This document shows, in pieces, positions 1 to 64,000 of a stretch of 64,000 nucleotides of DNA (position 1 is the first letter of the stretch; each line of letters begins with the position of its first letter). The notes beneath the pieces were generated by a model. That model was given only the letters and a program-made list of their open reading frames with translations. It ran no database searches and was not told the origin of the DNA. The position numbers were made by a program, and so were the translations under genes. Source of the stretch: Phyllobacterium sp. YR531. Its GTDB lineage: Bacteria > Pseudomonadota > Alphaproteobacteria > Rhizobiales > Rhizobiaceae. The stretch spans positions 620,001 through 684,000 of the forward strand of contig NZ_AKIZ01000016.1 of the NCBI RefSeq assembly GCF_000282595.1, read 5' to 3'.

Positions 1-1055
1 GCGGTCGACTTGATACCGATTGCACCGCCCAGGAAACTACGCTCGCCCGTTGGTCCAGCCAGGAACTTGCCAATATTATCAAGGCCAGTCCAATGTCCTG
101 CCTCGGTAAAGAAATTTTGGCCCGCCTGCTGAGCCTCTTTGAATGCCGTTACAATGGCATTGATGTTGCCAATGAACGTCTCGAAGTTGAGCGACGATAT
201 TTCGGTGGCGATCTCATCCATGGCACCGCCAAAGGTTTTGGCAGCCGTTGAAGATTTGTTGAAACGACCGGCAACATCCGTGAGCACATTAAACAGCCGA
301 ACGAAGCCTGACGATACTGTTTGCTCTGCTCCAGCAACCTTTTCTTGCAAGATTGGTGCACCGGCCGCAAACGCGTCAAAAAACGCTTTTGATGAGACTT
401 TTCCGTCCTTCACCAGCCGGGTCAGCGCTCCGACAGAACCGCCTGTCTCTTTCATACCGGCTGCAACAGCTTGCAAAAGAGCAGGAGCGCCGTCGATCAA
501 GCTCCCGTACTCTTCGGCCTGAATTTTGGTGCCGCCGATGGCCTGCCCTAGCTGAAGCAAGGCGCCTGCGGATTCGGATGCCGACTGACCGCCGGCACGA
601 AGAGCCAAGGCGACATTGTCGGTGAATTTGACCAGTTGCCCCTGGTTAACTCCCAAATCTTTCGCAGCAAGTGATGCACGTCCATACAGGGTTGCAAGGT
701 CGCCAATAGGCACTGCATTACGCTGCGCGGCTGCAAAAAGTTGATCGTAAACGTTCGTTAGGTCTTCACCAGCCAGACCAGCGGACTTCAATGAATTTTC
801 GATTTTGATACTGCTGTCGATCAGTGACGAAGCGCTCTTCAGTGCAGCCGCTCCCACGAAACCACCAGCCAAAAATCCACCGGCGCGGCCAACTTTGGAA
901 AAGGCAGCATTCATTTTTGCCGCAGCGGACTCGGCCTGCCTCTGCATGCCTTTAAATTCGCGTCCCGTTACCTTTGAGGCATTTTTCATCTGCCGCTCTA
1001 GAAGCGCTGTACGCGCCTCTATTGAGAGCAGAAGCTTTTCTTCATCCGTTGCCAT
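1..1055 (-). CDS. Phage tail tape measure protein, N-terminal part (runs off left edge)
   Basis: An uninterrupted minus-strand reading frame starts at the ATG at 1055 and continues past the left edge, so about 350 residues are visible. The start MATDEEKLLLSIEARTALLE is followed by an Ala/Gly-rich helical stretch and a segment with IDGAPALLQAVAAGM and SSKAFFDAF. That pattern is typical of the conserved N-terminal domain of tape measure proteins, which set tail length and act during DNA injection. The start overlaps the end of the upstream gp10-like gene by 14 bases, and AGGAAGG lies just before it. The C-terminal part and length are unknown. Seen: the frame and residues. Family: recognised by pattern, no search run. 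Confidence 0.85.
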   Translation of the reverse strand, partial: MATDEEKLLLSIEARTALLERQMKNASKVTGREFKGMQRQAESAAAKMNAAFSKVGRAGGFLAGGFVGAAALKSASSLIDSSIKIENSLKSAGLAGEDLTNVYDQLFAAAQRNAVPIGDLATLYGRASLAAKDLGVNQGQLVKFTDNVALALRAGGQSASESAGALLQLGQAIGGTKIQAEEYGSLIDGAPALLQAVAAGMKETGGSVGALTRLVKDGKVSSKAFFDAFAAGAPILQEKVAGAEQTVSSGFVRLFNVLTDVAGRFNKSSTAAKTFGGAMDEIATEISSLNFETFIGNINAIVTAFKEAQQAGQNFFTEAGHWTGLDNIGKFLAGPTGERSFLGGAIGIKST

Positions 1056-1506
1056 TCCATACCTTCCTGACCGCCTTGCGAACTGCCGTATTGACCCGTC
1101 GCGTTACGCGCTTCCGATTGGCCCGATACGACACGTAGAAAAAGGGTTGCTTCGATGTTCCTGGATTTTTTGACCCAGCAAACCGGCCACCGTTCAAATG
1201 GGGAGCCGTGCCAAACTCAACGAAGCGCGCGTAGTAAGCTTTGGCGTTGCCAGCGAATATCGTGATGGTTGCGTTGCCACTGGCAGGTTTGACCTTGCCG
1301 ATAACCATTGCGCCCTTGGGAGCTTTGCCCCACGTCCAGCCAATGCTTGCTTTCAAGTCTCCATCATCTACAGCGACGAGATTGCGCATCATGGTTACAA
1401 TCTCTTCGGCGCCGACTTCCATGGCGTCATAAGCGGCGATCTCGCCTGCCTTGACGATTGCAAGCATTTTGCGCTGGATACGTGCCAGGCCGCCGTCGTT
1501 AGCCAT
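1042..1506 (-). CDS. HK97 gp10-like phage protein (tail completion/head-tail joining)
   Basis: About 154 residues. The centre has GDLKASIGWTWGKAP and the C-terminal half has YARFVEFGTAPHLNG followed by KQPFFYVSYRANR. The FVEFGT...QPFF pair is the usual signature of the HK97 gp10 family, small proteins that finish the connector or tail end. The ATG at 1506 overlaps the stop of the preceding gene (ATGGCTAA), so translational coupling is likely. An ATG 12 bases further upstream is in frame but deeper inside the neighbour. The 3' end overlaps the tape-measure start. In most siphophages this gene lies before the tail tube and chaperone genes; here it comes after the chaperone and directly before the tape measure. 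Confidence 0.85.
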   Translation of the reverse strand: MANDGGLARIQRKMLAIVKAGEIAAYDAMEVGAEEIVTMMRNLVAVDDGDLKASIGWTWGKAPKGAMVIGKVKPASGNATITIFAGNAKAYYARFVEFGTAPHLNGGRFAGSKNPGTSKQPFFYVSYRANRKRVTRRVNTAVRKAVRKVWNGNG

Positions 1507-1849
1507 CGACGGGCACAACAGCCGGGGTATCGTTACCGAAGAACGAAGCTTCGAGGATCATCAAGGAAAGAGCCATGTTTTCCGTCAGTGGACGCTTCTC
1601 GACGTATCGCTCAACAAGACGTAGAGCATCAACAGGCTTGGTGCCGCCGCCAACCAGGGCGAGCCGTACAATTTCTTTGATATCACCAATCAGATAAATG
1701 CCTTCGCGATGCATGCGATTGAACGTTCCGAACAGGCTACGGCTATATTTAGCTTCCCATTCGAGCGCTTCCGGCCAGCCGAATTGAAAGTCGTAGTTGC
1801 CGTCGCCAAAAGGCTGAGTGATGCGGGCGTAACTGTGGTCGTTGTCCAT
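1499..1849 (-). CDS. Phage tail assembly chaperone, GTA gp10-like (TAC_11 type)
   Basis: A 116-residue protein beginning MDNDHSYARITQPFGDGNYD. It contains the short FGWPEALEWEAKYSRSLF stretch that resembles the GTA-gp10/TAC_11 family, small chaperones that coat the tape measure during tail assembly. It is the first of three tightly overlapping minus-strand genes (chaperone, gp10-like, tape measure), which supports a tail role. A major tail tube gene normally precedes it, but none is found between here and the small terminase. The assignment is from sequence pattern and context, since the family diverges fast. Confidence 0.75.
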   Translation of the reverse strand: MDNDHSYARITQPFGDGNYDFQFGWPEALEWEAKYSRSLFGTFNRMHREGIYLIGDIKEIVRLALVGGGTKPVDALRLVERYVEKRPLTENMALSLMILEASFFGNDTPAVVPVDG

Positions 1850-1954
1850 GGATTCTCCATAGTAAAAAGCCCGCGCTAGGGCGGGTTACGTTGAGCGCGT
1901 ATCGACGAACGACTGCACGACTGCTATGCCGATGACGCATTGAGGGGGAATGAA

Positions 1955-2392
1955 ATGAGAATAATTATTTGCTTAGTATCGTTAGCTTTGATGAACACGT
2001 CTGCTTGGTCGCAAAGCTCGAAAGAATACGCACAGATGGCAAAGCGTTCTTGGTCGGCTTTTGAATGCGCAGCGCTAGCTTCCACTGCCGAGTTGAAAGA
2101 GGAACATGAGCGTCTTTTCAAGATGGGCTATGATCTGGGTAAGATATTCATTGATGCTGTTAAGCAAAATAAAGTTGAGGGAAAAGACGCTAATTCCATC
2201 GTTCCTTGGGGGTTCAGCTTTAACATGTCTGGCCCAAGTACAGATTTCGCACTTGGGGTCATATGGATGACCGCTTCTGACAATAGTGGTAAGGAGGTCC
2301 GGATTGCACAAGATGGCAAACCGATCGACTCTGGACTTTGGAAGAATCTAGCAGAGTCGAAGTTTCGCAGAACTAATTGCGAGTTGCTCTGA
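1955..2392 (+). CDS. Secreted hypothetical protein, phage cargo gene
   Basis: About 145 residues, on the strand opposite to the phage structural genes. The chosen ATG at 1955 follows GAGGGGG at 1942-1948. An in-frame TTG 15 bases upstream has no ribosome site of its own. The N-terminus MRIIICLVSLALMNTSAWSQ is a good Sec signal peptide with cleavage expected near AWSQ. The mature part has a helical segment with one Cys near residue 38 and another near the C-terminus (RRTNCELL). No family is recognised. An independently transcribed secreted gene between phage late genes fits a 'moron' that changes the lysogen, but no function is shown. Confidence 0.7.
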   Translation: MRIIICLVSLALMNTSAWSQSSKEYAQMAKRSWSAFECAALASTAELKEEHERLFKMGYDLGKIFIDAVKQNKVEGKDANSIVPWGFSFNMSGPSTDFALGVIWMTASDNSGKEVRIAQDGKPIDSGLWKNLAESKFRRTNCELL

Positions 2393-2396
2393 CTAG

Positions 2397-2777
2397 CTAT
2401 GAGCGCCGAAACAACTCATCATCAGGGTCGTCGACCTGAGGCGACCAATTGATCTTGCCAGCGCTCACTGGTGTAGCGCCAAGCTGCCCCAGAATCTGGC
2501 GCAACAGGTTCATCCCTGGGACACCGAGTGTGCCGTCTCGCACCTTTGCCTGTAGGTAGCACGCCAATCCGACAATGCAGCGGTGGCTTTTATCCAGCCA
2601 AGGTAAGCGCGCATCAAGTTCCTTCCATGCTTCCCTTGCTTCGGGTTTCAACCATTTTGGTGGTGCCCCTAAAGGCTCACCGAGTTTTGCCTCTGTTCGG
2701 TTGCGGTAACGCTGTGGATTCTTGCTAACTGCGCCGGATAGATGGGCTAAGGCAAGTGGTTTTCGTGGTGGTGCCAT
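2397..2777 (-). CDS. Phage terminase small subunit, P27 family
   Basis: About 126 residues starting MAPPRKPLALAHLSGAVSKN. After the basic N-terminus comes NRTEAKLGEPLGAPPKWLKP and then EAREAWKELDARLPWLDKSH, the usual pattern of P27-type small terminases that recognise the packaging site on phage DNA. A longer in-frame reading from 2918 has no plausible start, and its upstream residues do not resemble the family. The gene lies downstream of the major capsid gene, whereas terminase normally opens the head operon. No large terminase follows it: the next gene on this strand is a tail chaperone. Confidence 0.85.
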   Translation of the reverse strand: MAPPRKPLALAHLSGAVSKNPQRYRNRTEAKLGEPLGAPPKWLKPEAREAWKELDARLPWLDKSHRCIVGLACYLQAKVRDGTLGVPGMNLLRQILGQLGATPVSAGKINWSPQVDDPDDELFRRS

Positions 2778-3015
2778 AAAAGTCTGCCCCCATAGTTTGA
2801 TGTGTGGAAATGCGCGGAAAGCAGCCACACCGGTCCTATGCCGGAGGTGTTGCCGACTTCGGTGGCACCCCTGCGTGAACGATGCACCGCGTGCAAGGCC
2901 GAAGCCGAGGGGACCCACGCGGTGCTGTGCTCATGTCGGATGAAGGAAAGGAGTAAATGGCGGGCCTTCATCCAACTGCGACCGAGCGAGCCTTCCCAAC
3001 TACCCGCCTGATTGT
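2778..3015. other. Short non-coding gap between capsid and small terminase, possible gene remnant
   Basis: About 240 bases with no convincing gene. On the minus strand a 32-codon frame starts MSTAPRGSPRLRPCTRC and stops. The reading then shifts into the frame that runs into the small terminase. P27 terminases are commonly preceded by an HNH endonuclease gene, so this could be a decayed HNH gene, but no HNH motif survives. Confidence 0.3.
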
Positions 3016-4110
3016 TTACGCGACTACAAGCGAGCCTTTGACGAAAGCTTCCGGCCTATAGACGGCAAGGGCGAGACGTTCCTCTATTCTCGCAGTTATG
3101 AGGTTCTTCTCAAAATCGTCGGAATTCTCACTCGAGATAAGAAATTCGATTTCGAGCCGATCAAAGATTTCCGCACCCGTTTCGAAGCCGCCTAGCAGGA
3201 AGTTACCAACAGGCATTGCCATGCTTGGAATTACTGGGAGGTCCCAAATACGTGGTGCAGTGGTGCCGAACGGGCCATCCGACAAGTAGTTACCACCCAA
3301 GTCTTTTATGCCGAGAATACGGCGCCAATCGCGCACAGAGAGCACTATACCAGATGCAGGTAGCTCTGCCTCTTCGGCCTGGCTGATGGCGTGAAGCAGA
3401 ATATCTAGTTCTGTGTCGCCTGAAGCCGTGCGCGAAGTTTCATATGCGCTGGCCTGCGGGATGATACCGTTGAGGTTCTGACCCGTATTGTTGCCGTTCA
3501 ACAGCTGGGTTTCTTCAACAAGCTTCAAGCCGTATTGGCCACGTGTATTGATGTAACCCGCAAGCGCTGGAGTATCATCCATAATCTGTCGGCTGGCCTT
3601 AAAGAGATGGGCGAGCGTGCGGACTGGAGAAGTCACGAGATCGAACGTGATGTCCGAGTAGGGCTTCTGCGCACCTTCAGCAACTGGTGCAGCATTGTTG
3701 GTAAAGCCGGTCTCTTTTGGATATTCAATTGAGTTCGAAGTCGTAGAAGTGCTCGGAATCAAATCACGAATCGTGAATCGACGCTCTGGAGGTGCGACGA
3801 TACCGGGGCGACGATCAGCTTGCACCAGAGAAGTACCTGCAGAACGTCCCGCACCAACCGTAGTATTAGCCGATGTGAGCGCCGCTCTCTCTAATTGAAT
3901 AAGGGATTTGCCGCGGAAACTAGAGGTAATGTTTTTGATCTCGTCGTGGTTTGCGACAAGCTCGCCGAGAGATGTGCCGACATCTTCGCCAGACATATCT
4001 TTCTCGCGGGCGGCGCGCTGTTCAAGACCGAATAGACGACTGTTGTACTCGGATTTGAAGGATTCGATAGCAGTGGCGATTTCGCCAATTTGGGTAGCTA
4101 ATTGAGTCAT
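3016..4110 (-). CDS. HK97-type phage major capsid protein
   Basis: A 364-residue protein. The N-terminal ~70 residues are helical (ATAIESFKSEYNSRLFGLEQ), like the short delta/scaffold domain of the HK97 fold. Then come ERRFTIRDLIPSTSTTSNSI, YPKETGFTNNAAPVAEGAQK, DLVTSPVRTLAHLFKASRQI and IEERLALAVYRPEAFVKG, the conserved order of HK97-family capsid proteins. The protein forms the procapsid shell. A separate prohead protease gene would be expected just upstream in the operon, but the neighbours are small unknown genes and no portal or protease is visible. Confidence 0.92.
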   Translation of the reverse strand: MTQLATQIGEIATAIESFKSEYNSRLFGLEQRAAREKDMSGEDVGTSLGELVANHDEIKNITSSFRGKSLIQLERAALTSANTTVGAGRSAGTSLVQADRRPGIVAPPERRFTIRDLIPSTSTTSNSIEYPKETGFTNNAAPVAEGAQKPYSDITFDLVTSPVRTLAHLFKASRQIMDDTPALAGYINTRGQYGLKLVEETQLLNGNNTGQNLNGIIPQASAYETSRTASGDTELDILLHAISQAEEAELPASGIVLSVRDWRRILGIKDLGGNYLSDGPFGTTAPRIWDLPVIPSMAMPVGNFLLGGFETGAEIFDRLEIEFLISSENSDDFEKNLITARIEERLALAVYRPEAFVKGSLVVA

Positions 4111-4167
4111 AGATGTACCTTTCGGCCCTATGGGCCGGTTGTGTAGTTTTTGTTGTGATTGGGGCGT

Positions 4168-4485
4168 TTAAGGCCGGTAGCCTGCTTCGATTGCAGCCCT
4201 ACAGGCACGGCGAGTGTTCCAGCGCGCATCTATACGTGCAGCCTCTCGCTCGGCTGGATGCCTAGTAGTGCTGCCTTTAGGATTGGATGTGCCGAGCAGA
4301 GACGCCAATTTCTCCAGCGCCGCACTATCATTGTCACCGGCATCCTGTTGCGCAATGAATTCGTTGATGATGAAGAACGCTCGTTCGCGTTGTTCGCTTT
4401 TAGTGAGTTTCGTATCCTCTGAGAAGAAAATAGAAACGTCTTGGCCTGCGGGGAGCGGGTACAGACCTTTTGGTAGATTTGTCAT
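4168..4485 (-). CDS. Hypothetical phage protein
   Basis: A 105-residue protein beginning MTNLPKGLYPLPAGQDVSIF, with no family recognised. The middle is helical and charged (SEQRERAFFIINEFIAQQDA), and the C-terminus is Arg-rich (RHPAEREAARIDARWNTRR). It has no signal peptide or membrane segment. It lies eight bases after the preceding minus-strand gene and 57 bases before the capsid gene, so it belongs to the same transcript. Its position before the capsid is where a scaffold or protease would be expected, but it resembles neither. Confidence 0.6.
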   Translation of the reverse strand: MTNLPKGLYPLPAGQDVSIFFSEDTKLTKSEQRERAFFIINEFIAQQDAGDNDSAALEKLASLLGTSNPKGSTTRHPAEREAARIDARWNTRRACRAAIEAGYRP

Positions 4486-4493
4486 TTGGTTCC

Positions 4494-5015
4494 TTATCGA
4501 AATGCTCTTTGCAAGCGGGCCAATTCGATCATCGACTCTGCCTGTGCTGGAGGCTGGCCTTGAAGTTCTGCTGCAATGGCGACGAGGGCATATCCCGGCA
4601 CGATCGACGCTTTCGCGGCGGTTTTTGCTGGAGCTTCCGCTCCAAAGACCGTGTGATTGCCATTGATTACAGCGGACACGCCTGCAGGGTCATGGCGAAT
4701 TATGACGTGCCCAATATCCGCAGGCGGGCCGAATAGAAGGTCAGACAGCACGTCGCTGAAATGTTGGCCGTGCTCATTTTGAAGTGTGCCAAATGTTTCG
4801 ACTGACTGTCTGACATGACCGAGCCCGTTGTCCGCTAGCGTTGCGAGTACAATTGTGAGCATTTCGATGTTGTCTAGATCAGGTGGGTAGCGTTTACTCC
4901 CCTCCGCACGGGACACCATCCCTGCTTCCGCAAGTCGCTGTGCAATTGCTTCTATACGTCCAGCACCCCGCCCAAGACGGCGCGCCAGAATCTCGACGAC
5001 GGAAGACTTTCGCAT
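4494..5015 (-). CDS. Hypothetical phage protein with HTH-like N-terminus
   Basis: A 173-residue protein. The first ~45 residues (VVEILARRLGRGAGRIEAIA, then QRLAEAGMVSRAEG) look like a winged-helix or HTH unit. The central part contains GLGHVRQSVETFGTL, LSDLLFGPPADIGHVIIRHDP and an Ala-rich tail. No family is named with confidence. It precedes the small gene and the capsid gene on the same strand, after a long non-coding gap, so its upstream region probably carries the promoter of this transcript. Confidence 0.6.
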   Translation of the reverse strand: MRKSSVVEILARRLGRGAGRIEAIAQRLAEAGMVSRAEGSKRYPPDLDNIEMLTIVLATLADNGLGHVRQSVETFGTLQNEHGQHFSDVLSDLLFGPPADIGHVIIRHDPAGVSAVINGNHTVFGAEAPAKTAAKASIVPGYALVAIAAELQGQPPAQAESMIELARLQRAFR

Positions 5016-5179
5016 CCGGGCGCCTCCTATTTTTACGAATTAAAGATGAGCGTTCAAAAAAACGCAGTGATGGCCAAGCGAGCGCAGATGAATGCCGCCA
5101 CTCAACTGCGCTCATAGCCGGATCAGCGTTGTGCGCGACGCCGATTTTAAAGTGTGCCGGTACATCCGCGGTCACACTG

Positions 5180-5209
5180 AAAAGAAAAAGACCACCCGTT
5201 AAGGTGGTC
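5180..5209 (-). terminator. Rho-independent terminator
   Basis: GACCACC (5190-5196) pairs perfectly with GGTGGTC (5203-5209) around a six-base loop. On the minus strand the stem is followed by CTTTTTCTTTT (5190-5180). It would end transcription from the gene at 5389-6390 before the next minus-strand genes. Confidence 0.85.
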
Positions 5210-5345
5210 AACGCGAACCGCCAAGGACGCGCGCAAAGAAAAAGGCCGCCGAAGCGACCTTGAATTCATGCTCTACTATATACGCGCTCAGGCGGCACGG
5301 TTTGTAACATTAGACCTGTAATTTTTGCAGTGCGTCTTCTCTTGC

Positions 5346-5363
5346 ACCCTATATATATAGGGT
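5346..5363. repeat. 18-base perfect palindrome, possible operator
   Basis: ACCCTATA-TATATAGGGT is a perfect inverted repeat just downstream of the 333-residue phage gene and upstream of the later phage genes. Such a dyad could bind a phage regulator, or it could form a hairpin at the 3' end of the gene. No binding protein is identified. Confidence 0.45.
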
Positions 5364-5388
5364 GGTGAGTTCCGAGAAAGTCAGGTTT

Positions 5389-6390
5389 TTAAGCAGACTT
5401 TTTCAATAATTCTGCAAAATTGTCGTTTGCTGCCATGAGTGTGTCGACGGCGCGCAGGAAGGCATGCTTGCCAGCCCTATCGGCATACCTGCCTTTGTAG
5501 CCAAGTCGTGTGCCAATATCGGCAAACGTAGCGTTTGATAGTGCCTCTTCCAATATGCGCGCCTCGGCTTCAGGCAACTCTGGTTTTTCGTATTGCTGAA
5601 CTAATGGTATTGCGCCCCTTGATGAGGTTTGCTTCGAGTTAACCACGCCACCAAGCCATACCGCCCCCTTGGCAATAACTGTAGGGAGTTTTTGGACGGC
5701 TGGTAGAACACGCGTGTTCGCATAGGCTGCGGCGAGTACCCTTGCGTTCACCAATGCCCGCGCCATAGCTGCCTCATCTTCGGGGGAATGTGACTCTGCC
5801 GGAGGCGTGTTGGGCATTCCGACAGGTGCAGCGCGCACAGCCACCGCCCGATGTTCAACAGGCACGCCACGTAGCTCAAGGTATCCAAGCTTGCGCGGAT
5901 TGCGCTCTGCATCTGAAGAGGGAAGTTTGACGATGCGCTTTGCTGTCTTGCCACCACGTGGCTTGTTCGCCTCGATCTTAGGTTCGATAGGTCTGCCGCT
6001 AGCCGTTGTAGCGTACTGCACAAGCACACCCGCGCGGAATACGAGATCACCAATGACCGCGGTATCACTGCGGGGTTGCTGAAGATATTCATAGGCAACC
6101 CATGCGGAAGGTTTGGAGTTCCTTAGGGCGCGCTTGCGTGGAACTGTGTTGGTAGCCCGAGTTCGATACATCTGCGAAACCATATAATCAGCTTCGGGCT
6201 TAATGCTGTGCAGGTATTCAATAGACGGATTGGCTGGCGTTTCTCCGTCTACGTCGGTTTCACGTTCGAATGTCTGGTGATTGTCGTTGGATGGCTTACC
6301 ATATTGGCGCAGGACTGTTCCCGCGTCCGGGTCTAGCTTCAAAAGCCATGTTACGAGGCGCGCGCCTCCGCGATATCTATAAGCTGTCAT
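5389..6390 (-). CDS. Hypothetical phage protein (333 aa)
   Basis: No family is recognised. The N-terminus is basic (MTAYRYRGGARLVTWLLKLD). A central segment reads KPRGGKTAKRIVKLP, and the C-terminal ~60 residues (ATFADIGTRLGYKGRYADR, then HAFLRAVDTLMAAND) resemble an HTH-type DNA-binding module. This suggests a nucleic-acid-binding phage protein, perhaps an early or late gene regulator. The ATG at 6390 overlaps the stop of a five-codon mini-cistron that has the only good ribosome site (AAGGAG, 6415-6420), so translation is probably by coupling. A terminator follows the gene. Confidence 0.6.
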   Translation of the reverse strand: MTAYRYRGGARLVTWLLKLDPDAGTVLRQYGKPSNDNHQTFERETDVDGETPANPSIEYLHSIKPEADYMVSQMYRTRATNTVPRKRALRNSKPSAWVAYEYLQQPRSDTAVIGDLVFRAGVLVQYATTASGRPIEPKIEANKPRGGKTAKRIVKLPSSDAERNPRKLGYLELRGVPVEHRAVAVRAAPVGMPNTPPAESHSPEDEAAMARALVNARVLAAAYANTRVLPAVQKLPTVIAKGAVWLGGVVNSKQTSSRGAIPLVQQYEKPELPEAEARILEEALSNATFADIGTRLGYKGRYADRAGKHAFLRAVDTLMAANDNFAELLKKSA

Positions 6391-6404
6391 TGGCGAGTAT
6401 TCAT
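6387..6404 (-). other. Five-codon leader mini-cistron (MNTRQ) coupled to the 333-aa gene
   Basis: AAGGAG at 6420-6415 lies ten bases before an ATG at 6404. That ATG opens Met-Asn-Thr-Arg-Gln-stop, and its TGA overlaps the ATG of the next gene as ATGA (6390-6387). The next gene has no ribosome site at the usual distance, so coupled re-initiation is the simplest reading. Confidence 0.45.
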
Positions 6405-6937
6405 GTTGGCGGTTCTCCTTCGGTGAAAGCGCACAAACGACACTCGTGAAGATGCGGAGTCGTGGCGCTGTGTATGTCTGGAATTTGGGGTTGGCCTGTT
6501 GGCCGGGGTTTCATGCGTCGATGTGACGGGCGGTCTGTGCCGCGGTGATTTGGGAAGGTTCGAGAACCGTCCTGCTCAATTGAGCTAGTATTGCTGGTAG
6601 GTATTAGAAGGTCAAACACTAAACAGAGTATCAACACCAATAAAAGTGACTCGCGGCGTCGTGTCAATTGAATGGCATGAATAAGTTATCCCCGACATCC
6701 ACAAAAGGCACAAGATATGGGGTGCAATCACTGTTTGTTCTCACAACATATTGCAACCGAACTATGATTCATGCGATATAAAAAGGCAGCCAAGAAATGG
6801 TTCATGGCTGCCTTCTTATTTCTGGAGTTTCTGCGGTTTCGTGCTGCCGTCTCGACAAAAGAAATCGCGAATCCTTACTGTAGCAAGTCCGGTGTAGCGC
6901 TCAGAAGTGTTAAACTCAAGCACAACGGACTTTTGAA
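6391..6937. other. 547-base region without a supported gene
   Basis: It contains the mini-cistron at its left end, a 37-codon minus-strand frame with no ribosome site (from 6514), a strong hairpin (6783-6814) and the promoter region of the GrlR-like gene. Nothing else is supported. Confidence 0.5.
6783..6822. terminator. Terminator-like hairpin
   Basis: AAGGCAGCCA (6783-6792) pairs perfectly with TGGCTGCCTT (6805-6814), followed on the plus strand by CTTATTTC. No plus-strand gene lies directly upstream and no minus-strand gene ends directly to its right. It may insulate the cargo gene or end antisense transcripts. Confidence 0.5.
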
Positions 6938-7267
6938 ATGCAGAATGGTTTGTATAAAGTAGAATTCCATACGCCTCAGGGTGGTATGGGGGCAGGCGTT
7001 GTTTTTGCCCAAGACGGAAAAATGTTTGGTGGAGACTCTGGTATCTACTACATCGGCATTTACCGCGCCGAGGGTGGAAGGATGCAAGCGCAGGTCCATA
7101 TAGACCGTCACAGTGACACTGGCACTCTGTCGGTGTTTGGTAAGGACCGCGTAACTATTGATATTGTCGGTACCTACGATGGTCAGAGCAATATCAATTG
7201 CACTGGTACATCTCCTCAAGCGCCCGGCGTTCCATTCACGGCAGAACTTCACATGCTGCCTTCGTAA
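6938..7267 (+). CDS. GrlR-like regulatory protein (phage cargo)
   Basis: A 109-residue protein. MQNGLYKVEFHTPQGGMGAG, FGGDSGIYYIGIYRAEGG and the closing TGTSPQAPG followed by ELHMLPS follow the pattern of the GrlR family. These are small beta-barrel proteins named after the negative regulator of the enteropathogenic E. coli LEE type III system; many homologues in Rhizobiales have no known partner. It is transcribed opposite to the phage genes and ends in its own terminator, so it is an independent cargo gene. No GrlA-like partner and no type III genes are in the window, so its target here is unknown. Confidence 0.75.
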   Translation: MQNGLYKVEFHTPQGGMGAGVVFAQDGKMFGGDSGIYYIGIYRAEGGRMQAQVHIDRHSDTGTLSVFGKDRVTIDIVGTYDGQSNINCTGTSPQAPGVPFTAELHMLPS

Positions 7268-7275
7268 GCAATACC

Positions 7276-7307
7276 CGCCCCGGTTTCATCGCCGGGGCGT
7301 CTTTGTT
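7276..7307 (+). terminator. Rho-independent terminator after the GrlR-like gene
   Basis: CGCCCCGG (7276-7283) pairs perfectly with CCGGGGCG (7292-7299) around an eight-base loop, followed by TCTTTGTT. It lies nine bases after the stop of the plus-strand gene. Confidence 0.8.
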
Positions 7308-8788
7308 CATGCTGCCTGCTTTACAATATCTGGATAAGGCACGAACTCTTTCACACCCTTGCCCTGCTTTACGATTGTCATACGCTTGCCGATTAGTTCA
7401 CGCTCATCATCAACACCTGTGACACCAACAGCCTTGAGTAGGCACGCAATCCTGCGCTGATCCTCCACTTGCTCTTCCTTGTCATTAGATTTCAGCATCG
7501 CAAACCACTCGATAGCAACGTCGTCATCTGTCATCATTTTAATTTCGAGGCACTCTTCTTCAGACTCTGGCTCGACTGGAGATGCCGATGCACCGACTAT
7601 CGCAACTTCAACAATCTCTTCCTTGGGAGGCAGGAACGACTTCGAGAATCCGATCGTACCAGCAGACATATTTGCAACCTTTACTGGTAGCCCCTTTATT
7701 TCCGCAATGTTGAACTTCCAGTCGACGGCCTTGTTAAGAGCTATCCATCCAGGTTGGCCACTGGCTGGCCCGTTGATATCTTGAATAAGCAGCTCGTGTG
7801 TGAGGGTTTCTCCTGTTTCAGTATATTCGAGGTCTAGCGTTACCCGATGCACGTCAGACATATATGTACCTTCCTCCCTGACCCCGACAATGTACATTTC
7901 GTTGATGCCGTTTTTCACCACTGAGTGAGCATAGGGCTTGTCTTTTGCAGGCCTATCCTTCGCCTTAACAATGGCCCGCTCTTTTGGATCCTCGTAAACA
8001 TCTGGCAAGTCTTCGTCATAGCGCTCACCCACGAGCCAGTTGGCAGGACTGGGCATCCACCTCTTCTCTACGGGGTTTGCTTCATAGTGTGCTGCCCACA
8101 GGCCAGCCGCTTTAATGATGCGTTCGGCAAGTTCTTGGCTGGGGTTCAGCTTGTTCCATGCAGCACGCGCCTTGGGCTTTTGATATTTCCTCGGAAAGCT
8201 TTGCCAGAATCTATCGAATGGCATTTTCTTCTCTTCCGGGTCCCGTGTGCCTGCCTGGGCGGGCGCAAGCCCAGCCAAAGGCAAGGCATCATGGGTATCT
8301 ATGTTCCTACCTACTCGTAACTCGGCCTTGTAGGCCGGTTCCTGTAGGTCGGTTTGGGTATCGCACGCAATACTACTAGAGGCCGTAGTGGTATCGTCAG
8401 CAATACTAGCGGTAGTATCGCACGCAATACCACTAGGTGAATCAATGCTAGTAGTATCGTCAGCAATACCACTAGGCTTTTTCGCCGCTAAATCGAAGAG
8501 AAGCTTATATTCAGTTGGCCGTGTGCCTTTGCCTTGGCGCTCCACGCTGAAGGGTCCATTCTCTACCAGTCTGCGGGTCGAAGCGATGATGCTAGGTCGG
8601 GTAGCTCCTGTAGCCTTTTGAAGAAAACTAAGGCTGGTGCGGCTGTTCCCAAACTTGGAATAGTAGTTGTCGACGATCTCGTAGGCGATCGACTTATCAA
8701 GACTGGTCGCCCAATCAGAGCGAACTACAAGACCATACAAATGCCACTGATACTTAAGGGAATCGGGCGCGTGTTTATCGGTGTTCAT
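7307..8788 (-). CDS. Phage replication initiator-like protein with internal repeats
   Basis: A 493-residue protein. Residues ~20-100 form a winged-helix-like unit (IAYEIVDNYYSKFGNSRTSL, then TGATRPSIIASTRRLVENG), as in phage replication or helicase-loading proteins. Residues ~105-150 are a low-complexity linker with repeated IA(D/C)DTT units. Residues ~190-265 contain FWQSFPRKYQKPKARAAWNK and WMPSPANWLVGERYDED, a segment common in phage O-like replication proteins. The C-terminal ~200 residues are acidic and unassigned. The first 14 bases overlap the end of the 81-residue gene upstream. The linker DNA carries four iteron-like repeats. The role is inferred from domain pattern. Confidence 0.65.
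   Translation of the reverse strand: MNTDKHAPDSLKYQWHLYGLVVRSDWATSLDKSIAYEIVDNYYSKFGNSRTSLSFLQKATGATRPSIIASTRRLVENGPFSVERQGKGTRPTEYKLLFDLAAKKPSGIADDTTSIDSPSGIACDTTASIADDTTTASSSIACDTQTDLQEPAYKAELRVGRNIDTHDALPLAGLAPAQAGTRDPEEKKMPFDRFWQSFPRKYQKPKARAAWNKLNPSQELAERIIKAAGLWAAHYEANPVEKRWMPSPANWLVGERYDEDLPDVYEDPKERAIVKAKDRPAKDKPYAHSVVKNGINEMYIVGVREEGTYMSDVHRVTLDLEYTETGETLTHELLIQDINGPASGQPGWIALNKAVDWKFNIAEIKGLPVKVANMSAGTIGFSKSFLPPKEEIVEVAIVGASASPVEPESEEECLEIKMMTDDDVAIEWFAMLKSNDKEEQVEDQRRIACLLKAVGVTGVDDERELIGKRMTIVKQGKGVKEFVPYPDIVKQAA
8358..8475. repeat. Four 22-base iteron-like repeats inside the initiator gene (candidate phage origin)
   Basis: Copies begin at 8358, 8391, 8415 and 8454 and read GTATCG-N4-CAATAC followed by CACTAG, TACTAG or TAGC. 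The four central bases alternate CACG, TCAG, CACG, TCAG. Around the last copy, CTAGTAGTAT (8448-8457) and ATACCACTAG (8466-8475) form an inverted repeat matching at nine of ten positions. Spacings of 33, 24 and 39 bases keep the reading frame. Lambda and several other phages carry their origin iterons inside the initiator gene in this way. A purely protein-level repeat is the alternative. Confidence 0.6.
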
Positions 8789-9020
8789 GGGCTGTACGCT
8801 CCGAAAGGGCAGCTACAGCTGCGTCCGTGATCTGACTAGCAATGACTGGATGGAATGACGCGACGTGCTTGCCGCAAGAGTTCGGCGCATGCGTCCGATA
8901 GCGTCCGTCAGGGAATTTTTTCAGTAGCAGCCCGAACAAGCGGACGTGCTCATTAAGCTCTAAATCAAAACGCGCTAAAGCGCCCGTGCCCGTTAAGGCG
9001 CGGATTGAAAGGATTCTCAT
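8775..9020 (-). CDS. Hypothetical phage protein (81 aa)
   Basis: It begins MRILSIRALTGTGALARFDL and continues LFGLLLKKFPDGRYRTHAPN, with ASFHPVIASQITDAAVAAL near the end. This is the pattern of a small conserved protein often found beside replication genes in Rhizobiales prophages, with no assigned function. The start codon shares its first base with the stop of a 42-codon gene upstream, and its end overlaps the initiator-like gene by 14 bases. These three genes therefore look like one coupled operon. Confidence 0.6.
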   Translation of the reverse strand: MRILSIRALTGTGALARFDLELNEHVRLFGLLLKKFPDGRYRTHAPNSCGKHVASFHPVIASQITDAAVAALSERTAHEHR

Positions 9021-9148
9021 TATGTGTCCTGTGTTGTTGGGCTATATTCTTGAAGTGCCTTGATCATCGCGGCACGCCAAGTTCCTAGGTCAACCAGATC
9101 AATGACTTGATGTCGGCTACAGGACTCTAAACAGTCCTTCGCTACCAT
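9020..9148 (-). CDS. Small phage ORF (42 aa), coupled to the next gene
   Basis: ATG at 9148, 42 residues (MVAKDCLESCSRHQVIDLVD, then LGTWRAAMIKALQEYSPTTQ), with a stop that shares its last base with the downstream ATG (TAATG). The helical C-terminal half and the tight coupling suggest a real gene at the start of the replication operon. There is no strong ribosome site. This is the rightmost gene attributable to the prophage. Confidence 0.45.
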   Translation of the reverse strand: MVAKDCLESCSRHQVIDLVDLGTWRAAMIKALQEYSPTTQDT

Positions 9149-9268
9149 TTCTCAAAAGTGATCTATTTGAACGATAGTGTCGTTATTTGTATTGTTGCGT
9201 TCCCAACACGATCATACGCTTGAAAAAGCTGTATAGTGGTGTTGGAGGAGTAGCATATTATCGACAAC

Positions 9269-10021
9269 TTGCCGGAAGTTGATAAGGACCCCGTTGGAAC
9301 CGCGTTAAAGGATGTGTGGAATAATATTCACGGTTGGGTAGGTCATCGCGTTCCTCATATTCTGAAGCTCATCCGCGAGATACATCTTGAAAACAACGTT
9401 CTCGGTGACATCGTCGAAATAGGTGTTCATCACGGTAAACTTTTCTTCCTGATGGCAGCAGCTTCCCGGTCCCACGAAAAATGTATTGCTATCGATCTCT
9501 TTGACGATCAGGAAAAAAATCTGGATCACAGCGGCAAAGGATCATTGTCAACCTTCAGCCAGCATATTGAAGATTACTTTCCGCATTTGAAACACCAGAT
9601 CGTCGCTGTATCCGCAGACAGTATGTCGTTTACCCCCGCAAATATCCGGCAGCGTCTCGAAACCACCGGTGCCAGATTATTTTCGGTGGATGGTGGCCAT
9701 ACGGTGAAGCACGTCATTAACGATATGGCTTTGGCTCAGGAACTGCTCGTTCCTGGCGGTGTTATCCTCCTGGACGACTTTCTTGGGCCTCATTGGCCAA
9801 GTGTCTCGGAAGGTTTCTTCGAATATATGCGCATAACCAACCGCCGTCTCGCGCCCTTCCTGATATTTCAAAACAAGCTGTTCCTCACGACCTATTCGGA
9901 ACATCCACAGATGATGATGCAGTTGAGAAAACTACTTCAACGCGATCTGGTTCTGGAAATAAATACGCCCAAATGGCGGCATGCCGAAATAGGTGAACAC
10001 AAAGTCCTTTGTTTCGCCTGA
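9269..10021 (+). CDS. Class I SAM-dependent methyltransferase (Methyltransf_24/TylF-like)
   Basis: About 250 residues. GDIVEIGVHHGKLFFLMAAA is the SAM-binding motif I, followed by KCIAIDLFDDQ, and RLFSVDGGHTVKHVINDMAL with GGVILLDDFLGPHWP is the later conserved block of the TylF/Methyltransf_24 type. Such enzymes O-methylate sugars or glycans. The start is uncertain. The only good ribosome site (GGAGGAG, 9244-9250) is six bases before an in-frame ATT at 9257, whereas the listed TTG at 9269 is too far from it. No ATG exists upstream before the in-frame stop at 9251. It is the first gene of the glycan-decoration cluster. Confidence 0.8.
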   Translation: MPEVDKDPVGTALKDVWNNIHGWVGHRVPHILKLIREIHLENNVLGDIVEIGVHHGKLFFLMAAASRSHEKCIAIDLFDDQEKNLDHSGKGSLSTFSQHIEDYFPHLKHQIVAVSADSMSFTPANIRQRLETTGARLFSVDGGHTVKHVINDMALAQELLVPGGVILLDDFLGPHWPSVSEGFFEYMRITNRRLAPFLIFQNKLFLTTYSEHPQMMMQLRKLLQRDLVLEINTPKWRHAEIGEHKVLCFA

Positions 10022-10333
10022 TCGGTGTCAGTCGATAGCCTTTTTGCTCTCGACCAATTCGATATTGGCTGATCTCTTGCACGTTAACCACAGCGTCAAG
10101 CGTTTACCACGTCATCAAATGATAATGTGCAATTGTCGCATAGTGATTTGTCAAGGCGCAATCTGTATAGATTTGTAGGTCTTCAGAAGGCTTATCTACC
10201 ATCAGCGACGGTAAATTGATGATAATTTACATGTGCTTATGAGATTCTCCCATGAGTTTCAGACGCAACGCAACAACTCTGCAGCTGTCTGCGATGGCGG
10301 TTTTTGTAACAGTCACTTTGAAGAGAGTGTTCC
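10022..10333. other. 312-base intergenic region upstream of the first WcbI-like gene
   Basis: No gene is seen. It contains a perfect inverted repeat, GTAAATT (10211-10217) and AATTTAC (10224-10230), about 110 bases before the next start. That could be an operator or part of a promoter. It probably separates the first methyltransferase from the WcbI-GSCFA-WcbI operon. Confidence 0.45.
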
Positions 10334-11191
10334 TTGGAAAAATGGTTGCTGATTTCAAACTGCAATACATATGGGCTGGCAAACTCCTTAAAGCTCCTCA
10401 GTAACGATTTCAGCTTGGACTGTTTCGACGTCTTCGAGCTCATGAAAAATCTGGAGACATACAAAGAAACCATGCCGGGTTATGACAGGGTGATTATTAA
10501 TCCTGCCATTCAATTCGTGGAATATGACTTCTCCCTTTTGAAAAATGTCAGCAGAATTCCCGGCATTGATTTCGATGCCTACCATCCGGATCTCTGTTAC
10601 CTTTTCGCTGATGGGCAACGTATCTATGGGCCTACGGCTGGTTATCACTCCATGCTTGTTTTTGCCGCGTTTGAAGCGGGCTATAGTGTCGAAAAGACCC
10701 AGCGACTGTTCCGGCGTGAAATATTCGAGCAATGTGGATTTCTTTCGCGCTGGGAGTCGGAGCGCGACCGGCTTATGAATACATTTTCATTCTTCAATCT
10801 GGACATATCTGCACCTTTCAGGGCCTGGTCTCGCGGCGAGTCTTTCATGTATGGCCTGGGCCATCCAAAGGCCCGGCCAATTCACGATGTTGCAAGAGTC
10901 TTTCTTGAATCGATCGGTATGGAGACAAACAAATCCGATCTGATACCCCATGACACTTTGATCGATGGCATATGCCTTCCCGTCTACCCCGAAATTGCAG
11001 AAACATTCGGGTTTCGCGGTTCACGTATGTTCAAGGTTTTGGGCGAGTATAGATTGATGTCGCTGGAACAATTCACGCAAAAAAGTTTCGAAGTCTATTC
11101 CCAATGGGCACCGGGTGAAGTCGCCGCCGAGTACTTTTTTGCTGATCGATATAACCGCGTCAAAGATGTCATAGCGGAGGTGGACCAATGA
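10334..11191 (+). CDS. WcbI-like polysaccharide biosynthesis acyltransferase, copy 1
   Basis: A 285-residue protein that starts at TTG with GAAGAGAG eight bases upstream. The start aligns with the ATG of the second copy at 12265. KWLLISNCNTYGLANSLKLL carries the N-terminal SNCN motif of the WcbI family; then FDAYHPDLC, SRWESERDRL, and AWSRGESFMYGLGHPKARP followed by IHDVA. WcbI of Burkholderia pseudomallei is needed for capsule and has an acyl-CoA-binding, SGNH-like fold, so an acyltransferase acting on a surface glycan is the likely role. Its stop overlaps the start of the GSCFA gene (ATGA). Family from sequence pattern, substrate unknown. Confidence 0.75.
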   Translation: MEKWLLISNCNTYGLANSLKLLSNDFSLDCFDVFELMKNLETYKETMPGYDRVIINPAIQFVEYDFSLLKNVSRIPGIDFDAYHPDLCYLFADGQRIYGPTAGYHSMLVFAAFEAGYSVEKTQRLFRREIFEQCGFLSRWESERDRLMNTFSFFNLDISAPFRAWSRGESFMYGLGHPKARPIHDVARVFLESIGMETNKSDLIPHDTLIDGICLPVYPEIAETFGFRGSRMFKVLGEYRLMSLEQFTQKSFEVYSQWAPGEVAAEYFFADRYNRVKDVIAEVDQ

Positions 11192-12243
11192 CCAACCCCT
11201 ACGTTGGAATAAAGGATTATCAACTGTGGCGGCGTTCGGTTGCCCGCGTGGAAACGCATCTGTTTGATCCGGTCGAAAACCCTCGATACAAGATCGATAG
11301 TGAAATGAAAATCGCAACGGCAGGCAGCTGCTTTGCCCAGCATATCTCCCGCCAGATGCAGCGGATTGGATTTCACTATCTGATAACAGAATCCGGCAAG
11401 GAACTGGCCACTCAAGAGCGAACCCGTCGCAATTTTGGTGTGTTCTCCGCCCGTTACGGCAATCTCTATACTGCCCGCCAGCTTTTGCAGCTTTTTGAAG
11501 AAGTTTTCGAGGGCAGAATTCCGCTGGAAACAGCCTGGCGCAGGAAGGATGAGAAGTTTGTAGACCCATTCCGGCCATTGATTGAACCGGATGGCCATGA
11601 ATCGGAAGACGCTGTTCGAGAGGCAAGACGCGAGCATCTCGCTGCCGTCAAGTCCGTATTTCTCGACGCCGATATTTTCGTCTTCACTCTTGGCCTCACG
11701 GAAGCGTGGCGATCAAAGTCAGATGGCTCTGTGTTTCCATTGGCGCCCGGTGTCAGCGCCGGTTCTTACGACCCCGAAAAATATGAATTCATCAACTTCA
11801 ATGTTTCTGACGTTGATAAGGACATGACGCTGTTCCTGGAGAAGCTGAAAGCAGTCAATCCTCGCGTCAAGGTTTTACTCACGGTTTCTCCCGTGCCTCT
11901 GGTCGCTACCTATGAGGACCGTAGTGTTCTCGTCTCGACCACTTACAGCAAATCCGTCCTGCGGGTTGTGGCCGAGCAAATGCTGGCTCGCTTTGATTGG
12001 GTCGATTATTTTCCATCCTACGAGATCATAACCGGCAGCTATGCAGGCGGGCTGTATTACGAGGATGATTATCGGGAGGTAAATTCAATCGGTGTGGCCC
12101 ATGCCATGCGCTGCTTTGTCAAAAACTATGTCTCCAGGCCGGTAAATGAGGAGATGGCAGCAACGACTTTGCCGCTTCCTCCAGAACCGCCGCAACGCGG
12201 CGTCATCTGCGACGAGCGTGAGATTGAAATGATGCGCCCGTGA
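11188..12243 (+). CDS. GSCFA family protein (SGNH-like hydrolase/acyltransferase)
   Basis: A 351-residue protein. The family motif is clear near residue 45: KIATAGSCFAQHISRQMQRI, followed by TRRNFGVFSARYGNLYTARQ, FVFTLGLTEAWRS and KVLLTVSPVPLVATYEDR. GSCFA proteins belong to the SGNH hydrolase superfamily, with the GSC serine replacing the GDS serine. They are usually found with glycan-modification genes. No signal peptide, so it is cytoplasmic. Overlap with the preceding WcbI-like gene and a 21-base gap to the next one show an operon. The likely job is adding or removing an acyl group on a saccharide made by the same pathway. Confidence 0.82.
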   Translation: MTNPYVGIKDYQLWRRSVARVETHLFDPVENPRYKIDSEMKIATAGSCFAQHISRQMQRIGFHYLITESGKELATQERTRRNFGVFSARYGNLYTARQLLQLFEEVFEGRIPLETAWRRKDEKFVDPFRPLIEPDGHESEDAVREARREHLAAVKSVFLDADIFVFTLGLTEAWRSKSDGSVFPLAPGVSAGSYDPEKYEFINFNVSDVDKDMTLFLEKLKAVNPRVKVLLTVSPVPLVATYEDRSVLVSTTYSKSVLRVVAEQMLARFDWVDYFPSYEIITGSYAGGLYYEDDYREVNSIGVAHAMRCFVKNYVSRPVNEEMAATTLPLPPEPPQRGVICDEREIEMMRP

Positions 12244-12264
12244 TCTGGAGCAAGAGAACCTGAC

Positions 12265-13122
12265 ATGGAAAATTGGCTACTGGTTTCCAACTGCAATACG
12301 TTCGGGCTTGCAAATTCGCTTCGCCTGCTGACGAACGGCGTTAAAATTGACCATGCTGATTATTGGGCATTTCGCAGTAAACTGGATGAATACAAACAGA
12401 CGCTGACTGAATATACCAAGGTAATCATTCATCCGGATATCAATGGCCTTGCCTATGATTTTTCGGCCTTGGAGAATTTAAGCAAGATACCATCCATCAA
12501 GTTCGATGCCTACCATCCTGACCTATGCACGGTCGTCGCGCGCGGGGCTATGCTGGACAGTCCTCTGGGGCCATTCCACTCAATGATTGTTCTTGCCGCA
12601 TATCAGGCTGGATATGATGTTCAAACAACACAAAGTTTTTTCCGCAGGGATGTGTTTGAGCGATGCGGCTACTTTTCACGATGGGACATGGAGCGCGACC
12701 AGCTTCTGAAAACCTTTGCAGATCAAGGCCTTGATATTTCGAGTAAATTCAGAACCTGGTCACGCGGCGATTGCTTCATGTATGGCATCAACCATTCAAA
12801 AGCACGCCCTATACATGACATTGCCCAATTATATCTGGAAAAGTGCGGCATCGAGCCGAACGACACCGATCTGGTGCCATCAGATGTCATGACTGCCGGT
12901 GCCTGCTATCCTGTCTATCCGGAAATAGCAGAACTGTTTGGTGTCCGGGGCTCGTACATGTTCAAAGTGCCTCAGGAGTATAAGCAAATTACGCTTGGTC
13001 AATTCATCGAGCAGAGCTTTCATATCTACTCCAAGTTGGCACCGGACCCATTTCTTCCGGATGTTCATTATACCAATCGTCACGACTTGGTAAAATCGAC
13101 TTTAGCAGAAGCTCAACACTGA
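12265..13122 (+). CDS. WcbI-like polysaccharide biosynthesis acyltransferase, copy 2
   Basis: A 285-residue paralogue of the gene at 10334, the same length and collinear throughout. It starts at ATG with NWLLVSNCNTFGLANSLRLL and has FDAYHPDLC, SRWDMERDQLL, and TWSRGDCFMYGINHSKARP followed by IHDIA. Despite equal length, the two copies differ at many positions, so the duplication is old or was acquired as a pair. They probably use different acceptors or acyl donors. It follows the GSCFA gene by 21 bases. A 120-base gap separates it from the next methyltransferase. Confidence 0.75.
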   Translation: MENWLLVSNCNTFGLANSLRLLTNGVKIDHADYWAFRSKLDEYKQTLTEYTKVIIHPDINGLAYDFSALENLSKIPSIKFDAYHPDLCTVVARGAMLDSPLGPFHSMIVLAAYQAGYDVQTTQSFFRRDVFERCGYFSRWDMERDQLLKTFADQGLDISSKFRTWSRGDCFMYGINHSKARPIHDIAQLYLEKCGIEPNDTDLVPSDVMTAGACYPVYPEIAELFGVRGSYMFKVPQEYKQITLGQFIEQSFHIYSKLAPDPFLPDVHYTNRHDLVKSTLAEAQH

Positions 13123-13242
13123 TCGGTAAGTAATTCGCAATATGCTGATGGGAAATCTAAAGAATATTTCTTTTGTCTTCATAGGCTGGAGCACAATTCT
13201 TTGCTTTGTCTGAAATAAGTTGAATGGATCGAGGGGCACTCC

Positions 13243-14001
13243 ATGCGCGATACAAATGAAGACTGGGAAAAACTGGCACAGGACAATGCCTATTGGGCAG
13301 TGCTTACGGAAGATCAGTTCAAATCCAAGAAACTGACGAAAAAACATACAAACGAATTTTTCGCGACCGGCCGCGCTGACATCGCCAATCTGACAACTCT
13401 CGTCAAAAGTCTGATCCCCGAATTCAAGGTCCCAACTGAATCGATCATTGATTTTGGTTGCGGTGTCGGGCGCTTGCTGATCCCGCTGGCAGAGCAGGCA
13501 AAAAATGCCATCGGCATCGATATTTCGGAAACGATGCGGAATATTGCTCTCAAAAATTGCGCAAGCCGCAAACTCAAGAATGTGAGATGCGTTGAATCTG
13601 CTGAGGTTCTTATCAAGGAAGGTGTCAAGGTCGATTGGCTGAATAGCTATATCGTTCTGCAGCACATCGAGCCGCGCCGCGGCTATTTCATCATCAATGA
13701 CCTGCTTCAATGTGTGAAGAGTGGAGGCGTCGCTTCCCTGCATATTCCATTGTTCAAAACAGCCAACCGCACCGAATATTACAACGACCGGATGATGTAT
13801 TTCCGCAATGATTATTACAAGAACGAGACTGTATTCATCGATAGAGACAATTACGATCACCCCGATATCCAGATGTATGACTATGACGCAAATACGGTGA
13901 TGGCGCTCTTCCACAAAAACCAGATGACCGACGTGCATCTGTTGCACGACCGTTCGACGACAGGAATCCATGCTTATTATTTCATAGCGCGGCGAGCTTG
14001 A
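13243..14001 (+). CDS. Class I SAM-dependent methyltransferase
   Basis: A 252-residue protein. SIIDFGCGVGRLLIPLAEQA is SAM motif I, NAIGIDISETMRNIALKNC is motif II, and DWLNSYIVLQHIEPRRGYFI with GGVASLHIPLF are the later conserved blocks of the Methyltransf_11/25 type. GAGGGGC precedes the ATG. The next gene starts on the base after its stop, so the two are coupled. In this cluster it most likely methylates a sugar or a lipid-linked glycan, though the substrate cannot be read from sequence. Confidence 0.82.
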   Translation: MRDTNEDWEKLAQDNAYWAVLTEDQFKSKKLTKKHTNEFFATGRADIANLTTLVKSLIPEFKVPTESIIDFGCGVGRLLIPLAEQAKNAIGIDISETMRNIALKNCASRKLKNVRCVESAEVLIKEGVKVDWLNSYIVLQHIEPRRGYFIINDLLQCVKSGGVASLHIPLFKTANRTEYYNDRMMYFRNDYYKNETVFIDRDNYDHPDIQMYDYDANTVMALFHKNQMTDVHLLHDRSTTGIHAYYFIARRA

Positions 14002-15009
14002 ATGACTGATCTTGAGGATATTCTGAATTGTTACAAATTTATCCTCGGTCGCGAAGCGAACATTGAGGAGAAGCGGATAATCTCCGATAATCTGGCTGCT
14101 CTATGTGAGATACCGCTTGAACAACATCGGAGGAAGTTCTTCGCTTCCCCCGAATTTCATCAGCGTCATGCTGAAATCACCTTCAACAATTTTGTGCAGA
14201 AAAGCGTTGAGCTGCTGTTCGAAACGCAGAACAATTTCAAAATATATCTGGACCTGCGTCAGTACCATATGACGTTTGGCATTTTCAGCGGCGGATATGA
14301 GAAGTTTGATATCGACATCATGAAGGCTGTAACCCCTGACGACGGTACGTTCATCGATGTCGGCGGAAATGTTGGCTATTATTCGCTTTCTGTTGCCACA
14401 AAGCCCGGATTTACCGGCAAGGTAATTTCCTTCGAACCACTACCGCATTTGTGGAATCTCTTCAGCAAATCAATCGCCAGGAACAACCTCTCCAGAACCA
14501 TCAAGGTGCACAAACTGGCGCTCGCGGATAAGCCCGGAACGATGGAGCTTAACGCAGCTGAACATACGGTCAATGCCGGCGCAACCAGTCTCGTTGCCGG
14601 ATCAGCCAATACAAAATCCGAGCGAAGCACCAAAGTGGAAACTCTGGATGCTGTCCTGAAAGAACAACAAATCGACTCGATCAAAGTAGATATTGAAGGG
14701 GCGGAAGGCCTGTTTCTTGAAGGCGCAAAAAACACTATTCCGACCTCCAATCCTACCATGCTTATCGAGATAAACCGCGATGTCCTTGCTGTCCTGTCAA
14801 GAACGACTCCGGGCTTCCTGTTTGATCGGCTACTGAACTGGAATTATCAGATCTGGGAAGTGCTGGATGGGTCGATCAAGCGATTGCCGGACAAACAGGC
14901 AATCGATGCCGCTTTTCCATCCGGCCGTGTTGCCAATATTCTGGCTATACACCCTGACCGCAAGAAAGAGGTCGCCCGGCGTTTGAAATCGCTGTCCGTT
15001 TCGCTCTAA
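14002..15009 (+). CDS. FkbM family methyltransferase with DUF4214-like N-terminus
   Basis: A 335-residue protein. Residues 1-55 (DILNCYKFILGREANIEEKR, then KFFASPEFHQRH) look like a DUF4214-type unit, often found in glycan-related enzymes. Residues ~110-280 are the FkbM fold: GTFIDVGGNVGYYSLSVATK, GKVISFEPLPHLWNLF and DSIKVDIEGAEGLFLEGAKN. FkbM enzymes O-methylate sugars and macrolides. It abuts the preceding methyltransferase and is the last gene of the cluster, ending one base before the convergent carboxypeptidase gene. Confidence 0.88.
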   Translation: MTDLEDILNCYKFILGREANIEEKRIISDNLAALCEIPLEQHRRKFFASPEFHQRHAEITFNNFVQKSVELLFETQNNFKIYLDLRQYHMTFGIFSGGYEKFDIDIMKAVTPDDGTFIDVGGNVGYYSLSVATKPGFTGKVISFEPLPHLWNLFSKSIARNNLSRTIKVHKLALADKPGTMELNAAEHTVNAGATSLVAGSANTKSERSTKVETLDAVLKEQQIDSIKVDIEGAEGLFLEGAKNTIPTSNPTMLIEINRDVLAVLSRTTPGFLFDRLLNWNYQIWEVLDGSIKRLPDKQAIDAAFPSGRVANILAIHPDRKKEVARRLKSLSVSL

Positions 15010-15010
15010 C

Positions 15011-16498
15011 TCAAGAAGCTCCATACCTGCGTCGCAGATGCGTGATAAAGTGACTGGCTTCCAGCTTTTCGCCTGTGGCGCGCTCAAGCAATTCAGGCGT
15101 TGACCACCGTGAAGCCTCCGACCAGATATGATCACGGCGCCAATCATTGATCTTCGTAAAATTGCCTGCAGAAAGATCGCTATCAGCCTCAGGATAGTCT
15201 CTCGTCAGCGCCGCCCATTGCTGGGCTGCCATCATTGCGCCGAGTGTATAGGACGGGAAATAGCCAAAAGCGCCTGCTGGCCAGTGAACATCCTGCATCG
15301 GCCCATCGCCCGGAATGTCAATCGTCGAAAGCCCAAGATATTCACGCATTTTCGCATCCCACGCCTCCGGAATATCAGCGGTCTCCAGTTTGCCCGTAAT
15401 GATGTCTTCTTCGAGTTCGTAACGCAGAATGACGTGCAACGGATATGTTACTTCATCTGCATCAACGCGGATCAGACCGCGGCCGACATGATGTACATGC
15501 GGCAGAATATCATCCAGTGACCATGTCTCATCGAGGTGCTTGGCAACAACAGGCAATGCCCATTGCCAGAATGCGGGATTGCGGCCCAGTTGCTTTTCGA
15601 CAAAAAGACTTTGGCTTTCGTGCATGGCCATTCCGCGCGCTTTACCGAGTGGCCAATGTGACCACGCCTTCGGCAGATTTTGCTCATAAAGCGCGTGCCC
15701 CGTTTCGTGTAATACCCCCATGAGCGCCGAGAGAAATTCGGTCGTGTTGTAACGTGTGGTGATACGCACGTCACTTGGTACTCCCCCACAAAATGGGTGA
15801 TGCGAAACGGACAAGCTTCCATGCGACAAGTCAAAGCCAGTCGCGGCCATCATTGCCAACCCAAGTTCACGCTGTTTTTCGATCGGATAGATGCCGGACA
15901 AGGCTTTCAGCGGGCGCTTGGCTGTCCTCTCCTCCTGTACTGCCAAGGCCTCTGGAACGAACCCCTTGAGAAAATTTTTCAACTCGGAAAAAACCGGGCC
16001 AACACTGGCAGTTCTTGTACCCGGATCATGTTGCTCAATCATCGCGTCATAGGGTGAGAGCTTCAGAACATCCGCTCGGAGAGCTGCTTCTTCTCGTGCC
16101 AGTGCAATAACGCCATCCAGCGCTGGCAGGAAACCTGCCCAGTCGTTCTTGGCGCGCAGATCTCTCCATAACTGCTCAGAGCGCATGCGCGCATTGGTCT
16201 GACGCTCAACGAATTCAACAGGCAGGCAAGTCAAATTTGTGTAATGCCGCCTAAATTCACGCACTGCAGCCTGTTGATCCTCTGTGAGACTTTGCGTCTC
16301 TGCATCAGCAATCCAATCAGCGATTTCAGGCGCTGTCGCTTGCCGATGATACATCCCGGCAAGCGCCGACATTGCCTCGGCACGTTTCTCCCCGCCTCCA
16401 ACCGCCATATGGGTTGCCTCGTCGGCTCCAAGGATTGCCAGCGCGTGCTCAAGAGCTTCAAGCTTGCGGCCAAGATCATCAATTTTCTGGAAGGACAT
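15011..16498 (-). CDS. Thermostable carboxypeptidase 1, M32 family
   Basis: A 495-residue protein, the normal length of the M32 family. The zinc site is visible as MGVLHETGHALYEQ (HExxH near residue 270) with a downstream Glu-containing MAMHESQSLFVEKQLGRN. DLSHGSLSVSHHPFCGG and VRITTRYNTTEFLSALMGV are the other family signatures. It is a cytoplasmic metallocarboxypeptidase that trims C-terminal residues, housekeeping in alphaproteobacteria. It is convergent with the glycan cluster and divergent from the galactose dehydrogenase-like gene. Confidence 0.93.
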   Translation of the reverse strand: MSFQKIDDLGRKLEALEHALAILGADEATHMAVGGGEKRAEAMSALAGMYHRQATAPEIADWIADAETQSLTEDQQAAVREFRRHYTNLTCLPVEFVERQTNARMRSEQLWRDLRAKNDWAGFLPALDGVIALAREEAALRADVLKLSPYDAMIEQHDPGTRTASVGPVFSELKNFLKGFVPEALAVQEERTAKRPLKALSGIYPIEKQRELGLAMMAATGFDLSHGSLSVSHHPFCGGVPSDVRITTRYNTTEFLSALMGVLHETGHALYEQNLPKAWSHWPLGKARGMAMHESQSLFVEKQLGRNPAFWQWALPVVAKHLDETWSLDDILPHVHHVGRGLIRVDADEVTYPLHVILRYELEEDIITGKLETADIPEAWDAKMREYLGLSTIDIPGDGPMQDVHWPAGAFGYFPSYTLGAMMAAQQWAALTRDYPEADSDLSAGNFTKINDWRRDHIWSEASRWSTPELLERATGEKLEASHFITHLRRRYGAS

Positions 16499-16708
16499 TC
16501 TGTTTCCTGCGCGACTGATTCAAGACAGGACTGGAGAGGACTCCAATTTTCACCAGAGCGCAAGATTGAACTAATCTGTGCAGCTCTCGAACCAGCCATT
16601 GCTTTATCGCTGCCCCCACTTGCCGCTGCACAAATTCCACATTACCTCTGCTGCAAACAGGTGCATGCTGTCGCCGATGCGATGGTGAAAAACAGAGGAC
16701 GTCGCTAT

Positions 16709-17635
16709 ATGCCCCCAATCAAACTGGCAATCGTCGGCGTTGGCAAGATTGCTCGCGACCAGCACCTGCCTTCAATCGAAGGCAATCAGGATTTCAAGCT
16801 TGTGGCAGCGGCAAGCCGGAATGGCACGGTGGACGGCATTCCCAATTTCACGACGATGAAGGCCATGTTTGAGGCCATTCCCGACATTGATGCGGTGTCG
16901 CTTTGTATGCCACCGCAATTTCGCTACGACGCTGCCTATGAAGCCCTCATCGCGGGCAAACACGTCTTTTTGGAAAAACCTCCGGGTGCCACACTGAGCG
17001 AGGTGGCAAGCCTTGCCCAATTGGCGACCGAAAGAGGCGTTTCGCTTTTTGCCAGTTGGCATTCCCGTTATGCCGCAGCTGTTGAAGCCGCCAAATCTTT
17101 TCTCGCATCTGCCACCTTGAAGAGTGTCCACATTGTTTGGAAAGAGGACGTGCGTCATTGGCACCCCAATCAGAATTGGATCTGGCAGGCGGGTGGCCTC
17201 GGCGTGTTTGATCCAGGCATCAATGCGTTGTCGATACTAACTCATATCATGCCAACGCCCGTATTCATCAGAAGCGCTGCGCTCGAGTTTCCGGAAAATC
17301 GGCAGGCGCCGATTGCAGCGGATCTTAAAATGACCAGCGCGACCGGAACTCCAGTTCATGCGGAATTCGACTGGCGTCAGACGGGCAAACAGACATGGGA
17401 TATTGTTGCAGAAACAACCGGTGGACAGATGGTATTGGTAGATGGCGGTTCCAAGCTTCTGATTGCAGGGAAACCTGTGCCAGTGCCGAAAGAGTCGGAG
17501 TACGCAGCGCTCTATAGCCGGTTTGCCAGTCTCGTGCACGAAAAGCGGTCAGACGTCGATATAGCACCACTACGGCATGTTGCAGATGCATTCATGCTTG
17601 GTCAGCGGATCGTTGTCGAAGCCTTTAACGATTGA
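16709..17635 (+). CDS. D-galactose 1-dehydrogenase-like oxidoreductase (Gfo/Idh/MocA)
   Basis: 308 residues from the ATG at 16709, which has AGAGGA nine bases upstream. The long in-frame extension to 16244 runs antisense through the carboxypeptidase gene and is rejected. LAIVGVGKIARDQHLPSIEG is the NAD(P)-binding start, GKHVFLEKPPGATLSEVASL is the EKP motif, and WKEDVRHWHPNQNWIWQAGG and GLGVFDPGINALSIL are typical of the galactose/arabinose 1-dehydrogenase branch. It would oxidise an aldose to its lactone. It stands alone between convergent and divergent neighbours. Confidence 0.82.
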   Translation: MPPIKLAIVGVGKIARDQHLPSIEGNQDFKLVAAASRNGTVDGIPNFTTMKAMFEAIPDIDAVSLCMPPQFRYDAAYEALIAGKHVFLEKPPGATLSEVASLAQLATERGVSLFASWHSRYAAAVEAAKSFLASATLKSVHIVWKEDVRHWHPNQNWIWQAGGLGVFDPGINALSILTHIMPTPVFIRSAALEFPENRQAPIAADLKMTSATGTPVHAEFDWRQTGKQTWDIVAETTGGQMVLVDGGSKLLIAGKPVPVPKESEYAALYSRFASLVHEKRSDVDIAPLRHVADAFMLGQRIVVEAFND

Positions 17636-17712
17636 AATTTTAGTTGTAACGCGGCGGGCGTCATTTTGGTGTATAAGCCGCGCCATATTCACTGAATGCA
17701 TGAAGGTCCTTT

Positions 17713-18066
17713 ATGGAACCCACCGAACAAGAACCGATCGACGAAGATGCAAACTGGGAAGCATTGACAAACTTCGTTGAAGAATCGGGCATCAATATCG
17801 ATCGCGGACAGCGTTGCCGTTTTGATGCATTGGTCTCATTCCGCAGCGACAGGAATGTTGATGAACAAACGCGTGTCCACATCAGCTTTCGCGACGATGA
17901 TGTCTCGGCAATTCGTTTCGGTGAAGCAGGTCAGCTTAATCCGGTCTTTGTTCATACGGAATTCCGTATGACTTCCTCGATAATCAAATTTGAGAATAGC
18001 GAACTCAAGATCATGGGAACATCCCCCAAGGTTGGACGCTATAAAGTGCGCATACTGCCAAACTAG
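17713..18066 (+). CDS. Conserved hypothetical protein (117 aa)
   Basis: An acidic, cytoplasmic-looking protein (MEPTEQEPIDEDANWEALTN) with a beta-rich middle and end (DALVSFRSDRNVDEQTRVHI, SIIKFENSELKIMGTSPKVG). No signal peptide, membrane segment or recognised motif. It lies 77 bases after the galactose dehydrogenase-like gene and 29 bases before a glycosyltransferase gene on the same strand, so it may be cotranscribed with the latter. No function proposed. Confidence 0.65.
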   Translation: MEPTEQEPIDEDANWEALTNFVEESGINIDRGQRCRFDALVSFRSDRNVDEQTRVHISFRDDDVSAIRFGEAGQLNPVFVHTEFRMTSSIIKFENSELKIMGTSPKVGRYKVRILPN

Positions 18067-18095
18067 TCAGTGATTAATCCGGAGACAGAAAGCGC

Positions 18096-19142
18096 ATGAG
18101 CCCCACGAAATATCCTGTCAAGGATACCGCCGTCTGGCAAAAGCTTAAACAGGTATCCCTGTTTCGGGCGCTCAAAACCCATTTCCGTCACATGACTACA
18201 ACCTTGATGAATCTTGGTGAACGACCGGATTCGAAACTTCGGCAATATTCTGGTGTCTTTACACCTCTGGCCCAAAATGATCTTCCGCTGATCTGCATCG
18301 TCAGGAACGCCAATAACTACATCAGAGCCTTTCTCAGGCATTATCGCGACCTCGGCGTCACACGATTCATAATCGTTGACGACCGGTCCGATGATGGCAC
18401 ATTGGAAGTACTTGCAGCCGCAAAGGACGTCGATCTTTATGTATCTGACAAGACATATCTCACCACCGCTCTTGGTGCCCATTGGCGTGATGCGTTGCTT
18501 GGGATGTACGGCCATGACCATTGGTACGTATCGGTTGATGCTGATGAGTTTCTGGTCTTTCCAGGATCGGAGACACGCAGCATAAATGACTTTATCGGCG
18601 ACCTGGAATCCAAGGGTTACAATCGATGCCTCGCGATGATGCTCGACACCTATCCTCCAGGCGCGCTGGATGCTGTTCAGTTTCACGATGACGGCAAGAA
18701 TTCTCCTTTTTCAGTCTCGTCGCATTTTGACGGTGACAGCTATACGATCAAACATGAGCGTTATGGAACGGCGGTTCGCGGCGGGCCACGAAAGCGACTG
18801 TTCGACCGCGATATGCGCCAAGTGAAGTTCCCGCTGTTCAATGCTGATAAGGCGACGGACTACCGCCGTGGAAGCATTCACGGGCTCGGCCCTGTCATCC
18901 GTAATTTTGTGCCAGTGACGTCTGTTTTGCTGCACTACCGCTTCTCCGCGCACTCGGTAGATGAGTTTCGCAAAACCATTGAAGACTACGGCGAAACCGA
19001 GCATGGTGGCGCGCACTACAGTGCTATACTGAATTCATCCGAGTTTTCGGGCAGCTTTTCTCTCGCCTATCACGGCTCCGCCCAGTACAAGGACAGTCAG
19101 GATTTGATTGATCGCGGATTCATGATGGATCTGCGCAGTTAG
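18096..19142 (+). CDS. Glycosyltransferase family 2 protein (Glyco_tranf_2_4)
   Basis: A 348-residue protein. PLICIVRNANNYIRAFLRHY, VTRFIIVDDRSDDGTLEVL and HWYVSVDADEFLVFPGSETR show the GT2 nucleotide-sugar fold with the DxDE-type metal site, as in the Glyco_tranf_2_4 branch. RRGSIHGLGPVIRNFVPVTS and LLHYRFSAHSVDEF follow. It is cytoplasmic or membrane-associated and transfers a sugar to an unknown acceptor. GGAGACAG precedes the ATG. It is three kilobases from the glycan-decoration cluster, so a shared pathway is possible but unproven. Confidence 0.85.
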   Translation: MSPTKYPVKDTAVWQKLKQVSLFRALKTHFRHMTTTLMNLGERPDSKLRQYSGVFTPLAQNDLPLICIVRNANNYIRAFLRHYRDLGVTRFIIVDDRSDDGTLEVLAAAKDVDLYVSDKTYLTTALGAHWRDALLGMYGHDHWYVSVDADEFLVFPGSETRSINDFIGDLESKGYNRCLAMMLDTYPPGALDAVQFHDDGKNSPFSVSSHFDGDSYTIKHERYGTAVRGGPRKRLFDRDMRQVKFPLFNADKATDYRRGSIHGLGPVIRNFVPVTSVLLHYRFSAHSVDEFRKTIEDYGETEHGGAHYSAILNSSEFSGSFSLAYHGSAQYKDSQDLIDRGFMMDLRS

Positions 19143-19157
19143 TTTTCGGAGCACACG

Positions 19158-19790
19158 ATGCCATCGCTTGAGATTTTCATAGCTTTTCTTGCAACGACGG
19201 CAATCTTTGCATTCATACCCGGACCGGCAATGCTTTATGCTGCTGCACAAACGATAGCCCGCGGTCGCTGGTCAGGTCTGATGGCCTCGCTTGGCATTCA
19301 CCTTGGCGGATATGTACACGTGATTGCTGCTGCAGCTGGTCTGTCGGTTCTGTTTCACGCTGTGCCAATGCTTTATATGATGGTCAAATTTGCTGGCGCA
19401 GTTTACCTGATCTGGCTTGGAATTTCGCTCTTTCGCGCCAAGACGCAAGGCGAGATGAACTCAGTCGGCCTCGAACAGAAGTCCGGCAAACGTGCATTTT
19501 TTGAAAGCATCACAGTCGAAGTACTGAACCCGAAAACTGCAATTTTCTTTCTGGCATTCCTGCCCCAGTTCATTGATCCAGCTGCCGCCTTCCCTGTCTG
19601 GGTACAATTTGTTCTTCTTGGAACAATAGTGAACATGATGTTTTCGTCCGCTGATCTTTTGTGTGTTTTCCTGGCCGGTGCCGTGCTCAATCGGCTGCAA
19701 CGCTCAAACCGCGCGCAGAAGCTTATGCAACGCGCTGGCGGCGCCATCCTTGTAGGTCTTGGCACCCATCTCGCTTTGCAAAAAGGCTAA
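19158..19790 (+). CDS. LysE family translocator (amino-acid exporter)
   Basis: A 210-residue membrane protein with about six hydrophobic segments. AFIPGPAMLYAAAQTIARGR near residue 20 is the family signature (PGP), and GAVYLIWLGISLFRAK and SITVEVLNPKTAIFFLAFLP are the other conserved blocks of LysE/RhtB exporters. It lies 15 bases after the glycosyltransferase gene. Its last bases overlap the end of a convergent small gene. Substrate cannot be predicted beyond small amino acids or derivatives. Confidence 0.9.
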   Translation: MPSLEIFIAFLATTAIFAFIPGPAMLYAAAQTIARGRWSGLMASLGIHLGGYVHVIAAAAGLSVLFHAVPMLYMMVKFAGAVYLIWLGISLFRAKTQGEMNSVGLEQKSGKRAFFESITVEVLNPKTAIFFLAFLPQFIDPAAAFPVWVQFVLLGTIVNMMFSSADLLCVFLAGAVLNRLQRSNRAQKLMQRAGGAILVGLGTHLALQKG

Positions 19791-20068
19791 AGAAATGTTG
19801 CCCCACTTTGGGTAATAAGACTGCGATTATCGAATGCCAATGGCGGCACGTCATTCAAGCATCTGACAAGAAGTGTGCTCAACCATGGCTCGTCAGCATA
19901 TCCCTGCTTGGATTTAATCGGGCCGGTCAATCTTATTGACGCAATCATGCGAGCTTCTCGCTCGTTGGCGGCACGCACCCAGCAAGTCTCGCATATTCTT
20001 GATGCTTTCCAATGGCTGTGAAGAATGAAATCCTCGGCTGGCTCAAGCCTGAAAAAATGCAAATCCAT
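19787..20068 (-). CDS. Conserved hypothetical small protein (93 aa)
   Basis: Starts MDLHFFRLEPAEDFILHSHW and contains SRICETCWVRAANEREARMI, then ASIRLTGPIKSKQ and PWLSTLLVRCLND. The 'WVRAANEREAR' stretch resembles a small widespread rhizobial family of unknown function. The codon pattern and protein-like composition support a real gene, which overlaps the convergent lysE gene by four bases at the 3' ends. No cofactor or membrane motif is seen. Confidence 0.6.
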   Translation of the reverse strand: MDLHFFRLEPAEDFILHSHWKASRICETCWVRAANEREARMIASIRLTGPIKSKQGYADEPWLSTLLVRCLNDVPPLAFDNRSLITQSGATFL

Positions 20069-20123
20069 TTATGAAACTCCCCATTCGGAAATACCAACGG
20101 GGAAGCAGAACTAAAGTTCTATC

Positions 20124-20167
20124 ACTAAAAATAACGGCGCGGCTCCATTCGTTATGGAACCGCGCCG
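20124..20167 (-). terminator. Rho-independent terminator after the Tim44-like gene
   Basis: CGGCGCGGCTCCA (20135-20147) pairs with TGGAACCGCGCCG (20155-20167) with one mismatch. On the minus strand it is followed by TTATTTTTAG. It lies about 20 bases past the stop of the Tim44-like gene. Confidence 0.88.
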
Positions 20168-20185
20168 CCTTTAATTAAAATTTGA

Positions 20186-21268
20186 TCAGGCGGCATCCTG
20201 AATGGCGGCAAGCTTCCACTCTTTGCCGTCTTCACGTACGAACGTCCAGATTTCGGTCGTCTGACTCGGCTCACCTTCATCACCATTGACCACTCGGCCG
20301 GTCGTCCGGTCAAGCATGGCATCAATGCTTGAATAGCGCAAAGCCGCCGTAGCGTAATCCATATTGCCTTCAGCCCATGCCTCGGCAATATCACTCTGGA
20401 GCAGTTTCACATCGGAAACGCTGTTGCGCAAACCATCGGTAGCGTTCTGGCCCAGCTCTTCAGCTAAGTAGGACATGGCTTCCGGCGTCGTAATTTTGCG
20501 CAGGGTGCCGTAGTCTTCCTTACCGTAAGCTGTCTGGACTTCGGTCAGCAATGCTTCAAAGCGGTCCAAGTCGTTTTGCGTCAGACCGATTTCGTCTTCA
20601 GGAACTGTCTTGCCCGGCTGTTGTATAGCGTAGCCTGCAGAAACACCGCTTGCTGCTGCACCAGAACCAAATCCTGCACTTGCAGTGTTCGTCTGCTTTG
20701 ATCCCGAACCGATCGTTGGAACACGCATCGCAGATGACGAAGCAGGCTGATCGTTAAAGGCATTGCGGCCGAAAGCCTGACCGGCAGCCCCTGCTGGAGC
20801 CATCGAAGATGTTTGGCGCGAACGGAAGAAGCGCAAAGCAAGCATGACCACACCGGCGATCAGTGCAATCTGGATCAACATTCCGAATAGCCCTGCCATT
20901 CCGCCAAATCCGGTGCCAAGAAATGCGCCGATAAGACCGCCGACCAGAAGACCGCCGATGAGCGAGCGTCCCATGCCACCGAACAAACCGCCGGACCGCT
21001 GCTGTTGAGCAGCTTGCGTCTGTGCTGCACCCGGCTGCGCTTGTTGGCGTGGCGTCATAGTACGTTCAATAGGTGCCGCATTGGTCGGCGCAGTGCGCGT
21101 TGGCGCAGGAGCCTGGAACGTGCGTGTGCCGCGACTGCCAAATCCGCCGCCGCCTCGGCGCGCATCAGCCTCATAGACTGCGCTGAAGGTTACAGCCAGT
21201 CCGATAACAAGTATCGCGGCAATCCTGCTAAGGGTAGCCCAACTGAGCCTGAATAGTACGAGCGGCAT
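20186..21268 (-). CDS. Tim44 domain-containing membrane protein
   Basis: About 360 residues from the ATG at 21268, which follows GAGGAG by seven bases; an in-frame ATG at 21292 lacks a ribosome site. The N-terminus has a signal or anchor segment (RIAAILVIGLAVTFSAVYEA) and a Gly/Arg-rich stretch (RRGGGGFGSRG). A Pro/Thr/Gln-rich linker, Gly-rich hydrophobic segments near residues 95-155 (IGGLLVGGLIGAFLGTGFGG) and a C-terminal Tim44/NTF2-like domain (LNDLDRFEALL-type, ending WTFVREDGKEWKLAAIQD) follow. Bacterial members are envelope proteins of unclear role, possibly solute or lipid binding. It is a single gene with its own terminator. Confidence 0.88.
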   Translation of the reverse strand: MPLVLFRLSWATLSRIAAILVIGLAVTFSAVYEADARRGGGGFGSRGTRTFQAPAPTRTAPTNAAPIERTMTPRQQAQPGAAQTQAAQQQRSGGLFGGMGRSLIGGLLVGGLIGAFLGTGFGGMAGLFGMLIQIALIAGVVMLALRFFRSRQTSSMAPAGAAGQAFGRNAFNDQPASSSAMRVPTIGSGSKQTNTASAGFGSGAAASGVSAGYAIQQPGKTVPEDEIGLTQNDLDRFEALLTEVQTAYGKEDYGTLRKITTPEAMSYLAEELGQNATDGLRNSVSDVKLLQSDIAEAWAEGNMDYATAALRYSSIDAMLDRTTGRVVNGDEGEPSQTTEIWTFVREDGKEWKLAAIQDAA

Positions 21269-21381
21269 GCAAATCTCCTCAATATGCGTCACGGGACGTT
21301 TCGTGACACATATGGGAAAAGATTGCGGGGATTAAAAGGAAACAGCGTCGAATAATTGCAGCGCGGATTAGTTTTCTTTCT

Positions 21382-22050
21382 TCAAGCCGTTTTCGCTATG
21401 GCGAGTCGCCCATCCTGATCGATTCGCAGCGCTACCTTCTCATAGTTGGGAATGGTCGCGTGGCTCGTCTCAACCGGGTGTTTATGCGTCGCCGTAATCA
21501 CCATGACATCGGCTTTGGCGGCGTCTCCGGCAAGGATACCGGCAGTGGCATCTTCAAAAACAAGGCAATCCGTAGCATCTACCCCAAGCTTTCGCGCTCC
21601 AAGCAGGTAGCAATCAGGATTTGGCTTGCCGATTTTGACATCTTCGGCGGTAACAAGTGTGCGCGGCACGGGAATGCCCGCTGCCGCTAATCGGCGCTTT
21701 GCCAGTTCAAGCGGCGATGAGGTAACGATCGCCCATTTTTCCGGTGGTAGGCTTTCCAGAAACGCCGCAGCTCCCGGGAGAGCCATCACACCTTCGACAT
21801 CCTTTATTTCATCTTCCGTGATTTTAGCTGCTTCCACTTCGGGATCAACGCCCGGCAATCCAAGGCGGCGGATCGTGTCAACTGCCCTGACACCATGCAT
21901 GGTGGGCATGAATGCTGCCACATCGAGCCCTTGGGCTTCGGCCCATTTGCTCCATACGCGCTCTGCCGCCACGGTAGAATTGAGAATGGTACCGTCCATA
22001 TCGAACAGGAAGGCGGCATAATTTTTATCGAAAGCGGAGGCTGCGGACAC
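21382..22050 (-). CDS. HAD-superfamily sugar-phosphatase-like hydrolase
   Basis: A 222-residue protein. FLFDMDGTILNSTVAAERVW carries motif I (DxDGT), WAIVTSSPLELAKRRLAAAG motif II, and KIGKPNPDCYLLGARKLG plus CLVFEDATAGILAG motifs III and IV. The cap domain lies between residues ~25 and 85. The layout matches small sugar or polyol phosphatases (YfbT/GPP type). It is a monocistronic gene on the minus strand between the Tim44-like gene and the Mo-oxidoreductase pair. Confidence 0.9.
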   Translation of the reverse strand: MSAASAFDKNYAAFLFDMDGTILNSTVAAERVWSKWAEAQGLDVAAFMPTMHGVRAVDTIRRLGLPGVDPEVEAAKITEDEIKDVEGVMALPGAAAFLESLPPEKWAIVTSSPLELAKRRLAAAGIPVPRTLVTAEDVKIGKPNPDCYLLGARKLGVDATDCLVFEDATAGILAGDAAKADVMVITATHKHPVETSHATIPNYEKVALRIDQDGRLAIAKTA

Positions 22051-22145
22051 GAAAAATCTCTCTCTTGCTCATTGTCCCGCTTCTTATGTCAGATGAACCT
22101 CATATGGCAAAGACAGGGATGAGCTTTTTCCGCTTATCACTCGGC

Positions 22146-22919
22146 TCAGATACCGGCATACCATTCATATCCCCGATCTTCCCAAAAGCCGCCCTTGCCT
22201 GAACCAATATTCCGGAAGCTGTCAACAAGCTCGATCCGCATCAGATATTTTGCATGCTTGTAGCCCAACTGACGCTCGACCCGCAGTCGCAGCGGTGCAC
22301 CGTGGGCAATCTCCAGATCCTTACCATTCATGCCGTAGGAAAGGATCGTCTGCGGATGCCACGCATCCACTAGATCAATGCTTTCATAGTAAAGACCACT
22401 GCCATCAAGCGATTGCTCATAATCGTCTGCGCAATGAAACACTGCGTAACGCGCGCCGGGTGCAAGGCCAACCTGTTCAAGTACCAGTCCAAGGGGTACG
22501 CCCGTCCATTTACCGATAGCGCTCCAACCTTCCACACAATCATGTCGGGTGATCTGGGTACGCGAGGGCATGGCTTTCAATTCGGCCATGGAAAAGCTCT
22601 TTGGCGTTTTGACCATGCCGCCAACCTCAAGACGCCAGTCAGTGAAATTGGTATCGATCAGACGTTTATAAATATCGGTCTCCGGTAGTTGCGTTCCATT
22701 GGCTTTGAACACTGGAGACAAATCGGCCTCCGTATATTCGCGGGCCAATTGCTGCCCGCCCAGAAGAAGGCGTTGCGCTTTCATTGAAAGCCACTCGCCT
22801 TTTTCCAGAACTGCGTTGACGCTGGGACTCTGAACCAGAGCATCGCAGCCGGTGAGAATTCCAGTAGCAGCAACACCCGAACCAATCAGGAAACGCCGGC
22901 GTGTTAGATCGACACTCAT
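22146..22919 (-). CDS. Molybdopterin-dependent oxidoreductase (sulfite oxidase/MsrP-like)
   Basis: 257 residues from the ATG at 22919, which overlaps the stop of the cytochrome b gene (ATGA); a longer frame upstream lies inside that gene. TRRRFLIGSGVAATGILTGC is a twin-arginine signal and has a lipobox-like LTGC, so it is an exported, possibly lipidated protein. TRHDCVEGWSAIGKWTGVPL contains the Cys that ligates molybdenum, and DAWHPQTILSYGMNGKDLEI and HGAPLRLRVERQLGYKHAKY complete the family signature. With the cytochrome b partner it forms a periplasmic redox pair. Substrate unknown; sulfoxide or sulfite are possibilities. Confidence 0.88.
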   Translation of the reverse strand: MSVDLTRRRFLIGSGVAATGILTGCDALVQSPSVNAVLEKGEWLSMKAQRLLLGGQQLAREYTEADLSPVFKANGTQLPETDIYKRLIDTNFTDWRLEVGGMVKTPKSFSMAELKAMPSRTQITRHDCVEGWSAIGKWTGVPLGLVLEQVGLAPGARYAVFHCADDYEQSLDGSGLYYESIDLVDAWHPQTILSYGMNGKDLEIAHGAPLRLRVERQLGYKHAKYLMRIELVDSFRNIGSGKGGFWEDRGYEWYAGI

Positions 22920-23788
22920 TTGGCGATCTCCTTCTCCGCTTCGGGCTTCAAAACGTAGTATCCGGTTATCATTGAACGCATGTTGTTCCAGACACCTGAG
23001 ATTAAAACCATGACAACATGAACGATCACAAAAACTACGACCAGCGAAGCTGTTATGAAGTGAATTGTCCGGGCCGATTGCCGCCCCCCGAAGACATCGA
23101 GCAGCCAAGGGAAAATGGCATTGAAGCCCGGTGACATCGTTAATCCTGTCAGCACCATCAAGGGGAGCAGGATAAAGCCAACACCTATATAGGCGAGCTT
23201 CTGCAAGGAATTGTAGTTGCGGGCCTTTTCGCCCTTGGGAAAGCGCAACCGTGCATGGTCCGCAATTTCACCCGCAAGGTGCTTCGACGTCAGCTCGGCT
23301 CTCGTGGGTAAAAGATCACGTCGGAAGTGCCGGGAAACCAGCCCGTAAAGCATGTAGACAAATCCATTGATGACAAAAAACCAGGCAAAGAAAAAGTGCC
23401 AGCGCCGCCCCGTGGCCAGATCCTGATAGCTCGGTATTGTCAGCCAGGAAGGAAAAGCCCGCGGCGTGAGTTCGCCATCTACCTTGGATGCGCCCAACAC
23501 GCCGGTGGTGGTGAATTGCAATTGTCCAACCGAGGTAACACCTTTCATGCTGTCTCCATCTGCATAGGCTTCAATGGATAAAAAGGCGGGATCAGGCAAA
23601 GCATCGGCACCATACTGCCCCCAGTAGAGATGCGGGTGAGCATTGAATATTTGCAAACCGCTCATTAGCAGGAAGCTCAGGCACAAAACATTCAACCAAT
23701 GGGTGATGCGCACCGCCCAAGAATGCCGATAGAAAACGGCCTTCTTGGGTTTCTGGCTCAACCCGGTACTATTGGTAACGCTTGTCAT
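22916..23788 (-). CDS. Cytochrome b (b561-type) membrane partner of the Mo-oxidoreductase
   Basis: 290 residues from the ATG at 23788, which follows GGAGG by six bases. RHSWAVRITHWLNVLCLSFL has the first haem-ligating His pair region, GRRWHFFFAWFFVINGFVYM the second transmembrane segment, YIGVGFILLPLMVLTGLTMS the third, and TIHFITASLVVVFVIVHVVM the fourth with further His residues. This is the Ni-Fe hydrogenase/b561-type cytochrome b family. It carries electrons between the quinone pool and the exported molybdopterin subunit, with which its stop overlaps. Confidence 0.9.
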   Translation of the reverse strand: MTSVTNSTGLSQKPKKAVFYRHSWAVRITHWLNVLCLSFLLMSGLQIFNAHPHLYWGQYGADALPDPAFLSIEAYADGDSMKGVTSVGQLQFTTTGVLGASKVDGELTPRAFPSWLTIPSYQDLATGRRWHFFFAWFFVINGFVYMLYGLVSRHFRRDLLPTRAELTSKHLAGEIADHARLRFPKGEKARNYNSLQKLAYIGVGFILLPLMVLTGLTMSPGFNAIFPWLLDVFGGRQSARTIHFITASLVVVFVIVHVVMVLISGVWNNMRSMITGYYVLKPEAEKEIAK

Positions 23789-23824
23789 TTGAGCCTCCAG
23801 AGGCCTGTTATCTGATATTCTTTT

Positions 23825-23844
23825 CTCTCCCCGGATGGGGAGAG
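23825..23844. repeat. Short intergenic palindrome, copy 1 (CTCTCCCC-N4-GGGGAGAG)
   Basis: Perfect eight-base arms around GGAT, in the gap between the MXKDX-repeat gene and the cytochrome b gene. It is related to the palindromes at 38221 and 57713. It may act as a weak terminator or mRNA-stabilising hairpin. Confidence 0.6.
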
Positions 23845-23881
23845 GTATCATCGCGGCGGCAACAAACCAGCACAGCCTATA

Positions 23882-24205
23882 TTAGTTTGCGGCTGGAGCC
23901 ATTGCATCCGGCTTTTTCTTCATGGGCTTCATGGCGTCGCCCTTCATCGCGTCTTTCTTCATAGCATCCGGCTTCATGGCATTTTTTTTCATTGCATACG
24001 GCTTCATGGGATCAGATTTCATGGCGTCTGTTTTCATTGCGTCGCCTTTCATCGGATCAGCCTTCATTGCATCTGGCTTCATCGCGTCATGTTTCTTGAC
24101 CGGCTCAGTCTTCATCGCATCCTCTGCATTTGCGAGACTAACCCCTGCAAGAGCTGTTGCCGCTACAATAGTAACGAGCGCAATACTGCGAGTAAAAACG
24201 TTCAT
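23882..24205 (-). CDS. Pentapeptide MXKDX repeat protein, exported
   Basis: 107 residues from the ATG at 24205, with AAGGAG upstream. The first ~28 residues (MNVFTRSIALVTIVAATALA, then GVSLANA) are a signal peptide. The rest is almost entirely five-residue units of the form DAMKP/DAMKA/DPMKG/DAMKT, about fifteen in a row, ending in a Pro-rich tail. This matches the 'MXKDX repeat' family, exported proteins of unknown role rich in Met and Lys; Met residues could bind copper or be oxidised. It lies between DUF1223 and the cytochrome b/Mo pair on the same strand, opposite the sigma/anti-sigma genes. Confidence 0.88.
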   Translation of the reverse strand: MNVFTRSIALVTIVAATALAGVSLANAEDAMKTEPVKKHDAMKPDAMKADPMKGDAMKTDAMKSDPMKPYAMKKNAMKPDAMKKDAMKGDAMKPMKKKPDAMAPAAN

Positions 24206-24309
24206 AATCATTCTCCTTGGGTTAATGCAGACACGTTGAAACGTGCCTCTAAGTTTCGGATGATCTGACATCCGTTCATCCCGGGTATCGCCAGGAATTC
24301 TTGAACTGG

Positions 24310-25029
24310 TTATTGGTTTGCCGCAGCGACGATTGGACCACCGTCCGGCTCCTGAATCAGAATTGCGTTGCGTAACCCGGCCTTCACGGGAGGCAGTTGC
24401 ACCGTCTCGGCGGTGCCGGTCCATGTGCCGAGTTTCGTCAGACCATGGACGACGTTCTTGTGGGGTAGTGTCTCACCACTGTTCTCACCACGCTTCACGG
24501 GAACATTGACCACGTGCTCATCATAAGTGACGAGCCATATATCCGCTTTACCTTTCGGTGCTGCCCCCGCCCCGATCGTTAATATTCCTTTGCCCAGCTC
24601 CAACGTCGGCCCGGCGAGCGTACCCTTCTCGGCAATAAGCTGATCGACTTCTGATAATCTATTGCCAACTACATCGGCGCGACCATTGACGACCATCTGC
24701 GGAGTGAACGGACCGTCCCGGCCCAATGGCTGCTCATAAACCTCCTGCCGATCGGTGAATTCTTTTCTGGCAAAAATATCCTTCCAGCCAAGCCGGTCCC
24801 AATAGGTAACGCCATAACTTAATGCCAGCACATCCTGACGCTTGCTCAGCTCGATAAGATTTGCATTGGCAGGTGGGCACGACGAACAGCCTTGGCTGGT
24901 AAACAATTCAACAACCGTCAAAGGCTTAATTGCATCGGCAAGGGCACGTTCCGACGCCATGCCCGTCGCTGCAACTGCTGCGACAAGAACGATGCTGCGC
25001 AATCCCGTACGCATACGTTGAACAACCAT
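24310..25029 (-). CDS. DUF1223 thioredoxin-like exported protein
   Basis: A 239-residue protein with an N-terminal signal (SIVLVAAVAATGMASERALA). VVELFTSQGCSSCPPANANL is the DUF1223 signature with a CxxC motif of thioredoxin type, followed by YWDRLGWKDIFARKEFTDRQ and GPFTPQMVVNGRADVVG. Members are periplasmic proteins with a probable redox function. GGAGG precedes the ATG. A GTAACC-N16-CGTAT motif, like promoters read by SigF/EcfF-type sigma factors, lies about 50-75 bases upstream on the same strand. This links it to the divergent sigma gene. Confidence 0.9.
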   Translation of the reverse strand: MVVQRMRTGLRSIVLVAAVAATGMASERALADAIKPLTVVELFTSQGCSSCPPANANLIELSKRQDVLALSYGVTYWDRLGWKDIFARKEFTDRQEVYEQPLGRDGPFTPQMVVNGRADVVGNRLSEVDQLIAEKGTLAGPTLELGKGILTIGAGAAPKGKADIWLVTYDEHVVNVPVKRGENSGETLPHKNVVHGLTKLGTWTGTAETVQLPPVKAGLRNAILIQEPDGGPIVAAANQ

Positions 25030-25078
25030 ATCAACCTCCTCGGTTCACGTGGCCTGCTTTTGCTGGTCACATCAAGCA

Positions 25079-25105
25079 ATACGGGTGGAGGTAGAAATTG
25101 GTTAC
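25079..25105 (-). promoter_or_regulatory. Candidate ECF (SigF/EcfF-type) promoter of DUF1223
   Basis: On the minus strand GTAACC (25105-25100) is followed after 16 bases by CGTAT (25083-25079). The -35 GTAACC and -10 CG-rich boxes at this spacing resemble the SigF/EcfF promoter of Caulobacter and Bradyrhizobium as I recall it. The downstream gene is DUF1223. Seen: the motif. Inferred: its use. Confidence 0.55.
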
Positions 25106-25184
25106 AGCGATCACGGATTGGTGATCGTTTGCTGGAAGTTTCTGCATTGCGCCATTGACGTTTCAAGCGCCTGCACGCCATGCT

Positions 25185-25210
25185 GTAACTTTTCTGCAGC
25201 CCGTGCGAAT
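25185..25210 (+). promoter_or_regulatory. Candidate autoregulatory ECF promoter of the sigma gene
   Basis: GTAAC (25185-25189), 16 bases, then CGAAT (25206-25210), 17 bases before the GTG start of the sigma gene. It has the same box composition as the divergent motif at 25079-25105, with the spacing differing by one base depending on how the -35 box is drawn. Autoregulation is usual for this sigma class. Confidence 0.5.
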
Positions 25211-25226
25211 AAGGAATTGAAACGGA

Positions 25227-25781
25227 GTGCATTCTGTCGAAACGCGACTGAAAGAATTGATGCTTGCAAGTCTTGCAGGTGATGCGCGCAGCTATGCCGT
25301 TCTGCTGAACGATGTAGCAAAGCATCTTCGCGTTTATTTTCTGCGGCGGCTGGCTGAATCCCACAAAGCTGATGCCGACGATCTTGTGCAGGATACGTTG
25401 ATGGCATTGCATGCAAAACGGGCCACCTATGAAATCGACCGCCCTTTTACCGCTTGGCTGCACGCTATAGCGCGATACAAGCTGATAGATCATTTCAGGC
25501 GCAACAAGCTGCGTATCACGGTACCTCTGGATGACGCTGAAGATTTGATCCCGGTTGATTATTCTGATGTGGCAGCTAACCGGATGGATGTGGAAAGCCT
25601 GTTGCAGTCAGTACCGGAAAAATCGCGTGAGTTGATCTACCGCACAAAAATCGAAGGTCAGTCCATAGCAGAAGTTGCCACAAGCACCGGACTTTCGGAA
25701 TCAGCGGTCAAAGTGGGCATACACAGAGGCATCAAGGCGATCGCCGCAAAACTGAAAGGACGGGCACATGGCAACGGATGA
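25227..25781 (+). CDS. ECF RNA polymerase sigma factor (SigF/EcfF-like)
   Basis: A 184-residue protein starting at GTG. Region 2 is LRVYFLRRLAESHKADADDL followed by VQDTLMALHAKRATYEIDRP and FTAWLHAIARYKLIDHFRR; region 4 is LLQSVPEKSRELIYRTKIEG followed by QSIAEVATSTGLSESAVKVG. The downstream gene is an NrsF anti-sigma factor that overlaps it by 14 bases, the arrangement of the Caulobacter SigF-NrsF system, which responds to heavy metal and oxidative stress. The candidate regulon includes itself and the divergent DUF1223 gene. Confidence 0.92.
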   Translation: MHSVETRLKELMLASLAGDARSYAVLLNDVAKHLRVYFLRRLAESHKADADDLVQDTLMALHAKRATYEIDRPFTAWLHAIARYKLIDHFRRNKLRITVPLDDAEDLIPVDYSDVAANRMDVESLLQSVPEKSRELIYRTKIEGQSIAEVATSTGLSESAVKVGIHRGIKAIAAKLKGRAHGNG

Positions 25782-26409
25782 CTTGATTGCGCGTCTCGCA
25801 CGTGACTTGAAACCCGTACCACGCAGCAGCGTAGCTAAAAGGGTCGCTATTGGCCTCGGTCTCGGTTTTGCCGCGTCCTGGCTCCTGATGGTCTGGTGGC
25901 TAGGCATGCGGCCCGACCTTATGGAAGCCTCCGCCACAATGCCGTTTTGGGGAAAGCTGGCTTATACACTTCTTCTTGCCGTTATCGGCGCGTGGGCGGT
26001 CAAGCGAATTGCCTATCCGCTGGGGAGCATCGTCATCAACTTGATTCTGATGGCAGTAGCACTCTTTGCATTCGGGATATTGGCAGCCGGCATCTTCGCC
26101 ATGGCACCGCCCCAAGATCACTATGGAATGCTCACCGGCAAATCGATTGCGGTCTGCACGTTCAACATCGTCCTATTGTCCATGCCCCTGCTTATTGCCG
26201 CATTTTGGGTTTTGCGCGGGCTGGCACCTACGCGCCTGACATCCGCGGGCGCTGCGGCTGGCATTGCTGCCGGAGCAATTGGTTCAGTGATCTATTCCTT
26301 CCACTGCACCGAAAGCGCGATGCCCTTTGTCGCTATCTGGTATACGCTCGGAGTATTGATACCCGGCCTCATCGGTGCTGTGGCCGGGCGCTTCTTTCTC
26401 AGGTGGTAG
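25768..26409 (+). CDS. NrsF-type membrane anti-sigma factor (DUF1109)
   Basis: A 213-residue protein. The soluble N-terminus (DDLIARLARDLKPVPRSSVA) is followed by about six transmembrane segments. CTFNIVLLSMPLLIAAFWVL and YSFHCTESAMPFVAIWYTLG hold the conserved Cys and His residues of NrsF, which in Caulobacter are needed to sense chromate or cadmium. It holds the ECF sigma factor inactive at the membrane until stress. Translation is probably coupled to the sigma gene; AAAGGACGG precedes the ATG. Confidence 0.92.
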   Translation: MATDDLIARLARDLKPVPRSSVAKRVAIGLGLGFAASWLLMVWWLGMRPDLMEASATMPFWGKLAYTLLLAVIGAWAVKRIAYPLGSIVINLILMAVALFAFGILAAGIFAMAPPQDHYGMLTGKSIAVCTFNIVLLSMPLLIAAFWVLRGLAPTRLTSAGAAAGIAAGAIGSVIYSFHCTESAMPFVAIWYTLGVLIPGLIGAVAGRFFLRW

Positions 26410-26413
26410 AAGC

Positions 26414-27523
26414 CTATCTGACATCTACCCAGCGTTGATCCTTGAACGAACGGGCCATCGCATGAACTGTCCGTTCTATTTCCAAACCGTCCGCAAATTC
26501 GATCAGATGTGCCGGTTGGCCTTCAATACGCTTGATCAACTCGTGGCATTCGATGATCTTGAGATCGTTAAAGCCCAGACCGTGACCTGGCGCAGGAATG
26601 AAGCGGCCATAAGGTTCATGATGCGGCGCTGTCAGGATCGTCCGGTACCCCTGCTCCGTCGGGCGGTCTGATGTAACATAAAGCTGAAACTCATTTGCCC
26701 GTTCCTGATCGAAGAGGATCGAGCCTTTCGAACCGAATATCTGCAATGCAATGCGGCCCTTCCGGCCCCAGGCGGAGCGGTTAACCTGTAGTGTGCCCGC
26801 TACGCCGTTTTCCATATGCATCAGCACGCTGGCGCTGTCATAGGTTTCGACGGCGCGGCTCGAACCGTCTTCGGTTTTGCGGCTCGCATAGGGCTTTGCC
26901 ATATCGCACATAACACGCGATACACGACCGAAAAGCGCAAACAGCAATGACAAAGGGTGCACTGCGAAATCATCAAGCGCACCGTAGCCGGATGTTGCTT
27001 CATGCTTCCAGTAGAACAGCGCATCGGGATCGGCCATGAAATCTTCATCCATCTCAATGCGCAGATGGTTTATTTCACCGATAATTTTCTCATCAAGCAG
27101 CTTGCGAATATGACGGATCGCCGGTCCTTGCGTGTAATTATAGCCTAGCGCTGCCACCTTTCCCGATTGCGCTGCCGCTGCCGCCATGGCCTCCGCTTCG
27201 CTAAAACCCGGCGCCATTGGCTTTTCGCACCAGACATGCTTGCCGGCCTTCAAGGCTTCGATGGCCATTTCCGGATGAAACTGATTTGGCGTGGTGATGG
27301 AAACCACATCCACCTGCGGATCGTTGATGACTTCACGCCAATCACCCGATGCGCGGCGAAACCCAAATTCACTCGCCCGCTCTACGGCAAGCCGCTCATT
27401 GGCTTCGCCAAGATGCACAAGGGATATGTCTGGACCGTCGCCAAAAACGGCACGAACGGAGTTCCACGCCAAAGCGTGGCATTTGCCCATAAAACCAGTT
27501 CCAATCAGTCCAACACCCAGCAT
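26414..27523 (-). CDS. Gfo/Idh/MocA family oxidoreductase (inositol-locus dehydrogenase)
   Basis: A 369-residue protein. VGLIGTGFMGKCHALAWNSV is the NAD(P)-binding start, GKHVWCEKPMAPGFSEAEAM the EKP motif with a catalytic Lys, and SGYGALDDFAVHPLSLLFAL the His-containing active-site block. It is divergent from the iolR-type gene, with a candidate IolR site between them, so it is probably co-regulated with inositol use. It could oxidise an inositol stereoisomer, but the substrate is not readable. It differs clearly from the IolG at 34526. Confidence 0.85.
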   Translation of the reverse strand: MLGVGLIGTGFMGKCHALAWNSVRAVFGDGPDISLVHLGEANERLAVERASEFGFRRASGDWREVINDPQVDVVSITTPNQFHPEMAIEALKAGKHVWCEKPMAPGFSEAEAMAAAAAQSGKVAALGYNYTQGPAIRHIRKLLDEKIIGEINHLRIEMDEDFMADPDALFYWKHEATSGYGALDDFAVHPLSLLFALFGRVSRVMCDMAKPYASRKTEDGSSRAVETYDSASVLMHMENGVAGTLQVNRSAWGRKGRIALQIFGSKGSILFDQERANEFQLYVTSDRPTEQGYRTILTAPHHEPYGRFIPAPGHGLGFNDLKIIECHELIKRIEGQPAHLIEFADGLEIERTVHAMARSFKDQRWVDVR

Positions 27524-27579
27524 CGACTTTCTCCAGCGCTTGCGAATGTTGAATGAAATAATCTATAACAGACAGAAAT

Positions 27580-27593
27580 GGAATAACTGATCC
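27580..27593. promoter_or_regulatory. Candidate IolR operator (GGAA-N6-ATCC)
   Basis: GGAA-TAACTG-ATCC, one base off the GGAA-N6-TTCC motif described for Sinorhizobium IolR, in the divergent gap between the Gfo/Idh gene and the regulator gene. It could serve both directions. Confidence 0.5.
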
Positions 27594-27649
27594 ACTTTGA
27601 TATAAATATTTTGCTTTGTATGATGTCAGCCATTGGGGAAACGATTCGG

Positions 27650-28492
27650 ATGGGCATTATGGACAATGGAGCGGAGTTGCCGCGGGACTTCGACGCATTG
27701 CGTAATCTCATTCTTGAACGGCGCGATGTTCTTCCCAAACGTTTGGCTCAGATTGCCGCCTATGCTCTAAGCAATCCGGACGAAATTGCATTTGGCACTG
27801 CGGCCAGCATTGCCAGCACGGCTGGCGTACAACCTTCCACACTTATTCGTTTTGCCCAGCACCTTGGTTTCGACGGATTCACCAGCCTGCAATCGGTATT
27901 TCGCGAACGCCTGCGCGAGCGGCAAGTGTCCTACGAAGAACGGCTTTCCGCGCTGCATGGCGACACGGAAGGCCTCTCCAAAAACCGAGCCATTCTCAAT
28001 GGTTTTCTTGGCGCAGCCAGCCAATCAGTGGAAACAATCTCACGTCAGGTCGAAGATGACGTGCTGGATCGTGCAGTCGATATTCTGGCGGGTGCCGAGA
28101 CCATCTATCTTTTGGCTCGCCGCCGCTCCTATCCTATTACCGCCTATATGGCTTACGCTTTCGGCAAATTGAGAATCCGCAACCAATTGATTGAATCGAC
28201 TGCGGGCATCGATCCGGAAATCCTTTCATTCGCAGGCCCAGCAGATGCGGCAATTGCCATCAGCTTTTCTCCATATGCATCGGCGACCATCGAGCATGCT
28301 GCTGCGCTTGCCGCACGCAATGTGCCAGTTATTGCCATCACCGACAGCGCATTCTCGCCTCTCGCTCAATCGGCAAAAGTCTGGTTTGAAGCCGCCGAAG
28401 GCGATTTCTCCGGCTTCCGCTCCCTGTCCGGCACAATGGCACTTGCAATGGCTCTTACCGTCAGCGTGGCAGAGCGTCGGCGAAAAGTTTGA
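27650..28492 (+). CDS. iolR: MurR/RpiR family transcriptional regulator (IolR)
   Basis: 280 residues from the ATG at 27650, with GGGGAA nine bases upstream; several in-frame starts lie further 5' without a ribosome site. The N-terminal HTH_6 domain is VLPKRLAQIAAYALSNPDEI with AGVQPSTLIRFAQHLGFDG. The C-terminal SIS sugar-phosphate-binding domain runs over residues ~125-265 (DILAGAETIYLLARRRSYPI, VPVIAITDSAFSPLAQSAKV). RpiR-type regulators repress the inositol genes in rhizobia and are relieved by a phosphorylated intermediate. It sits directly before iolC. Confidence 0.85.
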   Translation: MGIMDNGAELPRDFDALRNLILERRDVLPKRLAQIAAYALSNPDEIAFGTAASIASTAGVQPSTLIRFAQHLGFDGFTSLQSVFRERLRERQVSYEERLSALHGDTEGLSKNRAILNGFLGAASQSVETISRQVEDDVLDRAVDILAGAETIYLLARRRSYPITAYMAYAFGKLRIRNQLIESTAGIDPEILSFAGPADAAIAISFSPYASATIEHAAALAARNVPVIAITDSAFSPLAQSAKVWFEAAEGDFSGFRSLSGTMALAMALTVSVAERRRKV

Positions 28493-28510
28493 ACATCTGG
28501 AATATCAAAA

Positions 28511-28524
28511 AGAATATACATTCC
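28511..28524. promoter_or_regulatory. Candidate IolR operator before iolC (AGAA-N6-TTCC)
   Basis: AGAA-TATACA-TTCC, about 93 bases before the iolC start, one base off GGAA-N6-TTCC. GGAATATC follows the iolR stop directly upstream, making an AT-rich, partly symmetrical region. Confidence 0.5.
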
Positions 28525-28616
28525 ATATTGACGATTCGATAGAATTATTATTTCATATAGGAAAATTACCAGCCGTTTCGGCTCGGGATATATGATCAGA
28601 ATATCGGGAGGACGAC

Positions 28617-30545
28617 ATGGATAGAACTGATGCAAGCAAGCCGCTTGATGTCATTACCATCGGACGTTCGTCAGTTGATCTTTACGGCCAGCAAATCGGC
28701 TCGCGCCTTGAGGACATCACTTCATTTGCAAAATCCGTCGGTGGGTGCCCGGCGAATATCGCCATTGGTACGGCACGGCTTGGCCTGCGTTCGGCTCTGC
28801 TTTCACGTGTCGGCAATGAGCAGATGGGGCGCTTCATCCGCGAACAGATGGTGCGCGAAGGCGTTGCCACAACGGGCGTTATCACCGACCCTAAGCGCCT
28901 ATCGGCATTGGTCATTCTTTCCGTGGAGAATGATAAAAGCTTTCCGCTGATTTTCTATCGCGAAGACTGTGCCGATATGGCGCTTGAAGAGAGCGATATC
29001 GATCCCGAATTCATTGGCTCCGCCCGCGCAATTGTCGTAACTGGCACGCATTTTTCCAAGCCGAAACCTGATGCAGCGCAACGCAAGGCCATCCGCCTGA
29101 TGAAAGAGGCAGGCGGAAAAGTGGTGTTTGATATCGATTATCGCCCAAATCTGTGGGGCCTTGCGGGTCATGGCGACGGGGATAGCCGTTACATTGCTTC
29201 CGATGCTGTTTCAAACCACCTCAAGACCGTGCTGGCCGATTGCGATCTCATAGTTGGCACAGAAGAAGAAGTCCTCATTGCATCAGGTGAAGATGATCTC
29301 CTGAGCGCGCTGAAGACCATCCGTGCGCTATCGAAGGGAACAATCGTTCTCAAGCGAGGCCCCATGGGCTGTATCGTTTATGAAGGAGCGATTTCCGACG
29401 ATCTGGAAGATGGTATCGTTGGCAAAGGCTTTCCAATTGAAGTGTTCAATGTTCTGGGAGCAGGTGACGCTTTCATGTCAGGATTGCTTCGCGGTTGGCT
29501 TGGTGGTGAATCCCTTGCAACTGCGGCGACTTGGGCCAATGCATGCGGAGCATTTGCCGTTTCGCGCTTGCTCTGCTCACCGGAAATACCGACCTTCACA
29601 GAGCTGCAGTTTTTCCTTGATCATGGCAGCAAGCAGTACGCTTTGCGGAAGGATGAGGCCATCAATCATGTCCATTGGGCGACAACGCGTCGCCGCGAAA
29701 TTCCTTCAATGATGACTTTTGCCATTGATCACCGCGTTCAGCTTGAAGAACTTGTCGGCAAGTTTGGTGTCGATATCTCGAAGGTAGGCGAATTCAAGGA
29801 GCTGGCAGTAAAGGCTGCTGCCAAAGTCGCAGATGGCCGTAGCGGCTACGGCATGCTGCTTGACGAAAAATTTGGTCGCGAGGCGATGTTTGAGTTTGCC
29901 CGGCATAATTTCGATTGGCTTGGACGCCCGGTCGAGCTTCCGGGGTCACGTCCTTTGCGGTTCGAATTCTCTCAGGATATTGGCTCGCAGCTAGCAGAAT
30001 GGCCCGTCGATCATTGCATCAAATGTCTGTGCTTTTATCATCCCGACGATCCTGCCGATCTGAAACTGGAGCAGCAACAGAAGTTGCGCACCCTGTTTGA
30101 GGCTGCACGCAAGGTCGGGCGCGAATTGCTGATCGAGATCATTGCGGGCAAGCATGGGTCGCTTGACGACAACACCATACCGAGAGCGCTGGAAGAACTT
30201 TATACACTCGGCATCAAGCCGGACTGGTGGAAGCTTGAACCGCAAGCCTCTTCAACTGCCTGGAAAAACATCGAAACGGTCATCGAAAAGAATGATCCAT
30301 GGTGCCGCGGTGTGGTTCTTCTTGGGCTTGAAGCACCACACGATGAGTTGGAGGCCGCTTTTGGAGCAACTGCCAGTGCGCCTGTCGTCAAAGGTTTTGC
30401 TGTCGGGCGTACAATCTTCATGGATGCAGCAGAAGGCTGGCTTTCCGGCAAGCTGTCCGACGAGGACGCGATAAATGAGATGGCGGATCGTTTCGAAAAA
30501 TTGACCAAGGCATGGCTTGCCAGCCGTAACGCAAAAGCGGCATAG
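28617..30545 (+). CDS. iolC: Bifunctional 5-dehydro-2-deoxygluconokinase / phosphogluconate aldolase (IolC-DUF2090)
   Basis: A 642-residue fusion. Residues 1-~320 are a PfkB sugar kinase: IGRSSVDLYGQQIG, GGCPANIAIGTARLGLRSAL and NVLGAGDAFMSGLLRGWLGG (GAGD catalytic site). Residues ~340-640 are the DUF2090 domain (WATTRRREIPSMMTFAIDHR, FDWLGRPVELPGSRPLRFEF), the IolJ-like aldolase. The two steps phosphorylate 5-dehydro-2-deoxygluconate and split the product to dihydroxyacetone phosphate and malonate semialdehyde. GGGAGGACG precedes the ATG. The fused form is common in alphaproteobacteria. Confidence 0.95.
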   Translation: MDRTDASKPLDVITIGRSSVDLYGQQIGSRLEDITSFAKSVGGCPANIAIGTARLGLRSALLSRVGNEQMGRFIREQMVREGVATTGVITDPKRLSALVILSVENDKSFPLIFYREDCADMALEESDIDPEFIGSARAIVVTGTHFSKPKPDAAQRKAIRLMKEAGGKVVFDIDYRPNLWGLAGHGDGDSRYIASDAVSNHLKTVLADCDLIVGTEEEVLIASGEDDLLSALKTIRALSKGTIVLKRGPMGCIVYEGAISDDLEDGIVGKGFPIEVFNVLGAGDAFMSGLLRGWLGGESLATAATWANACGAFAVSRLLCSPEIPTFTELQFFLDHGSKQYALRKDEAINHVHWATTRRREIPSMMTFAIDHRVQLEELVGKFGVDISKVGEFKELAVKAAAKVADGRSGYGMLLDEKFGREAMFEFARHNFDWLGRPVELPGSRPLRFEFSQDIGSQLAEWPVDHCIKCLCFYHPDDPADLKLEQQQKLRTLFEAARKVGRELLIEIIAGKHGSLDDNTIPRALEELYTLGIKPDWWKLEPQASSTAWKNIETVIEKNDPWCRGVVLLGLEAPHDELEAAFGATASAPVVKGFAVGRTIFMDAAEGWLSGKLSDEDAINEMADRFEKLTKAWLASRNAKAA

Positions 30546-30620
30546 CAAAAGCATTCCAATGAATATGGAAACCGGAGTTTCGCGAGAATTGCGAAAGAAC
30601 GCTTCCGGGAGGAGATTGAC

Positions 30621-32471
<1,851 letters not shown>

Positions 32472-32503
32472 GCTTTTTAAATACTAAGCAAAGGAACTGA
32501 AGA

Positions 32504-33388
32504 ATGATCCGTATCGGGGCGAACCCAATCGGCTGGTCAAATGATGACATGCTGGAAATCGGCGGCGATATTCCGCTGGAAACCTGCCTTGAACAGGCAA
32601 AGGCGGCTGGTTTTACCGGCATGGAGCTTGGCAACAAATTTCCACGCACTGCTGAAAAACTGCGTCCTATACTGGATGCCTATGGTCATAGTCTTGTCAG
32701 CGGCTGGTATTCGACTGAATTGCTGGTCCGCGATGTCGATGTTGAACTCGAAGCCGTAAAAGGCCATGCAACACTGCTGAAAGATATGGGCTGCACTGTT
32801 CTTATTGCAGCTGAAACCTCCAACGCCATTCACTCTAACAAGGAATTGCCGCTTTCAGCTCGGCCGGTCCTGTTGAAATCAGCATGGGATGTCTTTGGTG
32901 AGCGCTACACGCGTTTTGCTGAAGCGATCAAGCAAACCTATGGCTTGCAGCTGGTTTATCATCATCATATGGGCACCGTTGTTCAGGCAGAGTCTGAAAT
33001 CGACCGCTTTATGGAAGTCACAGGCGACGCGGTGAACCTTCTGCTTGATACAGGTCATGCTACATGGGGCGGCGGTGACCCGGCGCGTCTGGCACGTCAC
33101 TACAAAGCGCGTATCGGTCACGTACACTGCAAAGATATTCGCGAAGACGTGATGTGGGCTTCCAACCGCGAAGACTGGTCTTTTCTTGATAGTGTTCTGG
33201 CTGGCGTTTATACGGTTCCCGGTGACGGCATGATCGACTATGTTCGAGTTCTCAAGGAACTCAAGGGCTATAGCGGATGGGTCGTTGTTGAAGCCGAGCA
33301 GGACCCCACGAAAGCCGATCCGGCAACGTATTCCAAGCTTGGATACGGCAATCTCAGCCGCTTCATAAAGGAAGCAGGGCTTGCGTGA
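32504..33388 (+). CDS. iolE: myo-Inosose-2 dehydratase (IolE)
   Basis: A 294-residue TIM-barrel enzyme. GANPIGWSNDDMLEIGGDIP is the N-terminal signature, LQLVYHHHMGTVVQAESEID and VNLLLDTGHATWGGGDPARL carry metal ligands, and IGHVHCKDIREDVM and VVVEAEQDPTKADP complete the set. It dehydrates scyllo-inosose (2-keto-myo-inositol). AAGGAACTG precedes the ATG. Its stop overlaps the GTG start of the small membrane protein (GTGA). Confidence 0.96.
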   Translation: MIRIGANPIGWSNDDMLEIGGDIPLETCLEQAKAAGFTGMELGNKFPRTAEKLRPILDAYGHSLVSGWYSTELLVRDVDVELEAVKGHATLLKDMGCTVLIAAETSNAIHSNKELPLSARPVLLKSAWDVFGERYTRFAEAIKQTYGLQLVYHHHMGTVVQAESEIDRFMEVTGDAVNLLLDTGHATWGGGDPARLARHYKARIGHVHCKDIREDVMWASNREDWSFLDSVLAGVYTVPGDGMIDYVRVLKELKGYSGWVVVEAEQDPTKADPATYSKLGYGNLSRFIKEAGLA

Positions 33389-33606
33389 CTAAAGATTACA
33401 ACCATCCATTCTTCCGCCCATTGTGGCGCAGGATTGCCGTCGTGGCATTTTGCGTTGCTTGGGCAATTTTCGAATTCGTCACCGGAACACCATTCTGGGG
33501 CATTATCGCGCTGGGTTTCGCAGGATATGGCGTCTGGCAGTTCTTCATCATTTACGACGCGTCGGAACCAGTTCCGCCGACGGACATTAACGTCGAGAAG
33601 GAGTGA
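33385..33606 (+). CDS. Small membrane protein inside the iol operon (73 aa)
   Basis: Starts at a GTG that overlaps the iolE stop. Two hydrophobic segments (IAVVAFCVAWAIFEFVTGTP and GIIALGFAGYGVWQFFII) are separated by a short turn, with charged ends. No family is named. The overlap with iolE and the three-base gap to iolB show a real coupled gene, cotranscribed with inositol catabolism. It could be an accessory to a transporter or a membrane tether, but no function is shown. Confidence 0.8.
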   Translation: MTKDYNHPFFRPLWRRIAVVAFCVAWAIFEFVTGTPFWGIIALGFAGYGVWQFFIIYDASEPVPPTDINVEKE

Positions 33607-33609
33607 TCC

Positions 33610-34407
33610 ATGTCCAAACTGTTGATCAAAGCCATAGACGGCACCGGCCACGTGGCGAATGTAACGCCCGAAAGTGCGGGGTGGAGCTATGTCGGCTTTG
33701 ACCTGCATCGGTTGGAAGCAGGTCAGTCGTTGTGCGGGAAAACCGAAGACAAAGAGGTCTGTCTGGTTTTTGTAACAGGCAAAGGCAAAGTAACCGCCAA
33801 TGGCGAGGAGCTTGGTCTTCTCGGCCAGCGCATGTCACCATTCGAAGGCAAGCCATGGTCGGTCTATCTGCCTCAAGGTTCTGACTGGTGGATATCCGCG
33901 GAAACCGATGTGGAACTCGCTGTCTGTTCGGCACCTAGCCTTGACGGCGGCTTGCCTGTCCGCGTTATTTCTCCAGACGACCTTGGTCAGGAGACACGTG
34001 GCAAGGGTACCAATACCCGCTATGTCACGAACATCCTTCCTGAAAACGAGCCTGCGGATTCACTGCTGGTGGTGGAGGTCATCACACCTGGCGGACACAC
34101 ATCAAGTTACCCGCCGCACAAGCATGATCAGGACAATCTTCCGGCTGAATCCTATCTGGAAGAGACTTATTATCATCGCTTCAACCCGCCGCAGGGTTTT
34201 GGTTTCCAGCGTGTTTATACGGATGATCGTTCGCTGGATGAAGCCATGGCCATCGAGGATGGCGATGTGGTTATGGTTCCCAAGGGATATCATCCCTGCG
34301 CGGCCTGCCATGGCTACGATCTTTATTATCTCAACGTCATGGCTGGTCCCAAGCGCACGTGGAAATTCCACAATGCCGCAGAACACGAATGGCTGACAAA
34401 GCAGTAA
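33610..34407 (+). CDS. iolB: 5-Deoxy-glucuronate isomerase (IolB)
   Basis: A 265-residue protein of the IolB/KduI cupin type. SAGWSYVGFDLHRLEAGQSL opens it, HTSSYPPHKHDQDNLPAESY holds the metal-binding His/Glu set, YYHRFNPPQGFGFQRVYTDD follows, and VVMVPKGYHPCAACHGYDLY the second His group. It isomerises 5-deoxyglucuronate to the IolC substrate. A terminator hairpin follows the stop, so it ends the iol operon. No iolA (methylmalonate semialdehyde dehydrogenase) is in the window. Confidence 0.95.
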   Translation: MSKLLIKAIDGTGHVANVTPESAGWSYVGFDLHRLEAGQSLCGKTEDKEVCLVFVTGKGKVTANGEELGLLGQRMSPFEGKPWSVYLPQGSDWWISAETDVELAVCSAPSLDGGLPVRVISPDDLGQETRGKGTNTRYVTNILPENEPADSLLVVEVITPGGHTSSYPPHKHDQDNLPAESYLEETYYHRFNPPQGFGFQRVYTDDRSLDEAMAIEDGDVVMVPKGYHPCAACHGYDLYYLNVMAGPKRTWKFHNAAEHEWLTKQ

Positions 34408-34424
34408 CTCTGACTGCTTTTACG

Positions 34425-34460
34425 GGGCGCTCTTTAACAAGCGCCCTCATCTTCTTTGCA
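34425..34460 (+). terminator. Terminator after iolB
   Basis: GGGCGCT (34425-34431) pairs with AGCGCCC (34440-34446), followed by TCATCTTCTTTG. It ends the iolCDE-iolB transcript. Confidence 0.7.
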
Positions 34461-34484
34461 TGTCTTCCTGTAATTCATTAATCG

Positions 34485-34518
34485 CCCGTGGTGGGTTTGT
34501 TGAACCTCCCACCACGGG
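34485..34518 (-). terminator. Hairpin after iolG
   Basis: CCCGTGGTGGG (34485-34495) and CCCACCACGGG (34508-34518) form a perfect 11-base stem just past the stop of the minus-strand iolG. No strong U-run follows, so it may act as an mRNA end stabiliser or bidirectional terminator. Confidence 0.6.
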
Positions 34519-34525
34519 AACACAA

Positions 34526-35515
34526 TCAGATCGTGATCGTCTTGCCTTCTTTCACCGACCGCAAAGCGGCTTCGGCAAGCGCCAATGCGACCAAGCCATC
34601 TTCACCGCTTGGAGCAGCTTTCTTTCCAGTCGCAATACCTTCGATAAAGGCAGAGATTTCATTTGCATAAGCTTCGGTATAGCGCGTCATGAAGAAGTCA
34701 TGCAGCGGCGGCCGTGTGTAACCGTCGCCATTGGCGATCTCTATCGAAACAGCGCGCTGGTTTTCTGCTGCAACCATACCTTTGGAGCCATGCACTTCTA
34801 TGCGCTGGTCATAACCATAGGTCGCACGGCGGGAGTTTGAAATGACGCACTGCTTGCCGGACGCTGTTGAAAGGATAACGCTGACACTGTCATAATCGCC
34901 AAGCTCGCCAATCTTCTTGTCTACGAGTACCGATGCATGGGCCGTCACTGCCACGGGCTCTTCACCCAGCAGGAACCGCGCCATATCGAAATCATGAATG
35001 GTCATATCGCGAAAAATGCCGCCGGAACGCGTGATATACTCGGCAGGCGGCGCACCCGGATCGCGCGACGTAATCGTGACCATTTCCACGTCACCAATCG
35101 CACCATCGTCGATCGCCTTGCGAACTGCCGCAAAATGCGGATCAAAGCGACGATTGAAGCCAACCATCAGCGTTGCTTTGGTTTGCCTTACGACAGCCAG
35201 ACATTCCTCGACGCGTTTAACATCAAGGTCGATTGGCTTTTCGCAGAAGATTGCCTTACCCGCGCGTGCAAAACGCTCGATAAGGTCGGCATGAGTGTCA
35301 GTCGGTGTACAGATGATCACCGCATCAATATCACCGGCAGATTCGATCTCCTCGATTGTCCTGATCTCGCAACCATATGCAACGGACAAATCCTTGGCAG
35401 CCTGTTCGAATGCATCGGCAACAGCGACAAGCTTTGCCTGCGGGTTCGATCCTATGGCCTTGGCGTGAACCTTGCCGATGCGGCCCGCACCGAGCAGACC
35501 AAAACGTACAGTCAT
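34526..35515 (-). CDS. iolG: Inositol 2-dehydrogenase (IolG)
   Basis: A 329-residue Gfo/Idh/MocA enzyme. FGLLGAGRIGKVHAKAIGSN is the NAD-binding motif, GKAIFCEKPIDLDVKRVEEC the EKP motif with a catalytic Lys, and GGIFRDMTIHDFDMARFLLG the active-site DxxxHD block of inositol dehydrogenases. It oxidises myo-inositol to scyllo-inosose, the IolE substrate. GAGGTAATGAA precedes the ATG. It is last in a minus-strand unit after the sugar importer genes, so uptake and first oxidation are coupled. Confidence 0.93.
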   Translation of the reverse strand: MTVRFGLLGAGRIGKVHAKAIGSNPQAKLVAVADAFEQAAKDLSVAYGCEIRTIEEIESAGDIDAVIICTPTDTHADLIERFARAGKAIFCEKPIDLDVKRVEECLAVVRQTKATLMVGFNRRFDPHFAAVRKAIDDGAIGDVEMVTITSRDPGAPPAEYITRSGGIFRDMTIHDFDMARFLLGEEPVAVTAHASVLVDKKIGELGDYDSVSVILSTASGKQCVISNSRRATYGYDQRIEVHGSKGMVAAENQRAVSIEIANGDGYTRPPLHDFFMTRYTEAYANEISAFIEGIATGKKAAPSGEDGLVALALAEAALRSVKEGKTITI

Positions 35516-35564
35516 TTCATTACCTCATGGAAGAAGCCCGGAATTATTCCCGGGCATTGCAGAT

Positions 35565-36578
35565 TTAGACTTTTCTCTTTTTCTGGCGATACACATCGAT
35601 GACAACAGCTGCAACGATAATGATGCCTTTGATGATTTCCTGATAATAGGCATCAACCCGCAGGAACGTGAAACCCGAAATCATGACACCGAGAATGATC
35701 GCGCCGATAACCGTCCCCGTGATCCGGCCAATACCGCCGGTCAGAGACGTTCCGCCAATAACGGCGGCAGCAATGGCATCAAGCTCATAGGTCACACCCA
35801 TGCCCGATTGCGCTGTCTGAGCACGCGCTGCAGTGACGATACCGGCAAGCCCTGCCAGAAGCCCGGCAACCGCATAAACTTTGATAAGGTGCCGTTCAAT
35901 ATTGATACCGGAGACCCGTGCCGCCTGCATATTGGCACCGATGGCATAAGTGAATTTGCCGTAGCGTGTGTAACGCAAAGCAATATGAAAAATTAGCGCT
36001 ACCAGCAGGAATACGACGACCGGCCAGATGCTGGTGCCAATGAAATTGAACTGATCCGTAAGGCCGGAAATTGGCGAACCCTTCGTATACCACTTTGCTA
36101 TACCGCGAGCGGAGACCATCATACCCAGTGTTGCGATGAAGGGCGGGATTTTGGTTTGGGCGATCAGCCAGCCATTGATGATACCCGCCAAAAGCCCGAT
36201 TCCAAGGCCAATTGCGATAGGAATAATGAACGGCAAATCTGTAAGTCCGGGATAAACCGGTCGCGCCCAAGTGGACGACTGCGCAAAACTCGCCGCAATC
36301 ATGGCTGTCATACCGACGACCGAACCGGAAGAAAGATCAACGCCGCCCGTGATAATGACCTGCGTGACACCAACAGCGATAATGCCGATAACCGAGACCT
36401 GCAGGATAATGATCCGCAGACGCTGCGTATTCATGAGGAAGCTTTGCCCAGCGAATATCCAGCCGAGTATTTCGAATACTAACGCAATTCCGATCAGCAC
36501 CAGAAGAATGTTGACCTCAGGCGGTAGGCGTCGGCTTCGGCGGGAAGCAGCCGCTACAGTTGCTTGTTCGCTCGTCAT
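35565..36578 (-). CDS. Inositol/sugar ABC transporter permease (RbsC type)
   Basis: A 337-residue membrane protein with about eight hydrophobic segments ([59 protein letters not shown]). The family motif GVDLS and the [20 protein letters not shown] segment place it in the ribose/xylose/inositol permease family. It forms the membrane channel with the ATPase and binding protein encoded upstream. It lies between the ATPase gene and iolG on the same strand. Confidence 0.92.
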
Positions 36579-36634
36579 TATGTTTCCCTCCCAATATTCG
36601 AGATTGCGTCGTCGGATTCTGAAATTTGATCGGA

Positions 36635-38176
36635 CTATTTGGACGCCAACTCCATTACTTTAACTTGGGTCGCTTCGGCTCTATCAAGAAAGCCTGTTAC
36701 CCGTCCCTCATGCATGACCATTACCCTGTCACTCATGCCCAACACTTCGGGCATTTCCGATGAAATCATGATGACCGCGACGCCCTGTCTTGCCAGCTGC
36801 GTTACAAGGCGATGGATTTCCGCCTTCGCACCCACATCGATACCGCGCGTTGGCTCATCCAGAATGAGAATCTTCGGATTGGTGAGAAGCCACCTGCCAA
36901 TCAATACTTTCTGTTGATTACCACCAGAGAGGTTTTCGATTTTCTCCTCAAGGTTGGGTGTCTTCACCCGCAAGGTCTGGCTCATCTTCTCACAGGCATC
37001 AGTGATCTGTTTTTCCTGCACAAAGCCAAACTTTGTGAAGCGGTCCTGCAATACCGCAATCTGCATATTTTCCAGAATATCAAGGATCAGCAGGCATCCT
37101 GTGTCCTTGCGGTCTTCCGTGAGAAACGCCATGCCGAGACTGATTGCCTGGTTCGGCGTAGTGACCTTTACCTCTTTGCCGTTGATAGCGACTGTTCCCG
37201 TCGTCGCTGGCGTAACCCCGAAGATCGTCTCGGCTACGTTCGAACGCCCTGAACCGACAAGACCGGCAATACCAAGAATTTCACCTGCCCTCACATCGAA
37301 AGAGACATCGCGGAAAACGCTCTTTAACGACAGGTCTTTCACGGAAAGAACCACATCGCCAATCGGTACAGTTTCCTTCGGAAACATCTGCGTAATTTCG
37401 CGGCCCACCATCATCTTGATGATGTCATCACGCGTGACGTCGGTAGACGCGTGCGTCCCGATGTAACGACCATCGCGAAACACCGAAAACTCATCGGCAA
37501 TCTCGAAAAGCTCATTCATTTTATGGGTAATGTAGACAATACCTATCCCTTGCGAACGCAGATCACGTATAATCGCAAAGAGATGCTCAACCTCCCGCTC
37601 TGTCAGCGCAGAAGTTGGCTCGTCCATGATCAATACATCGGATTCGTATGAAACTGCCTTGGCGATTTCCACCATTTGCCGGTTGGCGACTGAAAGGTCC
37701 CGCACCTGACTTTCCGGATCGAGCTTGATGTTCAACCGCTGAAAAAGCGCGGCAGTCATGTCGTACATCTTGCCGTGATCGACAAACCCGAGCGCATTCT
37801 TCGGCTCACGCCGTATCCAAATATTCTCCGCAACAGTCATGAACGGCATCAGGTTCAATTCCTGATGAATCATGGCTATACCATTTTCAAGCGCATCGAG
37901 TGGGGATTTTAGTCGGATAGGCAGCCCTTTGAGATAAACCTCGCCCTGATCCGGAATGTATATTCCGGCGAGAATCTTCATCAGCGTGGATTTACCAGCT
38001 CCATTTTCGCCCATCAGCGCATGCACAGTCCCGCGTTTCAGCCTGAACTGCACATCATCCAGCGCCAGAACGCCCGGAAATTCCTTACGGATATTTTCAA
38101 CATTCAAAAGATATTCGGCCTGCGGAACTGCGCCGCTGGCGCGAACTGCTGCCATGGTTGAAGGGCTGAGTGTCAT
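36635..38176 (-). CDS. Inositol/sugar ABC transporter ATP-binding protein (two ABC domains)
   Basis: A 513-residue protein with two nucleotide-binding domains. The first has [20 protein letters not shown] (Walker A) and [20 protein letters not shown] (Walker B); the second has [20 protein letters not shown] and a late [20 protein letters not shown] signature with [20 protein letters not shown]. This doubled layout is that of RbsA/XylG/MglA-type importers. It powers uptake through the permease encoded next. GGAGGAG precedes the ATG. Confidence 0.94.
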
Positions 38177-38220
38177 GCTCTTCTCCTCCCAGAGAGATTG
38201 GCCGCATCAATTGCCAAAGC

Positions 38221-38247
38221 TGTCTCTCCCCGCAACGGGGAGAGACA
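38221..38247. repeat. Short intergenic palindrome, copy 2 (12-base arms)
   Basis: TGTCTCTCCCCG (38221-38232) and CGGGGAGAGACA (38236-38247) are perfect inverted arms around CAA, between the binding-protein and ATPase genes. It may lower expression of the transporter genes relative to the binding protein, as hairpins in this position often do. It is related to the copies at 23825 and 57713. Confidence 0.7.
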
Positions 38248-38263
38248 TGCACAAGGTCTGTTG

Positions 38264-39193
38264 TTAGTTCTTTGACTGGTACTTCGACAGGTTCTCAGGT
38301 GTTACGAGTTCGAAAGGAATATAGACCTTGCTTTCGACCTTCTCACCCTTGGAAATTTTCAGCGCTGCATCCACAGCGCCCTTGCCCTGTCCAGCCGCGT
38401 CCTGGAACACGGTTACATCGAGATCGCCAGCACTCATTGCTGCCAAAGCGTCCTGAGTAGCGTCGACGCCGGCAACAACAACACTGTCTGGCGCGCGGCC
38501 TGCAGCCTTCAGCGCCTGAATGGCGCCAATGGCCATCTCGTCATTATTAGAGATAACGGCATTGAATTCCAATCCGGCAGATAGCCAGTTTGTCATCAGA
38601 TCCGCGCCCTGTGTACGCGACCAGTTTGCGGTCTGCTCTTCCACGATCGATATGCCTTTGCATGCATCCGTTGCAATCACATCGTGGACGGCTTTGGTAC
38701 GTGCACGAGCGCCCTGATTGGACAATTCCCCCATCATGACAACAATCTTGCCCTGGCCCTTGAGCAAGCGGCAAACCTCGGTTGTCTCTAGCGTACCTGC
38801 TTCGGTTTCGTTGGAAGCAACGAAAGCCTGCTTCTCTGGCAGCTCATCGACATTCGCTGGCTGGCGATTAACGTATACCAGCGGAATTCCCGCTTCGGCA
38901 GCAATTTTCGACATGGCGGCAGTTGCATCTGTATCAACCGCATTGACGATGATCGCATCCACCTTGGAAGCAATGAAATTCTGAATCTGGCTCTGTTGCT
39001 TTGCCACATCGTTCTGAGCATCTTCGACCTGCAAAGTTACGCCATCAAGCGTCTTTGCATAATCTTCCATACCTGTACGCAGTACATTCAGGAAATTGTC
39101 GTCGAACTGCGCCATCGACACGCCGATATTGGCTGCAAGCGCCGAGCTGCTCATCAAAGCGGAAACAGCCACTCCCAATAGAAACTTTTTCAT
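38264..39193 (-). CDS. Inositol/sugar ABC transporter periplasmic binding protein
   Basis: 309 residues from the ATG at 39193, with GGAGGAG upstream; a GTG 15 bases earlier overlaps that site. MKKFLLGVAVSALMSSSALA is the signal peptide. IGVSMAQFDDNFLNVLRTGM, VDAIIVNAVDTDATAAMSKI, GIPLVYVNRQPANVDELPEK and VVAGVDATQDALAAMSAGDL are the peripla_BP_4 (ribose/inositol-type) blocks. Close context with the ABC genes, iolG and a candidate IolR site points to inositol as substrate. It is the first gene of the uptake unit. Confidence 0.92.
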   Translation of the reverse strand: MKKFLLGVAVSALMSSSALAANIGVSMAQFDDNFLNVLRTGMEDYAKTLDGVTLQVEDAQNDVAKQQSQIQNFIASKVDAIIVNAVDTDATAAMSKIAAEAGIPLVYVNRQPANVDELPEKQAFVASNETEAGTLETTEVCRLLKGQGKIVVMMGELSNQGARARTKAVHDVIATDACKGISIVEEQTANWSRTQGADLMTNWLSAGLEFNAVISNNDEMAIGAIQALKAAGRAPDSVVVAGVDATQDALAAMSAGDLDVTVFQDAAGQGKGAVDAALKISKGEKVESKVYIPFELVTPENLSKYQSKN

Positions 39194-39373
39194 TTTCTTC
39201 TCCTCCACAAATGGTGCCCGGCAACACCTTTCTATCCGGCCACTTCACATTTTGTATTTCGCAGCCAACTCTACCCCCGGCTATCGAATGCAAAATGCAA
39301 AGTCGCGCGAAGTTTCGCGCTAGCGACCCTGAGTTGCAATTTCGGAACATACAGACCGTTACAACCAGTTTCT

Positions 39374-39387
39374 GAAATATTTATTCC
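39374..39387. promoter_or_regulatory. Candidate IolR operator before the inositol transporter (GAAA-N6-TTCC)
   Basis: GAAA-TATTTA-TTCC, about 180 bases upstream of the binding-protein start, one base off GGAA-N6-TTCC. It matches in type the sites at 27580 and 28511. Confidence 0.45.
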
Positions 39388-39484
39388 ATTTTAAGGTTGC
39401 AGCGTCAAGCCCGATTCAGCTTTCAGGCGTCTGCAGCACATACAATTCTTTTGCACAGCTGCGCAAAATTACGTGCTGCTTGCC

Positions 39485-39521
39485 CAAGCGAAAACGGGCC
39501 CGGCAAAAGAGCCGGACCCGT
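39485..39521 (-). terminator. Rho-independent terminator after the ferritin-like gene
   Basis: ACGGGCCCGGC (39494-39504) and GCCGGACCCGT (39511-39521) form an 11-base stem with one mismatch around AAAAGA. On the minus strand it is followed by TTTTCG. It lies about 25 bases past the stop at 39548. Confidence 0.82.
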
Positions 39522-39547
39522 ATGGCAAGCTTTGAATTTTCCGAAGT

Positions 39548-40021
39548 TTATGGCTTGTTGACGCTCTCGACAGCAATATTGGTTAGCTTGTTATTCGCAG
39601 CCTTCTCCTGATCGAGGATTTCGCTGAGCAGCTTATGCGCCTGATCATGTCCAAGTGTCTTGGCCCATTCCCGCAGCGAACCGTAGCGTGCAATTTCATA
39701 ATGTTCGACAGCCTGTGCTGCAGCAAGCAGCCCGGCATTAAGGGCTGTACCGGAAGCGTCTTCCAGCAAGCCATCTGCCTCTTTCAGCAGGCCTTCTATC
39801 GCATCGCACTTTTCAGCTTTTGGCTTGAGGCTTAGTGATTTGAAAACCTGATCCAAAGTCTTGATCTGGCCCTTGGTTTCTTCAAGATGCTCCTCAACGG
39901 CTTTCTTAAGCTTGGCATCTTTTACCGCGCTAGCAACTTTCGGCAAAGCTTTGACGATGGCATTCTCCGCATAATAAATATCATGCAGTGTATGTTCGAA
40001 AATCTCTGCTAGGGTTTTCAT
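39548..40021 (-). CDS. Ferritin-like DUF892 protein (YciE/YciF type)
   Basis: A 157-residue all-helical protein. EIFEHTLHDIYYAENAIVKA, VEEHLEETKGQIKTLDQVFK, LLAAAQAVEHYEIARYGSLR and LLSEILDQEKAANNKLTNIA give four helices carrying the Glu/His residues of the YciE/YciF ferritin-like fold. Members are induced in stress and stationary phase. It is a single gene with its own terminator, not evidently linked to neighbours. Confidence 0.92.
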   Translation of the reverse strand: MKTLAEIFEHTLHDIYYAENAIVKALPKVASAVKDAKLKKAVEEHLEETKGQIKTLDQVFKSLSLKPKAEKCDAIEGLLKEADGLLEDASGTALNAGLLAAAQAVEHYEIARYGSLREWAKTLGHDQAHKLLSEILDQEKAANNKLTNIAVESVNKP

Positions 40022-40100
40022 ATTCCTGTTCCTCCTGTCGTTGGGATACAGGAACCTTGCGCAAGCGATAATGTTCCATAAAGAAGGAGGCGGTCAAAAG

Positions 40101-40280
40101 GTGGAAGCGCGGACACGGCGAAAAACCACTCGTCTATTGCTGATTATTATCAGCTTGATTGTCTTGGCTTCTTTGACTGCTCTCTGGTCTATTCCCTATT
40201 CCGGGTGTCACATACTCGGTGGCCGCATCGAAGTGCTCTTCGGGCCTGGAAAGCAAAAAGTCTGCGTAATTCCCTGGTAA
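40101..40280 (+). CDS. Small single-pass membrane protein (59 aa)
   Basis: The GTG at 40101 follows AGGAGG (40085-40090) by ten bases and is preferred over an in-frame TTG at 40041. A basic N-terminus (EARTRRKTTR) precedes one hydrophobic segment (LLLIIISLIVLASLTALWSI). The outer part (GCHILGGRIEVLFGPGKQKV) has two Cys residues. No family is recognised. It is divergent from the ferritin-like gene. Moderately convincing as a real gene because of the ribosome site and membrane topology. Confidence 0.5.
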   Translation: MEARTRRKTTRLLLIIISLIVLASLTALWSIPYSGCHILGGRIEVLFGPGKQKVCVIPW

Positions 40281-40302
40281 CTTCTCAGATCGAATTCGCC
40301 TA

Positions 40303-41235
40303 TCAAGAAGTGGGAACATGCGCCGTAGCGGCGAGATCCTGACGCAGCTTTTTAAGTGCGCCAAACATCCATTGCCCCACTTCTGCTGAACCAGTCTTGT
40401 CCTGTTGCAAGGTTATTCTTGTGCGACCAGCGGCGCGATAAGCGTTATTACCCTGATGGGCCAGATGTTCCGATATCACCAGACTTGCAGTAGCAGGATT
40501 GGTCAAAGCCAAGGCACGCGCCAAAGGACTTTGGAGAACGGGCTTTCCAAGATTTATGTTTTCAGCTTCGTTGATGTAGCCATCCGGATCGGCCACGAGC
40601 CATGGCACCCCGCCCATACCACCATGGGTGCAATTGAAAAACCGCTCCTGATACGTCGTAACCCCACGATGAAATTTCGTGCCATAACTTCCGAAACTGT
40701 TCCGTGAATTGGCGCGAGGATCACGGCGTGCATGAAAACAGTGCCGGACATTTTTCGGGATAAAGTTTGGCGTGATCAAAACCGCACGATCTACCGCATC
40801 AAACAGGAAAAGCCCGTCAACGGGGATACCTCTGTCCTGCAGAAGGTCACATGTTTTGACGACAGCCGCTCCACCGCGACTGTAACCAGCAAGAAAGATT
40901 CGTTTGGGTTTATCCGCCTTCTGGCGATAAAGCTTATGAACCTGTTCGAATGCTGTAAAAGCCAGATTTGCCGTAGCAACTCCGTCTATGCTTGGTCCTC
41001 GCCGGTAAAACTTTGCTGGGGTGTCCCATTCCCGGTACATCCGGTTGACAAAACTGTTCTGAAATTCCAGCTGATATTGTCGGTCATTGAAAACGCCGGT
41101 CCCATCTATTCCAGCAAAAATATCTGTAGCAGCATACGCCGCGGCGAGTTCTGCCGCACGTCGTCGCTCATCTTCAATTTTGGCTATTTGTCCGCTGACA
41201 TAGTTACTCATGCTTGCGGGAAATGGACTCTGCAT
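40303..41235 (-). CDS. DUF2235-type alpha/beta hydrolase (Tle1-like lipase domain)
   Basis: About 310 residues from the ATG at 41235 (AAAGAGGT upstream). FAGIDGTGVFNDRQYQ matches the opening motif of DUF2235, IFLAGYSRGGAAVVKTCDLL is the GxSxG nucleophile elbow, FLFDAVD carries the acidic residue, and FFNCTHGGMGGVPWLVADPD the catalytic His region. Tle1 phospholipase effectors of type VI secretion have this domain. No signal peptide, no transmembrane segment and no Vgr/Hcp or immunity gene is nearby, so a housekeeping lipase/esterase is equally possible. Confidence 0.7.
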   Translation of the reverse strand: MQSPFPASMSNYVSGQIAKIEDERRRAAELAAAYAATDIFAGIDGTGVFNDRQYQLEFQNSFVNRMYREWDTPAKFYRRGPSIDGVATANLAFTAFEQVHKLYRQKADKPKRIFLAGYSRGGAAVVKTCDLLQDRGIPVDGLFLFDAVDRAVLITPNFIPKNVRHCFHARRDPRANSRNSFGSYGTKFHRGVTTYQERFFNCTHGGMGGVPWLVADPDGYINEAENINLGKPVLQSPLARALALTNPATASLVISEHLAHQGNNAYRAAGRTRITLQQDKTGSAEVGQWMFGALKKLRQDLAATAHVPTS

Positions 41236-41435
41236 GCGGGGTACCTCTTTAGGAAGTATCACAGAATATCATTCAAAGTGATAACCCACGAAGATGTCAC
41301 AAGCAAATTGTAGTTTGTGAAGATTTTATATCAGAATATTACAGCGTACTTCTTGTATTGTCACTAGATCGTACACAATCGGACAGACTACTGTAATCAC
41401 ATCGCAGAAATCTGGGACTTTATTGGGAGGAAACC

Positions 41436-41846
41436 ATGGCCAAGACCAATTTCAAATCAGTTGACGACTACCTTGCAACACAGCCGCAACAGGTCCGGGA
41501 TTTATTGGAACAGGTAAGAGCAATTATTCATAAAGCCCTGCCCGGCGTGGAAGAGGTGATTTCCTATCAAATCCCTGCCTTTAAACTGGATGGAACTACT
41601 GTTCTCTACACAGCAGGATGGAAAAAACATTATTCGCTTTATCCGATAGGCGAGAGCATTCTTGCGAACCTTGCCGAAACACCGTTACCCTATGAAACCA
41701 GCAAGGGTACAATCCGCTTTCCGCTCAATGAGCCGGTGCCTGCGCAACTTATTGAAAGCATTGCCAAGGCCCGCGCGCTCGAATCTGCCAAGGAAAAGGA
41801 ACAAAGTGCTAAAAAACCGAAGAAGGCCGTAAAGACCGGCGGCTGA
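41436..41846 (+). CDS. DUF1801 domain-containing protein (YdhG-like)
   Basis: A 136-residue protein. VDDYLATQPQQVRDLLEQVR, ALPGVEEVISYQIPAFKLDG and HYSLYPIGESILANLAETPL are the DUF1801 blocks, a small fold related to iron-chaperone-like proteins. The C-terminus is Lys-rich (KEKEQSAKKPKKAVKT), which could bind nucleic acid. GGGAGGAAACC precedes the ATG. It is a single gene on the plus strand; function in bacteria is not established. Confidence 0.88.
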   Translation: MAKTNFKSVDDYLATQPQQVRDLLEQVRAIIHKALPGVEEVISYQIPAFKLDGTTVLYTAGWKKHYSLYPIGESILANLAETPLPYETSKGTIRFPLNEPVPAQLIESIAKARALESAKEKEQSAKKPKKAVKTGG

Positions 41847-41854
41847 GCGCCCGT

Positions 41855-42439
41855 TTATAGCCTCTTGCCTACGGTCATAGCCTCGCGGAAATCTTCATCC
41901 GCATCGAGAAAAACCTCTTCCGGCGCAGCACCCGTTGCATCAAAGAATCGGCTGACAAAACAACGGAACGACGCGCATAAGGCGATGTCGCATATTTGAA
42001 CGTCGGTGAATCCCACCGCACGCAATCGATCAATATCCTTCTGATCGATACGCGATGCATCTTTGGTGACCTTCTCCGTATAGGCAAGCATTTCGACATC
42101 GGCCGCAGATAGTCCGGCAGTCCTGAAATCTCGCTGAACAGCCAGAACCATCTCCTTCGATCCAAGATCGCCAATCAGCTGTTTTGCGTAAACATGCGAA
42201 CAATAGGTCGAAGGAACATGCTTTGCCGCAATCAAGGTAATCAGTCGCCATTCTCGCATGCCAAGCGAAAATCCTGCCCGTATTTTATCCATGAAGTTCG
42301 CATAGGCTGGCAACAAATCCGGACGTGTCGTGAAACACCGGGTGGCATCCATAACAAAACCCAGCTGCCCCTTATGCTTTGCATATATGTCCGCAACCTC
42401 ACCGGTCGCATCTTCATCACTTATCGTATGCAGAAACAT
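41855..42439 (-). CDS. Carboxymuconolactone decarboxylase/AhpD-like protein
   Basis: 194 residues from the ATG at 42439, preceded by GGGAGGGG; the frame extends five codons further without a better start. FMDKIRAGFSLGMREWRLIT and AAKHVPSTYCSHVYAKQLIG carry a Cys/His pattern of the AhpD-type redox fold, and SRIDQKDIDRLRAVGFTDVQ follows. The role is a peroxidase-related or decarboxylase-like activity; substrate unknown. Confidence 0.8.
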   Translation of the reverse strand: MFLHTISDEDATGEVADIYAKHKGQLGFVMDATRCFTTRPDLLPAYANFMDKIRAGFSLGMREWRLITLIAAKHVPSTYCSHVYAKQLIGDLGSKEMVLAVQRDFRTAGLSAADVEMLAYTEKVTKDASRIDQKDIDRLRAVGFTDVQICDIALCASFRCFVSRFFDATGAAPEEVFLDADEDFREAMTVGKRL

Positions 42440-42522
42440 GCCCGCCCCTCCCAACGATGTCCCAAACTTACCTTAGCAGAAAGCTGAGGAGCGTGGGATA
42501 AGTCGTTGGAGTGAGGAAACGA

Positions 42523-43350
42523 TCAGCCCAATCTGGCGTTGATCCATCCGATGCTGGCCGAAATCACATCCGCAGGATCAGTCAATTGCTGAACTTCAGC
42601 CGCAAATGGTTCGAATGAAAATAGACCAGCATATCCTTGTTCCAGCAGCGATCTAATCTGATCGATATTGCCCAGACGATCGCGTTCATCAACGAGAACT
42701 CTGTGCGGATCACGCATGTCGCTGACACTGACATCCGCATCGGTCACTCCGGAAATATGCACTAACCCTGTGATTTGCGGGAAAAGCGCCGGCTCGCCCG
42801 CCAGATGATGGTGAAATGTATCGTGGACGAGTTTGAACCTGTCCTGCCCTCCGACAGCATCAATCGCTTCTACTGCTTCTCGCTTGGAGCGTAACGAACA
42901 AATCTCGAAACCCAACGGCTCAACAAATCCCAATAGATCTCGAGCTTCAAGGATAGGTTCTAGTGCAGTGAGCGCCTCACGCAAATTGGCTTGGCGCTCG
43001 CCATCGGCCTGACCCGTGCCATCGTTCACAGGAACAAGAACCAATGCTGCCGCCCCAACGTCTCGCGCATAATCCGCAAGTTCAATCGCCTCACGCTCGC
43101 GCTCCGGCGTCCACTCGTTGAAGCGCTGCAAAGCATTGATCGTAGCAATGCGAACGCCTGCGGCCTCAGCCAGTTTGCGAATCTCAACCGCAGGCGTCCC
43201 ATCAATGATCGCATTTGCATCAAGGTCATTGCGAATTTCCACGTTGCTCAAGCCAAGTTCGGTCGCCAGTTTGAAAAACGCAGCGGGGCCAAGTTTTGGC
43301 GTGGTTATATGATTGATTGCAAAAACCGGTTGCGAAACTGCAGCGCCCAT
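42523..43350 (-). CDS. Sugar-phosphate isomerase/epimerase, IolI-like (2-keto-myo-inositol isomerase type)
   Basis: 275 residues from the ATG at 43350; longer in-frame readings upstream overlap the LysR side and are not supported. NHITTPKLGPAAFFKLATEL, VEIRNDLDANAIIDGTPAVE, LVPVNDGTGQADGERQANLR, KLVHDTFHHHLAGEPALFPQ and VHISGVTDADVSVSDMRDPH are the AP-endonuclease-2 TIM-barrel blocks with metal-binding His and Asp. It resembles IolI, which interconverts inosose isomers. It is about eight kilobases from iolB, and lies downstream of a LysR gene on the same strand. Confidence 0.78.
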   Translation of the reverse strand: MGAAVSQPVFAINHITTPKLGPAAFFKLATELGLSNVEIRNDLDANAIIDGTPAVEIRKLAEAAGVRIATINALQRFNEWTPEREREAIELADYARDVGAAALVLVPVNDGTGQADGERQANLREALTALEPILEARDLLGFVEPLGFEICSLRSKREAVEAIDAVGGQDRFKLVHDTFHHHLAGEPALFPQITGLVHISGVTDADVSVSDMRDPHRVLVDERDRLGNIDQIRSLLEQGYAGLFSFEPFAAEVQQLTDPADVISASIGWINARLG

Positions 43351-43460
43351 CTGGTATCCTCCGAAAGCTCTTGATCGTCTTGCTTTCCAGTGAATGGGCC
43401 GCAAATCTCGGCGCACAATCTGTCGGCGCATCACTTCCGTCAATCCATCAGAATGAAAAT

Positions 43461-44378
43461 TTATCTGCCTGTCTGAACATCAAGTTTTTGCAGTGTGTTT
43501 CTGATAACAGATGCCACCAGCTGTACCCCGGGGTCCTTGTCCCGGCGAACATGCCAGGCAATGTGCAGAGTAAACCCGTCGACCGGCACTGGTGGTTCGA
43601 AAACAGCATAGTCTTTTACAGAACTCTGCGGGATACACAGACTCGGAACCATGGCAATCAAATCCGACCCCATCAAAAGCGGGGGAACGATTACAAAACT
43701 AGGGACAACCACACCCACTCGTCTCTGCTTGCCCAGAACCGCTAAAGCCTCATCCAGCGGCCCTTTCGTATCACCACGTCCCGAGACCAGTATGTGAGGA
43801 TAGGCAAGCCATTGCTCGAGATTAAAATCACGTGCTGCCGGATGTTCCTTGCGCATCACCACCAGATAATTCTGGAAGAGCAAGTCATGCCGTTGAAACG
43901 ATACGTCAGACTTTGGAAAGACAGACACAGCCAGATCAACGGAACCCTTGGCGAGTTCATCAAGCGCTTCATCCGCACCATGCCAAGGCTGTATGACCAG
44001 ATTGACGCCAGGTGCCTTCATCGCAAGCTGTTGATGTAGTTCAGCGGCAATGACCATTGTCGGATAGTCCCCCATGATAATGCGGACTGTCTGCCTCAGT
44101 GCTGCAATATCAATGTCAGGAGGATCGAGGACCGAGACCACGTCGGCCAGCAGGTTTTTCAGCGGCTCACGAAGACTTTCCGCTTTGGCCGTCAGTCGCA
44201 TTCCACCTTTGCCGCGCTCCAGCAGTGGGTCGTTCAACAGGTGCCGACAGCGCTCCAGTGCGCTTGATGTGGCGGGTTGCGAAAGGCCGAGCCGGTCTGC
44301 CGCACGGGATACGTGCGCTTCATCCAGCAAAGCATCCAGTACAACCAGGAGATTAAGATCGACAGAACGTAAATTCAT
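43461..44378 (-). CDS. LysR family transcriptional regulator
   Basis: A 305-residue protein. VDLNLLVVLDALLDEAHVSR and ADRLGLSQPATSSALERCRH form the N-terminal winged helix. The effector domain spans residues ~90-300 (MGDYPTMVIAAELHQQLAMK, VDLAVSVFPKSDVSFQRHDL). The NodD/LinR-like sub-type is suggested by the opening. It lies 43 bases after the ferredoxin-reductase gene on the same strand, so it may be cotranscribed with or regulate the Rieske operon, or control the IolI-like gene downstream. Confidence 0.9.
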   Translation of the reverse strand: MNLRSVDLNLLVVLDALLDEAHVSRAADRLGLSQPATSSALERCRHLLNDPLLERGKGGMRLTAKAESLREPLKNLLADVVSVLDPPDIDIAALRQTVRIIMGDYPTMVIAAELHQQLAMKAPGVNLVIQPWHGADEALDELAKGSVDLAVSVFPKSDVSFQRHDLLFQNYLVVMRKEHPAARDFNLEQWLAYPHILVSGRGDTKGPLDEALAVLGKQRRVGVVVPSFVIVPPLLMGSDLIAMVPSLCIPQSSVKDYAVFEPPVPVDGFTLHIAWHVRRDKDPGVQLVASVIRNTLQKLDVQTGR

Positions 44379-44421
44379 GCGCTGGATAATAGCACAGGAT
44401 CAGCATCACATTAAAAGATAA

Positions 44422-45513
44422 TCAGGCTTCCACCTCGACATTGCTCAGAGGTTTGGAGCAACACGCCAGAATATAGCCTTCATCGATTTCCTCATCGAGG
44501 ATACCGCCATTGTGATTCATGTCCACACTGCCTGAGATTTTCATGATCTTGCAGGTACCGCACAGGCCGGATTCACAGGCAGCAGCAATTCGAATCCCCG
44601 CTCCTCTTGCAGCTTTCAGGATCGTATCGCCTGCCACACAAGGCACGTCCTTGCCGGACATGGAGAATGTCACAGTCGCTGCAGTCTCAGCCACTTCCGT
44701 CGAAATCTCATCCATAACCGGCAGGACAGGTTCGGCAGCAGAACCAAAACTTTCCTGATGGTAATGCGCCATATCGAACCCGGATTCCTCCAGCATCGTG
44801 CGTACATCACGCATGAAGCCGTCGGGACCGCAGCAAAAGATTGTCCGGTCTTTGAAGTCCGGCGACAGCAACGAAAGCTTCGGCGCTTCCAGTCTGCCCC
44901 TGATACCCGTCCACAGCTGGCCCATTTCGTGTTCCTTTATCAGGAAGGACAGTTTGAGATTGGGCATGCAGCTGGTCAGATATTCCAGCTCCTTGCGGAA
45001 AATGATGTCGCTTGGACGGCGCGCACAACTGACGAAACTGATATCGCTTTGCGGGGCGCAATCCTGCATCCAGCGGGTCATCGACATCATGGGCGTAATG
45101 CCGGAACCTGCCGAAATGAACAGATATTTGTCACCAGGATGTTTGGATATCGAGAAATCGCCCAGCGGGCCAAAAGCTTTCAATCTTGCGCCGGGCGTGA
45201 GGTGGTCCAGCATCCAGCGTGTACCGATGCTGCCATCCTGTGCCTTGACAGTGATTGCAATTGTAAATGGCCGGGAGGGACTGGAGGAAAGCGTATAGGT
45301 ACGCAGGACAGCATCTGGCTGGGTGCCGAGTTCGAAAGTCATGAACTGGCCCGGCTCATACCGGAACCAGTTCTGATTGTCGGACCGGAATGTGAAAGTC
45401 TTCACATTGGGCGCTTCCTCAATGACTGATAGGCACTCCAGCAGATGCAGCCGGTCGTTCCAGGGCTGCATCTGATCGAGATGCGGATATTTCTGAGGAA
45501 TGCCCATATTCAC
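44422..45513 (-). CDS. NAD(P)H:flavin/[2Fe-2S] reductase of the Rieske oxygenase (GbcB-like)
   Basis: A 363-residue reductase. RTYTLSSSPSRPFTIAITVK is the FAD-binding motif, KYLFISAGSGITPMMSMTRW and the IFCCGPDGFMRDVRTMLEES stretch are the NAD(P)-binding blocks. The C-terminal CESGLCGTCKIMKISGS with a further Cys is the plant-type [2Fe-2S] domain. The GTG at 45513 shares a base with the stop of the oxygenase gene; an ATG two codons later is the alternative start. It supplies electrons to the partner oxygenase, as GbcB does for glycine betaine demethylation. Confidence 0.9.
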   Translation of the reverse strand: MNMGIPQKYPHLDQMQPWNDRLHLLECLSVIEEAPNVKTFTFRSDNQNWFRYEPGQFMTFELGTQPDAVLRTYTLSSSPSRPFTIAITVKAQDGSIGTRWMLDHLTPGARLKAFGPLGDFSISKHPGDKYLFISAGSGITPMMSMTRWMQDCAPQSDISFVSCARRPSDIIFRKELEYLTSCMPNLKLSFLIKEHEMGQLWTGIRGRLEAPKLSLLSPDFKDRTIFCCGPDGFMRDVRTMLEESGFDMAHYHQESFGSAAEPVLPVMDEISTEVAETAATVTFSMSGKDVPCVAGDTILKAARGAGIRIAAACESGLCGTCKIMKISGSVDMNHNGGILDEEIDEGYILACCSKPLSNVEVEA

Positions 45514-46754
45514 TACGCTACCTTGCTAAGTCGCTTGCCGCCATCGAGCCGTGTTTCCATCGTATTGGAGTACCATTCAAGGAACTGCAGGACACCGCCT
45601 TCATGCTCTACTGAGTATGGGCCAGGTTCATAGGCAGGCGAGCGTATGCCAAACGCATTTTCCTCGACAATCTGGCGGTCCTGATCGTTGGTTTCCAGCC
45701 AGACATGCGTCAGTTCATCAATAGTATAGTCAACGCCTTCGACGGCATCCTTGTGCACCAGCCACTTGGTTGTGACCTGCGTTTCGGTGGCACTGAGCGG
45801 CAAAACACGGAACGAAATTGCATGATCGCCCAGAATGTGATTCCACGTTGTCGGATAGTGATAAAGCAGCAGAGAACCGATTTGGCGTGTGCTGACATCG
45901 TCGCTCAACTGGCGCGCTACAGCGCGTTTGCCCGACATCGTGTAGCTTTCAGACTCGTGCAGCAGTGGCACGCGCGTGGCACGGAACTGGCCATGCTCAT
46001 CAATCTGGAACACGCTTGGAAGACCAGCCGCCTCGCACTTGTCCCAATGCGCCACGATCTCCGGATCGTCCTTTGAACCCTGTACACCGGTTACGCTTGG
46101 TGCTTCCGGAAAGGTCTTGCAGAGTTCCGGATGATTGGCGGCGCAGTGATAGCATTCGCGGTTGTTTTCCCAGACCAGCTTCCAATTGCCCTTCTCTACA
46201 ATGGAGCTTTGAAAAGCCACCTTGGTTTCACCAAGCCGGTGCGGTGCGAGATAAGGTTCGATCAAAGCCCGGGTTGCTGCAAAATCCGGCGCAATTGGCG
46301 CAAGGCAGATGAAAATGTAGCCGCCGATGCTTTCGCAATGCACTGTCTTCAAGCTGTGCTGGCTGGCATCGAAATCATCGCCCATCTGGCGGGCGAACAA
46401 CAACCGGCCATCCAGCTCATAAGTCCACTGGTGGTAAGGGCAAACCAGCTTCGCCGAGCTGCCCCGTTCGGAAGCGCAAACACGCGAGCCGCGATGACGG
46501 CATGAATTGTGGAACGCGCGTATTTTCTTTTCGCGATCCCGGACGATAACCACCGGATAGTCGCCAATCTGTACGGTAAAATAATTACCCGGCCGCGCTA
46601 CTTCGCAATCATGACCGATAAACAGCCAGTCGCGGTAAAAAATATTCTCCATATCCAGCCGGAAATAATCCGGATCGGAATAAAAGGCTTGCTCTAGGCC
46701 GTAGCCCGGTTTCCGGTGTTTCAGGTTCCGGAGAAGTTCGCTATGTGCGTCCAT
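45513..46754 (-). CDS. Rieske non-haem iron oxygenase, betaine/stachydrine demethylase type (GbcA-like)
   Basis: 413 residues from the ATG at 46754 (GAGGA upstream); the frame stays open to 46856 at the riboswitch. SCRHRGSRVCASERG...LVCPYHQWTYELDG is the Rieske C-x-H...C-x2-H motif, and VWENNRECYHCAANHPELCK carries the His residues for the catalytic iron, in the GbcA/Stc2 sub-type. These enzymes oxidatively remove N-methyl groups from glycine betaine or proline betaine. It is directly downstream of a cobalamin riboswitch on the same strand and upstream of its reductase. Substrate is inferred, not shown. Confidence 0.9.
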   Translation of the reverse strand: MDAHSELLRNLKHRKPGYGLEQAFYSDPDYFRLDMENIFYRDWLFIGHDCEVARPGNYFTVQIGDYPVVIVRDREKKIRAFHNSCRHRGSRVCASERGSSAKLVCPYHQWTYELDGRLLFARQMGDDFDASQHSLKTVHCESIGGYIFICLAPIAPDFAATRALIEPYLAPHRLGETKVAFQSSIVEKGNWKLVWENNRECYHCAANHPELCKTFPEAPSVTGVQGSKDDPEIVAHWDKCEAAGLPSVFQIDEHGQFRATRVPLLHESESYTMSGKRAVARQLSDDVSTRQIGSLLLYHYPTTWNHILGDHAISFRVLPLSATETQVTTKWLVHKDAVEGVDYTIDELTHVWLETNDQDRQIVEENAFGIRSPAYEPGPYSVEHEGGVLQFLEWYSNTMETRLDGGKRLSKVA

Positions 46755-46869
46755 GTCGTGTCCTCGCCATCTCATTTGCGAAAGAACTGACTGGTGGTGA
46801 CGGAGAAGACCGCCTGTATGGCTACCCATACAAAACAATGCTCCTTGATCGCCCACCGCGATCAGTCGG

Positions 46870-47055
46870 TGTTATCGCTTGCGGCTGGTTTCCGGGCTCT
46901 GGAGTTCCCTTCCGGGACTTCACGGCGCCTTCCCGGAATACTATCCCAGTGGCTATTTTGCCGCGTTTCACTCCACTACCGTTGCGGGGGCAGCGCCGGG
47001 ATTATAACCGGCTTCCCAATTATCCGCCTTCCCTAGAAAGCGGCACCTCAAGTGA
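46870..47055 (-). promoter_or_regulatory. Cobalamin (adenosylcobalamin/B12) riboswitch
   Basis: On the minus strand the order of conserved elements is GAGGTGCC (about 47048), GGGAAGCCGGT then AATCCCGGCGCTGCCCCCGC and AACGGTAG (about 47018-46978), GCCACTGGG (about 46953-46945), CCGGGAAGGCGCCGTG (about 46938-46920), and a B12 box AGAGCCCGGAAACCAGCC (46900-46883). This set is diagnostic for the cobalamin riboswitch. The downstream leader (about 125 bases) has GATCGC...GCGATC and TGTATGG/CCATACA hairpins that could be the expression platform. It controls the Rieske oxygenase/reductase operon. High cobalamin would be expected to lower expression. Confidence 0.9.
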
Positions 47056-47214
47056 CCTGATAAAAGCACTCGGGTGATAAAAAGAATAGGTGCGGAAACG
47101 ACATCGCATTTACACAAGACGACACGGCTAAAATGGCGCGGGCTCTAGTGCGCCAGAATGGCACAGCTTGTCCACAGCCTTGATCGGATACGCCAATTGC
47201 GACCTGAAATTTGG

Positions 47215-47248
47215 CTGTTCCACCCCGCTTGAGGCGAAGGTGGAACAG
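47215..47248 (-). terminator. Terminator hairpin after the fuconate dehydratase gene
   Basis: CTGTTCCACC (47215-47224) pairs perfectly with GGTGGAACAG (47239-47248). On the minus strand it is followed by CCAAATTT. It ends the fuconate operon before the riboswitch region. Confidence 0.7.
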
Positions 47249-47256
47249 AAATATGG

Positions 47257-48534
47257 CTACAGATCGCGATGCAGATACTGCTTGATTGATTCCGGTTTCA
47301 TTTCGATTGAAAAGCCTGGCAGCGACGGTGGCATATAGGCCGCGTTCTGAATATTGCAGGGATCGACGAAATGCTCATGCAAATGATCGACATATTCTAT
47401 AACACGGCCCTCTTTCGTTCCCGAAACCGCAACATAGTCTATCATCGACAGGTGCTGGACGTACTCGCATAGCCCAACACCGCCAGCGTGCGGCCAGACA
47501 GGCAGATTATATTTTGCCGCGATGAGCAGCACCGCCAATACCTCGTTCAAGCCACCCATGCGGCAGCTATCGATCTGCACCACATCAATCGCGCCTTCGG
47601 CAATGAACTGCTTGAACATGATGCGATTCTGACACATCTCGCCTGTTGCGACTTTCACCGGGTGGATTGCTTCACGAATTTTGCGGTGTCCGGCGACGTC
47701 ATCAGGGCTTGTAGGCTCTTCGATGAAAAACGGTTTGACGAAAGCAAGCTTGTTCACCCAGTCGATTGCTTCCCTGACTTCCCACACCTGATTGGCATCA
47801 ATCATCAGAATGCGATCCGGGCCGATGACTTCGCGTGCAATTGTGAGGCGCCTTATGTCATCCTCAAGATCGCGTCCAACCTTCATCTTGACGTGATTGA
47901 AGCCTGCATCAATAGCTTCCTGACAGAGACGACGCAGCTTTTCATCCGAATAGCCAAGCCAGCCTGCAGAGGTCGTGTAGCAGGGATATCCCTCGTCTTT
48001 GAGTATCCCGATACGTTCTTTCTTGCCTGTCTCCGCCTTGCGCAGAATTTCGAGCGCCTCTTCACGTGTCAGCACATCGGTCAGATAACGGAAGTCGACA
48101 ATGTTGACGATCTCTTCGGGCGTCATTTCGCCAACAAGTTGCCAAACCGGCTTCTTTGCTTCCTTGGCCAGCAAATCCCATACGGCATTGACCACCGCGC
48201 CTGTCGCCAGATGCATTGCCCCCTTGTCGGGGCCGATCCAGCGCAACTGGCTATCGCCGGTAATGAAATGCCAGAACCTGCCCGGGTTTTCTTTCACCCA
48301 ATCCAGTTCAAGGCCCACAACAAGATGCTTCATGGCTTCAATGGCCAGACAGCAAATTTCATTTCCGCGCCCGATGGTAAAGGTCAGTCCGTGACCGGAA
48401 AGTCCGGCATCAGTATCCAGTACCACATAGGCGGCAGAGTAATCAGGATCAGGATTCATTGCATCCGAACCATCCAGACTTTGTGAGGTCGGGAAACGGA
48501 TATCGAATACGCGAAGGTCAGTAATGCGGGTCAT
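47257..48534 (-). CDS. L-Fuconate dehydratase (enolase superfamily)
   Basis: A 425-residue protein of normal family length. FDIRFPTSQSLDGSDAMNPD is the N-terminal signature of the fuconate dehydratase branch, FNHVKMKVGRDLEDDIRRLT holds the KxK acid/base pair, and RILMIDANQVW, FFIEEPTSPDDVAGHRKI and VKVATGEMCQNRIMFKQF supply the metal ligands. VWPHAGGVGLCEYVQHLSMI has the catalytic His. It converts L-fuconate to 2-keto-3-deoxy-L-fuconate. It is nine bases after the SDR gene and last in the operon. Confidence 0.93.
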   Translation of the reverse strand: MTRITDLRVFDIRFPTSQSLDGSDAMNPDPDYSAAYVVLDTDAGLSGHGLTFTIGRGNEICCLAIEAMKHLVVGLELDWVKENPGRFWHFITGDSQLRWIGPDKGAMHLATGAVVNAVWDLLAKEAKKPVWQLVGEMTPEEIVNIVDFRYLTDVLTREEALEILRKAETGKKERIGILKDEGYPCYTTSAGWLGYSDEKLRRLCQEAIDAGFNHVKMKVGRDLEDDIRRLTIAREVIGPDRILMIDANQVWEVREAIDWVNKLAFVKPFFIEEPTSPDDVAGHRKIREAIHPVKVATGEMCQNRIMFKQFIAEGAIDVVQIDSCRMGGLNEVLAVLLIAAKYNLPVWPHAGGVGLCEYVQHLSMIDYVAVSGTKEGRVIEYVDHLHEHFVDPCNIQNAAYMPPSLPGFSIEMKPESIKQYLHRDL

Positions 48535-48543
48535 CGATCTTTC

Positions 48544-49278
48544 CTAAACTGTCCAGCCGCCGTCAATATTGTAGGCCTGACCTGTGGTGTAGGTTGCGCC
48601 AGCAAGATAAACGGCAAGATCAGCAATTTCTTCCGGCAAACCCAAACGTCCCATCGGCTGACGCGCGATAAAGGTCGCGCGGGTCGCTTCATAATCGCCG
48701 CCAGACCGCATACGCTGTTCAAGCGACGGACTTTCCACAGTACCCGGGCAAATTGCATTGCAACGAATACCTTGAGTAATGTAGTCGGCCGCCACTGATT
48801 TGGTGATCCCCAACACGGCTGCCTTGGTCACACCATAGGCAAAGCGGTTCGGTACGCCTTTTACGCTGCTGGCGACTGAAGACATGTTGACGATTGCGCC
48901 TTCCTTGCGCTCGATCATCCCCGGCAGGACAGCGCGGATCGTGCGAATCATGGCACGCACATTGAGATCGAGTGCAAATTCAAGATCAGCGTCCGGCATG
49001 TCGAGGATCGAGCCGCCATGAACAAAACCGGCGCAATTGAACAGCACATCTATGGCACCGATTTCGCCAATCACCTGCGTGACTTCATCGGCCTTCAGTA
49101 CGTCAAGCTTGCGCGGCTTTATGTTCGCTTCCTTTGGCAAAGCATCAAGCAATTGCTGATTAATGTCGGTTGCATGGACTATCGCACCTTCGCGCGCGAA
49201 AGCCAGCACCGAAGCCCGGCCAATGCCTTGGCCGGCTGCCGTAATGAGAACGCGTTTGCCTTCAAGCTTGCCTGTCAT
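48544..49278 (-). CDS. SDR-family dehydrogenase, 2-keto-3-deoxy-L-fuconate dehydrogenase-like
   Basis: A 244-residue short-chain dehydrogenase. VLITAAGQGIGRASVLAFAR is the TGxxxGIG-type cofactor motif, IVNMSSVASSVKGVPNRFAY supplies the Ser, and AYGVTKAAVLGITKSVAADY the YxxxK catalytic pair. It is cotranscribed between the enolase-superfamily gene upstream and L-fuconate dehydratase downstream, the place of 2-keto-3-deoxy-L-fuconate dehydrogenase in known L-fucose pathways. L-fucose dehydrogenase is the alternative. Confidence 0.85.
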   Translation of the reverse strand: MTGKLEGKRVLITAAGQGIGRASVLAFAREGAIVHATDINQQLLDALPKEANIKPRKLDVLKADEVTQVIGEIGAIDVLFNCAGFVHGGSILDMPDADLEFALDLNVRAMIRTIRAVLPGMIERKEGAIVNMSSVASSVKGVPNRFAYGVTKAAVLGITKSVAADYITQGIRCNAICPGTVESPSLEQRMRSGGDYEATRATFIARQPMGRLGLPEEIADLAVYLAGATYTTGQAYNIDGGWTV

Positions 49279-49367
49279 TTCAAATCTCCATTCGGCATTT
49301 CATAATGCCAACCATGCATTCCGCCCCGATTTGGGCAATGATATCTCTTTTTAAGCCGTGAAAGCCA

Positions 49368-50480
49368 TCAGGCGCGGATTTCAGTAGTGAATTCATCCAC
49401 ACTTCGCGCTTTGACCGCATCCCAGTCCCAATCGATCCCGATTCCGGGTTCTGAAGGTGCCAAGGCATAACCATTCTCAATCCGCATCTGCGTCTTTGTC
49501 AGGTCATCCAGCTGCGGAATATATTCGACATATTTTCCGTTCTGGACCGCGCATGTGAGGCTGACATGCAGTTCCATCAGAAAATGCGGGCATACGGGGA
49601 TGTTAAATGCTTCTGCCGCATGCGCCACTTTCAGCCAAGGCGTAATACCGCCAATGCGACCAACATCGACCTGTACGATAGAGCACGCTCCCTTTTGCAT
49701 ATACTCGCGGAAATGCCTGATCGAATAAAGCGATTCGCCAACGGCTACCGGCGTTTGCGTGGAGGCAGACAGGCGCACATGCCCGTCAATATCATCCGCA
49801 GGCAGCGGCTCTTCGAGCCATGCGAGATCAATATCCCGCAGCACGTGAGAACGGCGAATGGCCTCGTCGAGGGAAAAGCCCTGATTGGCGTCGGTCATGA
49901 TTTCAAATCCGGAGCCGACCGCATCGCGCACTGCCGAGAGTCGATCTAGGTCTTCTGATCCGTGTGGGCGGCCAATCTTGACTTTCGCACCTTTGAAACC
50001 TTTGGCTTTTGCTTGCAGCGCATCGTCAACCAAGGCTTGTTTTTCAATATGCAGCCAGCCGCCTTCAGTTGTATAAAGCGGGCAGCGATCCTTCGCTCCC
50101 CCTGCAAGCTTCCATAATGGCAAATTCTGTTTCTTTGCGCGCAAATCCCACAAGGCAATATCAATCGCCGCCAATGCGATTGCGGTTATCGCACCTATCG
50201 TTGTTGCATGTGTCGCAAATTCGAGATCGTGCCAGATCGCTTCAATCTGATCCGCATCCTTGCCCAGCAAGCGCGGCACCAGATGATCGGAAAGCAGGCG
50301 CATCACCGATGAACCACCCGTACCGATTGTGTAGCTGTACCCTGTACCAACAGCACCGTCGCTATCGGTAATGGTAACGATGGGGGTTTCCTGACTGACA
50401 AAACTCTGGATAGCATCCGTGCGCAGCACTTTTGGTGGCAGATCTACCATTCGCAATTCAACGCGTTGAATTTTTGCCAA
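49368..50480 (-). CDS. Mandelate racemase/muconate lactonizing enzyme family protein
   Basis: 370 residues from the TTG at 50480, which follows GGGAGGA by five bases; an ATG at 50549 lies within the operator region and lacks a ribosome site. IQRVELRMVDLPPKVLRTDA is the N-terminal cap, KGAKVKIGRPHGSEDLDRLS carries the KxK, and IMTDANQGFSLDEAIRR, DLAWLEEPLPADDIDGHVRL and TPVAVGESLYSIRHFREYMQ hold the metal ligands. It is the first gene of the minus-strand fuconate-type operon. Substrate is another sugar acid or lactone; the exact reaction is not assigned. Confidence 0.85.
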   Translation of the reverse strand: MAKIQRVELRMVDLPPKVLRTDAIQSFVSQETPIVTITDSDGAVGTGYSYTIGTGGSSVMRLLSDHLVPRLLGKDADQIEAIWHDLEFATHATTIGAITAIALAAIDIALWDLRAKKQNLPLWKLAGGAKDRCPLYTTEGGWLHIEKQALVDDALQAKAKGFKGAKVKIGRPHGSEDLDRLSAVRDAVGSGFEIMTDANQGFSLDEAIRRSHVLRDIDLAWLEEPLPADDIDGHVRLSASTQTPVAVGESLYSIRHFREYMQKGACSIVQVDVGRIGGITPWLKVAHAAEAFNIPVCPHFLMELHVSLTCAVQNGKYVEYIPQLDDLTKTQMRIENGYALAPSEPGIGIDWDWDAVKARSVDEFTTEIRA

Positions 50481-50522
50481 ATTATCCTCCCGTCGGGCTT
50501 GGTATTTTGGCCCGTTTATATA

Positions 50523-50559
50523 TTGTATACCCATATATGGGAACTTCATTCATATACAA
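50523..50559. promoter_or_regulatory. Nested palindromes at the divergent promoter (candidate IclR operator)
   Basis: CCCATATATGGG (50530-50541) is a perfect 12-base palindrome. It lies inside an outer dyad TTGTATAC (50523-50530) and CATATACAA (50551-50559). It lies between the operon starting at 50480 and the IclR gene at 50649, where an autoregulating IclR protein would bind. Seen: the symmetry. Inferred: the regulator. Confidence 0.5.
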
Positions 50560-50648
50560 ACATTTGCTCGGCTCATCGTCAAGCGATGAAAGCTCTTCCA
50601 TCTGCTAATGATCCTCGTATAAGCCTTAAGGTCAGGGAGTAATTGCAT

Positions 50649-51428
50649 ATGACAGAAGACGAAGACCGCTACCGCGCTCCGGCGCTAGACAAGGGCCTCG
50701 ACATACTGGAACTGCTGGCAGGCATTGACGGCGGTGTAACGCAGGCGGAAATTGCAAAGCGGCTCGGTCGCAGCCCGAACGAGTTTTATCGCATGCTCGA
50801 CCGCCTGGTCCGCCGTGGCTATGTCACGCGTCTCGAAGGTGACCGCTATTCGCTTACCCTCAAGCTTTTCGGATTGTCACAGCTGCACGCGCCGGTCCGC
50901 CGTCTCGCCGCCTATGCCACGCCCCTGATGCGCGACCTCGCGGTTCAGTCAAAACAGGCCAACCACTTATGTGTGTTTGATCGCGGGGCTGTGGTTGTCG
51001 TTGCCCAGCAGGAAGCTCCCGAATATTGGGGCATCTCAATCCGCGTTGGCTCCCATATGAGCTTGCTCAATACTGGCTCTGGTCACGTACTGATGGCCTT
51101 CCGCTCGGTGGAAGAGCGCAGCCTGATGATTGCAGAATATGAACGCCATGTGGATGATAATTCGCAGCCGGATGATTATCGCGACCGCCTCAGCACGATT
51201 CGTGAGCGTGGCTATGAGATCATGCCCAGTGCTCAGACCGGTGGTGTTTTTAACGTCTCGGCTCCGGTGCTTGGTCCCGATGGGCGCGCCATTGCAGCGA
51301 TCACCTGCCCCTATATTCAGGTCCTCAATGTTCCGGATGCTCCGGGCGTCGATCAGGTATGTCAGATGATCGTTGCCACAGCGAAAAAACTGTCAGAATT
51401 ATCGGGCGCCGACGTAGGTCAAGTCTGA
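50649..51428 (+). CDS. IclR family transcriptional regulator
   Basis: 259 residues from the ATG at 50649, with AGGGAG upstream; the frame also has a TTG six bases earlier. The N-terminal winged helix is ALDKGLDILELLAGIDGGVT and AEIAKRLGRSPNEFYRMLDR. The effector-binding domain covers residues ~80-250 (ATPLMRDLAVQSKQANHLCV, GSHMSLLNTGSGHVLMAFRS). It is divergent from the fuconate operon and followed by the lactonase gene, so it is the likely local regulator. Confidence 0.9.
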   Translation: MTEDEDRYRAPALDKGLDILELLAGIDGGVTQAEIAKRLGRSPNEFYRMLDRLVRRGYVTRLEGDRYSLTLKLFGLSQLHAPVRRLAAYATPLMRDLAVQSKQANHLCVFDRGAVVVVAQQEAPEYWGISIRVGSHMSLLNTGSGHVLMAFRSVEERSLMIAEYERHVDDNSQPDDYRDRLSTIRERGYEIMPSAQTGGVFNVSAPVLGPDGRAIAAITCPYIQVLNVPDAPGVDQVCQMIVATAKKLSELSGADVGQV

Positions 51429-51440
51429 TCGGAGAAGCAA

Positions 51441-52289
51441 ATGCCACCTAGTGAATTGATCGATACACACCTGCATCTGATCGATCAGTCTGCTCTGTCC
51501 TATCCATGGCTATCCAGCGTGGAAGCATTGAACCGCGATTTCCTTTACGAGGAATATGCGCAGCAGGCACATCGCGTCGGCATCTCACGCTCGCTACATA
51601 TGGAAGTCGATGTAGCAGTTGCAGATATCGAAAATGAAACGGCGACCGTTGCCGCATTATCAACCCGCGAGGACAGCCTGATCGCTGGTGCAATCTCATC
51701 ATGCCGTCCGGAAGATCAGGAATTTGCAACTTTTCTTGAGCGGCAACTGGCCAATCCCTTGGTCAAGGGATTCCGCCGTGTACTCCATACAATGCCCGAC
51801 GAGCTTTCCGAACAACCGCTATTTCGGGAAAACCTGAAAAGGCTTGCCGGAACCGGGTTGACCTTCGACCTGTGCGTCCTGCCAAGGCAGGTCAGCCAGA
51901 CCATCGCCCTTATCGACATCGCGCCCGATGTTCAGTTCATTCTCGATCATTGCGGCGTCCCTGATATCAAGGGAAGCGGATTTGAAACTTGGCAACGCGG
52001 TATTACTGAAATTGCCAAACGTCCAAATGTCACTGCCAAGATTTCGGGTGTGATTGCCTATACAGACACGGCGATATGGCGCATCGAAACTCTTGAGCCC
52101 TATGTGCATCACATTATCGCCAGTTTTGGCTTTGACCGCTTGGTCTGGGGAAGTGATTGGCCCGTATGTACCCTTGGCGGCGACCTTGCCACGTGGGTGG
52201 CGGCGACACACGCGCTTGTCTCGGGTTGCAGCATTGATGAGAAGACACGGCTATTTTCCGGAAATGCCAAGCGCATATGGAATCTATAG
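51441..52289 (+). CDS. Amidohydrolase, L-fuconolactonase-like
   Basis: A 282-residue TIM-barrel hydrolase of the amidohydrolase_2 family. ELIDTHLHLIDQSALSYPWL has the HxH metal pair, QFILDHCGVPDIKGSGFETW a further His, and DRLVWGSDWPVCTLGGDLAT the closing SDWP block. It would open L-fucono-lactone to L-fuconate, the substrate of the dehydratase encoded divergently. It starts 12 bases after the IclR gene and is cotranscribed with it. Confidence 0.87.
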   Translation: MPPSELIDTHLHLIDQSALSYPWLSSVEALNRDFLYEEYAQQAHRVGISRSLHMEVDVAVADIENETATVAALSTREDSLIAGAISSCRPEDQEFATFLERQLANPLVKGFRRVLHTMPDELSEQPLFRENLKRLAGTGLTFDLCVLPRQVSQTIALIDIAPDVQFILDHCGVPDIKGSGFETWQRGITEIAKRPNVTAKISGVIAYTDTAIWRIETLEPYVHHIIASFGFDRLVWGSDWPVCTLGGDLATWVAATHALVSGCSIDEKTRLFSGNAKRIWNL

Positions 52290-52416
52290 AGCAAACTTGC
52301 TTTAGCCTCACGCAGTTGTAATCGAACCTGTACGCCTCGCCGCCATTTTAGCTTGCTTGCCGGGCACCTGCGCTTTACCTGTCAAATTACAGCAATCGCA
52401 TATCACAGGAGAGACA

Positions 52417-54252
52417 ATGGCAGCGGAAGCAAGCGGACCCGATCTTTTAAGTGTTGTCGTGCTTCTCGGCGCTGGCGTTGTCGCCGTTCCCCTGTTCAAA
52501 CGGTTAGGTCTTGGATCAGTCCTCGGCTATCTTGCAGCCGGTCTCGTCATCGGTCCCTTTGGCCTCGGCTTCTTCTCTGATCCCGAAACCATACTCCATG
52601 TGGCGGAACTCGGCGTTGTCATGTTCCTGTTCATTATCGGACTGGAGATGCAGCCGACAAAACTTTGGGGCATGCGTAACGAGATATTCGGCCTCGGTGC
52701 TTTGCAGGTTATCGTCTGCGCATTGCTTCTCACCGGTGTAGGCATCGCAACCGGATTTCCCGTGGCGGTATCGTTTGTCTCGGGCGCTGGTTTCGTCCTG
52801 ACTTCCACCGCCATCGTCATGCAATTGCTGGAGGAGCGTGGTGAAATTGCTTCGCCCAAAGGGCAGCGCATGGTTTCCATCCTGCTCTTTGAGGACTTGG
52901 CCATCGTGCCATTGCTGGCACTGGTCGCATTTCTTGCCCCTATCAGCACCAGCGAGGCTGGCGGATTGCGCTGGCTCGATATCGGCATTGGAATTGGCGC
53001 TGTCGCAGGCCTGATCATTGCCGGACGCTATTTGCTCAATCCGCTATTTGGCTTTCTGGCTATGACGAGAGCCCGTGAAGTCATGACCGCCGCCGCATTG
53101 CTCGTCGTGCTGGGCGCGGCCCTTCTCATGCAGGTCAGTGGGCTTTCAATGGCGATGGGTGCCTTCCTTGCGGGTGTCCTTCTTTCGGAATCCACATTCC
53201 GGCATCAGCTTGAGGCGGATATCGAACCATTCCGTGGCATTTTGCTCGGCTTGTTCTTCCTGGCTGTCGGCATGTCACTGAACCTGGCTGTGGTAGCGGC
53301 CAACTGGCAGATGGTCATCTTCTATGTCGCCGCTTTCATGATCGTCAAAGCCATCGCGATCTACATCGTGGCGCGCATGCTGAAATCATCCCATCGCGAG
53401 TCACTGGAACGCGCCATTGTGATGGCGCAGGGCGGGGAGTTCGCCTTTGTCCTTTATTCGACAGCCACGGCAGTGGGTATTCTCGATGGTGAATCGAACG
53501 CGATACTCACTGCTATCATCATCATTTCCATGGTCCTGACGCCGCTCGCAATCATTGGAATGCGGTATATCCTGCCTGCCGAAAAGCAGGCGCTGGGCGA
53601 TATAGAGGTGGCCGAAGGGCTAACTGGACGCGTACTGGTAATTGGTTTCGGTCGTTTCGGTCAGATTTCCAGCCAGCCACTGCTTTTGCGTGATGTCGAC
53701 GTTTCGATCATCGACAATGACATCGAAATGATCCAGGCCGCAGCGCAATTCGGCTTCAAAGTCTACTATGGTGATGGAACACGTCTCGACATTCTGCATG
53801 CTGCCGGCGCCGGCCGTGCTCAGGCTGTGCTCATCTGCGTCGACAAGGCGGAGACAATTCTTTCCATCGCTCATCTCATCAAAGCCGAGTTCCCGATGGT
53901 TCAGATTTATGCGCGTTCGTTTGACCGCGGCAATACAATCGAACTCATCAAAGCAGGCGTTGAATATCAAATCCGCGAAACCTTTGAATCAGCCCTGATG
54001 TTCGGACAGACAACGCTGGTCGGGCTCGGTGTTGACCCTGAGGAAGCGGCAGAAATTATCCGTGATATCCGCCAGCGCGATGATGAGCGTCTGGACCTGC
54101 AGCTTGCAGGCGGTATCCGCGCAGGCAATGATCTGATGAAGGGCAATATGCCGGTTCCCGGCCCGTTGATCAAACCCCGCCAGCCGGGGCGTGCACTTAG
54201 TGAAGAAACTGCCAGCGTCCTGCCTCTTGCCGCATCTGCGGACGCAAACTGA
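52417..54252 (+). CDS. CPA2-family monovalent cation:proton antiporter (Kef-type, RCK domain)
   Basis: 611 residues from the ATG at 52417, preceded by ACAGGAGAG; a 20-residue upstream in-frame extension is rejected. The first ~390 residues contain about twelve hydrophobic segments (VVVLLGAGVVAVPLFKRLGL, HVAELGVVMFLFIIGLEMQP). The cytoplasmic part carries an RCK/TrkA-N domain (VLVIGFGRFGQISSQPLLLR, VYYGDGTRLDILHAAGAGRA). It resembles KefB/KefC-type potassium efflux antiporters, which act in pH or electrophile stress. No KefF/KefG partner is nearby. Confidence 0.92.
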   Translation: MAAEASGPDLLSVVVLLGAGVVAVPLFKRLGLGSVLGYLAAGLVIGPFGLGFFSDPETILHVAELGVVMFLFIIGLEMQPTKLWGMRNEIFGLGALQVIVCALLLTGVGIATGFPVAVSFVSGAGFVLTSTAIVMQLLEERGEIASPKGQRMVSILLFEDLAIVPLLALVAFLAPISTSEAGGLRWLDIGIGIGAVAGLIIAGRYLLNPLFGFLAMTRAREVMTAAALLVVLGAALLMQVSGLSMAMGAFLAGVLLSESTFRHQLEADIEPFRGILLGLFFLAVGMSLNLAVVAANWQMVIFYVAAFMIVKAIAIYIVARMLKSSHRESLERAIVMAQGGEFAFVLYSTATAVGILDGESNAILTAIIIISMVLTPLAIIGMRYILPAEKQALGDIEVAEGLTGRVLVIGFGRFGQISSQPLLLRDVDVSIIDNDIEMIQAAAQFGFKVYYGDGTRLDILHAAGAGRAQAVLICVDKAETILSIAHLIKAEFPMVQIYARSFDRGNTIELIKAGVEYQIRETFESALMFGQTTLVGLGVDPEEAAEIIRDIRQRDDERLDLQLAGGIRAGNDLMKGNMPVPGPLIKPRQPGRALSEETASVLPLAASADAN

Positions 54253-54274
54253 GCAGAAGCAGAGGAGTAGATTT

Positions 54275-54826
54275 ATGTCGGAAGAACACTCGTCAAAAAT
54301 CGCGGAAGTCACCACTTTCTGGCGCGAGGCAGGCCCCGAAAAATGGTTTGAAAAAAACGAGACGTTCGACACCATTTTTCGCGAGACATTTCTTGAAGCG
54401 CATTTTGCCGCAGCGCGTCGGGAATATGAAGAATGGGTGGGCATTCCCGACGGCGCGCTGGCACTGATGATTCTTCTTGATCAGTTTCCGCGCAACTGCT
54501 TCCGCAATACCGGCCACATGTATGCCACCGACGAATTGGCCCGTTATTATGCCAATCGCGCGCTCGAACAAGGTCACGACATCTCCGTCGCACCTGAGCT
54601 GCGCGCATTCTTCTACCTGCCATTCATGCATTCCGAGGATGTCGACGACCAGCGCCGTTGTGTTGAGCTTTGCAGCCATGGTTCACCGGCAAATGTCGAA
54701 TATGCCAATGACCACTATGATATTGTTCAGCGTTTTGGTCGGTTTCCCCATCGCAACGTCATACTTGGACGTGACACTACCGAGGAAGAGCGCGCATTTC
54801 TCGATGCGGGTGGCTTTGCCGGGTAA
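54275..54826 (+). CDS. DUF924 family protein
   Basis: 183 residues from the ATG at 54275, with AGAGGAG upstream; the frame is open upstream into the antiporter gene. VTTFWREAGPEKWFEKNETF, WVGIPDGALALMILLDQFPR, YANRALEQGHDISVAPELRA and FFYLPFMHSEDVDDQRRCVE are the DUF924 blocks, an all-helical TPR-like fold of unknown function widely conserved in proteobacteria. It lies 23 bases after the antiporter gene, so may be cotranscribed. Confidence 0.93.
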   Translation: MSEEHSSKIAEVTTFWREAGPEKWFEKNETFDTIFRETFLEAHFAAARREYEEWVGIPDGALALMILLDQFPRNCFRNTGHMYATDELARYYANRALEQGHDISVAPELRAFFYLPFMHSEDVDDQRRCVELCSHGSPANVEYANDHYDIVQRFGRFPHRNVILGRDTTEEERAFLDAGGFAG

Positions 54827-54855
54827 CAGCGTGAACTGAAACAGGATCAGCCTGT

Positions 54856-55605
54856 TCAGCCTGGCAAAGTAACCACAAGAGGGCCCTGACGAGTGGCGAT
54901 CACCGTGTGTTCATATTGCACAGTCGGTGCATGTGGCTCCGAGAACAGTGTCCAAGGATCATCACCATCTCTCGCGAAATCAGCACCAATGGAGAGAAAA
55001 GGTTCAATGGTGAAAACCAGACCGTCATTCATGATTCTTCGCTCTGTCTTGTCCGGCCACGTTGCAATCTCTTCAGGGTCTTCATGCAATGCATATCCTA
55101 CCCCATGGCTGCACAGGTTTCTGACAAGCGTATAGCGGTTCTTCTGCGCGAACTCCCCCACTGCCTGTCCGATTGCTCCAAGTGATTTTCCGGCTTCAAC
55201 CTGCCTGATGCCTGCCCACATGGCCCGCCGCCCATCACGGCAAAGACGATCGATCCTGCGCGATACGGGCGGCACCGCAAAGGATGCACCCGTATCAGCG
55301 AAAATTCCGTCTTTCTCTGCAGAGACGTCAATATTGACCAGATCGCCCGCAGCAATCCGGCGATCACCGGGAATACCGTGAGCAATCTCTTCGTTGACGC
55401 TAATGCAAGTCGCGCCCGGAAAGCCGTAACACATCTCTGGTGCCGGACGTGCACCCGCTTGCTCAAGCAGCTTGCGACCGATCAAATCCAGCTCCGCCGT
55501 CGTCATGCCAGGTTCGAGCGATTTCGCCATGGCTTGCAGTGTATTTGCAACGATCCGCCCGATCTCCTGCAGCCGGATCAATTCATCTTCATTGGAAATG
55601 GTCAT
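54856..55605 (-). CDS. map: Methionine aminopeptidase, type I
   Basis: A 249-residue enzyme of typical type I length. CYGFPGATCISVNEEIAHGI with AGDLVNIDVSAEKDGIFADT holds the first His and two Asp metal ligands, LCSHGVGYALHEDPEEIATW the third His, and GLVFTIEPFLSIGADFARDG and VQYEHTVIATRQGPLVV the two Glu ligands. It removes the initiator Met from nascent proteins in the cytoplasm. Single gene, convergent with the DUF924 gene. Confidence 0.95.
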   Translation of the reverse strand: MTISNEDELIRLQEIGRIVANTLQAMAKSLEPGMTTAELDLIGRKLLEQAGARPAPEMCYGFPGATCISVNEEIAHGIPGDRRIAAGDLVNIDVSAEKDGIFADTGASFAVPPVSRRIDRLCRDGRRAMWAGIRQVEAGKSLGAIGQAVGEFAQKNRYTLVRNLCSHGVGYALHEDPEEIATWPDKTERRIMNDGLVFTIEPFLSIGADFARDGDDPWTLFSEPHAPTVQYEHTVIATRQGPLVVTLPG

Positions 55606-56083
55606 TTTTCAATCTCTGCGTCTTGCTTGTTTCCTATAGGATAGGGCGTGTGCAGACCATTGCAATTATTTTGGCAACGCGTGTTTGCCACTCGCCAAGA
55701 TCGATGTCCAAGGCTCGCCGGTAGAAAAAAGCTTGGCATTGACTCGCCCCATCGTATAGTAAACCATACTGAGAACACGTCTGCCCGCATCACCAATCAC
55801 CTGCGGGATCAAAAAGGCTAATATAACAATGGCTGCCTTGCCTTCAGCCAGTTAACAGGGACTGACCGCGCGCATCGATGCCGGACGATCAATCTGAAGA
55901 GCCTCCAAGTCCGGACTTGCGAAGCAAGCTGATCCTGCAACCGCAGCATCAGCAACAAAAACCCGTCAACTTCCCCCATCCTGAGTTTGCCCGCGTCGCC
56001 GGTGGATTTGTGCTGTCTTTGACAGCCTTTTCACTTGCCACGCCACGCTCTCATTTTATCCGCTAATAGGACCCGACTCCCCA
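55606..56083. other. 478-base intergenic region upstream of the TerC-CBS gene
   Basis: It separates map from the divergent TerC-CBS gene. A 62-codon plus-strand frame (55878-56066) has no ribosome site and looks spurious. I looked for a manganese (yybP-ykoY) riboswitch, known in front of TerC-family genes, but no matching conserved elements were recognised. Nothing else is supported. Confidence 0.4.
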
Positions 56084-57661
56084 ATGGATCTGTCATTACA
56101 ATGGATTGCCGACCCTAATGCCTGGATCGGTCTCGCCACGCTCGTCGTGCTGGAGATCGTGCTTGGTATCGACAATCTTGTTTTCATCGCCATTCTCGCC
56201 GACAAACTGCCACCGCATCAGCGTAACCGCGCCCGTATAGTTGGCCTTTCGCTGGCGCTTATCATGCGCCTTGTGCTGCTTGCCTCGATTTCCTGGGTTG
56301 TCACGCTCACACAACCGCTTTTCAGCGTTGCTGGGTTCGGTTTCTCGGGTCGGGATATCATTCTTATTGTCGGTGGTGTCTTCCTGCTTTTCAAAGGAAC
56401 AATGGAACTGCATGAGCGGCTTGAAGGTCATCTGGCAGCAAAGGAAAGCAATGCTGTCCACGCTGTGTTCTGGCAGGTTATTGCCCAGATCGTTGTTCTC
56501 GACGCCGTGTTCTCACTCGATAGCGTCATCACCGCCGTTGGCATGGTCAAACATCTTGAAGTCATGATGATCGCAGTTGTCATTGCGGTCGGCGTCATGA
56601 TGCTGGCTTCAAGACCGTTGATGAACTTCGTCAATCGCCACCCGACAGTGGTCATTCTCTGCCTTGGCTTCCTGATGATGATCGGCTTCAGCCTTATCAT
56701 CGAAGGCTTTGGCTTCCACATTCCAAAGGGTTACCTCTACGCAGCCATCGGCTTCTCGGTTCTTGTGGAAGCAGCCAACCAGTTTGGTCGCCACAACCGC
56801 GAAAAGCGGGTAACCACCATGGATTTGCGTGATCGCACCGCAGGTGCCGTTCTTCGCCTTCTCGGCGGTGGACGCGGCAGCGATGCGCCTCATTCGGATG
56901 CGCTCGATGTTATCGCCGAACATTCAGCAGCGGGCGATGTTTTCCATCCGGAGGAAAAAGAGATGATCCGCGGCGTCCTCGACCTTGTTGAACGTCCGGT
57001 GCGCTCGATCATGTCCCCACGCAATGAAGTGGAATGGCTGGACCTGGACGAAACCAATGAGGAATTGCTTGCTGAAATTCGCACGCTTGCTCATAGCCGC
57101 GTTGTGCTTGCGCGTGGGCGCGTGGACGATTTCGTCGGCGTGGCGCTGACCAAGGATTTGTTGTTTGCAATTCTGGATGGCGGCAAAATCGATTGGGAAG
57201 CTGTGACGCGCCAGCCGCTCATCCTGCACGAAAATGCCAATGTTCTGCGCGTCATGGAGCAGCTTCGCGGCTCGACCGTGCAGATGGGCGTTATCCTTGA
57301 CGAGCATGGTTCGTTTGAGGGCGTGGTAACCCCGACAGATATTCTGGAAGCAATCGCTGGCGATTTTCCGGAAGAGGGTGAAGAAAGCCCGATCCTCGAA
57401 CGCTCCGAAGATGGCAGCATGGTGGTCGATGCCTATATTGATATCCGCCGCCTGAGCGGCCTGATCGACCGTGATCTGGTGGATGACGGCGACCGCTATA
57501 CAACGCTCGCCGGCTATATTCTCTGGAATCTGGGGCACATCCCGACGACAGGCGAAAAGCTCACCGTCGACGACTTCGAATATGAAATCGTCGAGATGGA
57601 CGGGCGTAATATCGGCAAGGTTCGTATCAGTTCCACTTCTGCGTCAGCCCTGTTCATTTAA
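56084..57661 (+). CDS. TerC family membrane protein with CBS and CorC/HlyC domains
   Basis: A 525-residue protein. The N-terminal ~240 residues are a TerC membrane domain ([40 protein letters not shown]), with conserved Asp residues in the membrane. Residues ~300-430 hold two CBS domains ([40 protein letters not shown]). The C-terminus is CorC_HlyC-like ([20 protein letters not shown]). The TerC fold is linked to metal ion, notably manganese, export. The fusion with CBS/CorC domains is the YegH/YoaE-type architecture. Confidence 0.9.
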
Positions 57662-57712
57662 GATCGGTTGTCCCGCAGGAGCAGTTGAAAACCTCGTCTG
57701 AACATTGATCAT

Positions 57713-57736
57713 GTCCTTCCCCGACCGGGGAAGGAC
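57713..57736. repeat. Short intergenic palindrome, copy 3 (11-base arms)
   Basis: GTCCTTCCCCG (57713-57723) and CGGGGAAGGAC (57726-57736) are perfect inverted arms around AC, between the convergent TerC-CBS and zigA genes. It may terminate in both directions. Related to copies at 23825 and 38221. Confidence 0.65.
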
Positions 57737-57853
57737 TATCGCAATTGAAGCTTTTGCCTTGAAGTGGCTTTTTCTTCTCAGGGCCATCGCTACCCAGCAG
57801 GCTCGATGCCAGTTTTTGCAGGTTTCCCAAACGCAATCTCATTCCGTGCGATC

Positions 57854-59074
57854 TCAGGAAGCCTGTCTCATCCAGCTTGGAAACGGGTCAAGCAAATCTT
57901 CCCATTTATGCGGCGTGAAGTCATCCGCATCGAGCAGACAGGTGTCCAGCTGTGCACGGATTTCAGTCTCATCCATTGGCTCAACGCCGATGAAGACCAA
58001 TTCCTGACGGCGATCACCCCAGACCGGGTGCAGATAGGGCTTCATGGCGTTCAACCATTCGGGATTATCCGGCCAGCGGCTTTTGGATATTGACGACCAC
58101 CATAGGCCACGCTTTTCTGACCTGACCAAAGCTCCCGCCTGACTTAATTCGCCCACATGGTCGGGCCGGGTTGCCAGCCAGAAGAAACCTTTGGCGCGGA
58201 TGACGCCTGTCCAGTTTGAATTGATGAAGTCCTGAAACTTCTGCGGGTCAAATGGCCGCCGTTCGCGATAGACAAATGAACGAACACCATATTCTTCCGT
58301 TTCCGGTACATGGTCAGCGAAGTTATTCAGTTCCTTGTACCAAAGGGGATGTTCCTGCGCCTTATCGAAATCGAACAGGCCGGTATCAAGCACCTCAGAC
58401 AGATCAACCTTTGCAAAGTCGGTCTCGATCACTTTTGCGTCCGGGTTCAATGCCCTGATGATCTTGCGTGCCAGATCGCGGTCATACATTGAAGCTGATG
58501 AGATCTTGTTCAGGATGATGACATCGGCAAACTCGATCTGGTCCACGAGCAGGTCAACCAGTGTGCGATTATCTTCATCCCCCAATGATTCCCCGCGATC
58601 TTTGAGAAAGTCGCTGGAGGCATAATCTTTCAGGAGATTTGCCGTATCCACAACTGTGACCATGGTATCGAGTCGTGAAATATCCGACAGGCTGACGCCG
58701 TTCTCGTCACGAAAATCAAATGTCGATGCAACCGGCAATGGTTCGGATATGCCAGTTGATTCAATCAGAAGGTGATCGAATCGGCCCTGACTTGCCAGTT
58801 GCCGCACTTCCGCGAGAAGATCATCACGCAAGGTGCAGCAGATACAGCCATTGGTCATCTCGACCAGCTGTTCCTCCGTGCGGGAGAGATTGGCACCACC
58901 ATCGCGAATAAGAGCCGCGTCGATGTTCACTTCGCTCATATCGTTGACGATGACCGCAACGCGGCGGCCCTCGCGATTATTAAGAATATGATTGAGCAGC
59001 GTGGTCTTGCCTGCTCCGAGAAAACCCGAGAGCACTGTTACCGGCAAGCGATTGGCTGTTGCTGTGTTTTGCAT
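57854..59074 (-). CDS. zigA: Zinc-metallochaperone GTPase ZigA (COG0523/CobW family)
   Basis: 406 residues from the ATG at 59074, with GGAAAGG upstream; the in-frame extension to 59104 is rejected. [20 protein letters not shown] is the Walker [21 protein letters not shown] the CxCC metal site, [20 protein letters not shown] the Walker B region, and [12 protein letters not shown] the NKxD-type base-recognition motif. It is a GTP-dependent chaperone that passes zinc to client proteins under zinc shortage. It is the last gene of the zinc unit after aztD. Zur regulation is expected. Confidence 0.92.
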
Positions 59075-59133
59075 GGCTTGAGCCTTTCCAAAAGAGAAGC
59101 CCACGCGCTGTAGAGGCGCGCGGGCGATAAAAA

Positions 59134-60339
59134 TTATTCGTGAACTTCGCCGGAGCCTCCGATAGCCACGACATTGTAGGGAGTGCCTTCAACTGAAATG
59201 TCGCGGGCCTTTTCGAAGCTCGCGGCGTCAATGACCTGAAGGCGGCTTTTCAACGGATCGCTGACAATAATGTCATCACCAGCAACAGCGATACGTGGTC
59301 GCGGCAGGTTCCAATGCCCGTCCATGCTGTAAGGCTCGGTCAATTTCAGTGATTTTTCGATCTTGCCGGTTACGACATCAAGCTGATGCAGTTGCCCGTC
59401 TTCGGTAAAGACATAGGCGAAGCGCGGACGCACGGAATCGACGGCAAAATGCACGCGCCGGGCAGGCAACTCTATCAAGCGGAATGCATCTTCACTGGCC
59501 GGGTCGATCAAAACCACTGCCTGTGGCCCATAATTGCCGAGAAAATATTGCAATCCCTTGCCCCCAACGAGTGTTGTGGATTTTCCATCCGGCAAGGATT
59601 TCGAATAATCGAGATGCTCTATCTGCAGACCGTCATTTTCTGACTTCACAAGAAGCAGGCCGGATTTGCAGGCAATAGCTACAATACTTCCAGATGCTGC
59701 TTCCCCATGCAGGTCAGGGCAATTGTAAAGCTCACCAGCCACCGCGTTATCCGCCCCGGCTATGCGAACGCCGATCGGCAGTTCCTCAACCGGGTCAGTC
59801 GGGTGTGGTTCAGAAACAAGAACATTGTCTCCAAAAGCAACAGCAACCCCATGATGCGGTGAGGCTACCTTTACCTCCCGGACTTCTGCCTTCTCCACCA
59901 GAACTTTCGATTCCTTGACGATTTTCACCACCCCGTCACCGTCGAAGAACAGGGCAATCTGGCCATGATGATCGACAAAGTGCGAAGGCTTCTTTCCAGT
60001 AAACTTCGAATTGAGAAGGACGGGCTTTTCAACCTTCAGATCACCGTGATCACCGTGATCATCAATCGAAATGCCGCTTGAAATTACTGAGAACTGCCCT
60101 GCATCCCGCTCATTGGCGAAGACCAGACGGCCACTATCGCTACGCGAAAGACCGGCGGGCGCGTTCAGTTTGAAGGTCTCCAGCAAATTGCCGGATTTGG
60201 CATCAAGAGCGCGCACGATCGGCGCTGCCTGATCGGCCACAAATAGGCGCCAGGTTGCTTTGCCCTCAGCCAGTGCCGGGGCAGTCAGCATGCTGGTCGC
60301 GATGGCGAGGGATGAGAAAACAGTTAGATACTGCGTCAT
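59134..60339 (-). CDS. aztD: Periplasmic zinc metallochaperone AztD
   Basis: 401 residues from the ATG at 60339. [20 protein letters not shown] followed by PALA is the signal peptide. The body is a beta-propeller-like protein with repeated strand patterns ([40 protein letters not shown]) and many His/Asp residues ([15 protein letters not shown]). AztD in Paracoccus and relatives hands zinc to the binding protein AztC. A Zur box lies 15 bases upstream of the start, so it has a local Zur-controlled element as well as the aztABC promoter. Confidence 0.9.
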
Positions 60340-60354
60340 GATCTTTCCTTCTAT

Positions 60355-60371
60355 ATGTAATAACATTACAT
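60355..60371. promoter_or_regulatory. Zur box before aztD
   Basis: ATGTAAT-AAC-ATTACAT is a perfect inverted repeat 15-31 bases upstream of the aztD start. It has the ATGTAAT-N3-ATTACAT form of alphaproteobacterial Zur boxes. Its position, close to the start, would block initiation from a promoter in the aztC-aztD gap. Confidence 0.85.
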
Positions 60372-60424
60372 TTGGGGGCGAAAGAAAAGCGGAGTCGTGG
60401 CCCCGCTTTTCAACGTAAGTACTA

Positions 60425-61414
60425 TCAGCTGCCGAGGATGGCCTTCTTGAAGGTATCGATATTGTGGTTCATCAAATCGATATAGGTGCCTGCACCATCT
60501 TCAGGCTTGGACAACGCGTCCGAAAAAAGCGTGCCGCCCACTTTCAACTTTGTCTCGCTTGCAATCTGTTCGATCAGGCGCGGATTGGTGATGTTTTCGA
60601 CAAAAATCGCCGAAGCCTTGTCTTCCTTGATCTGCTTGATCAAAGCAACAATATCGGCAGCGGACGCTTCGGAGTCCGTTGAAATGCCCTCAGGAGCAAG
60701 GAACTTGAGGCCGTATTCGTGCTCGAAATAGCCAAACGCGTCGTGTGAAGTAATGACAAGACGCTTGTTTTCAGGAATGGATGCAATAGCTGCCTTCACA
60801 TTCGTCTCGGTCGCGTCGAGCTTCTTGGTGTAATCAGCAGCGTTAGCCTTGTACGTGTCGCAGTTCGCAGCGTCCGCCGTGCAGAAGGCATCGGCAATAT
60901 TCTTCACATAAATCTTGGCATTGCTGATCGATTGGAAAGCGTGAGGATCGTAGGCGCCATGGTCGTGTCCGGCCTCTTCCTTATGTTCTTCACCCTCGTG
61001 CTTGTGCTCTGCGCCCTCGGCCTTGTGCTGTTCGCCGCCAGCATGATCATGCTCTTCCTCTTCGCTTTTCAGCGGTTCCACGCCCTTGGTCAACTCCACA
61101 ATCGGGGCCTTGGTGGCGCTTGCTTCAACAAGGCGCGGCAGAAAACCTTCGAAGTTCAGACCATTGACCAGAACCACGTCGGCCTTGGCAACGGCAGCAG
61201 CGTCAGCGGGCTTTGGCTCATACACATGGGCGTCACCATCCGGCCCCACCAGGGTAGTCAGATCGATCTTGTCCCCACCCACATTCTTGGCAAAATCCGA
61301 AATGATGGAGAAACTTGCAACCACCTTCAGATTGTCGGCTGATGCAGAACTGTAAGCAGCGCTTAGTAATAGTATAACATTCAAAGCGCTGGCAAATTTA
61401 AGGGTTTTTATCAT
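60425..61414 (-). CDS. aztC: Zinc ABC transporter substrate-binding protein AztC
   Basis: 329 residues from the ATG at 61414 (AAGGAAAAAACG upstream); a frame reaching 61816 lies inside the permease gene. MIKTLKFASALNVILLLSAA begins the signal peptide. VVASFSIISDFAKNVGGDKI, DGDAHVYEPKPADAAAVAKA, a His/Glu-rich loop near residues 120-155 (EEEEHDHAGGEQHKAEGAEH), DPHAFQSISNAKIYVKNIAD and VITSHDAFGYFEHEYGLKFL are the cluster A-I zinc-binding blocks. It captures zinc in the periplasm for AztAB, with AztD as helper. Confidence 0.93.
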   Translation of the reverse strand: MIKTLKFASALNVILLLSAAYSSASADNLKVVASFSIISDFAKNVGGDKIDLTTLVGPDGDAHVYEPKPADAAAVAKADVVLVNGLNFEGFLPRLVEASATKAPIVELTKGVEPLKSEEEEHDHAGGEQHKAEGAEHKHEGEEHKEEAGHDHGAYDPHAFQSISNAKIYVKNIADAFCTADAANCDTYKANAADYTKKLDATETNVKAAIASIPENKRLVITSHDAFGYFEHEYGLKFLAPEGISTDSEASAADIVALIKQIKEDKASAIFVENITNPRLIEQIASETKLKVGGTLFSDALSKPEDGAGTYIDLMNHNIDTFKKAILGS

Positions 61415-61440
61415 CGTTTTTTCCTTGGGTTGAGGGAGGA

Positions 61441-62307
61441 CTAAGCTGTTCTGTGGCGATGCGGACGCAGGCGGCTGCTGAGCACACCGCTTGATCCGAG
61501 AATGATGGAGAGCAGGTAAATGACACCGGCGGAAAGGATGATCGCCGGCCCTGACGGCACCGAAAAGTGATACGAGATCAGCAAACCGCCGGTGCAGGAA
61601 ACAAAGCCGATGGCAATCGCGAGTCCGCACATTGGTCCAACACGTGTGGTCCAGAACCTGGCTGCCGCGGCTGGCAGCATCATTAGCCCGACCGCAAGCA
61701 ATGTACCAAGCGCCTGGAAGCCGCCGACAAGATTGATAACAACCAGACCGAGAAATATGAAATGAACCGGTGTGCCGATGCGGCTTACAGATCGCAGAAA
61801 CAGCGGATCGAGGCATTCTGCCACCAATCCGCGCCAGAAAATGGCAAGTGTAACGACACTGATTGCAGATATGAGCCCGATCAGGCCAAGCGCATCATTG
61901 TTCAGGGCAAGAACGGTGCCGAACAGAACATGCATGAGGTCTACATTCGACCCACGCAGCGAAACGATCAAAACACCCAGCGCCAGCGATATAAGATAGA
62001 AAGCCGCCATCGACGCGTCTTCCTTTTGGATCGTAAAACGCGAGACTGCTCCTGCTCCCAAAGCAACAATGACGCCGGCAACAAGACCACCAATTGTCAT
62101 GGGCACGATCTGCAGGCCGTAAAGCAGGAAACCAACCGCAGCACCCGGCAGGATTGCGTGAGCCATGGCATCGCCGGTCAGGCTCATACGTCGCAACATC
62201 AGGAACACACCAACCGGGCACGAACCAAGCGCCAGCGCCAGCGAGCCGACAAGCGCGCGTTGCATGAAGCTGTAATCCACGAAAGGAGCAATCAGGAAAT
62301 CATACAT
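61441..62307 (-). CDS. aztB: Zinc ABC transporter permease AztB
   Basis: A 288-residue membrane protein of the ABC-3 family with eight or more hydrophobic segments. DYSFMQRALVGSLALALGSC, MRRMSLTGDAMAHAILPGAA, KEDASMAAFYLISLALGVLI and LIGLISAISVVTLAIFWRGL are family blocks, as is the GGFQALGTLLAVGLMMLPAA segment. It begins two bases after the aztA stop and ends 26 bases before aztC, in one operon. It forms the zinc-conducting channel. Confidence 0.93.
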   Translation of the reverse strand: MYDFLIAPFVDYSFMQRALVGSLALALGSCPVGVFLMLRRMSLTGDAMAHAILPGAAVGFLLYGLQIVPMTIGGLVAGVIVALGAGAVSRFTIQKEDASMAAFYLISLALGVLIVSLRGSNVDLMHVLFGTVLALNNDALGLIGLISAISVVTLAIFWRGLVAECLDPLFLRSVSRIGTPVHFIFLGLVVINLVGGFQALGTLLAVGLMMLPAAAARFWTTRVGPMCGLAIAIGFVSCTGGLLISYHFSVPSGPAIILSAGVIYLLSIILGSSGVLSSRLRPHRHRTA

Positions 62308-62309
62308 GC

Positions 62310-63131
62310 CTACGCCGCCCCCTTCTTCAAATGATCGTGGGGTTCGTCATGATGGTGGTCATGATCATGGGAGTGCGAATGATTGTGACGATGTAGCTGA
62401 TCTTCTTCGCACCAGGCTGCGCCTTCCTCCCAAGCCTCATGAAACTGGCGCGCGTGCAAAAGGTTTTCCGGCCGCAGCGTATCGCGCGACGAGCCCCATG
62501 CGATTGGTTTTCGTGCCAAAAGCAACGTCTCCGGAAAATGCTCCTTCACCAGCTCGAGGTCATGGACGACAACCATGACAGTTCGGCTTTCTCCATGCCA
62601 CCGCTTGATCAGCGCTATCAGATCGGCAACTGTTTTCGCATCAATGGCGTTGAAAGGCTCATCAAGCAGAATAATATCCGCATCCTGGACGAGGACGCGG
62701 GCAAAAAGCGCCCGCTGCAATTGACCGCCTGACAGCGTATCAATCGAACGTTTTTCAAATCCGCCAAGACCAACAGCCATAAGCGCTTCGGAAACACGCG
62801 TGCGATCTTCCCCGGTAAAGCGGCCGAGCAGCCCGCGCTTTGGCCAAAGACCCAGTGAAACGAGATCAACGACACGCGCGGGAAAGGACCTGTCCAGTTC
62901 TGATTGCTGCGGCAGATAAGCGATCCGCATATCTTGTTCGACTGTGCAGGAGCCCGACATCGGCTTCAACACACCCACAATACCCTTCATGAGTGTAGAT
63001 TTGCCCGAGCCATTGGAGCCGACAACTGCGGTCAGGGACCCGCGTGCAACTGTCCCGCTGAGGTGATGCACAGCCGGATGGCTATGATAACCCAGTGTAA
63101 GATCGCGGAATGTGAGGCTTGCTTCGGTCAT
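62310..63131 (-). CDS. aztA: Zinc ABC transporter ATP-binding protein AztA
   Basis: About 273 residues from the ATG at 63131; an ATG at 63182 is in frame, so the start is somewhat uncertain. LTAVVGSNGSGKSTLMKGIV is the Walker A, SIDTLSGGQLQRALFARVLV the signature, DADIILLDEPFNAIDAKTVA the Walker B. The C-terminus is His-rich (RHNHSHSHDHDHHHDEPHDH), which could sense or hold zinc. First gene of the aztABC-aztD-zigA unit, divergent from zur with a Zur box between. Confidence 0.92.
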   Translation of the reverse strand: MTEASLTFRDLTLGYHSHPAVHHLSGTVARGSLTAVVGSNGSGKSTLMKGIVGVLKPMSGSCTVEQDMRIAYLPQQSELDRSFPARVVDLVSLGLWPKRGLLGRFTGEDRTRVSEALMAVGLGGFEKRSIDTLSGGQLQRALFARVLVQDADIILLDEPFNAIDAKTVADLIALIKRWHGESRTVMVVVHDLELVKEHFPETLLLARKPIAWGSSRDTLRPENLLHARQFHEAWEEGAAWCEEDQLHRHNHSHSHDHDHHHDEPHDHLKKGAA

Positions 63132-63199
63132 AAACGCATAAAACTCATTGAAAAGCCGGATTGCTGAGAGCCTCCCGGGCATATTCTTGACGTGTTCGT

Positions 63200-63216
63200 A
63201 TGTGATGTTATTACAT
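63200..63216. promoter_or_regulatory. Zur box in the aztA-zur divergent region
   Basis: ATGTGAT-GTT-ATTACAT, one base away from a perfect ATGTAAT-N3-ATTACAT palindrome. It lies 69 bases upstream of the aztA start and about 104 bases upstream of zur, placed to control both. Confidence 0.85.
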
Positions 63217-63319
63217 TAGTCAACAATGGCAAATTTGAGAACGGTGGAAAATAATAGATACACTGGCGGTTGTAGAAAAAATTTCCTATTTAATATCGAG
63301 CGATAAGGAACAATTGAAT

Positions 63320-63724
63320 ATGACGGCTACGCAGGAACTCACCAAGAACCAATCACTGGTTTTCGATGCGCTGACGCGCGCCGAAGGCCCGCTGAGTGCC
63401 TATACTATTCTTGACCAGCTGCGTAACAATGGCTTCCGGGCACCACTGCAGGTATATCGCGCGCTCGACAAGCTTCTTGATTATGGAATGATCCACCGCC
63501 TCGAAAGCATTAACGCATTCGTGGCCTGCTCCCACCCGCACGACCATGGTCACAGCCACGGAATGATAGCTTTCGCAATTTGCGAGAAATGCGGACAGGT
63601 TTCAGAGTTTTCTGACGATGTTATCACGGCACGCGTCCGTGAATGGACCAATGGCAATGGCTTCAAACCATCCAAAACAACGATTGAGATTCGCGGTGTT
63701 TGTGCCAACTGCGGCACGGCCTGA
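63320..63724 (+). CDS. zur: Zinc uptake regulator Zur (Fur family)
   Basis: 134 residues from the ATG at 63320, eight bases after AAGGAA; an in-frame TTG six bases earlier is too close to that site. The winged helix is LVFDALTRAEGPLSAYTILD with APLQVYRALDKLLDYGMIHR. ACSHPHDHGHSHGMIAFAIC followed by EKCGQVSEFSD and a C-terminal RGVCANCGTA supply the His/Cys zinc sites. With zinc bound it represses aztA and aztD through the two Zur boxes. Confidence 0.95.
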   Translation: MTATQELTKNQSLVFDALTRAEGPLSAYTILDQLRNNGFRAPLQVYRALDKLLDYGMIHRLESINAFVACSHPHDHGHSHGMIAFAICEKCGQVSEFSDDVITARVREWTNGNGFKPSKTTIEIRGVCANCGTA

Positions 63725-63729
63725 CCAAT

Positions 63730-64000
63730 TCAGCGCTTGCCGTAGGCCCTGAGGAACACATCGACGCCTGCCGTCACTGTCCTGTTGACCTGCTCCGCTG
63801 TCGGCGGCTCATCCATGCATCCGAACAGGCGGCGCTTGAAAAGGCCCGTCACCATAAGGTCGGATAGCTGATAAGTGGCGAGCTCCGTATCTTCAATTTC
63901 CAGATTGCCGGCAGCGACGTGCTTTTCCAGAAATGCTCTCAACATTGCCTGCCCCTTCTTCGGGCCCTGCTCGTAAAAATTACGGCTCATGGAAGGCATG
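63730..64000 (-). CDS. TetR family regulator, C-terminal part (runs off right edge)
   Basis: About 90 codons of a minus-strand gene whose 5' end lies beyond the window. FYEQGPKKGQAMLRAFLEKH, ATYQLSDLMVTGLFKRRLFG and EQVNRTVTAGVDVFLRAYGK fit the TetR_C_7 (AefR-like) ligand-binding domain of TetR regulators. The HTH domain is not visible here. The stop is six bases from the convergent zur stop. Confidence 0.75.
   Translation of the reverse strand, partial: MPSMSRNFYEQGPKKGQAMLRAFLEKHVAAGNLEIEDTELATYQLSDLMVTGLFKRRLFGCMDEPPTAEQVNRTVTAGVDVFLRAYGKR

Follow-up and report, generated by a model that had tools for sequence, protein, structure and literature searches.

A cobalamin riboswitch in front of a betaine demethylase-type Rieske oxygenase may regulate it as a B12-independent stand-in for a corrinoid demethylase

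The window analysed here, a stretch of 64,000 nucleotides from Phyllobacterium sp. YR531 (contig NZ_AKIZ01000016.1, positions 620,001 to 684,000), carries on its minus strand a cobalamin riboswitch followed by a Rieske oxygenase gene and a reductase gene (Table 1). An earlier note on this DNA had read the full run of cobalamin riboswitch elements directly before a GbcA/Stc2-like Rieske oxygenase and its reductase, and both the riboswitch and its placement were confirmed by an Rfam scan, in which RF00174 (Cobalamin) was matched over positions 1-189 of 189 with 110.9 bits (E 6e-27), against a gathering score of 31.5. This was the sole above-threshold Rfam match within the window. The B12 box was likewise present, but its sequence AGCCCGGAAACCAGCC spans 46898-46883 and not, as had been noted, 46900-46883. 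Orthologues elsewhere were preceded by the same riboswitch at a similar distance upstream. Additional B12-box-like motifs were seen no more than about 5 kb away from the oxygenase at three of the relatives' loci (L069, near 1352 and 10947 on the minus strand; L078, near 1262 and 11270 on the minus strand; L026, near 8949).

Table 1. Features of the riboswitch-oxygenase locus, in window coordinates
Feature	Position	Strand	Basis or role
Cobalamin riboswitch aptamer (RF00174)	46866..47065	-	Rfam, 110.9 bits, and alignment with relatives' loci
7-bp hairpin with loop GGTGG (platform hairpin, P13-like)	46846..46864	-	conserved pairing in relatives
CACCACC preceding the anti-Shine-Dalgarno stretch	46799-46793	-	alternative partner of the GGTGG loop
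Anti-Shine-Dalgarno stretch (TCTTT in the window, mostly TCCTT in relatives)	46781..46785	-	alignment
Shine-Dalgarno GAGGA, 6 nt before the ATG	46761..46765	-	sequence and conservation in relatives
Rieske oxygenase, group Vb betaine N-demethylase type (GbcA/Stc2-like), 413 aa	45513..46754	-	profile and structure matches, tree
GbcB-like reductase with FAD, NAD and 2Fe-2S domains, second gene of the operon	44422..45513	-	profile matches

The window was aligned with those 56 of 80 named loci that carry the exact B12 box, and leaders of relatives were examined downstream of the aptamer. A 7-bp hairpin with a GGNGG loop was found in 92 of 93 leaders (some near-identical, duplicates included). Despite variation in the arms, 549 of the 552 cells that its inner 6 pairs make up in these 92 leaders were paired, whereas shuffling the 3′ arms 2000 times gave 516 paired cells on average and 528 at most. 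Closer to the gene, the anti-Shine-Dalgarno stretch (TCYTT) can pair with the Shine-Dalgarno sequence; 97.8% of the cells of this helix were paired in 27 rows, with no changes on both sides. The start of the regulated gene is therefore preceded by a covarying hairpin and a conserved anti-Shine-Dalgarno helix, as in an expression platform. An alternative helix, in which the hairpin loop and its flank pair with CACCACC and CAG, was 93.8% conserved; no covariation for this long-range helix was seen in the alignment. The minimum free energy fold of the window's leader contains the alternative helix, with an unremarkable z-score of –1.66. No terminator and no separate promoter were found between the riboswitch and the gene, in a scan that recognises one promoter type and expects 0.4-0.5 hits by chance in shuffles, so that this negative carries little weight. 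These features suggest that the leader acts by translational control and, by analogy, that B12 would repress the operon. In one relative's locus (L043:5590-6012) some 100 additional nt lie between the two strands of the anti-Shine-Dalgarno helix, which would separate them.

We take the ATG at 46754 as the likely start codon of the oxygenase: each of its bases is at least 90% conserved in the alignment with the 56 loci, it is invariant in 27 rows, GAGGA stands 6 nt upstream, and relatives have in-frame stops ahead of it. The earlier remark that the oxygenase frame stays open up to the riboswitch is literally true of the window, where the first start codon of that upstream open frame is a GTG at 46856, inside the conserved hairpin loop. 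However, of the other loci that bear the riboswitch with an exact box (89, duplicates included), 63 have an in-frame stop between the B12 box and the oxygenase, so the open frame in the window is due to chance and carries no meaning. An upstream start of the oxygenase was rejected on these stops and the conserved ATG.

The oxygenase contains the motifs ENNRECYHC, NHP and TNDQD and the marks by which group Vb is recognised, that is, an Asn in place of the aromatic Tyr203 of CntA, a Cys-X-X-Cys beside the iron site and His-His-Asp ligands (PMC7948474 and PMC10952381, in their available text); the Asn marks the N-demethylating group Vb (PMC7948474, likewise). Both subunits found their best NCBIfam match in the two-component glycine betaine monooxygenase GbcAB, whose architecture they share. 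Yet the oxygenase scored 517.3 bits against the GbcA equivalog NF058607, under its cut-off of 670, and the reductase 388 bits against the GbcB equivalog NF058606, under its cut-off of 500. Matches above the GbcA cut-off occurred in 10 of 199 genomes of a phylum draw, every one outside the window's class, and in a quick tree, with long outgroup branches, the window's family stood in a clade apart from these ten proteins and sister to that of Stc2 and 3n0q. These two are also its closest solved relatives (569 bits for 3n0q, 530 bits for the stachydrine demethylase Stc2, 3vca). Where Stc2 has Ala223, which is located at the ligand (PMC10952381, available text), the window's family has Thr, as does 3n0q. 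Because of the Asn, the Cys-X-X-Cys, the iron ligands and the placement in the tree, the oxygenase is, as far as family membership tells, a betaine-type demethylase, and a betaine-type substrate is predicted for it. A distant Rieske paralogue with 35% identity (L103:5934-7241, contig C40 of the same genome) adjoins carnitine-catabolism-like genes, on a contig without any of the genome's cobalamin riboswitches.

The reductase gene follows immediately after the oxygenase in 116 of 137 relatives' loci (duplicates included). In the other 21 (L025, L029-L033, L035, L047, L051, L058, L061, L062, L070, L071, L073, L090, L119, L124, L155 and the riboswitch-bearing L132 and L133) the electron donor may be encoded elsewhere. 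A larger conserved operon was rejected, the commonest neighbour cluster besides the reductase being present in 49 of 104 loci; these clusters came from a crude ORF caller that misses genes at high G+C, and were not annotated by search. Some neighbour clusters varied with riboswitch status (for example 16/64 vs 1/40), probably because that status follows clades. In Phyllobacterium myrsinacearum the alignment with the window extends over 44422-49297, covering the reductase, the oxygenase and two genes upstream of the riboswitch, while two Brucella loci align over the oxygenase-reductase region only. A LysR-type regulator is encoded right behind the reductase in the same orientation (43461-44378, minus strand), and upstream of the operon a sugar-acid catabolism-like cluster (47257-52289) contains two enolase-superfamily proteins, an SDR, an IclR-type regulator and a fuconolactonase-like hydrolase.

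The genome of the window's strain, 99.9% complete, has 9 cobalamin riboswitches. As read from the ORFs, the genes behind them are metE, nrdIEF, bluB, genes of B12/cobalt uptake and synthesis, a homocysteine methyltransferase and the oxygenase operon. With metE and nrdIEF among these, B12-independent isozymes are already part of its B12 regulon; the B12-dependent methionine synthase MetH is also encoded. The homocysteine S-methyltransferase-like gene with its own upstream riboswitch (L099:5942-7006, contig C35) scored 94 bits against the betaine-homocysteine methyltransferase model, under the cut-off of 338, and is distinct from the MtgE-like gene described below.

Two proteins of the genome are of the MttB type, a broad family. 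Next to one of them lie genes for a corrinoid protein whose best matches are MtgC models (214 bits, cut-off 370) and for a corrinoid activase (386 bits, cut-off 800), both scoring under the cut-off, as well as for a methyl-folate:corrinoid methyltransferase (397 bits) and a betaine-homocysteine methyltransferase (554 bits), which exceed their cut-offs of 259 and 338, respectively. This MttB matched the structures 4yyc with 972, 2qne with 419, 9yce with 418 and 7xcl with 128 bits; 4yyc is named 'putative trimethylamine methyltransferase', 9yce is a glycine betaine methyltransferase and 7xcl a trimethylamine methyltransferase, and the MttB proteins of this genome are nearer the glycine betaine than the trimethylamine enzyme. 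The second MttB-type gene (L096:13636-18479, contig C16) follows a betaine-type ABC transporter, and the gene behind it reads like a dimethylglycine dehydrogenase. According to the available text of PMC12478193, MtgBCDE demethylates glycine betaine and makes methionine in an aerobic marine bacterium. The genome thus has a cluster like the MtgBCDE of Ruegeria pomeroyi and other aerobes (PMC12478193), the B12-dependent counterpart that we propose for the oxygenase, although in protein family and chemistry it is unrelated to the window's Rieske pair.

Whether the riboswitch accompanies MttB was assessed in two sets of genomes. For the first, 151 genomes were drawn from the window's family, taken to be Rhizobiaceae in the broad sense because loci of Mesorhizobium and Rhizobium, among others, recur in it as named duplicates. 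Of these genomes, 69 matched the oxygenase at E 1e-100 or better; 58 orthologues of at least 55% identity were kept, the window's own included, and 15 of the 73 matches, at 45-48%, were dropped as a separate paralogue group. MttB was sought in the same 151 genomes, and absence of a PF06253 match at E 1e-60 counted as MttB-negative. The second set comprised 49 named genomes chosen by riboswitch status and so not random: from the 80 named loci, all 24 motif-negative and, for spread, 26 of the 56 motif-positive ones were taken, minus that of P. myrsinacearum, with 30 motif-positive loci left out. Riboswitch status came from a motif search, with Rfam run on every motif-negative genome (21 in the first set, where G091 and the window's own genome were scanned as well), so that 35 of the 38 riboswitches in MttB-positive genomes of the first set and 25 of 25 in the second stand on the motif alone. 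The motif search as the sole test was rejected, having missed real riboswitches in G054 and G058 and a weak one in L086.

In the first set the riboswitch preceded the oxygenase in 38 of 41 MttB-positive and 1 of 17 MttB-negative genomes, and in the second in 25 of 26 and 1 of 23. Merged into 104 distinct orthologues (three duplicates removed), the counts were 62/66 vs 2/38 (Fisher p 5e-21, a value that ignores kinship). With six exceptions in all, the riboswitch was thus found only where the B12-dependent counterpart is encoded. Four of these have MttB and no riboswitch (G099, L044, G087 and G095); the oxygenases of G087 and G095, at 55-59% identity, group with Stc2. The other two, G091 (61.3 bits) and L086 (57.9 bits), have a riboswitch with the same altered box and no MttB. 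Their weak scores suggest that these riboswitches may be decaying, but MttB-positive G058 is also weak (68.8 bits). Brucella, where the earlier note had proposed to compare the locus, fits the pattern, as B. grignonensis (L089) and B. haematophila (L091) lack both the riboswitch at the orthologue and MttB.

Taken with the leader and the family of the enzyme, these data indicate that the operon is probably a B12-independent, O2-dependent stand-in for the corrinoid MttB/MtgBC betaine demethylase, made when B12 is low. Both routes would then act on the same compound, as the families to which the two enzymes belong suggest. The same switch could operate with proline betaine (stachydrine) or some other betaine as the substrate and a matching MttB, and we regard this as a real, if tentative, possibility. 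The sister position of the window's family to the Stc2/3n0q clade, apart from the GbcA proteins, speaks for stachydrine, and MttB-type enzymes for several betaines exist (PMC12478193, available text). On the other hand, the Thr at the Stc2 Ala223 position, shared with 3n0q, the affinity of the genome's own MttB proteins to glycine betaine methyltransferase and the betaine-type transporter beside one of them count against this variant, though none of them is decisive.

The co-occurrence might also reflect no more than shared ancestry, a few clades having both traits or neither. The labels are indeed clustered on the tree, where 10 changes of each trait suffice. However, a Pagel-type test preferred dependent over independent change (likelihood ratio 28.4, 4 df, p 1e-5; our own script, with midpoint root and flat root prior, on a quick tree of the oxygenase and not of species). 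Among 5 independent pairs on supported branches, 3.5 went in the same and 0 in the opposite direction, with 1.5 undecided, too few for significance; in a smaller set, none of 6 pairs was contrary. Shared ancestry as the whole explanation is therefore very unlikely. In the Pagel-type fit, loss of the riboswitch once MttB is absent was by far the fastest change.

As candidates for the B12-dependent partner, MtgC and MetH were compared in 51 of the genomes. MtgC was present in 34 of 34 MttB-positive and 0 of 17 MttB-negative genomes, and MetH in 24 and 17 of them, respectively. The MtgC match of G002 (C1:996221-996910) and the MetH match of G091 (C45:2881-6498) each contain one in-frame stop, and the MetH match of G117 is partial. 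Among MetH-positive genomes, the riboswitch occurred in 23 of 24 with MttB vs 1 of 17 without, and it occurred in 8 of the 10 MetH-negative genomes, all of which are MttB-positive. The riboswitch follows MttB/MtgC, not MetH. Every riboswitch-negative genome had cobalamin riboswitches elsewhere (46 whole-genome RF00174 scans, 44 distinct genomes); together with the presence of MetH in the MttB-negative genomes, this means that what was lost was not B12 use in general.

The earlier note had suggested that a demethylase under B12 control would reroute methyl groups or one-carbon units around MetH when B12 is short. Methyl-group handling as the subject is supported by our data, and metE and a homocysteine methyltransferase do, by reading, lie behind riboswitches in the same genome. 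However, MetH was rejected as the paired enzyme because riboswitch status does not track it, and an oxidative demethylase gives, by established GbcAB chemistry, formaldehyde and no methyl donor, so that rerouting around MetH is highly improbable. That the oxygenase serves corrinoid metabolism itself, in an O2-dependent step of synthesis or salvage, is scarcely credible even though B12 synthesis and uptake are the target of most cobalamin riboswitches, given its group Vb signature, its GbcB-like reductase and the genomes with B12 riboswitches and MetH that retain the gene without a riboswitch.

A demethylase had also seemed to fall outside the categories that cobalamin riboswitches are known to control; instead, it fits a known class, that of B12-independent replacements of B12 enzymes, the B12 enzyme here being the corrinoid demethylase. 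B12-independent ribonucleotide reductases stand under cobalamin-riboswitch control by the same rule. Genomes that encode both a B12-dependent and a B12-independent isozyme are known to place the latter under a B12 riboswitch (PMC2211319, PMC3766115, in their available text); metE is such a case, its riboswitch standing ahead of the B12-independent enzyme in genomes that have the B12-dependent one too (PMC2211319). The best reading of the operon's pairing is an extension of this metE/metH rule to a catabolic step. In contrast to the metE case, the window's pair is catabolic, non-homologous and O2-dependent on one side, and its products differ, formaldehyde on one route and a corrinoid-bound methyl on the other.

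The pairing of the riboswitch with the oxygenase genes may already be in print. The B12-element surveys of 2003 may list a B12-regulated alphaproteobacterial pair ardX-frdX, which could be the window's operon. For the names ardX and frdX, no B12-related title stood among the matches listed in the full-text literature. In 2004 frdX was introduced, in a different setting, as a new ferredoxin name (PMC545781, available text), which weakens that identification. No link between a cobalamin riboswitch and a Rieske oxygenase was found in the available text of PMC5317091, PMC4465626, PMC2864759, PMC2211319, PMC3766115, PMC8123684, PMC545781 and PMC12478193, a scope that leaves most subscription journals, the 2003 B12-element surveys and supplements outside. 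In the available text of PMC12478193, the word 'riboswitch' occurs once, in the reference list only. No earlier statement that pairs the riboswitch with a corrinoid demethylase was found in the literature searched, so far as its text was available.

In the mechanism that we propose, a shortage of B12 would leave the leader free to release the Shine-Dalgarno sequence, and the Rieske pair would remove the betaine methyl oxidatively. The methyl group would be released as formaldehyde, as it is by GbcAB. When B12 is plentiful, cobalamin would bind the leader and, by analogy, shut off translation. MtgB would then transfer the methyl group to the corrinoid protein MtgC, from which tetrahydrofolate or homocysteine would receive it; this MtgB/MtgC route is known from another bacterium (PMC12478193, available text). 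We are somewhat inclined to the wider view that the B12 supply determines what becomes of the methyl groups of betaines, which MtgBC would keep in corrinoid- and folate-bound form and which, without B12, the riboswitch-controlled Rieske oxygenase would turn into formaldehyde, and that lineages losing the B12 route go on to lose the riboswitch.

If true, a vitamin would gate which of two unrelated chemistries carries out a single catabolic step, and the case would show that the missing B12-dependent counterpart of a riboswitch-controlled gene can be identified from genome content alone. The riboswitch-controlled backup would give a direct genetic read-out of the cell's methyl route. Because the MtgBC route, recently described in aerobic bacteria, makes betaine use B12-dependent, such a backup would let rhizobia and their kin use plant betaines when B12 or cobalt is scarce.
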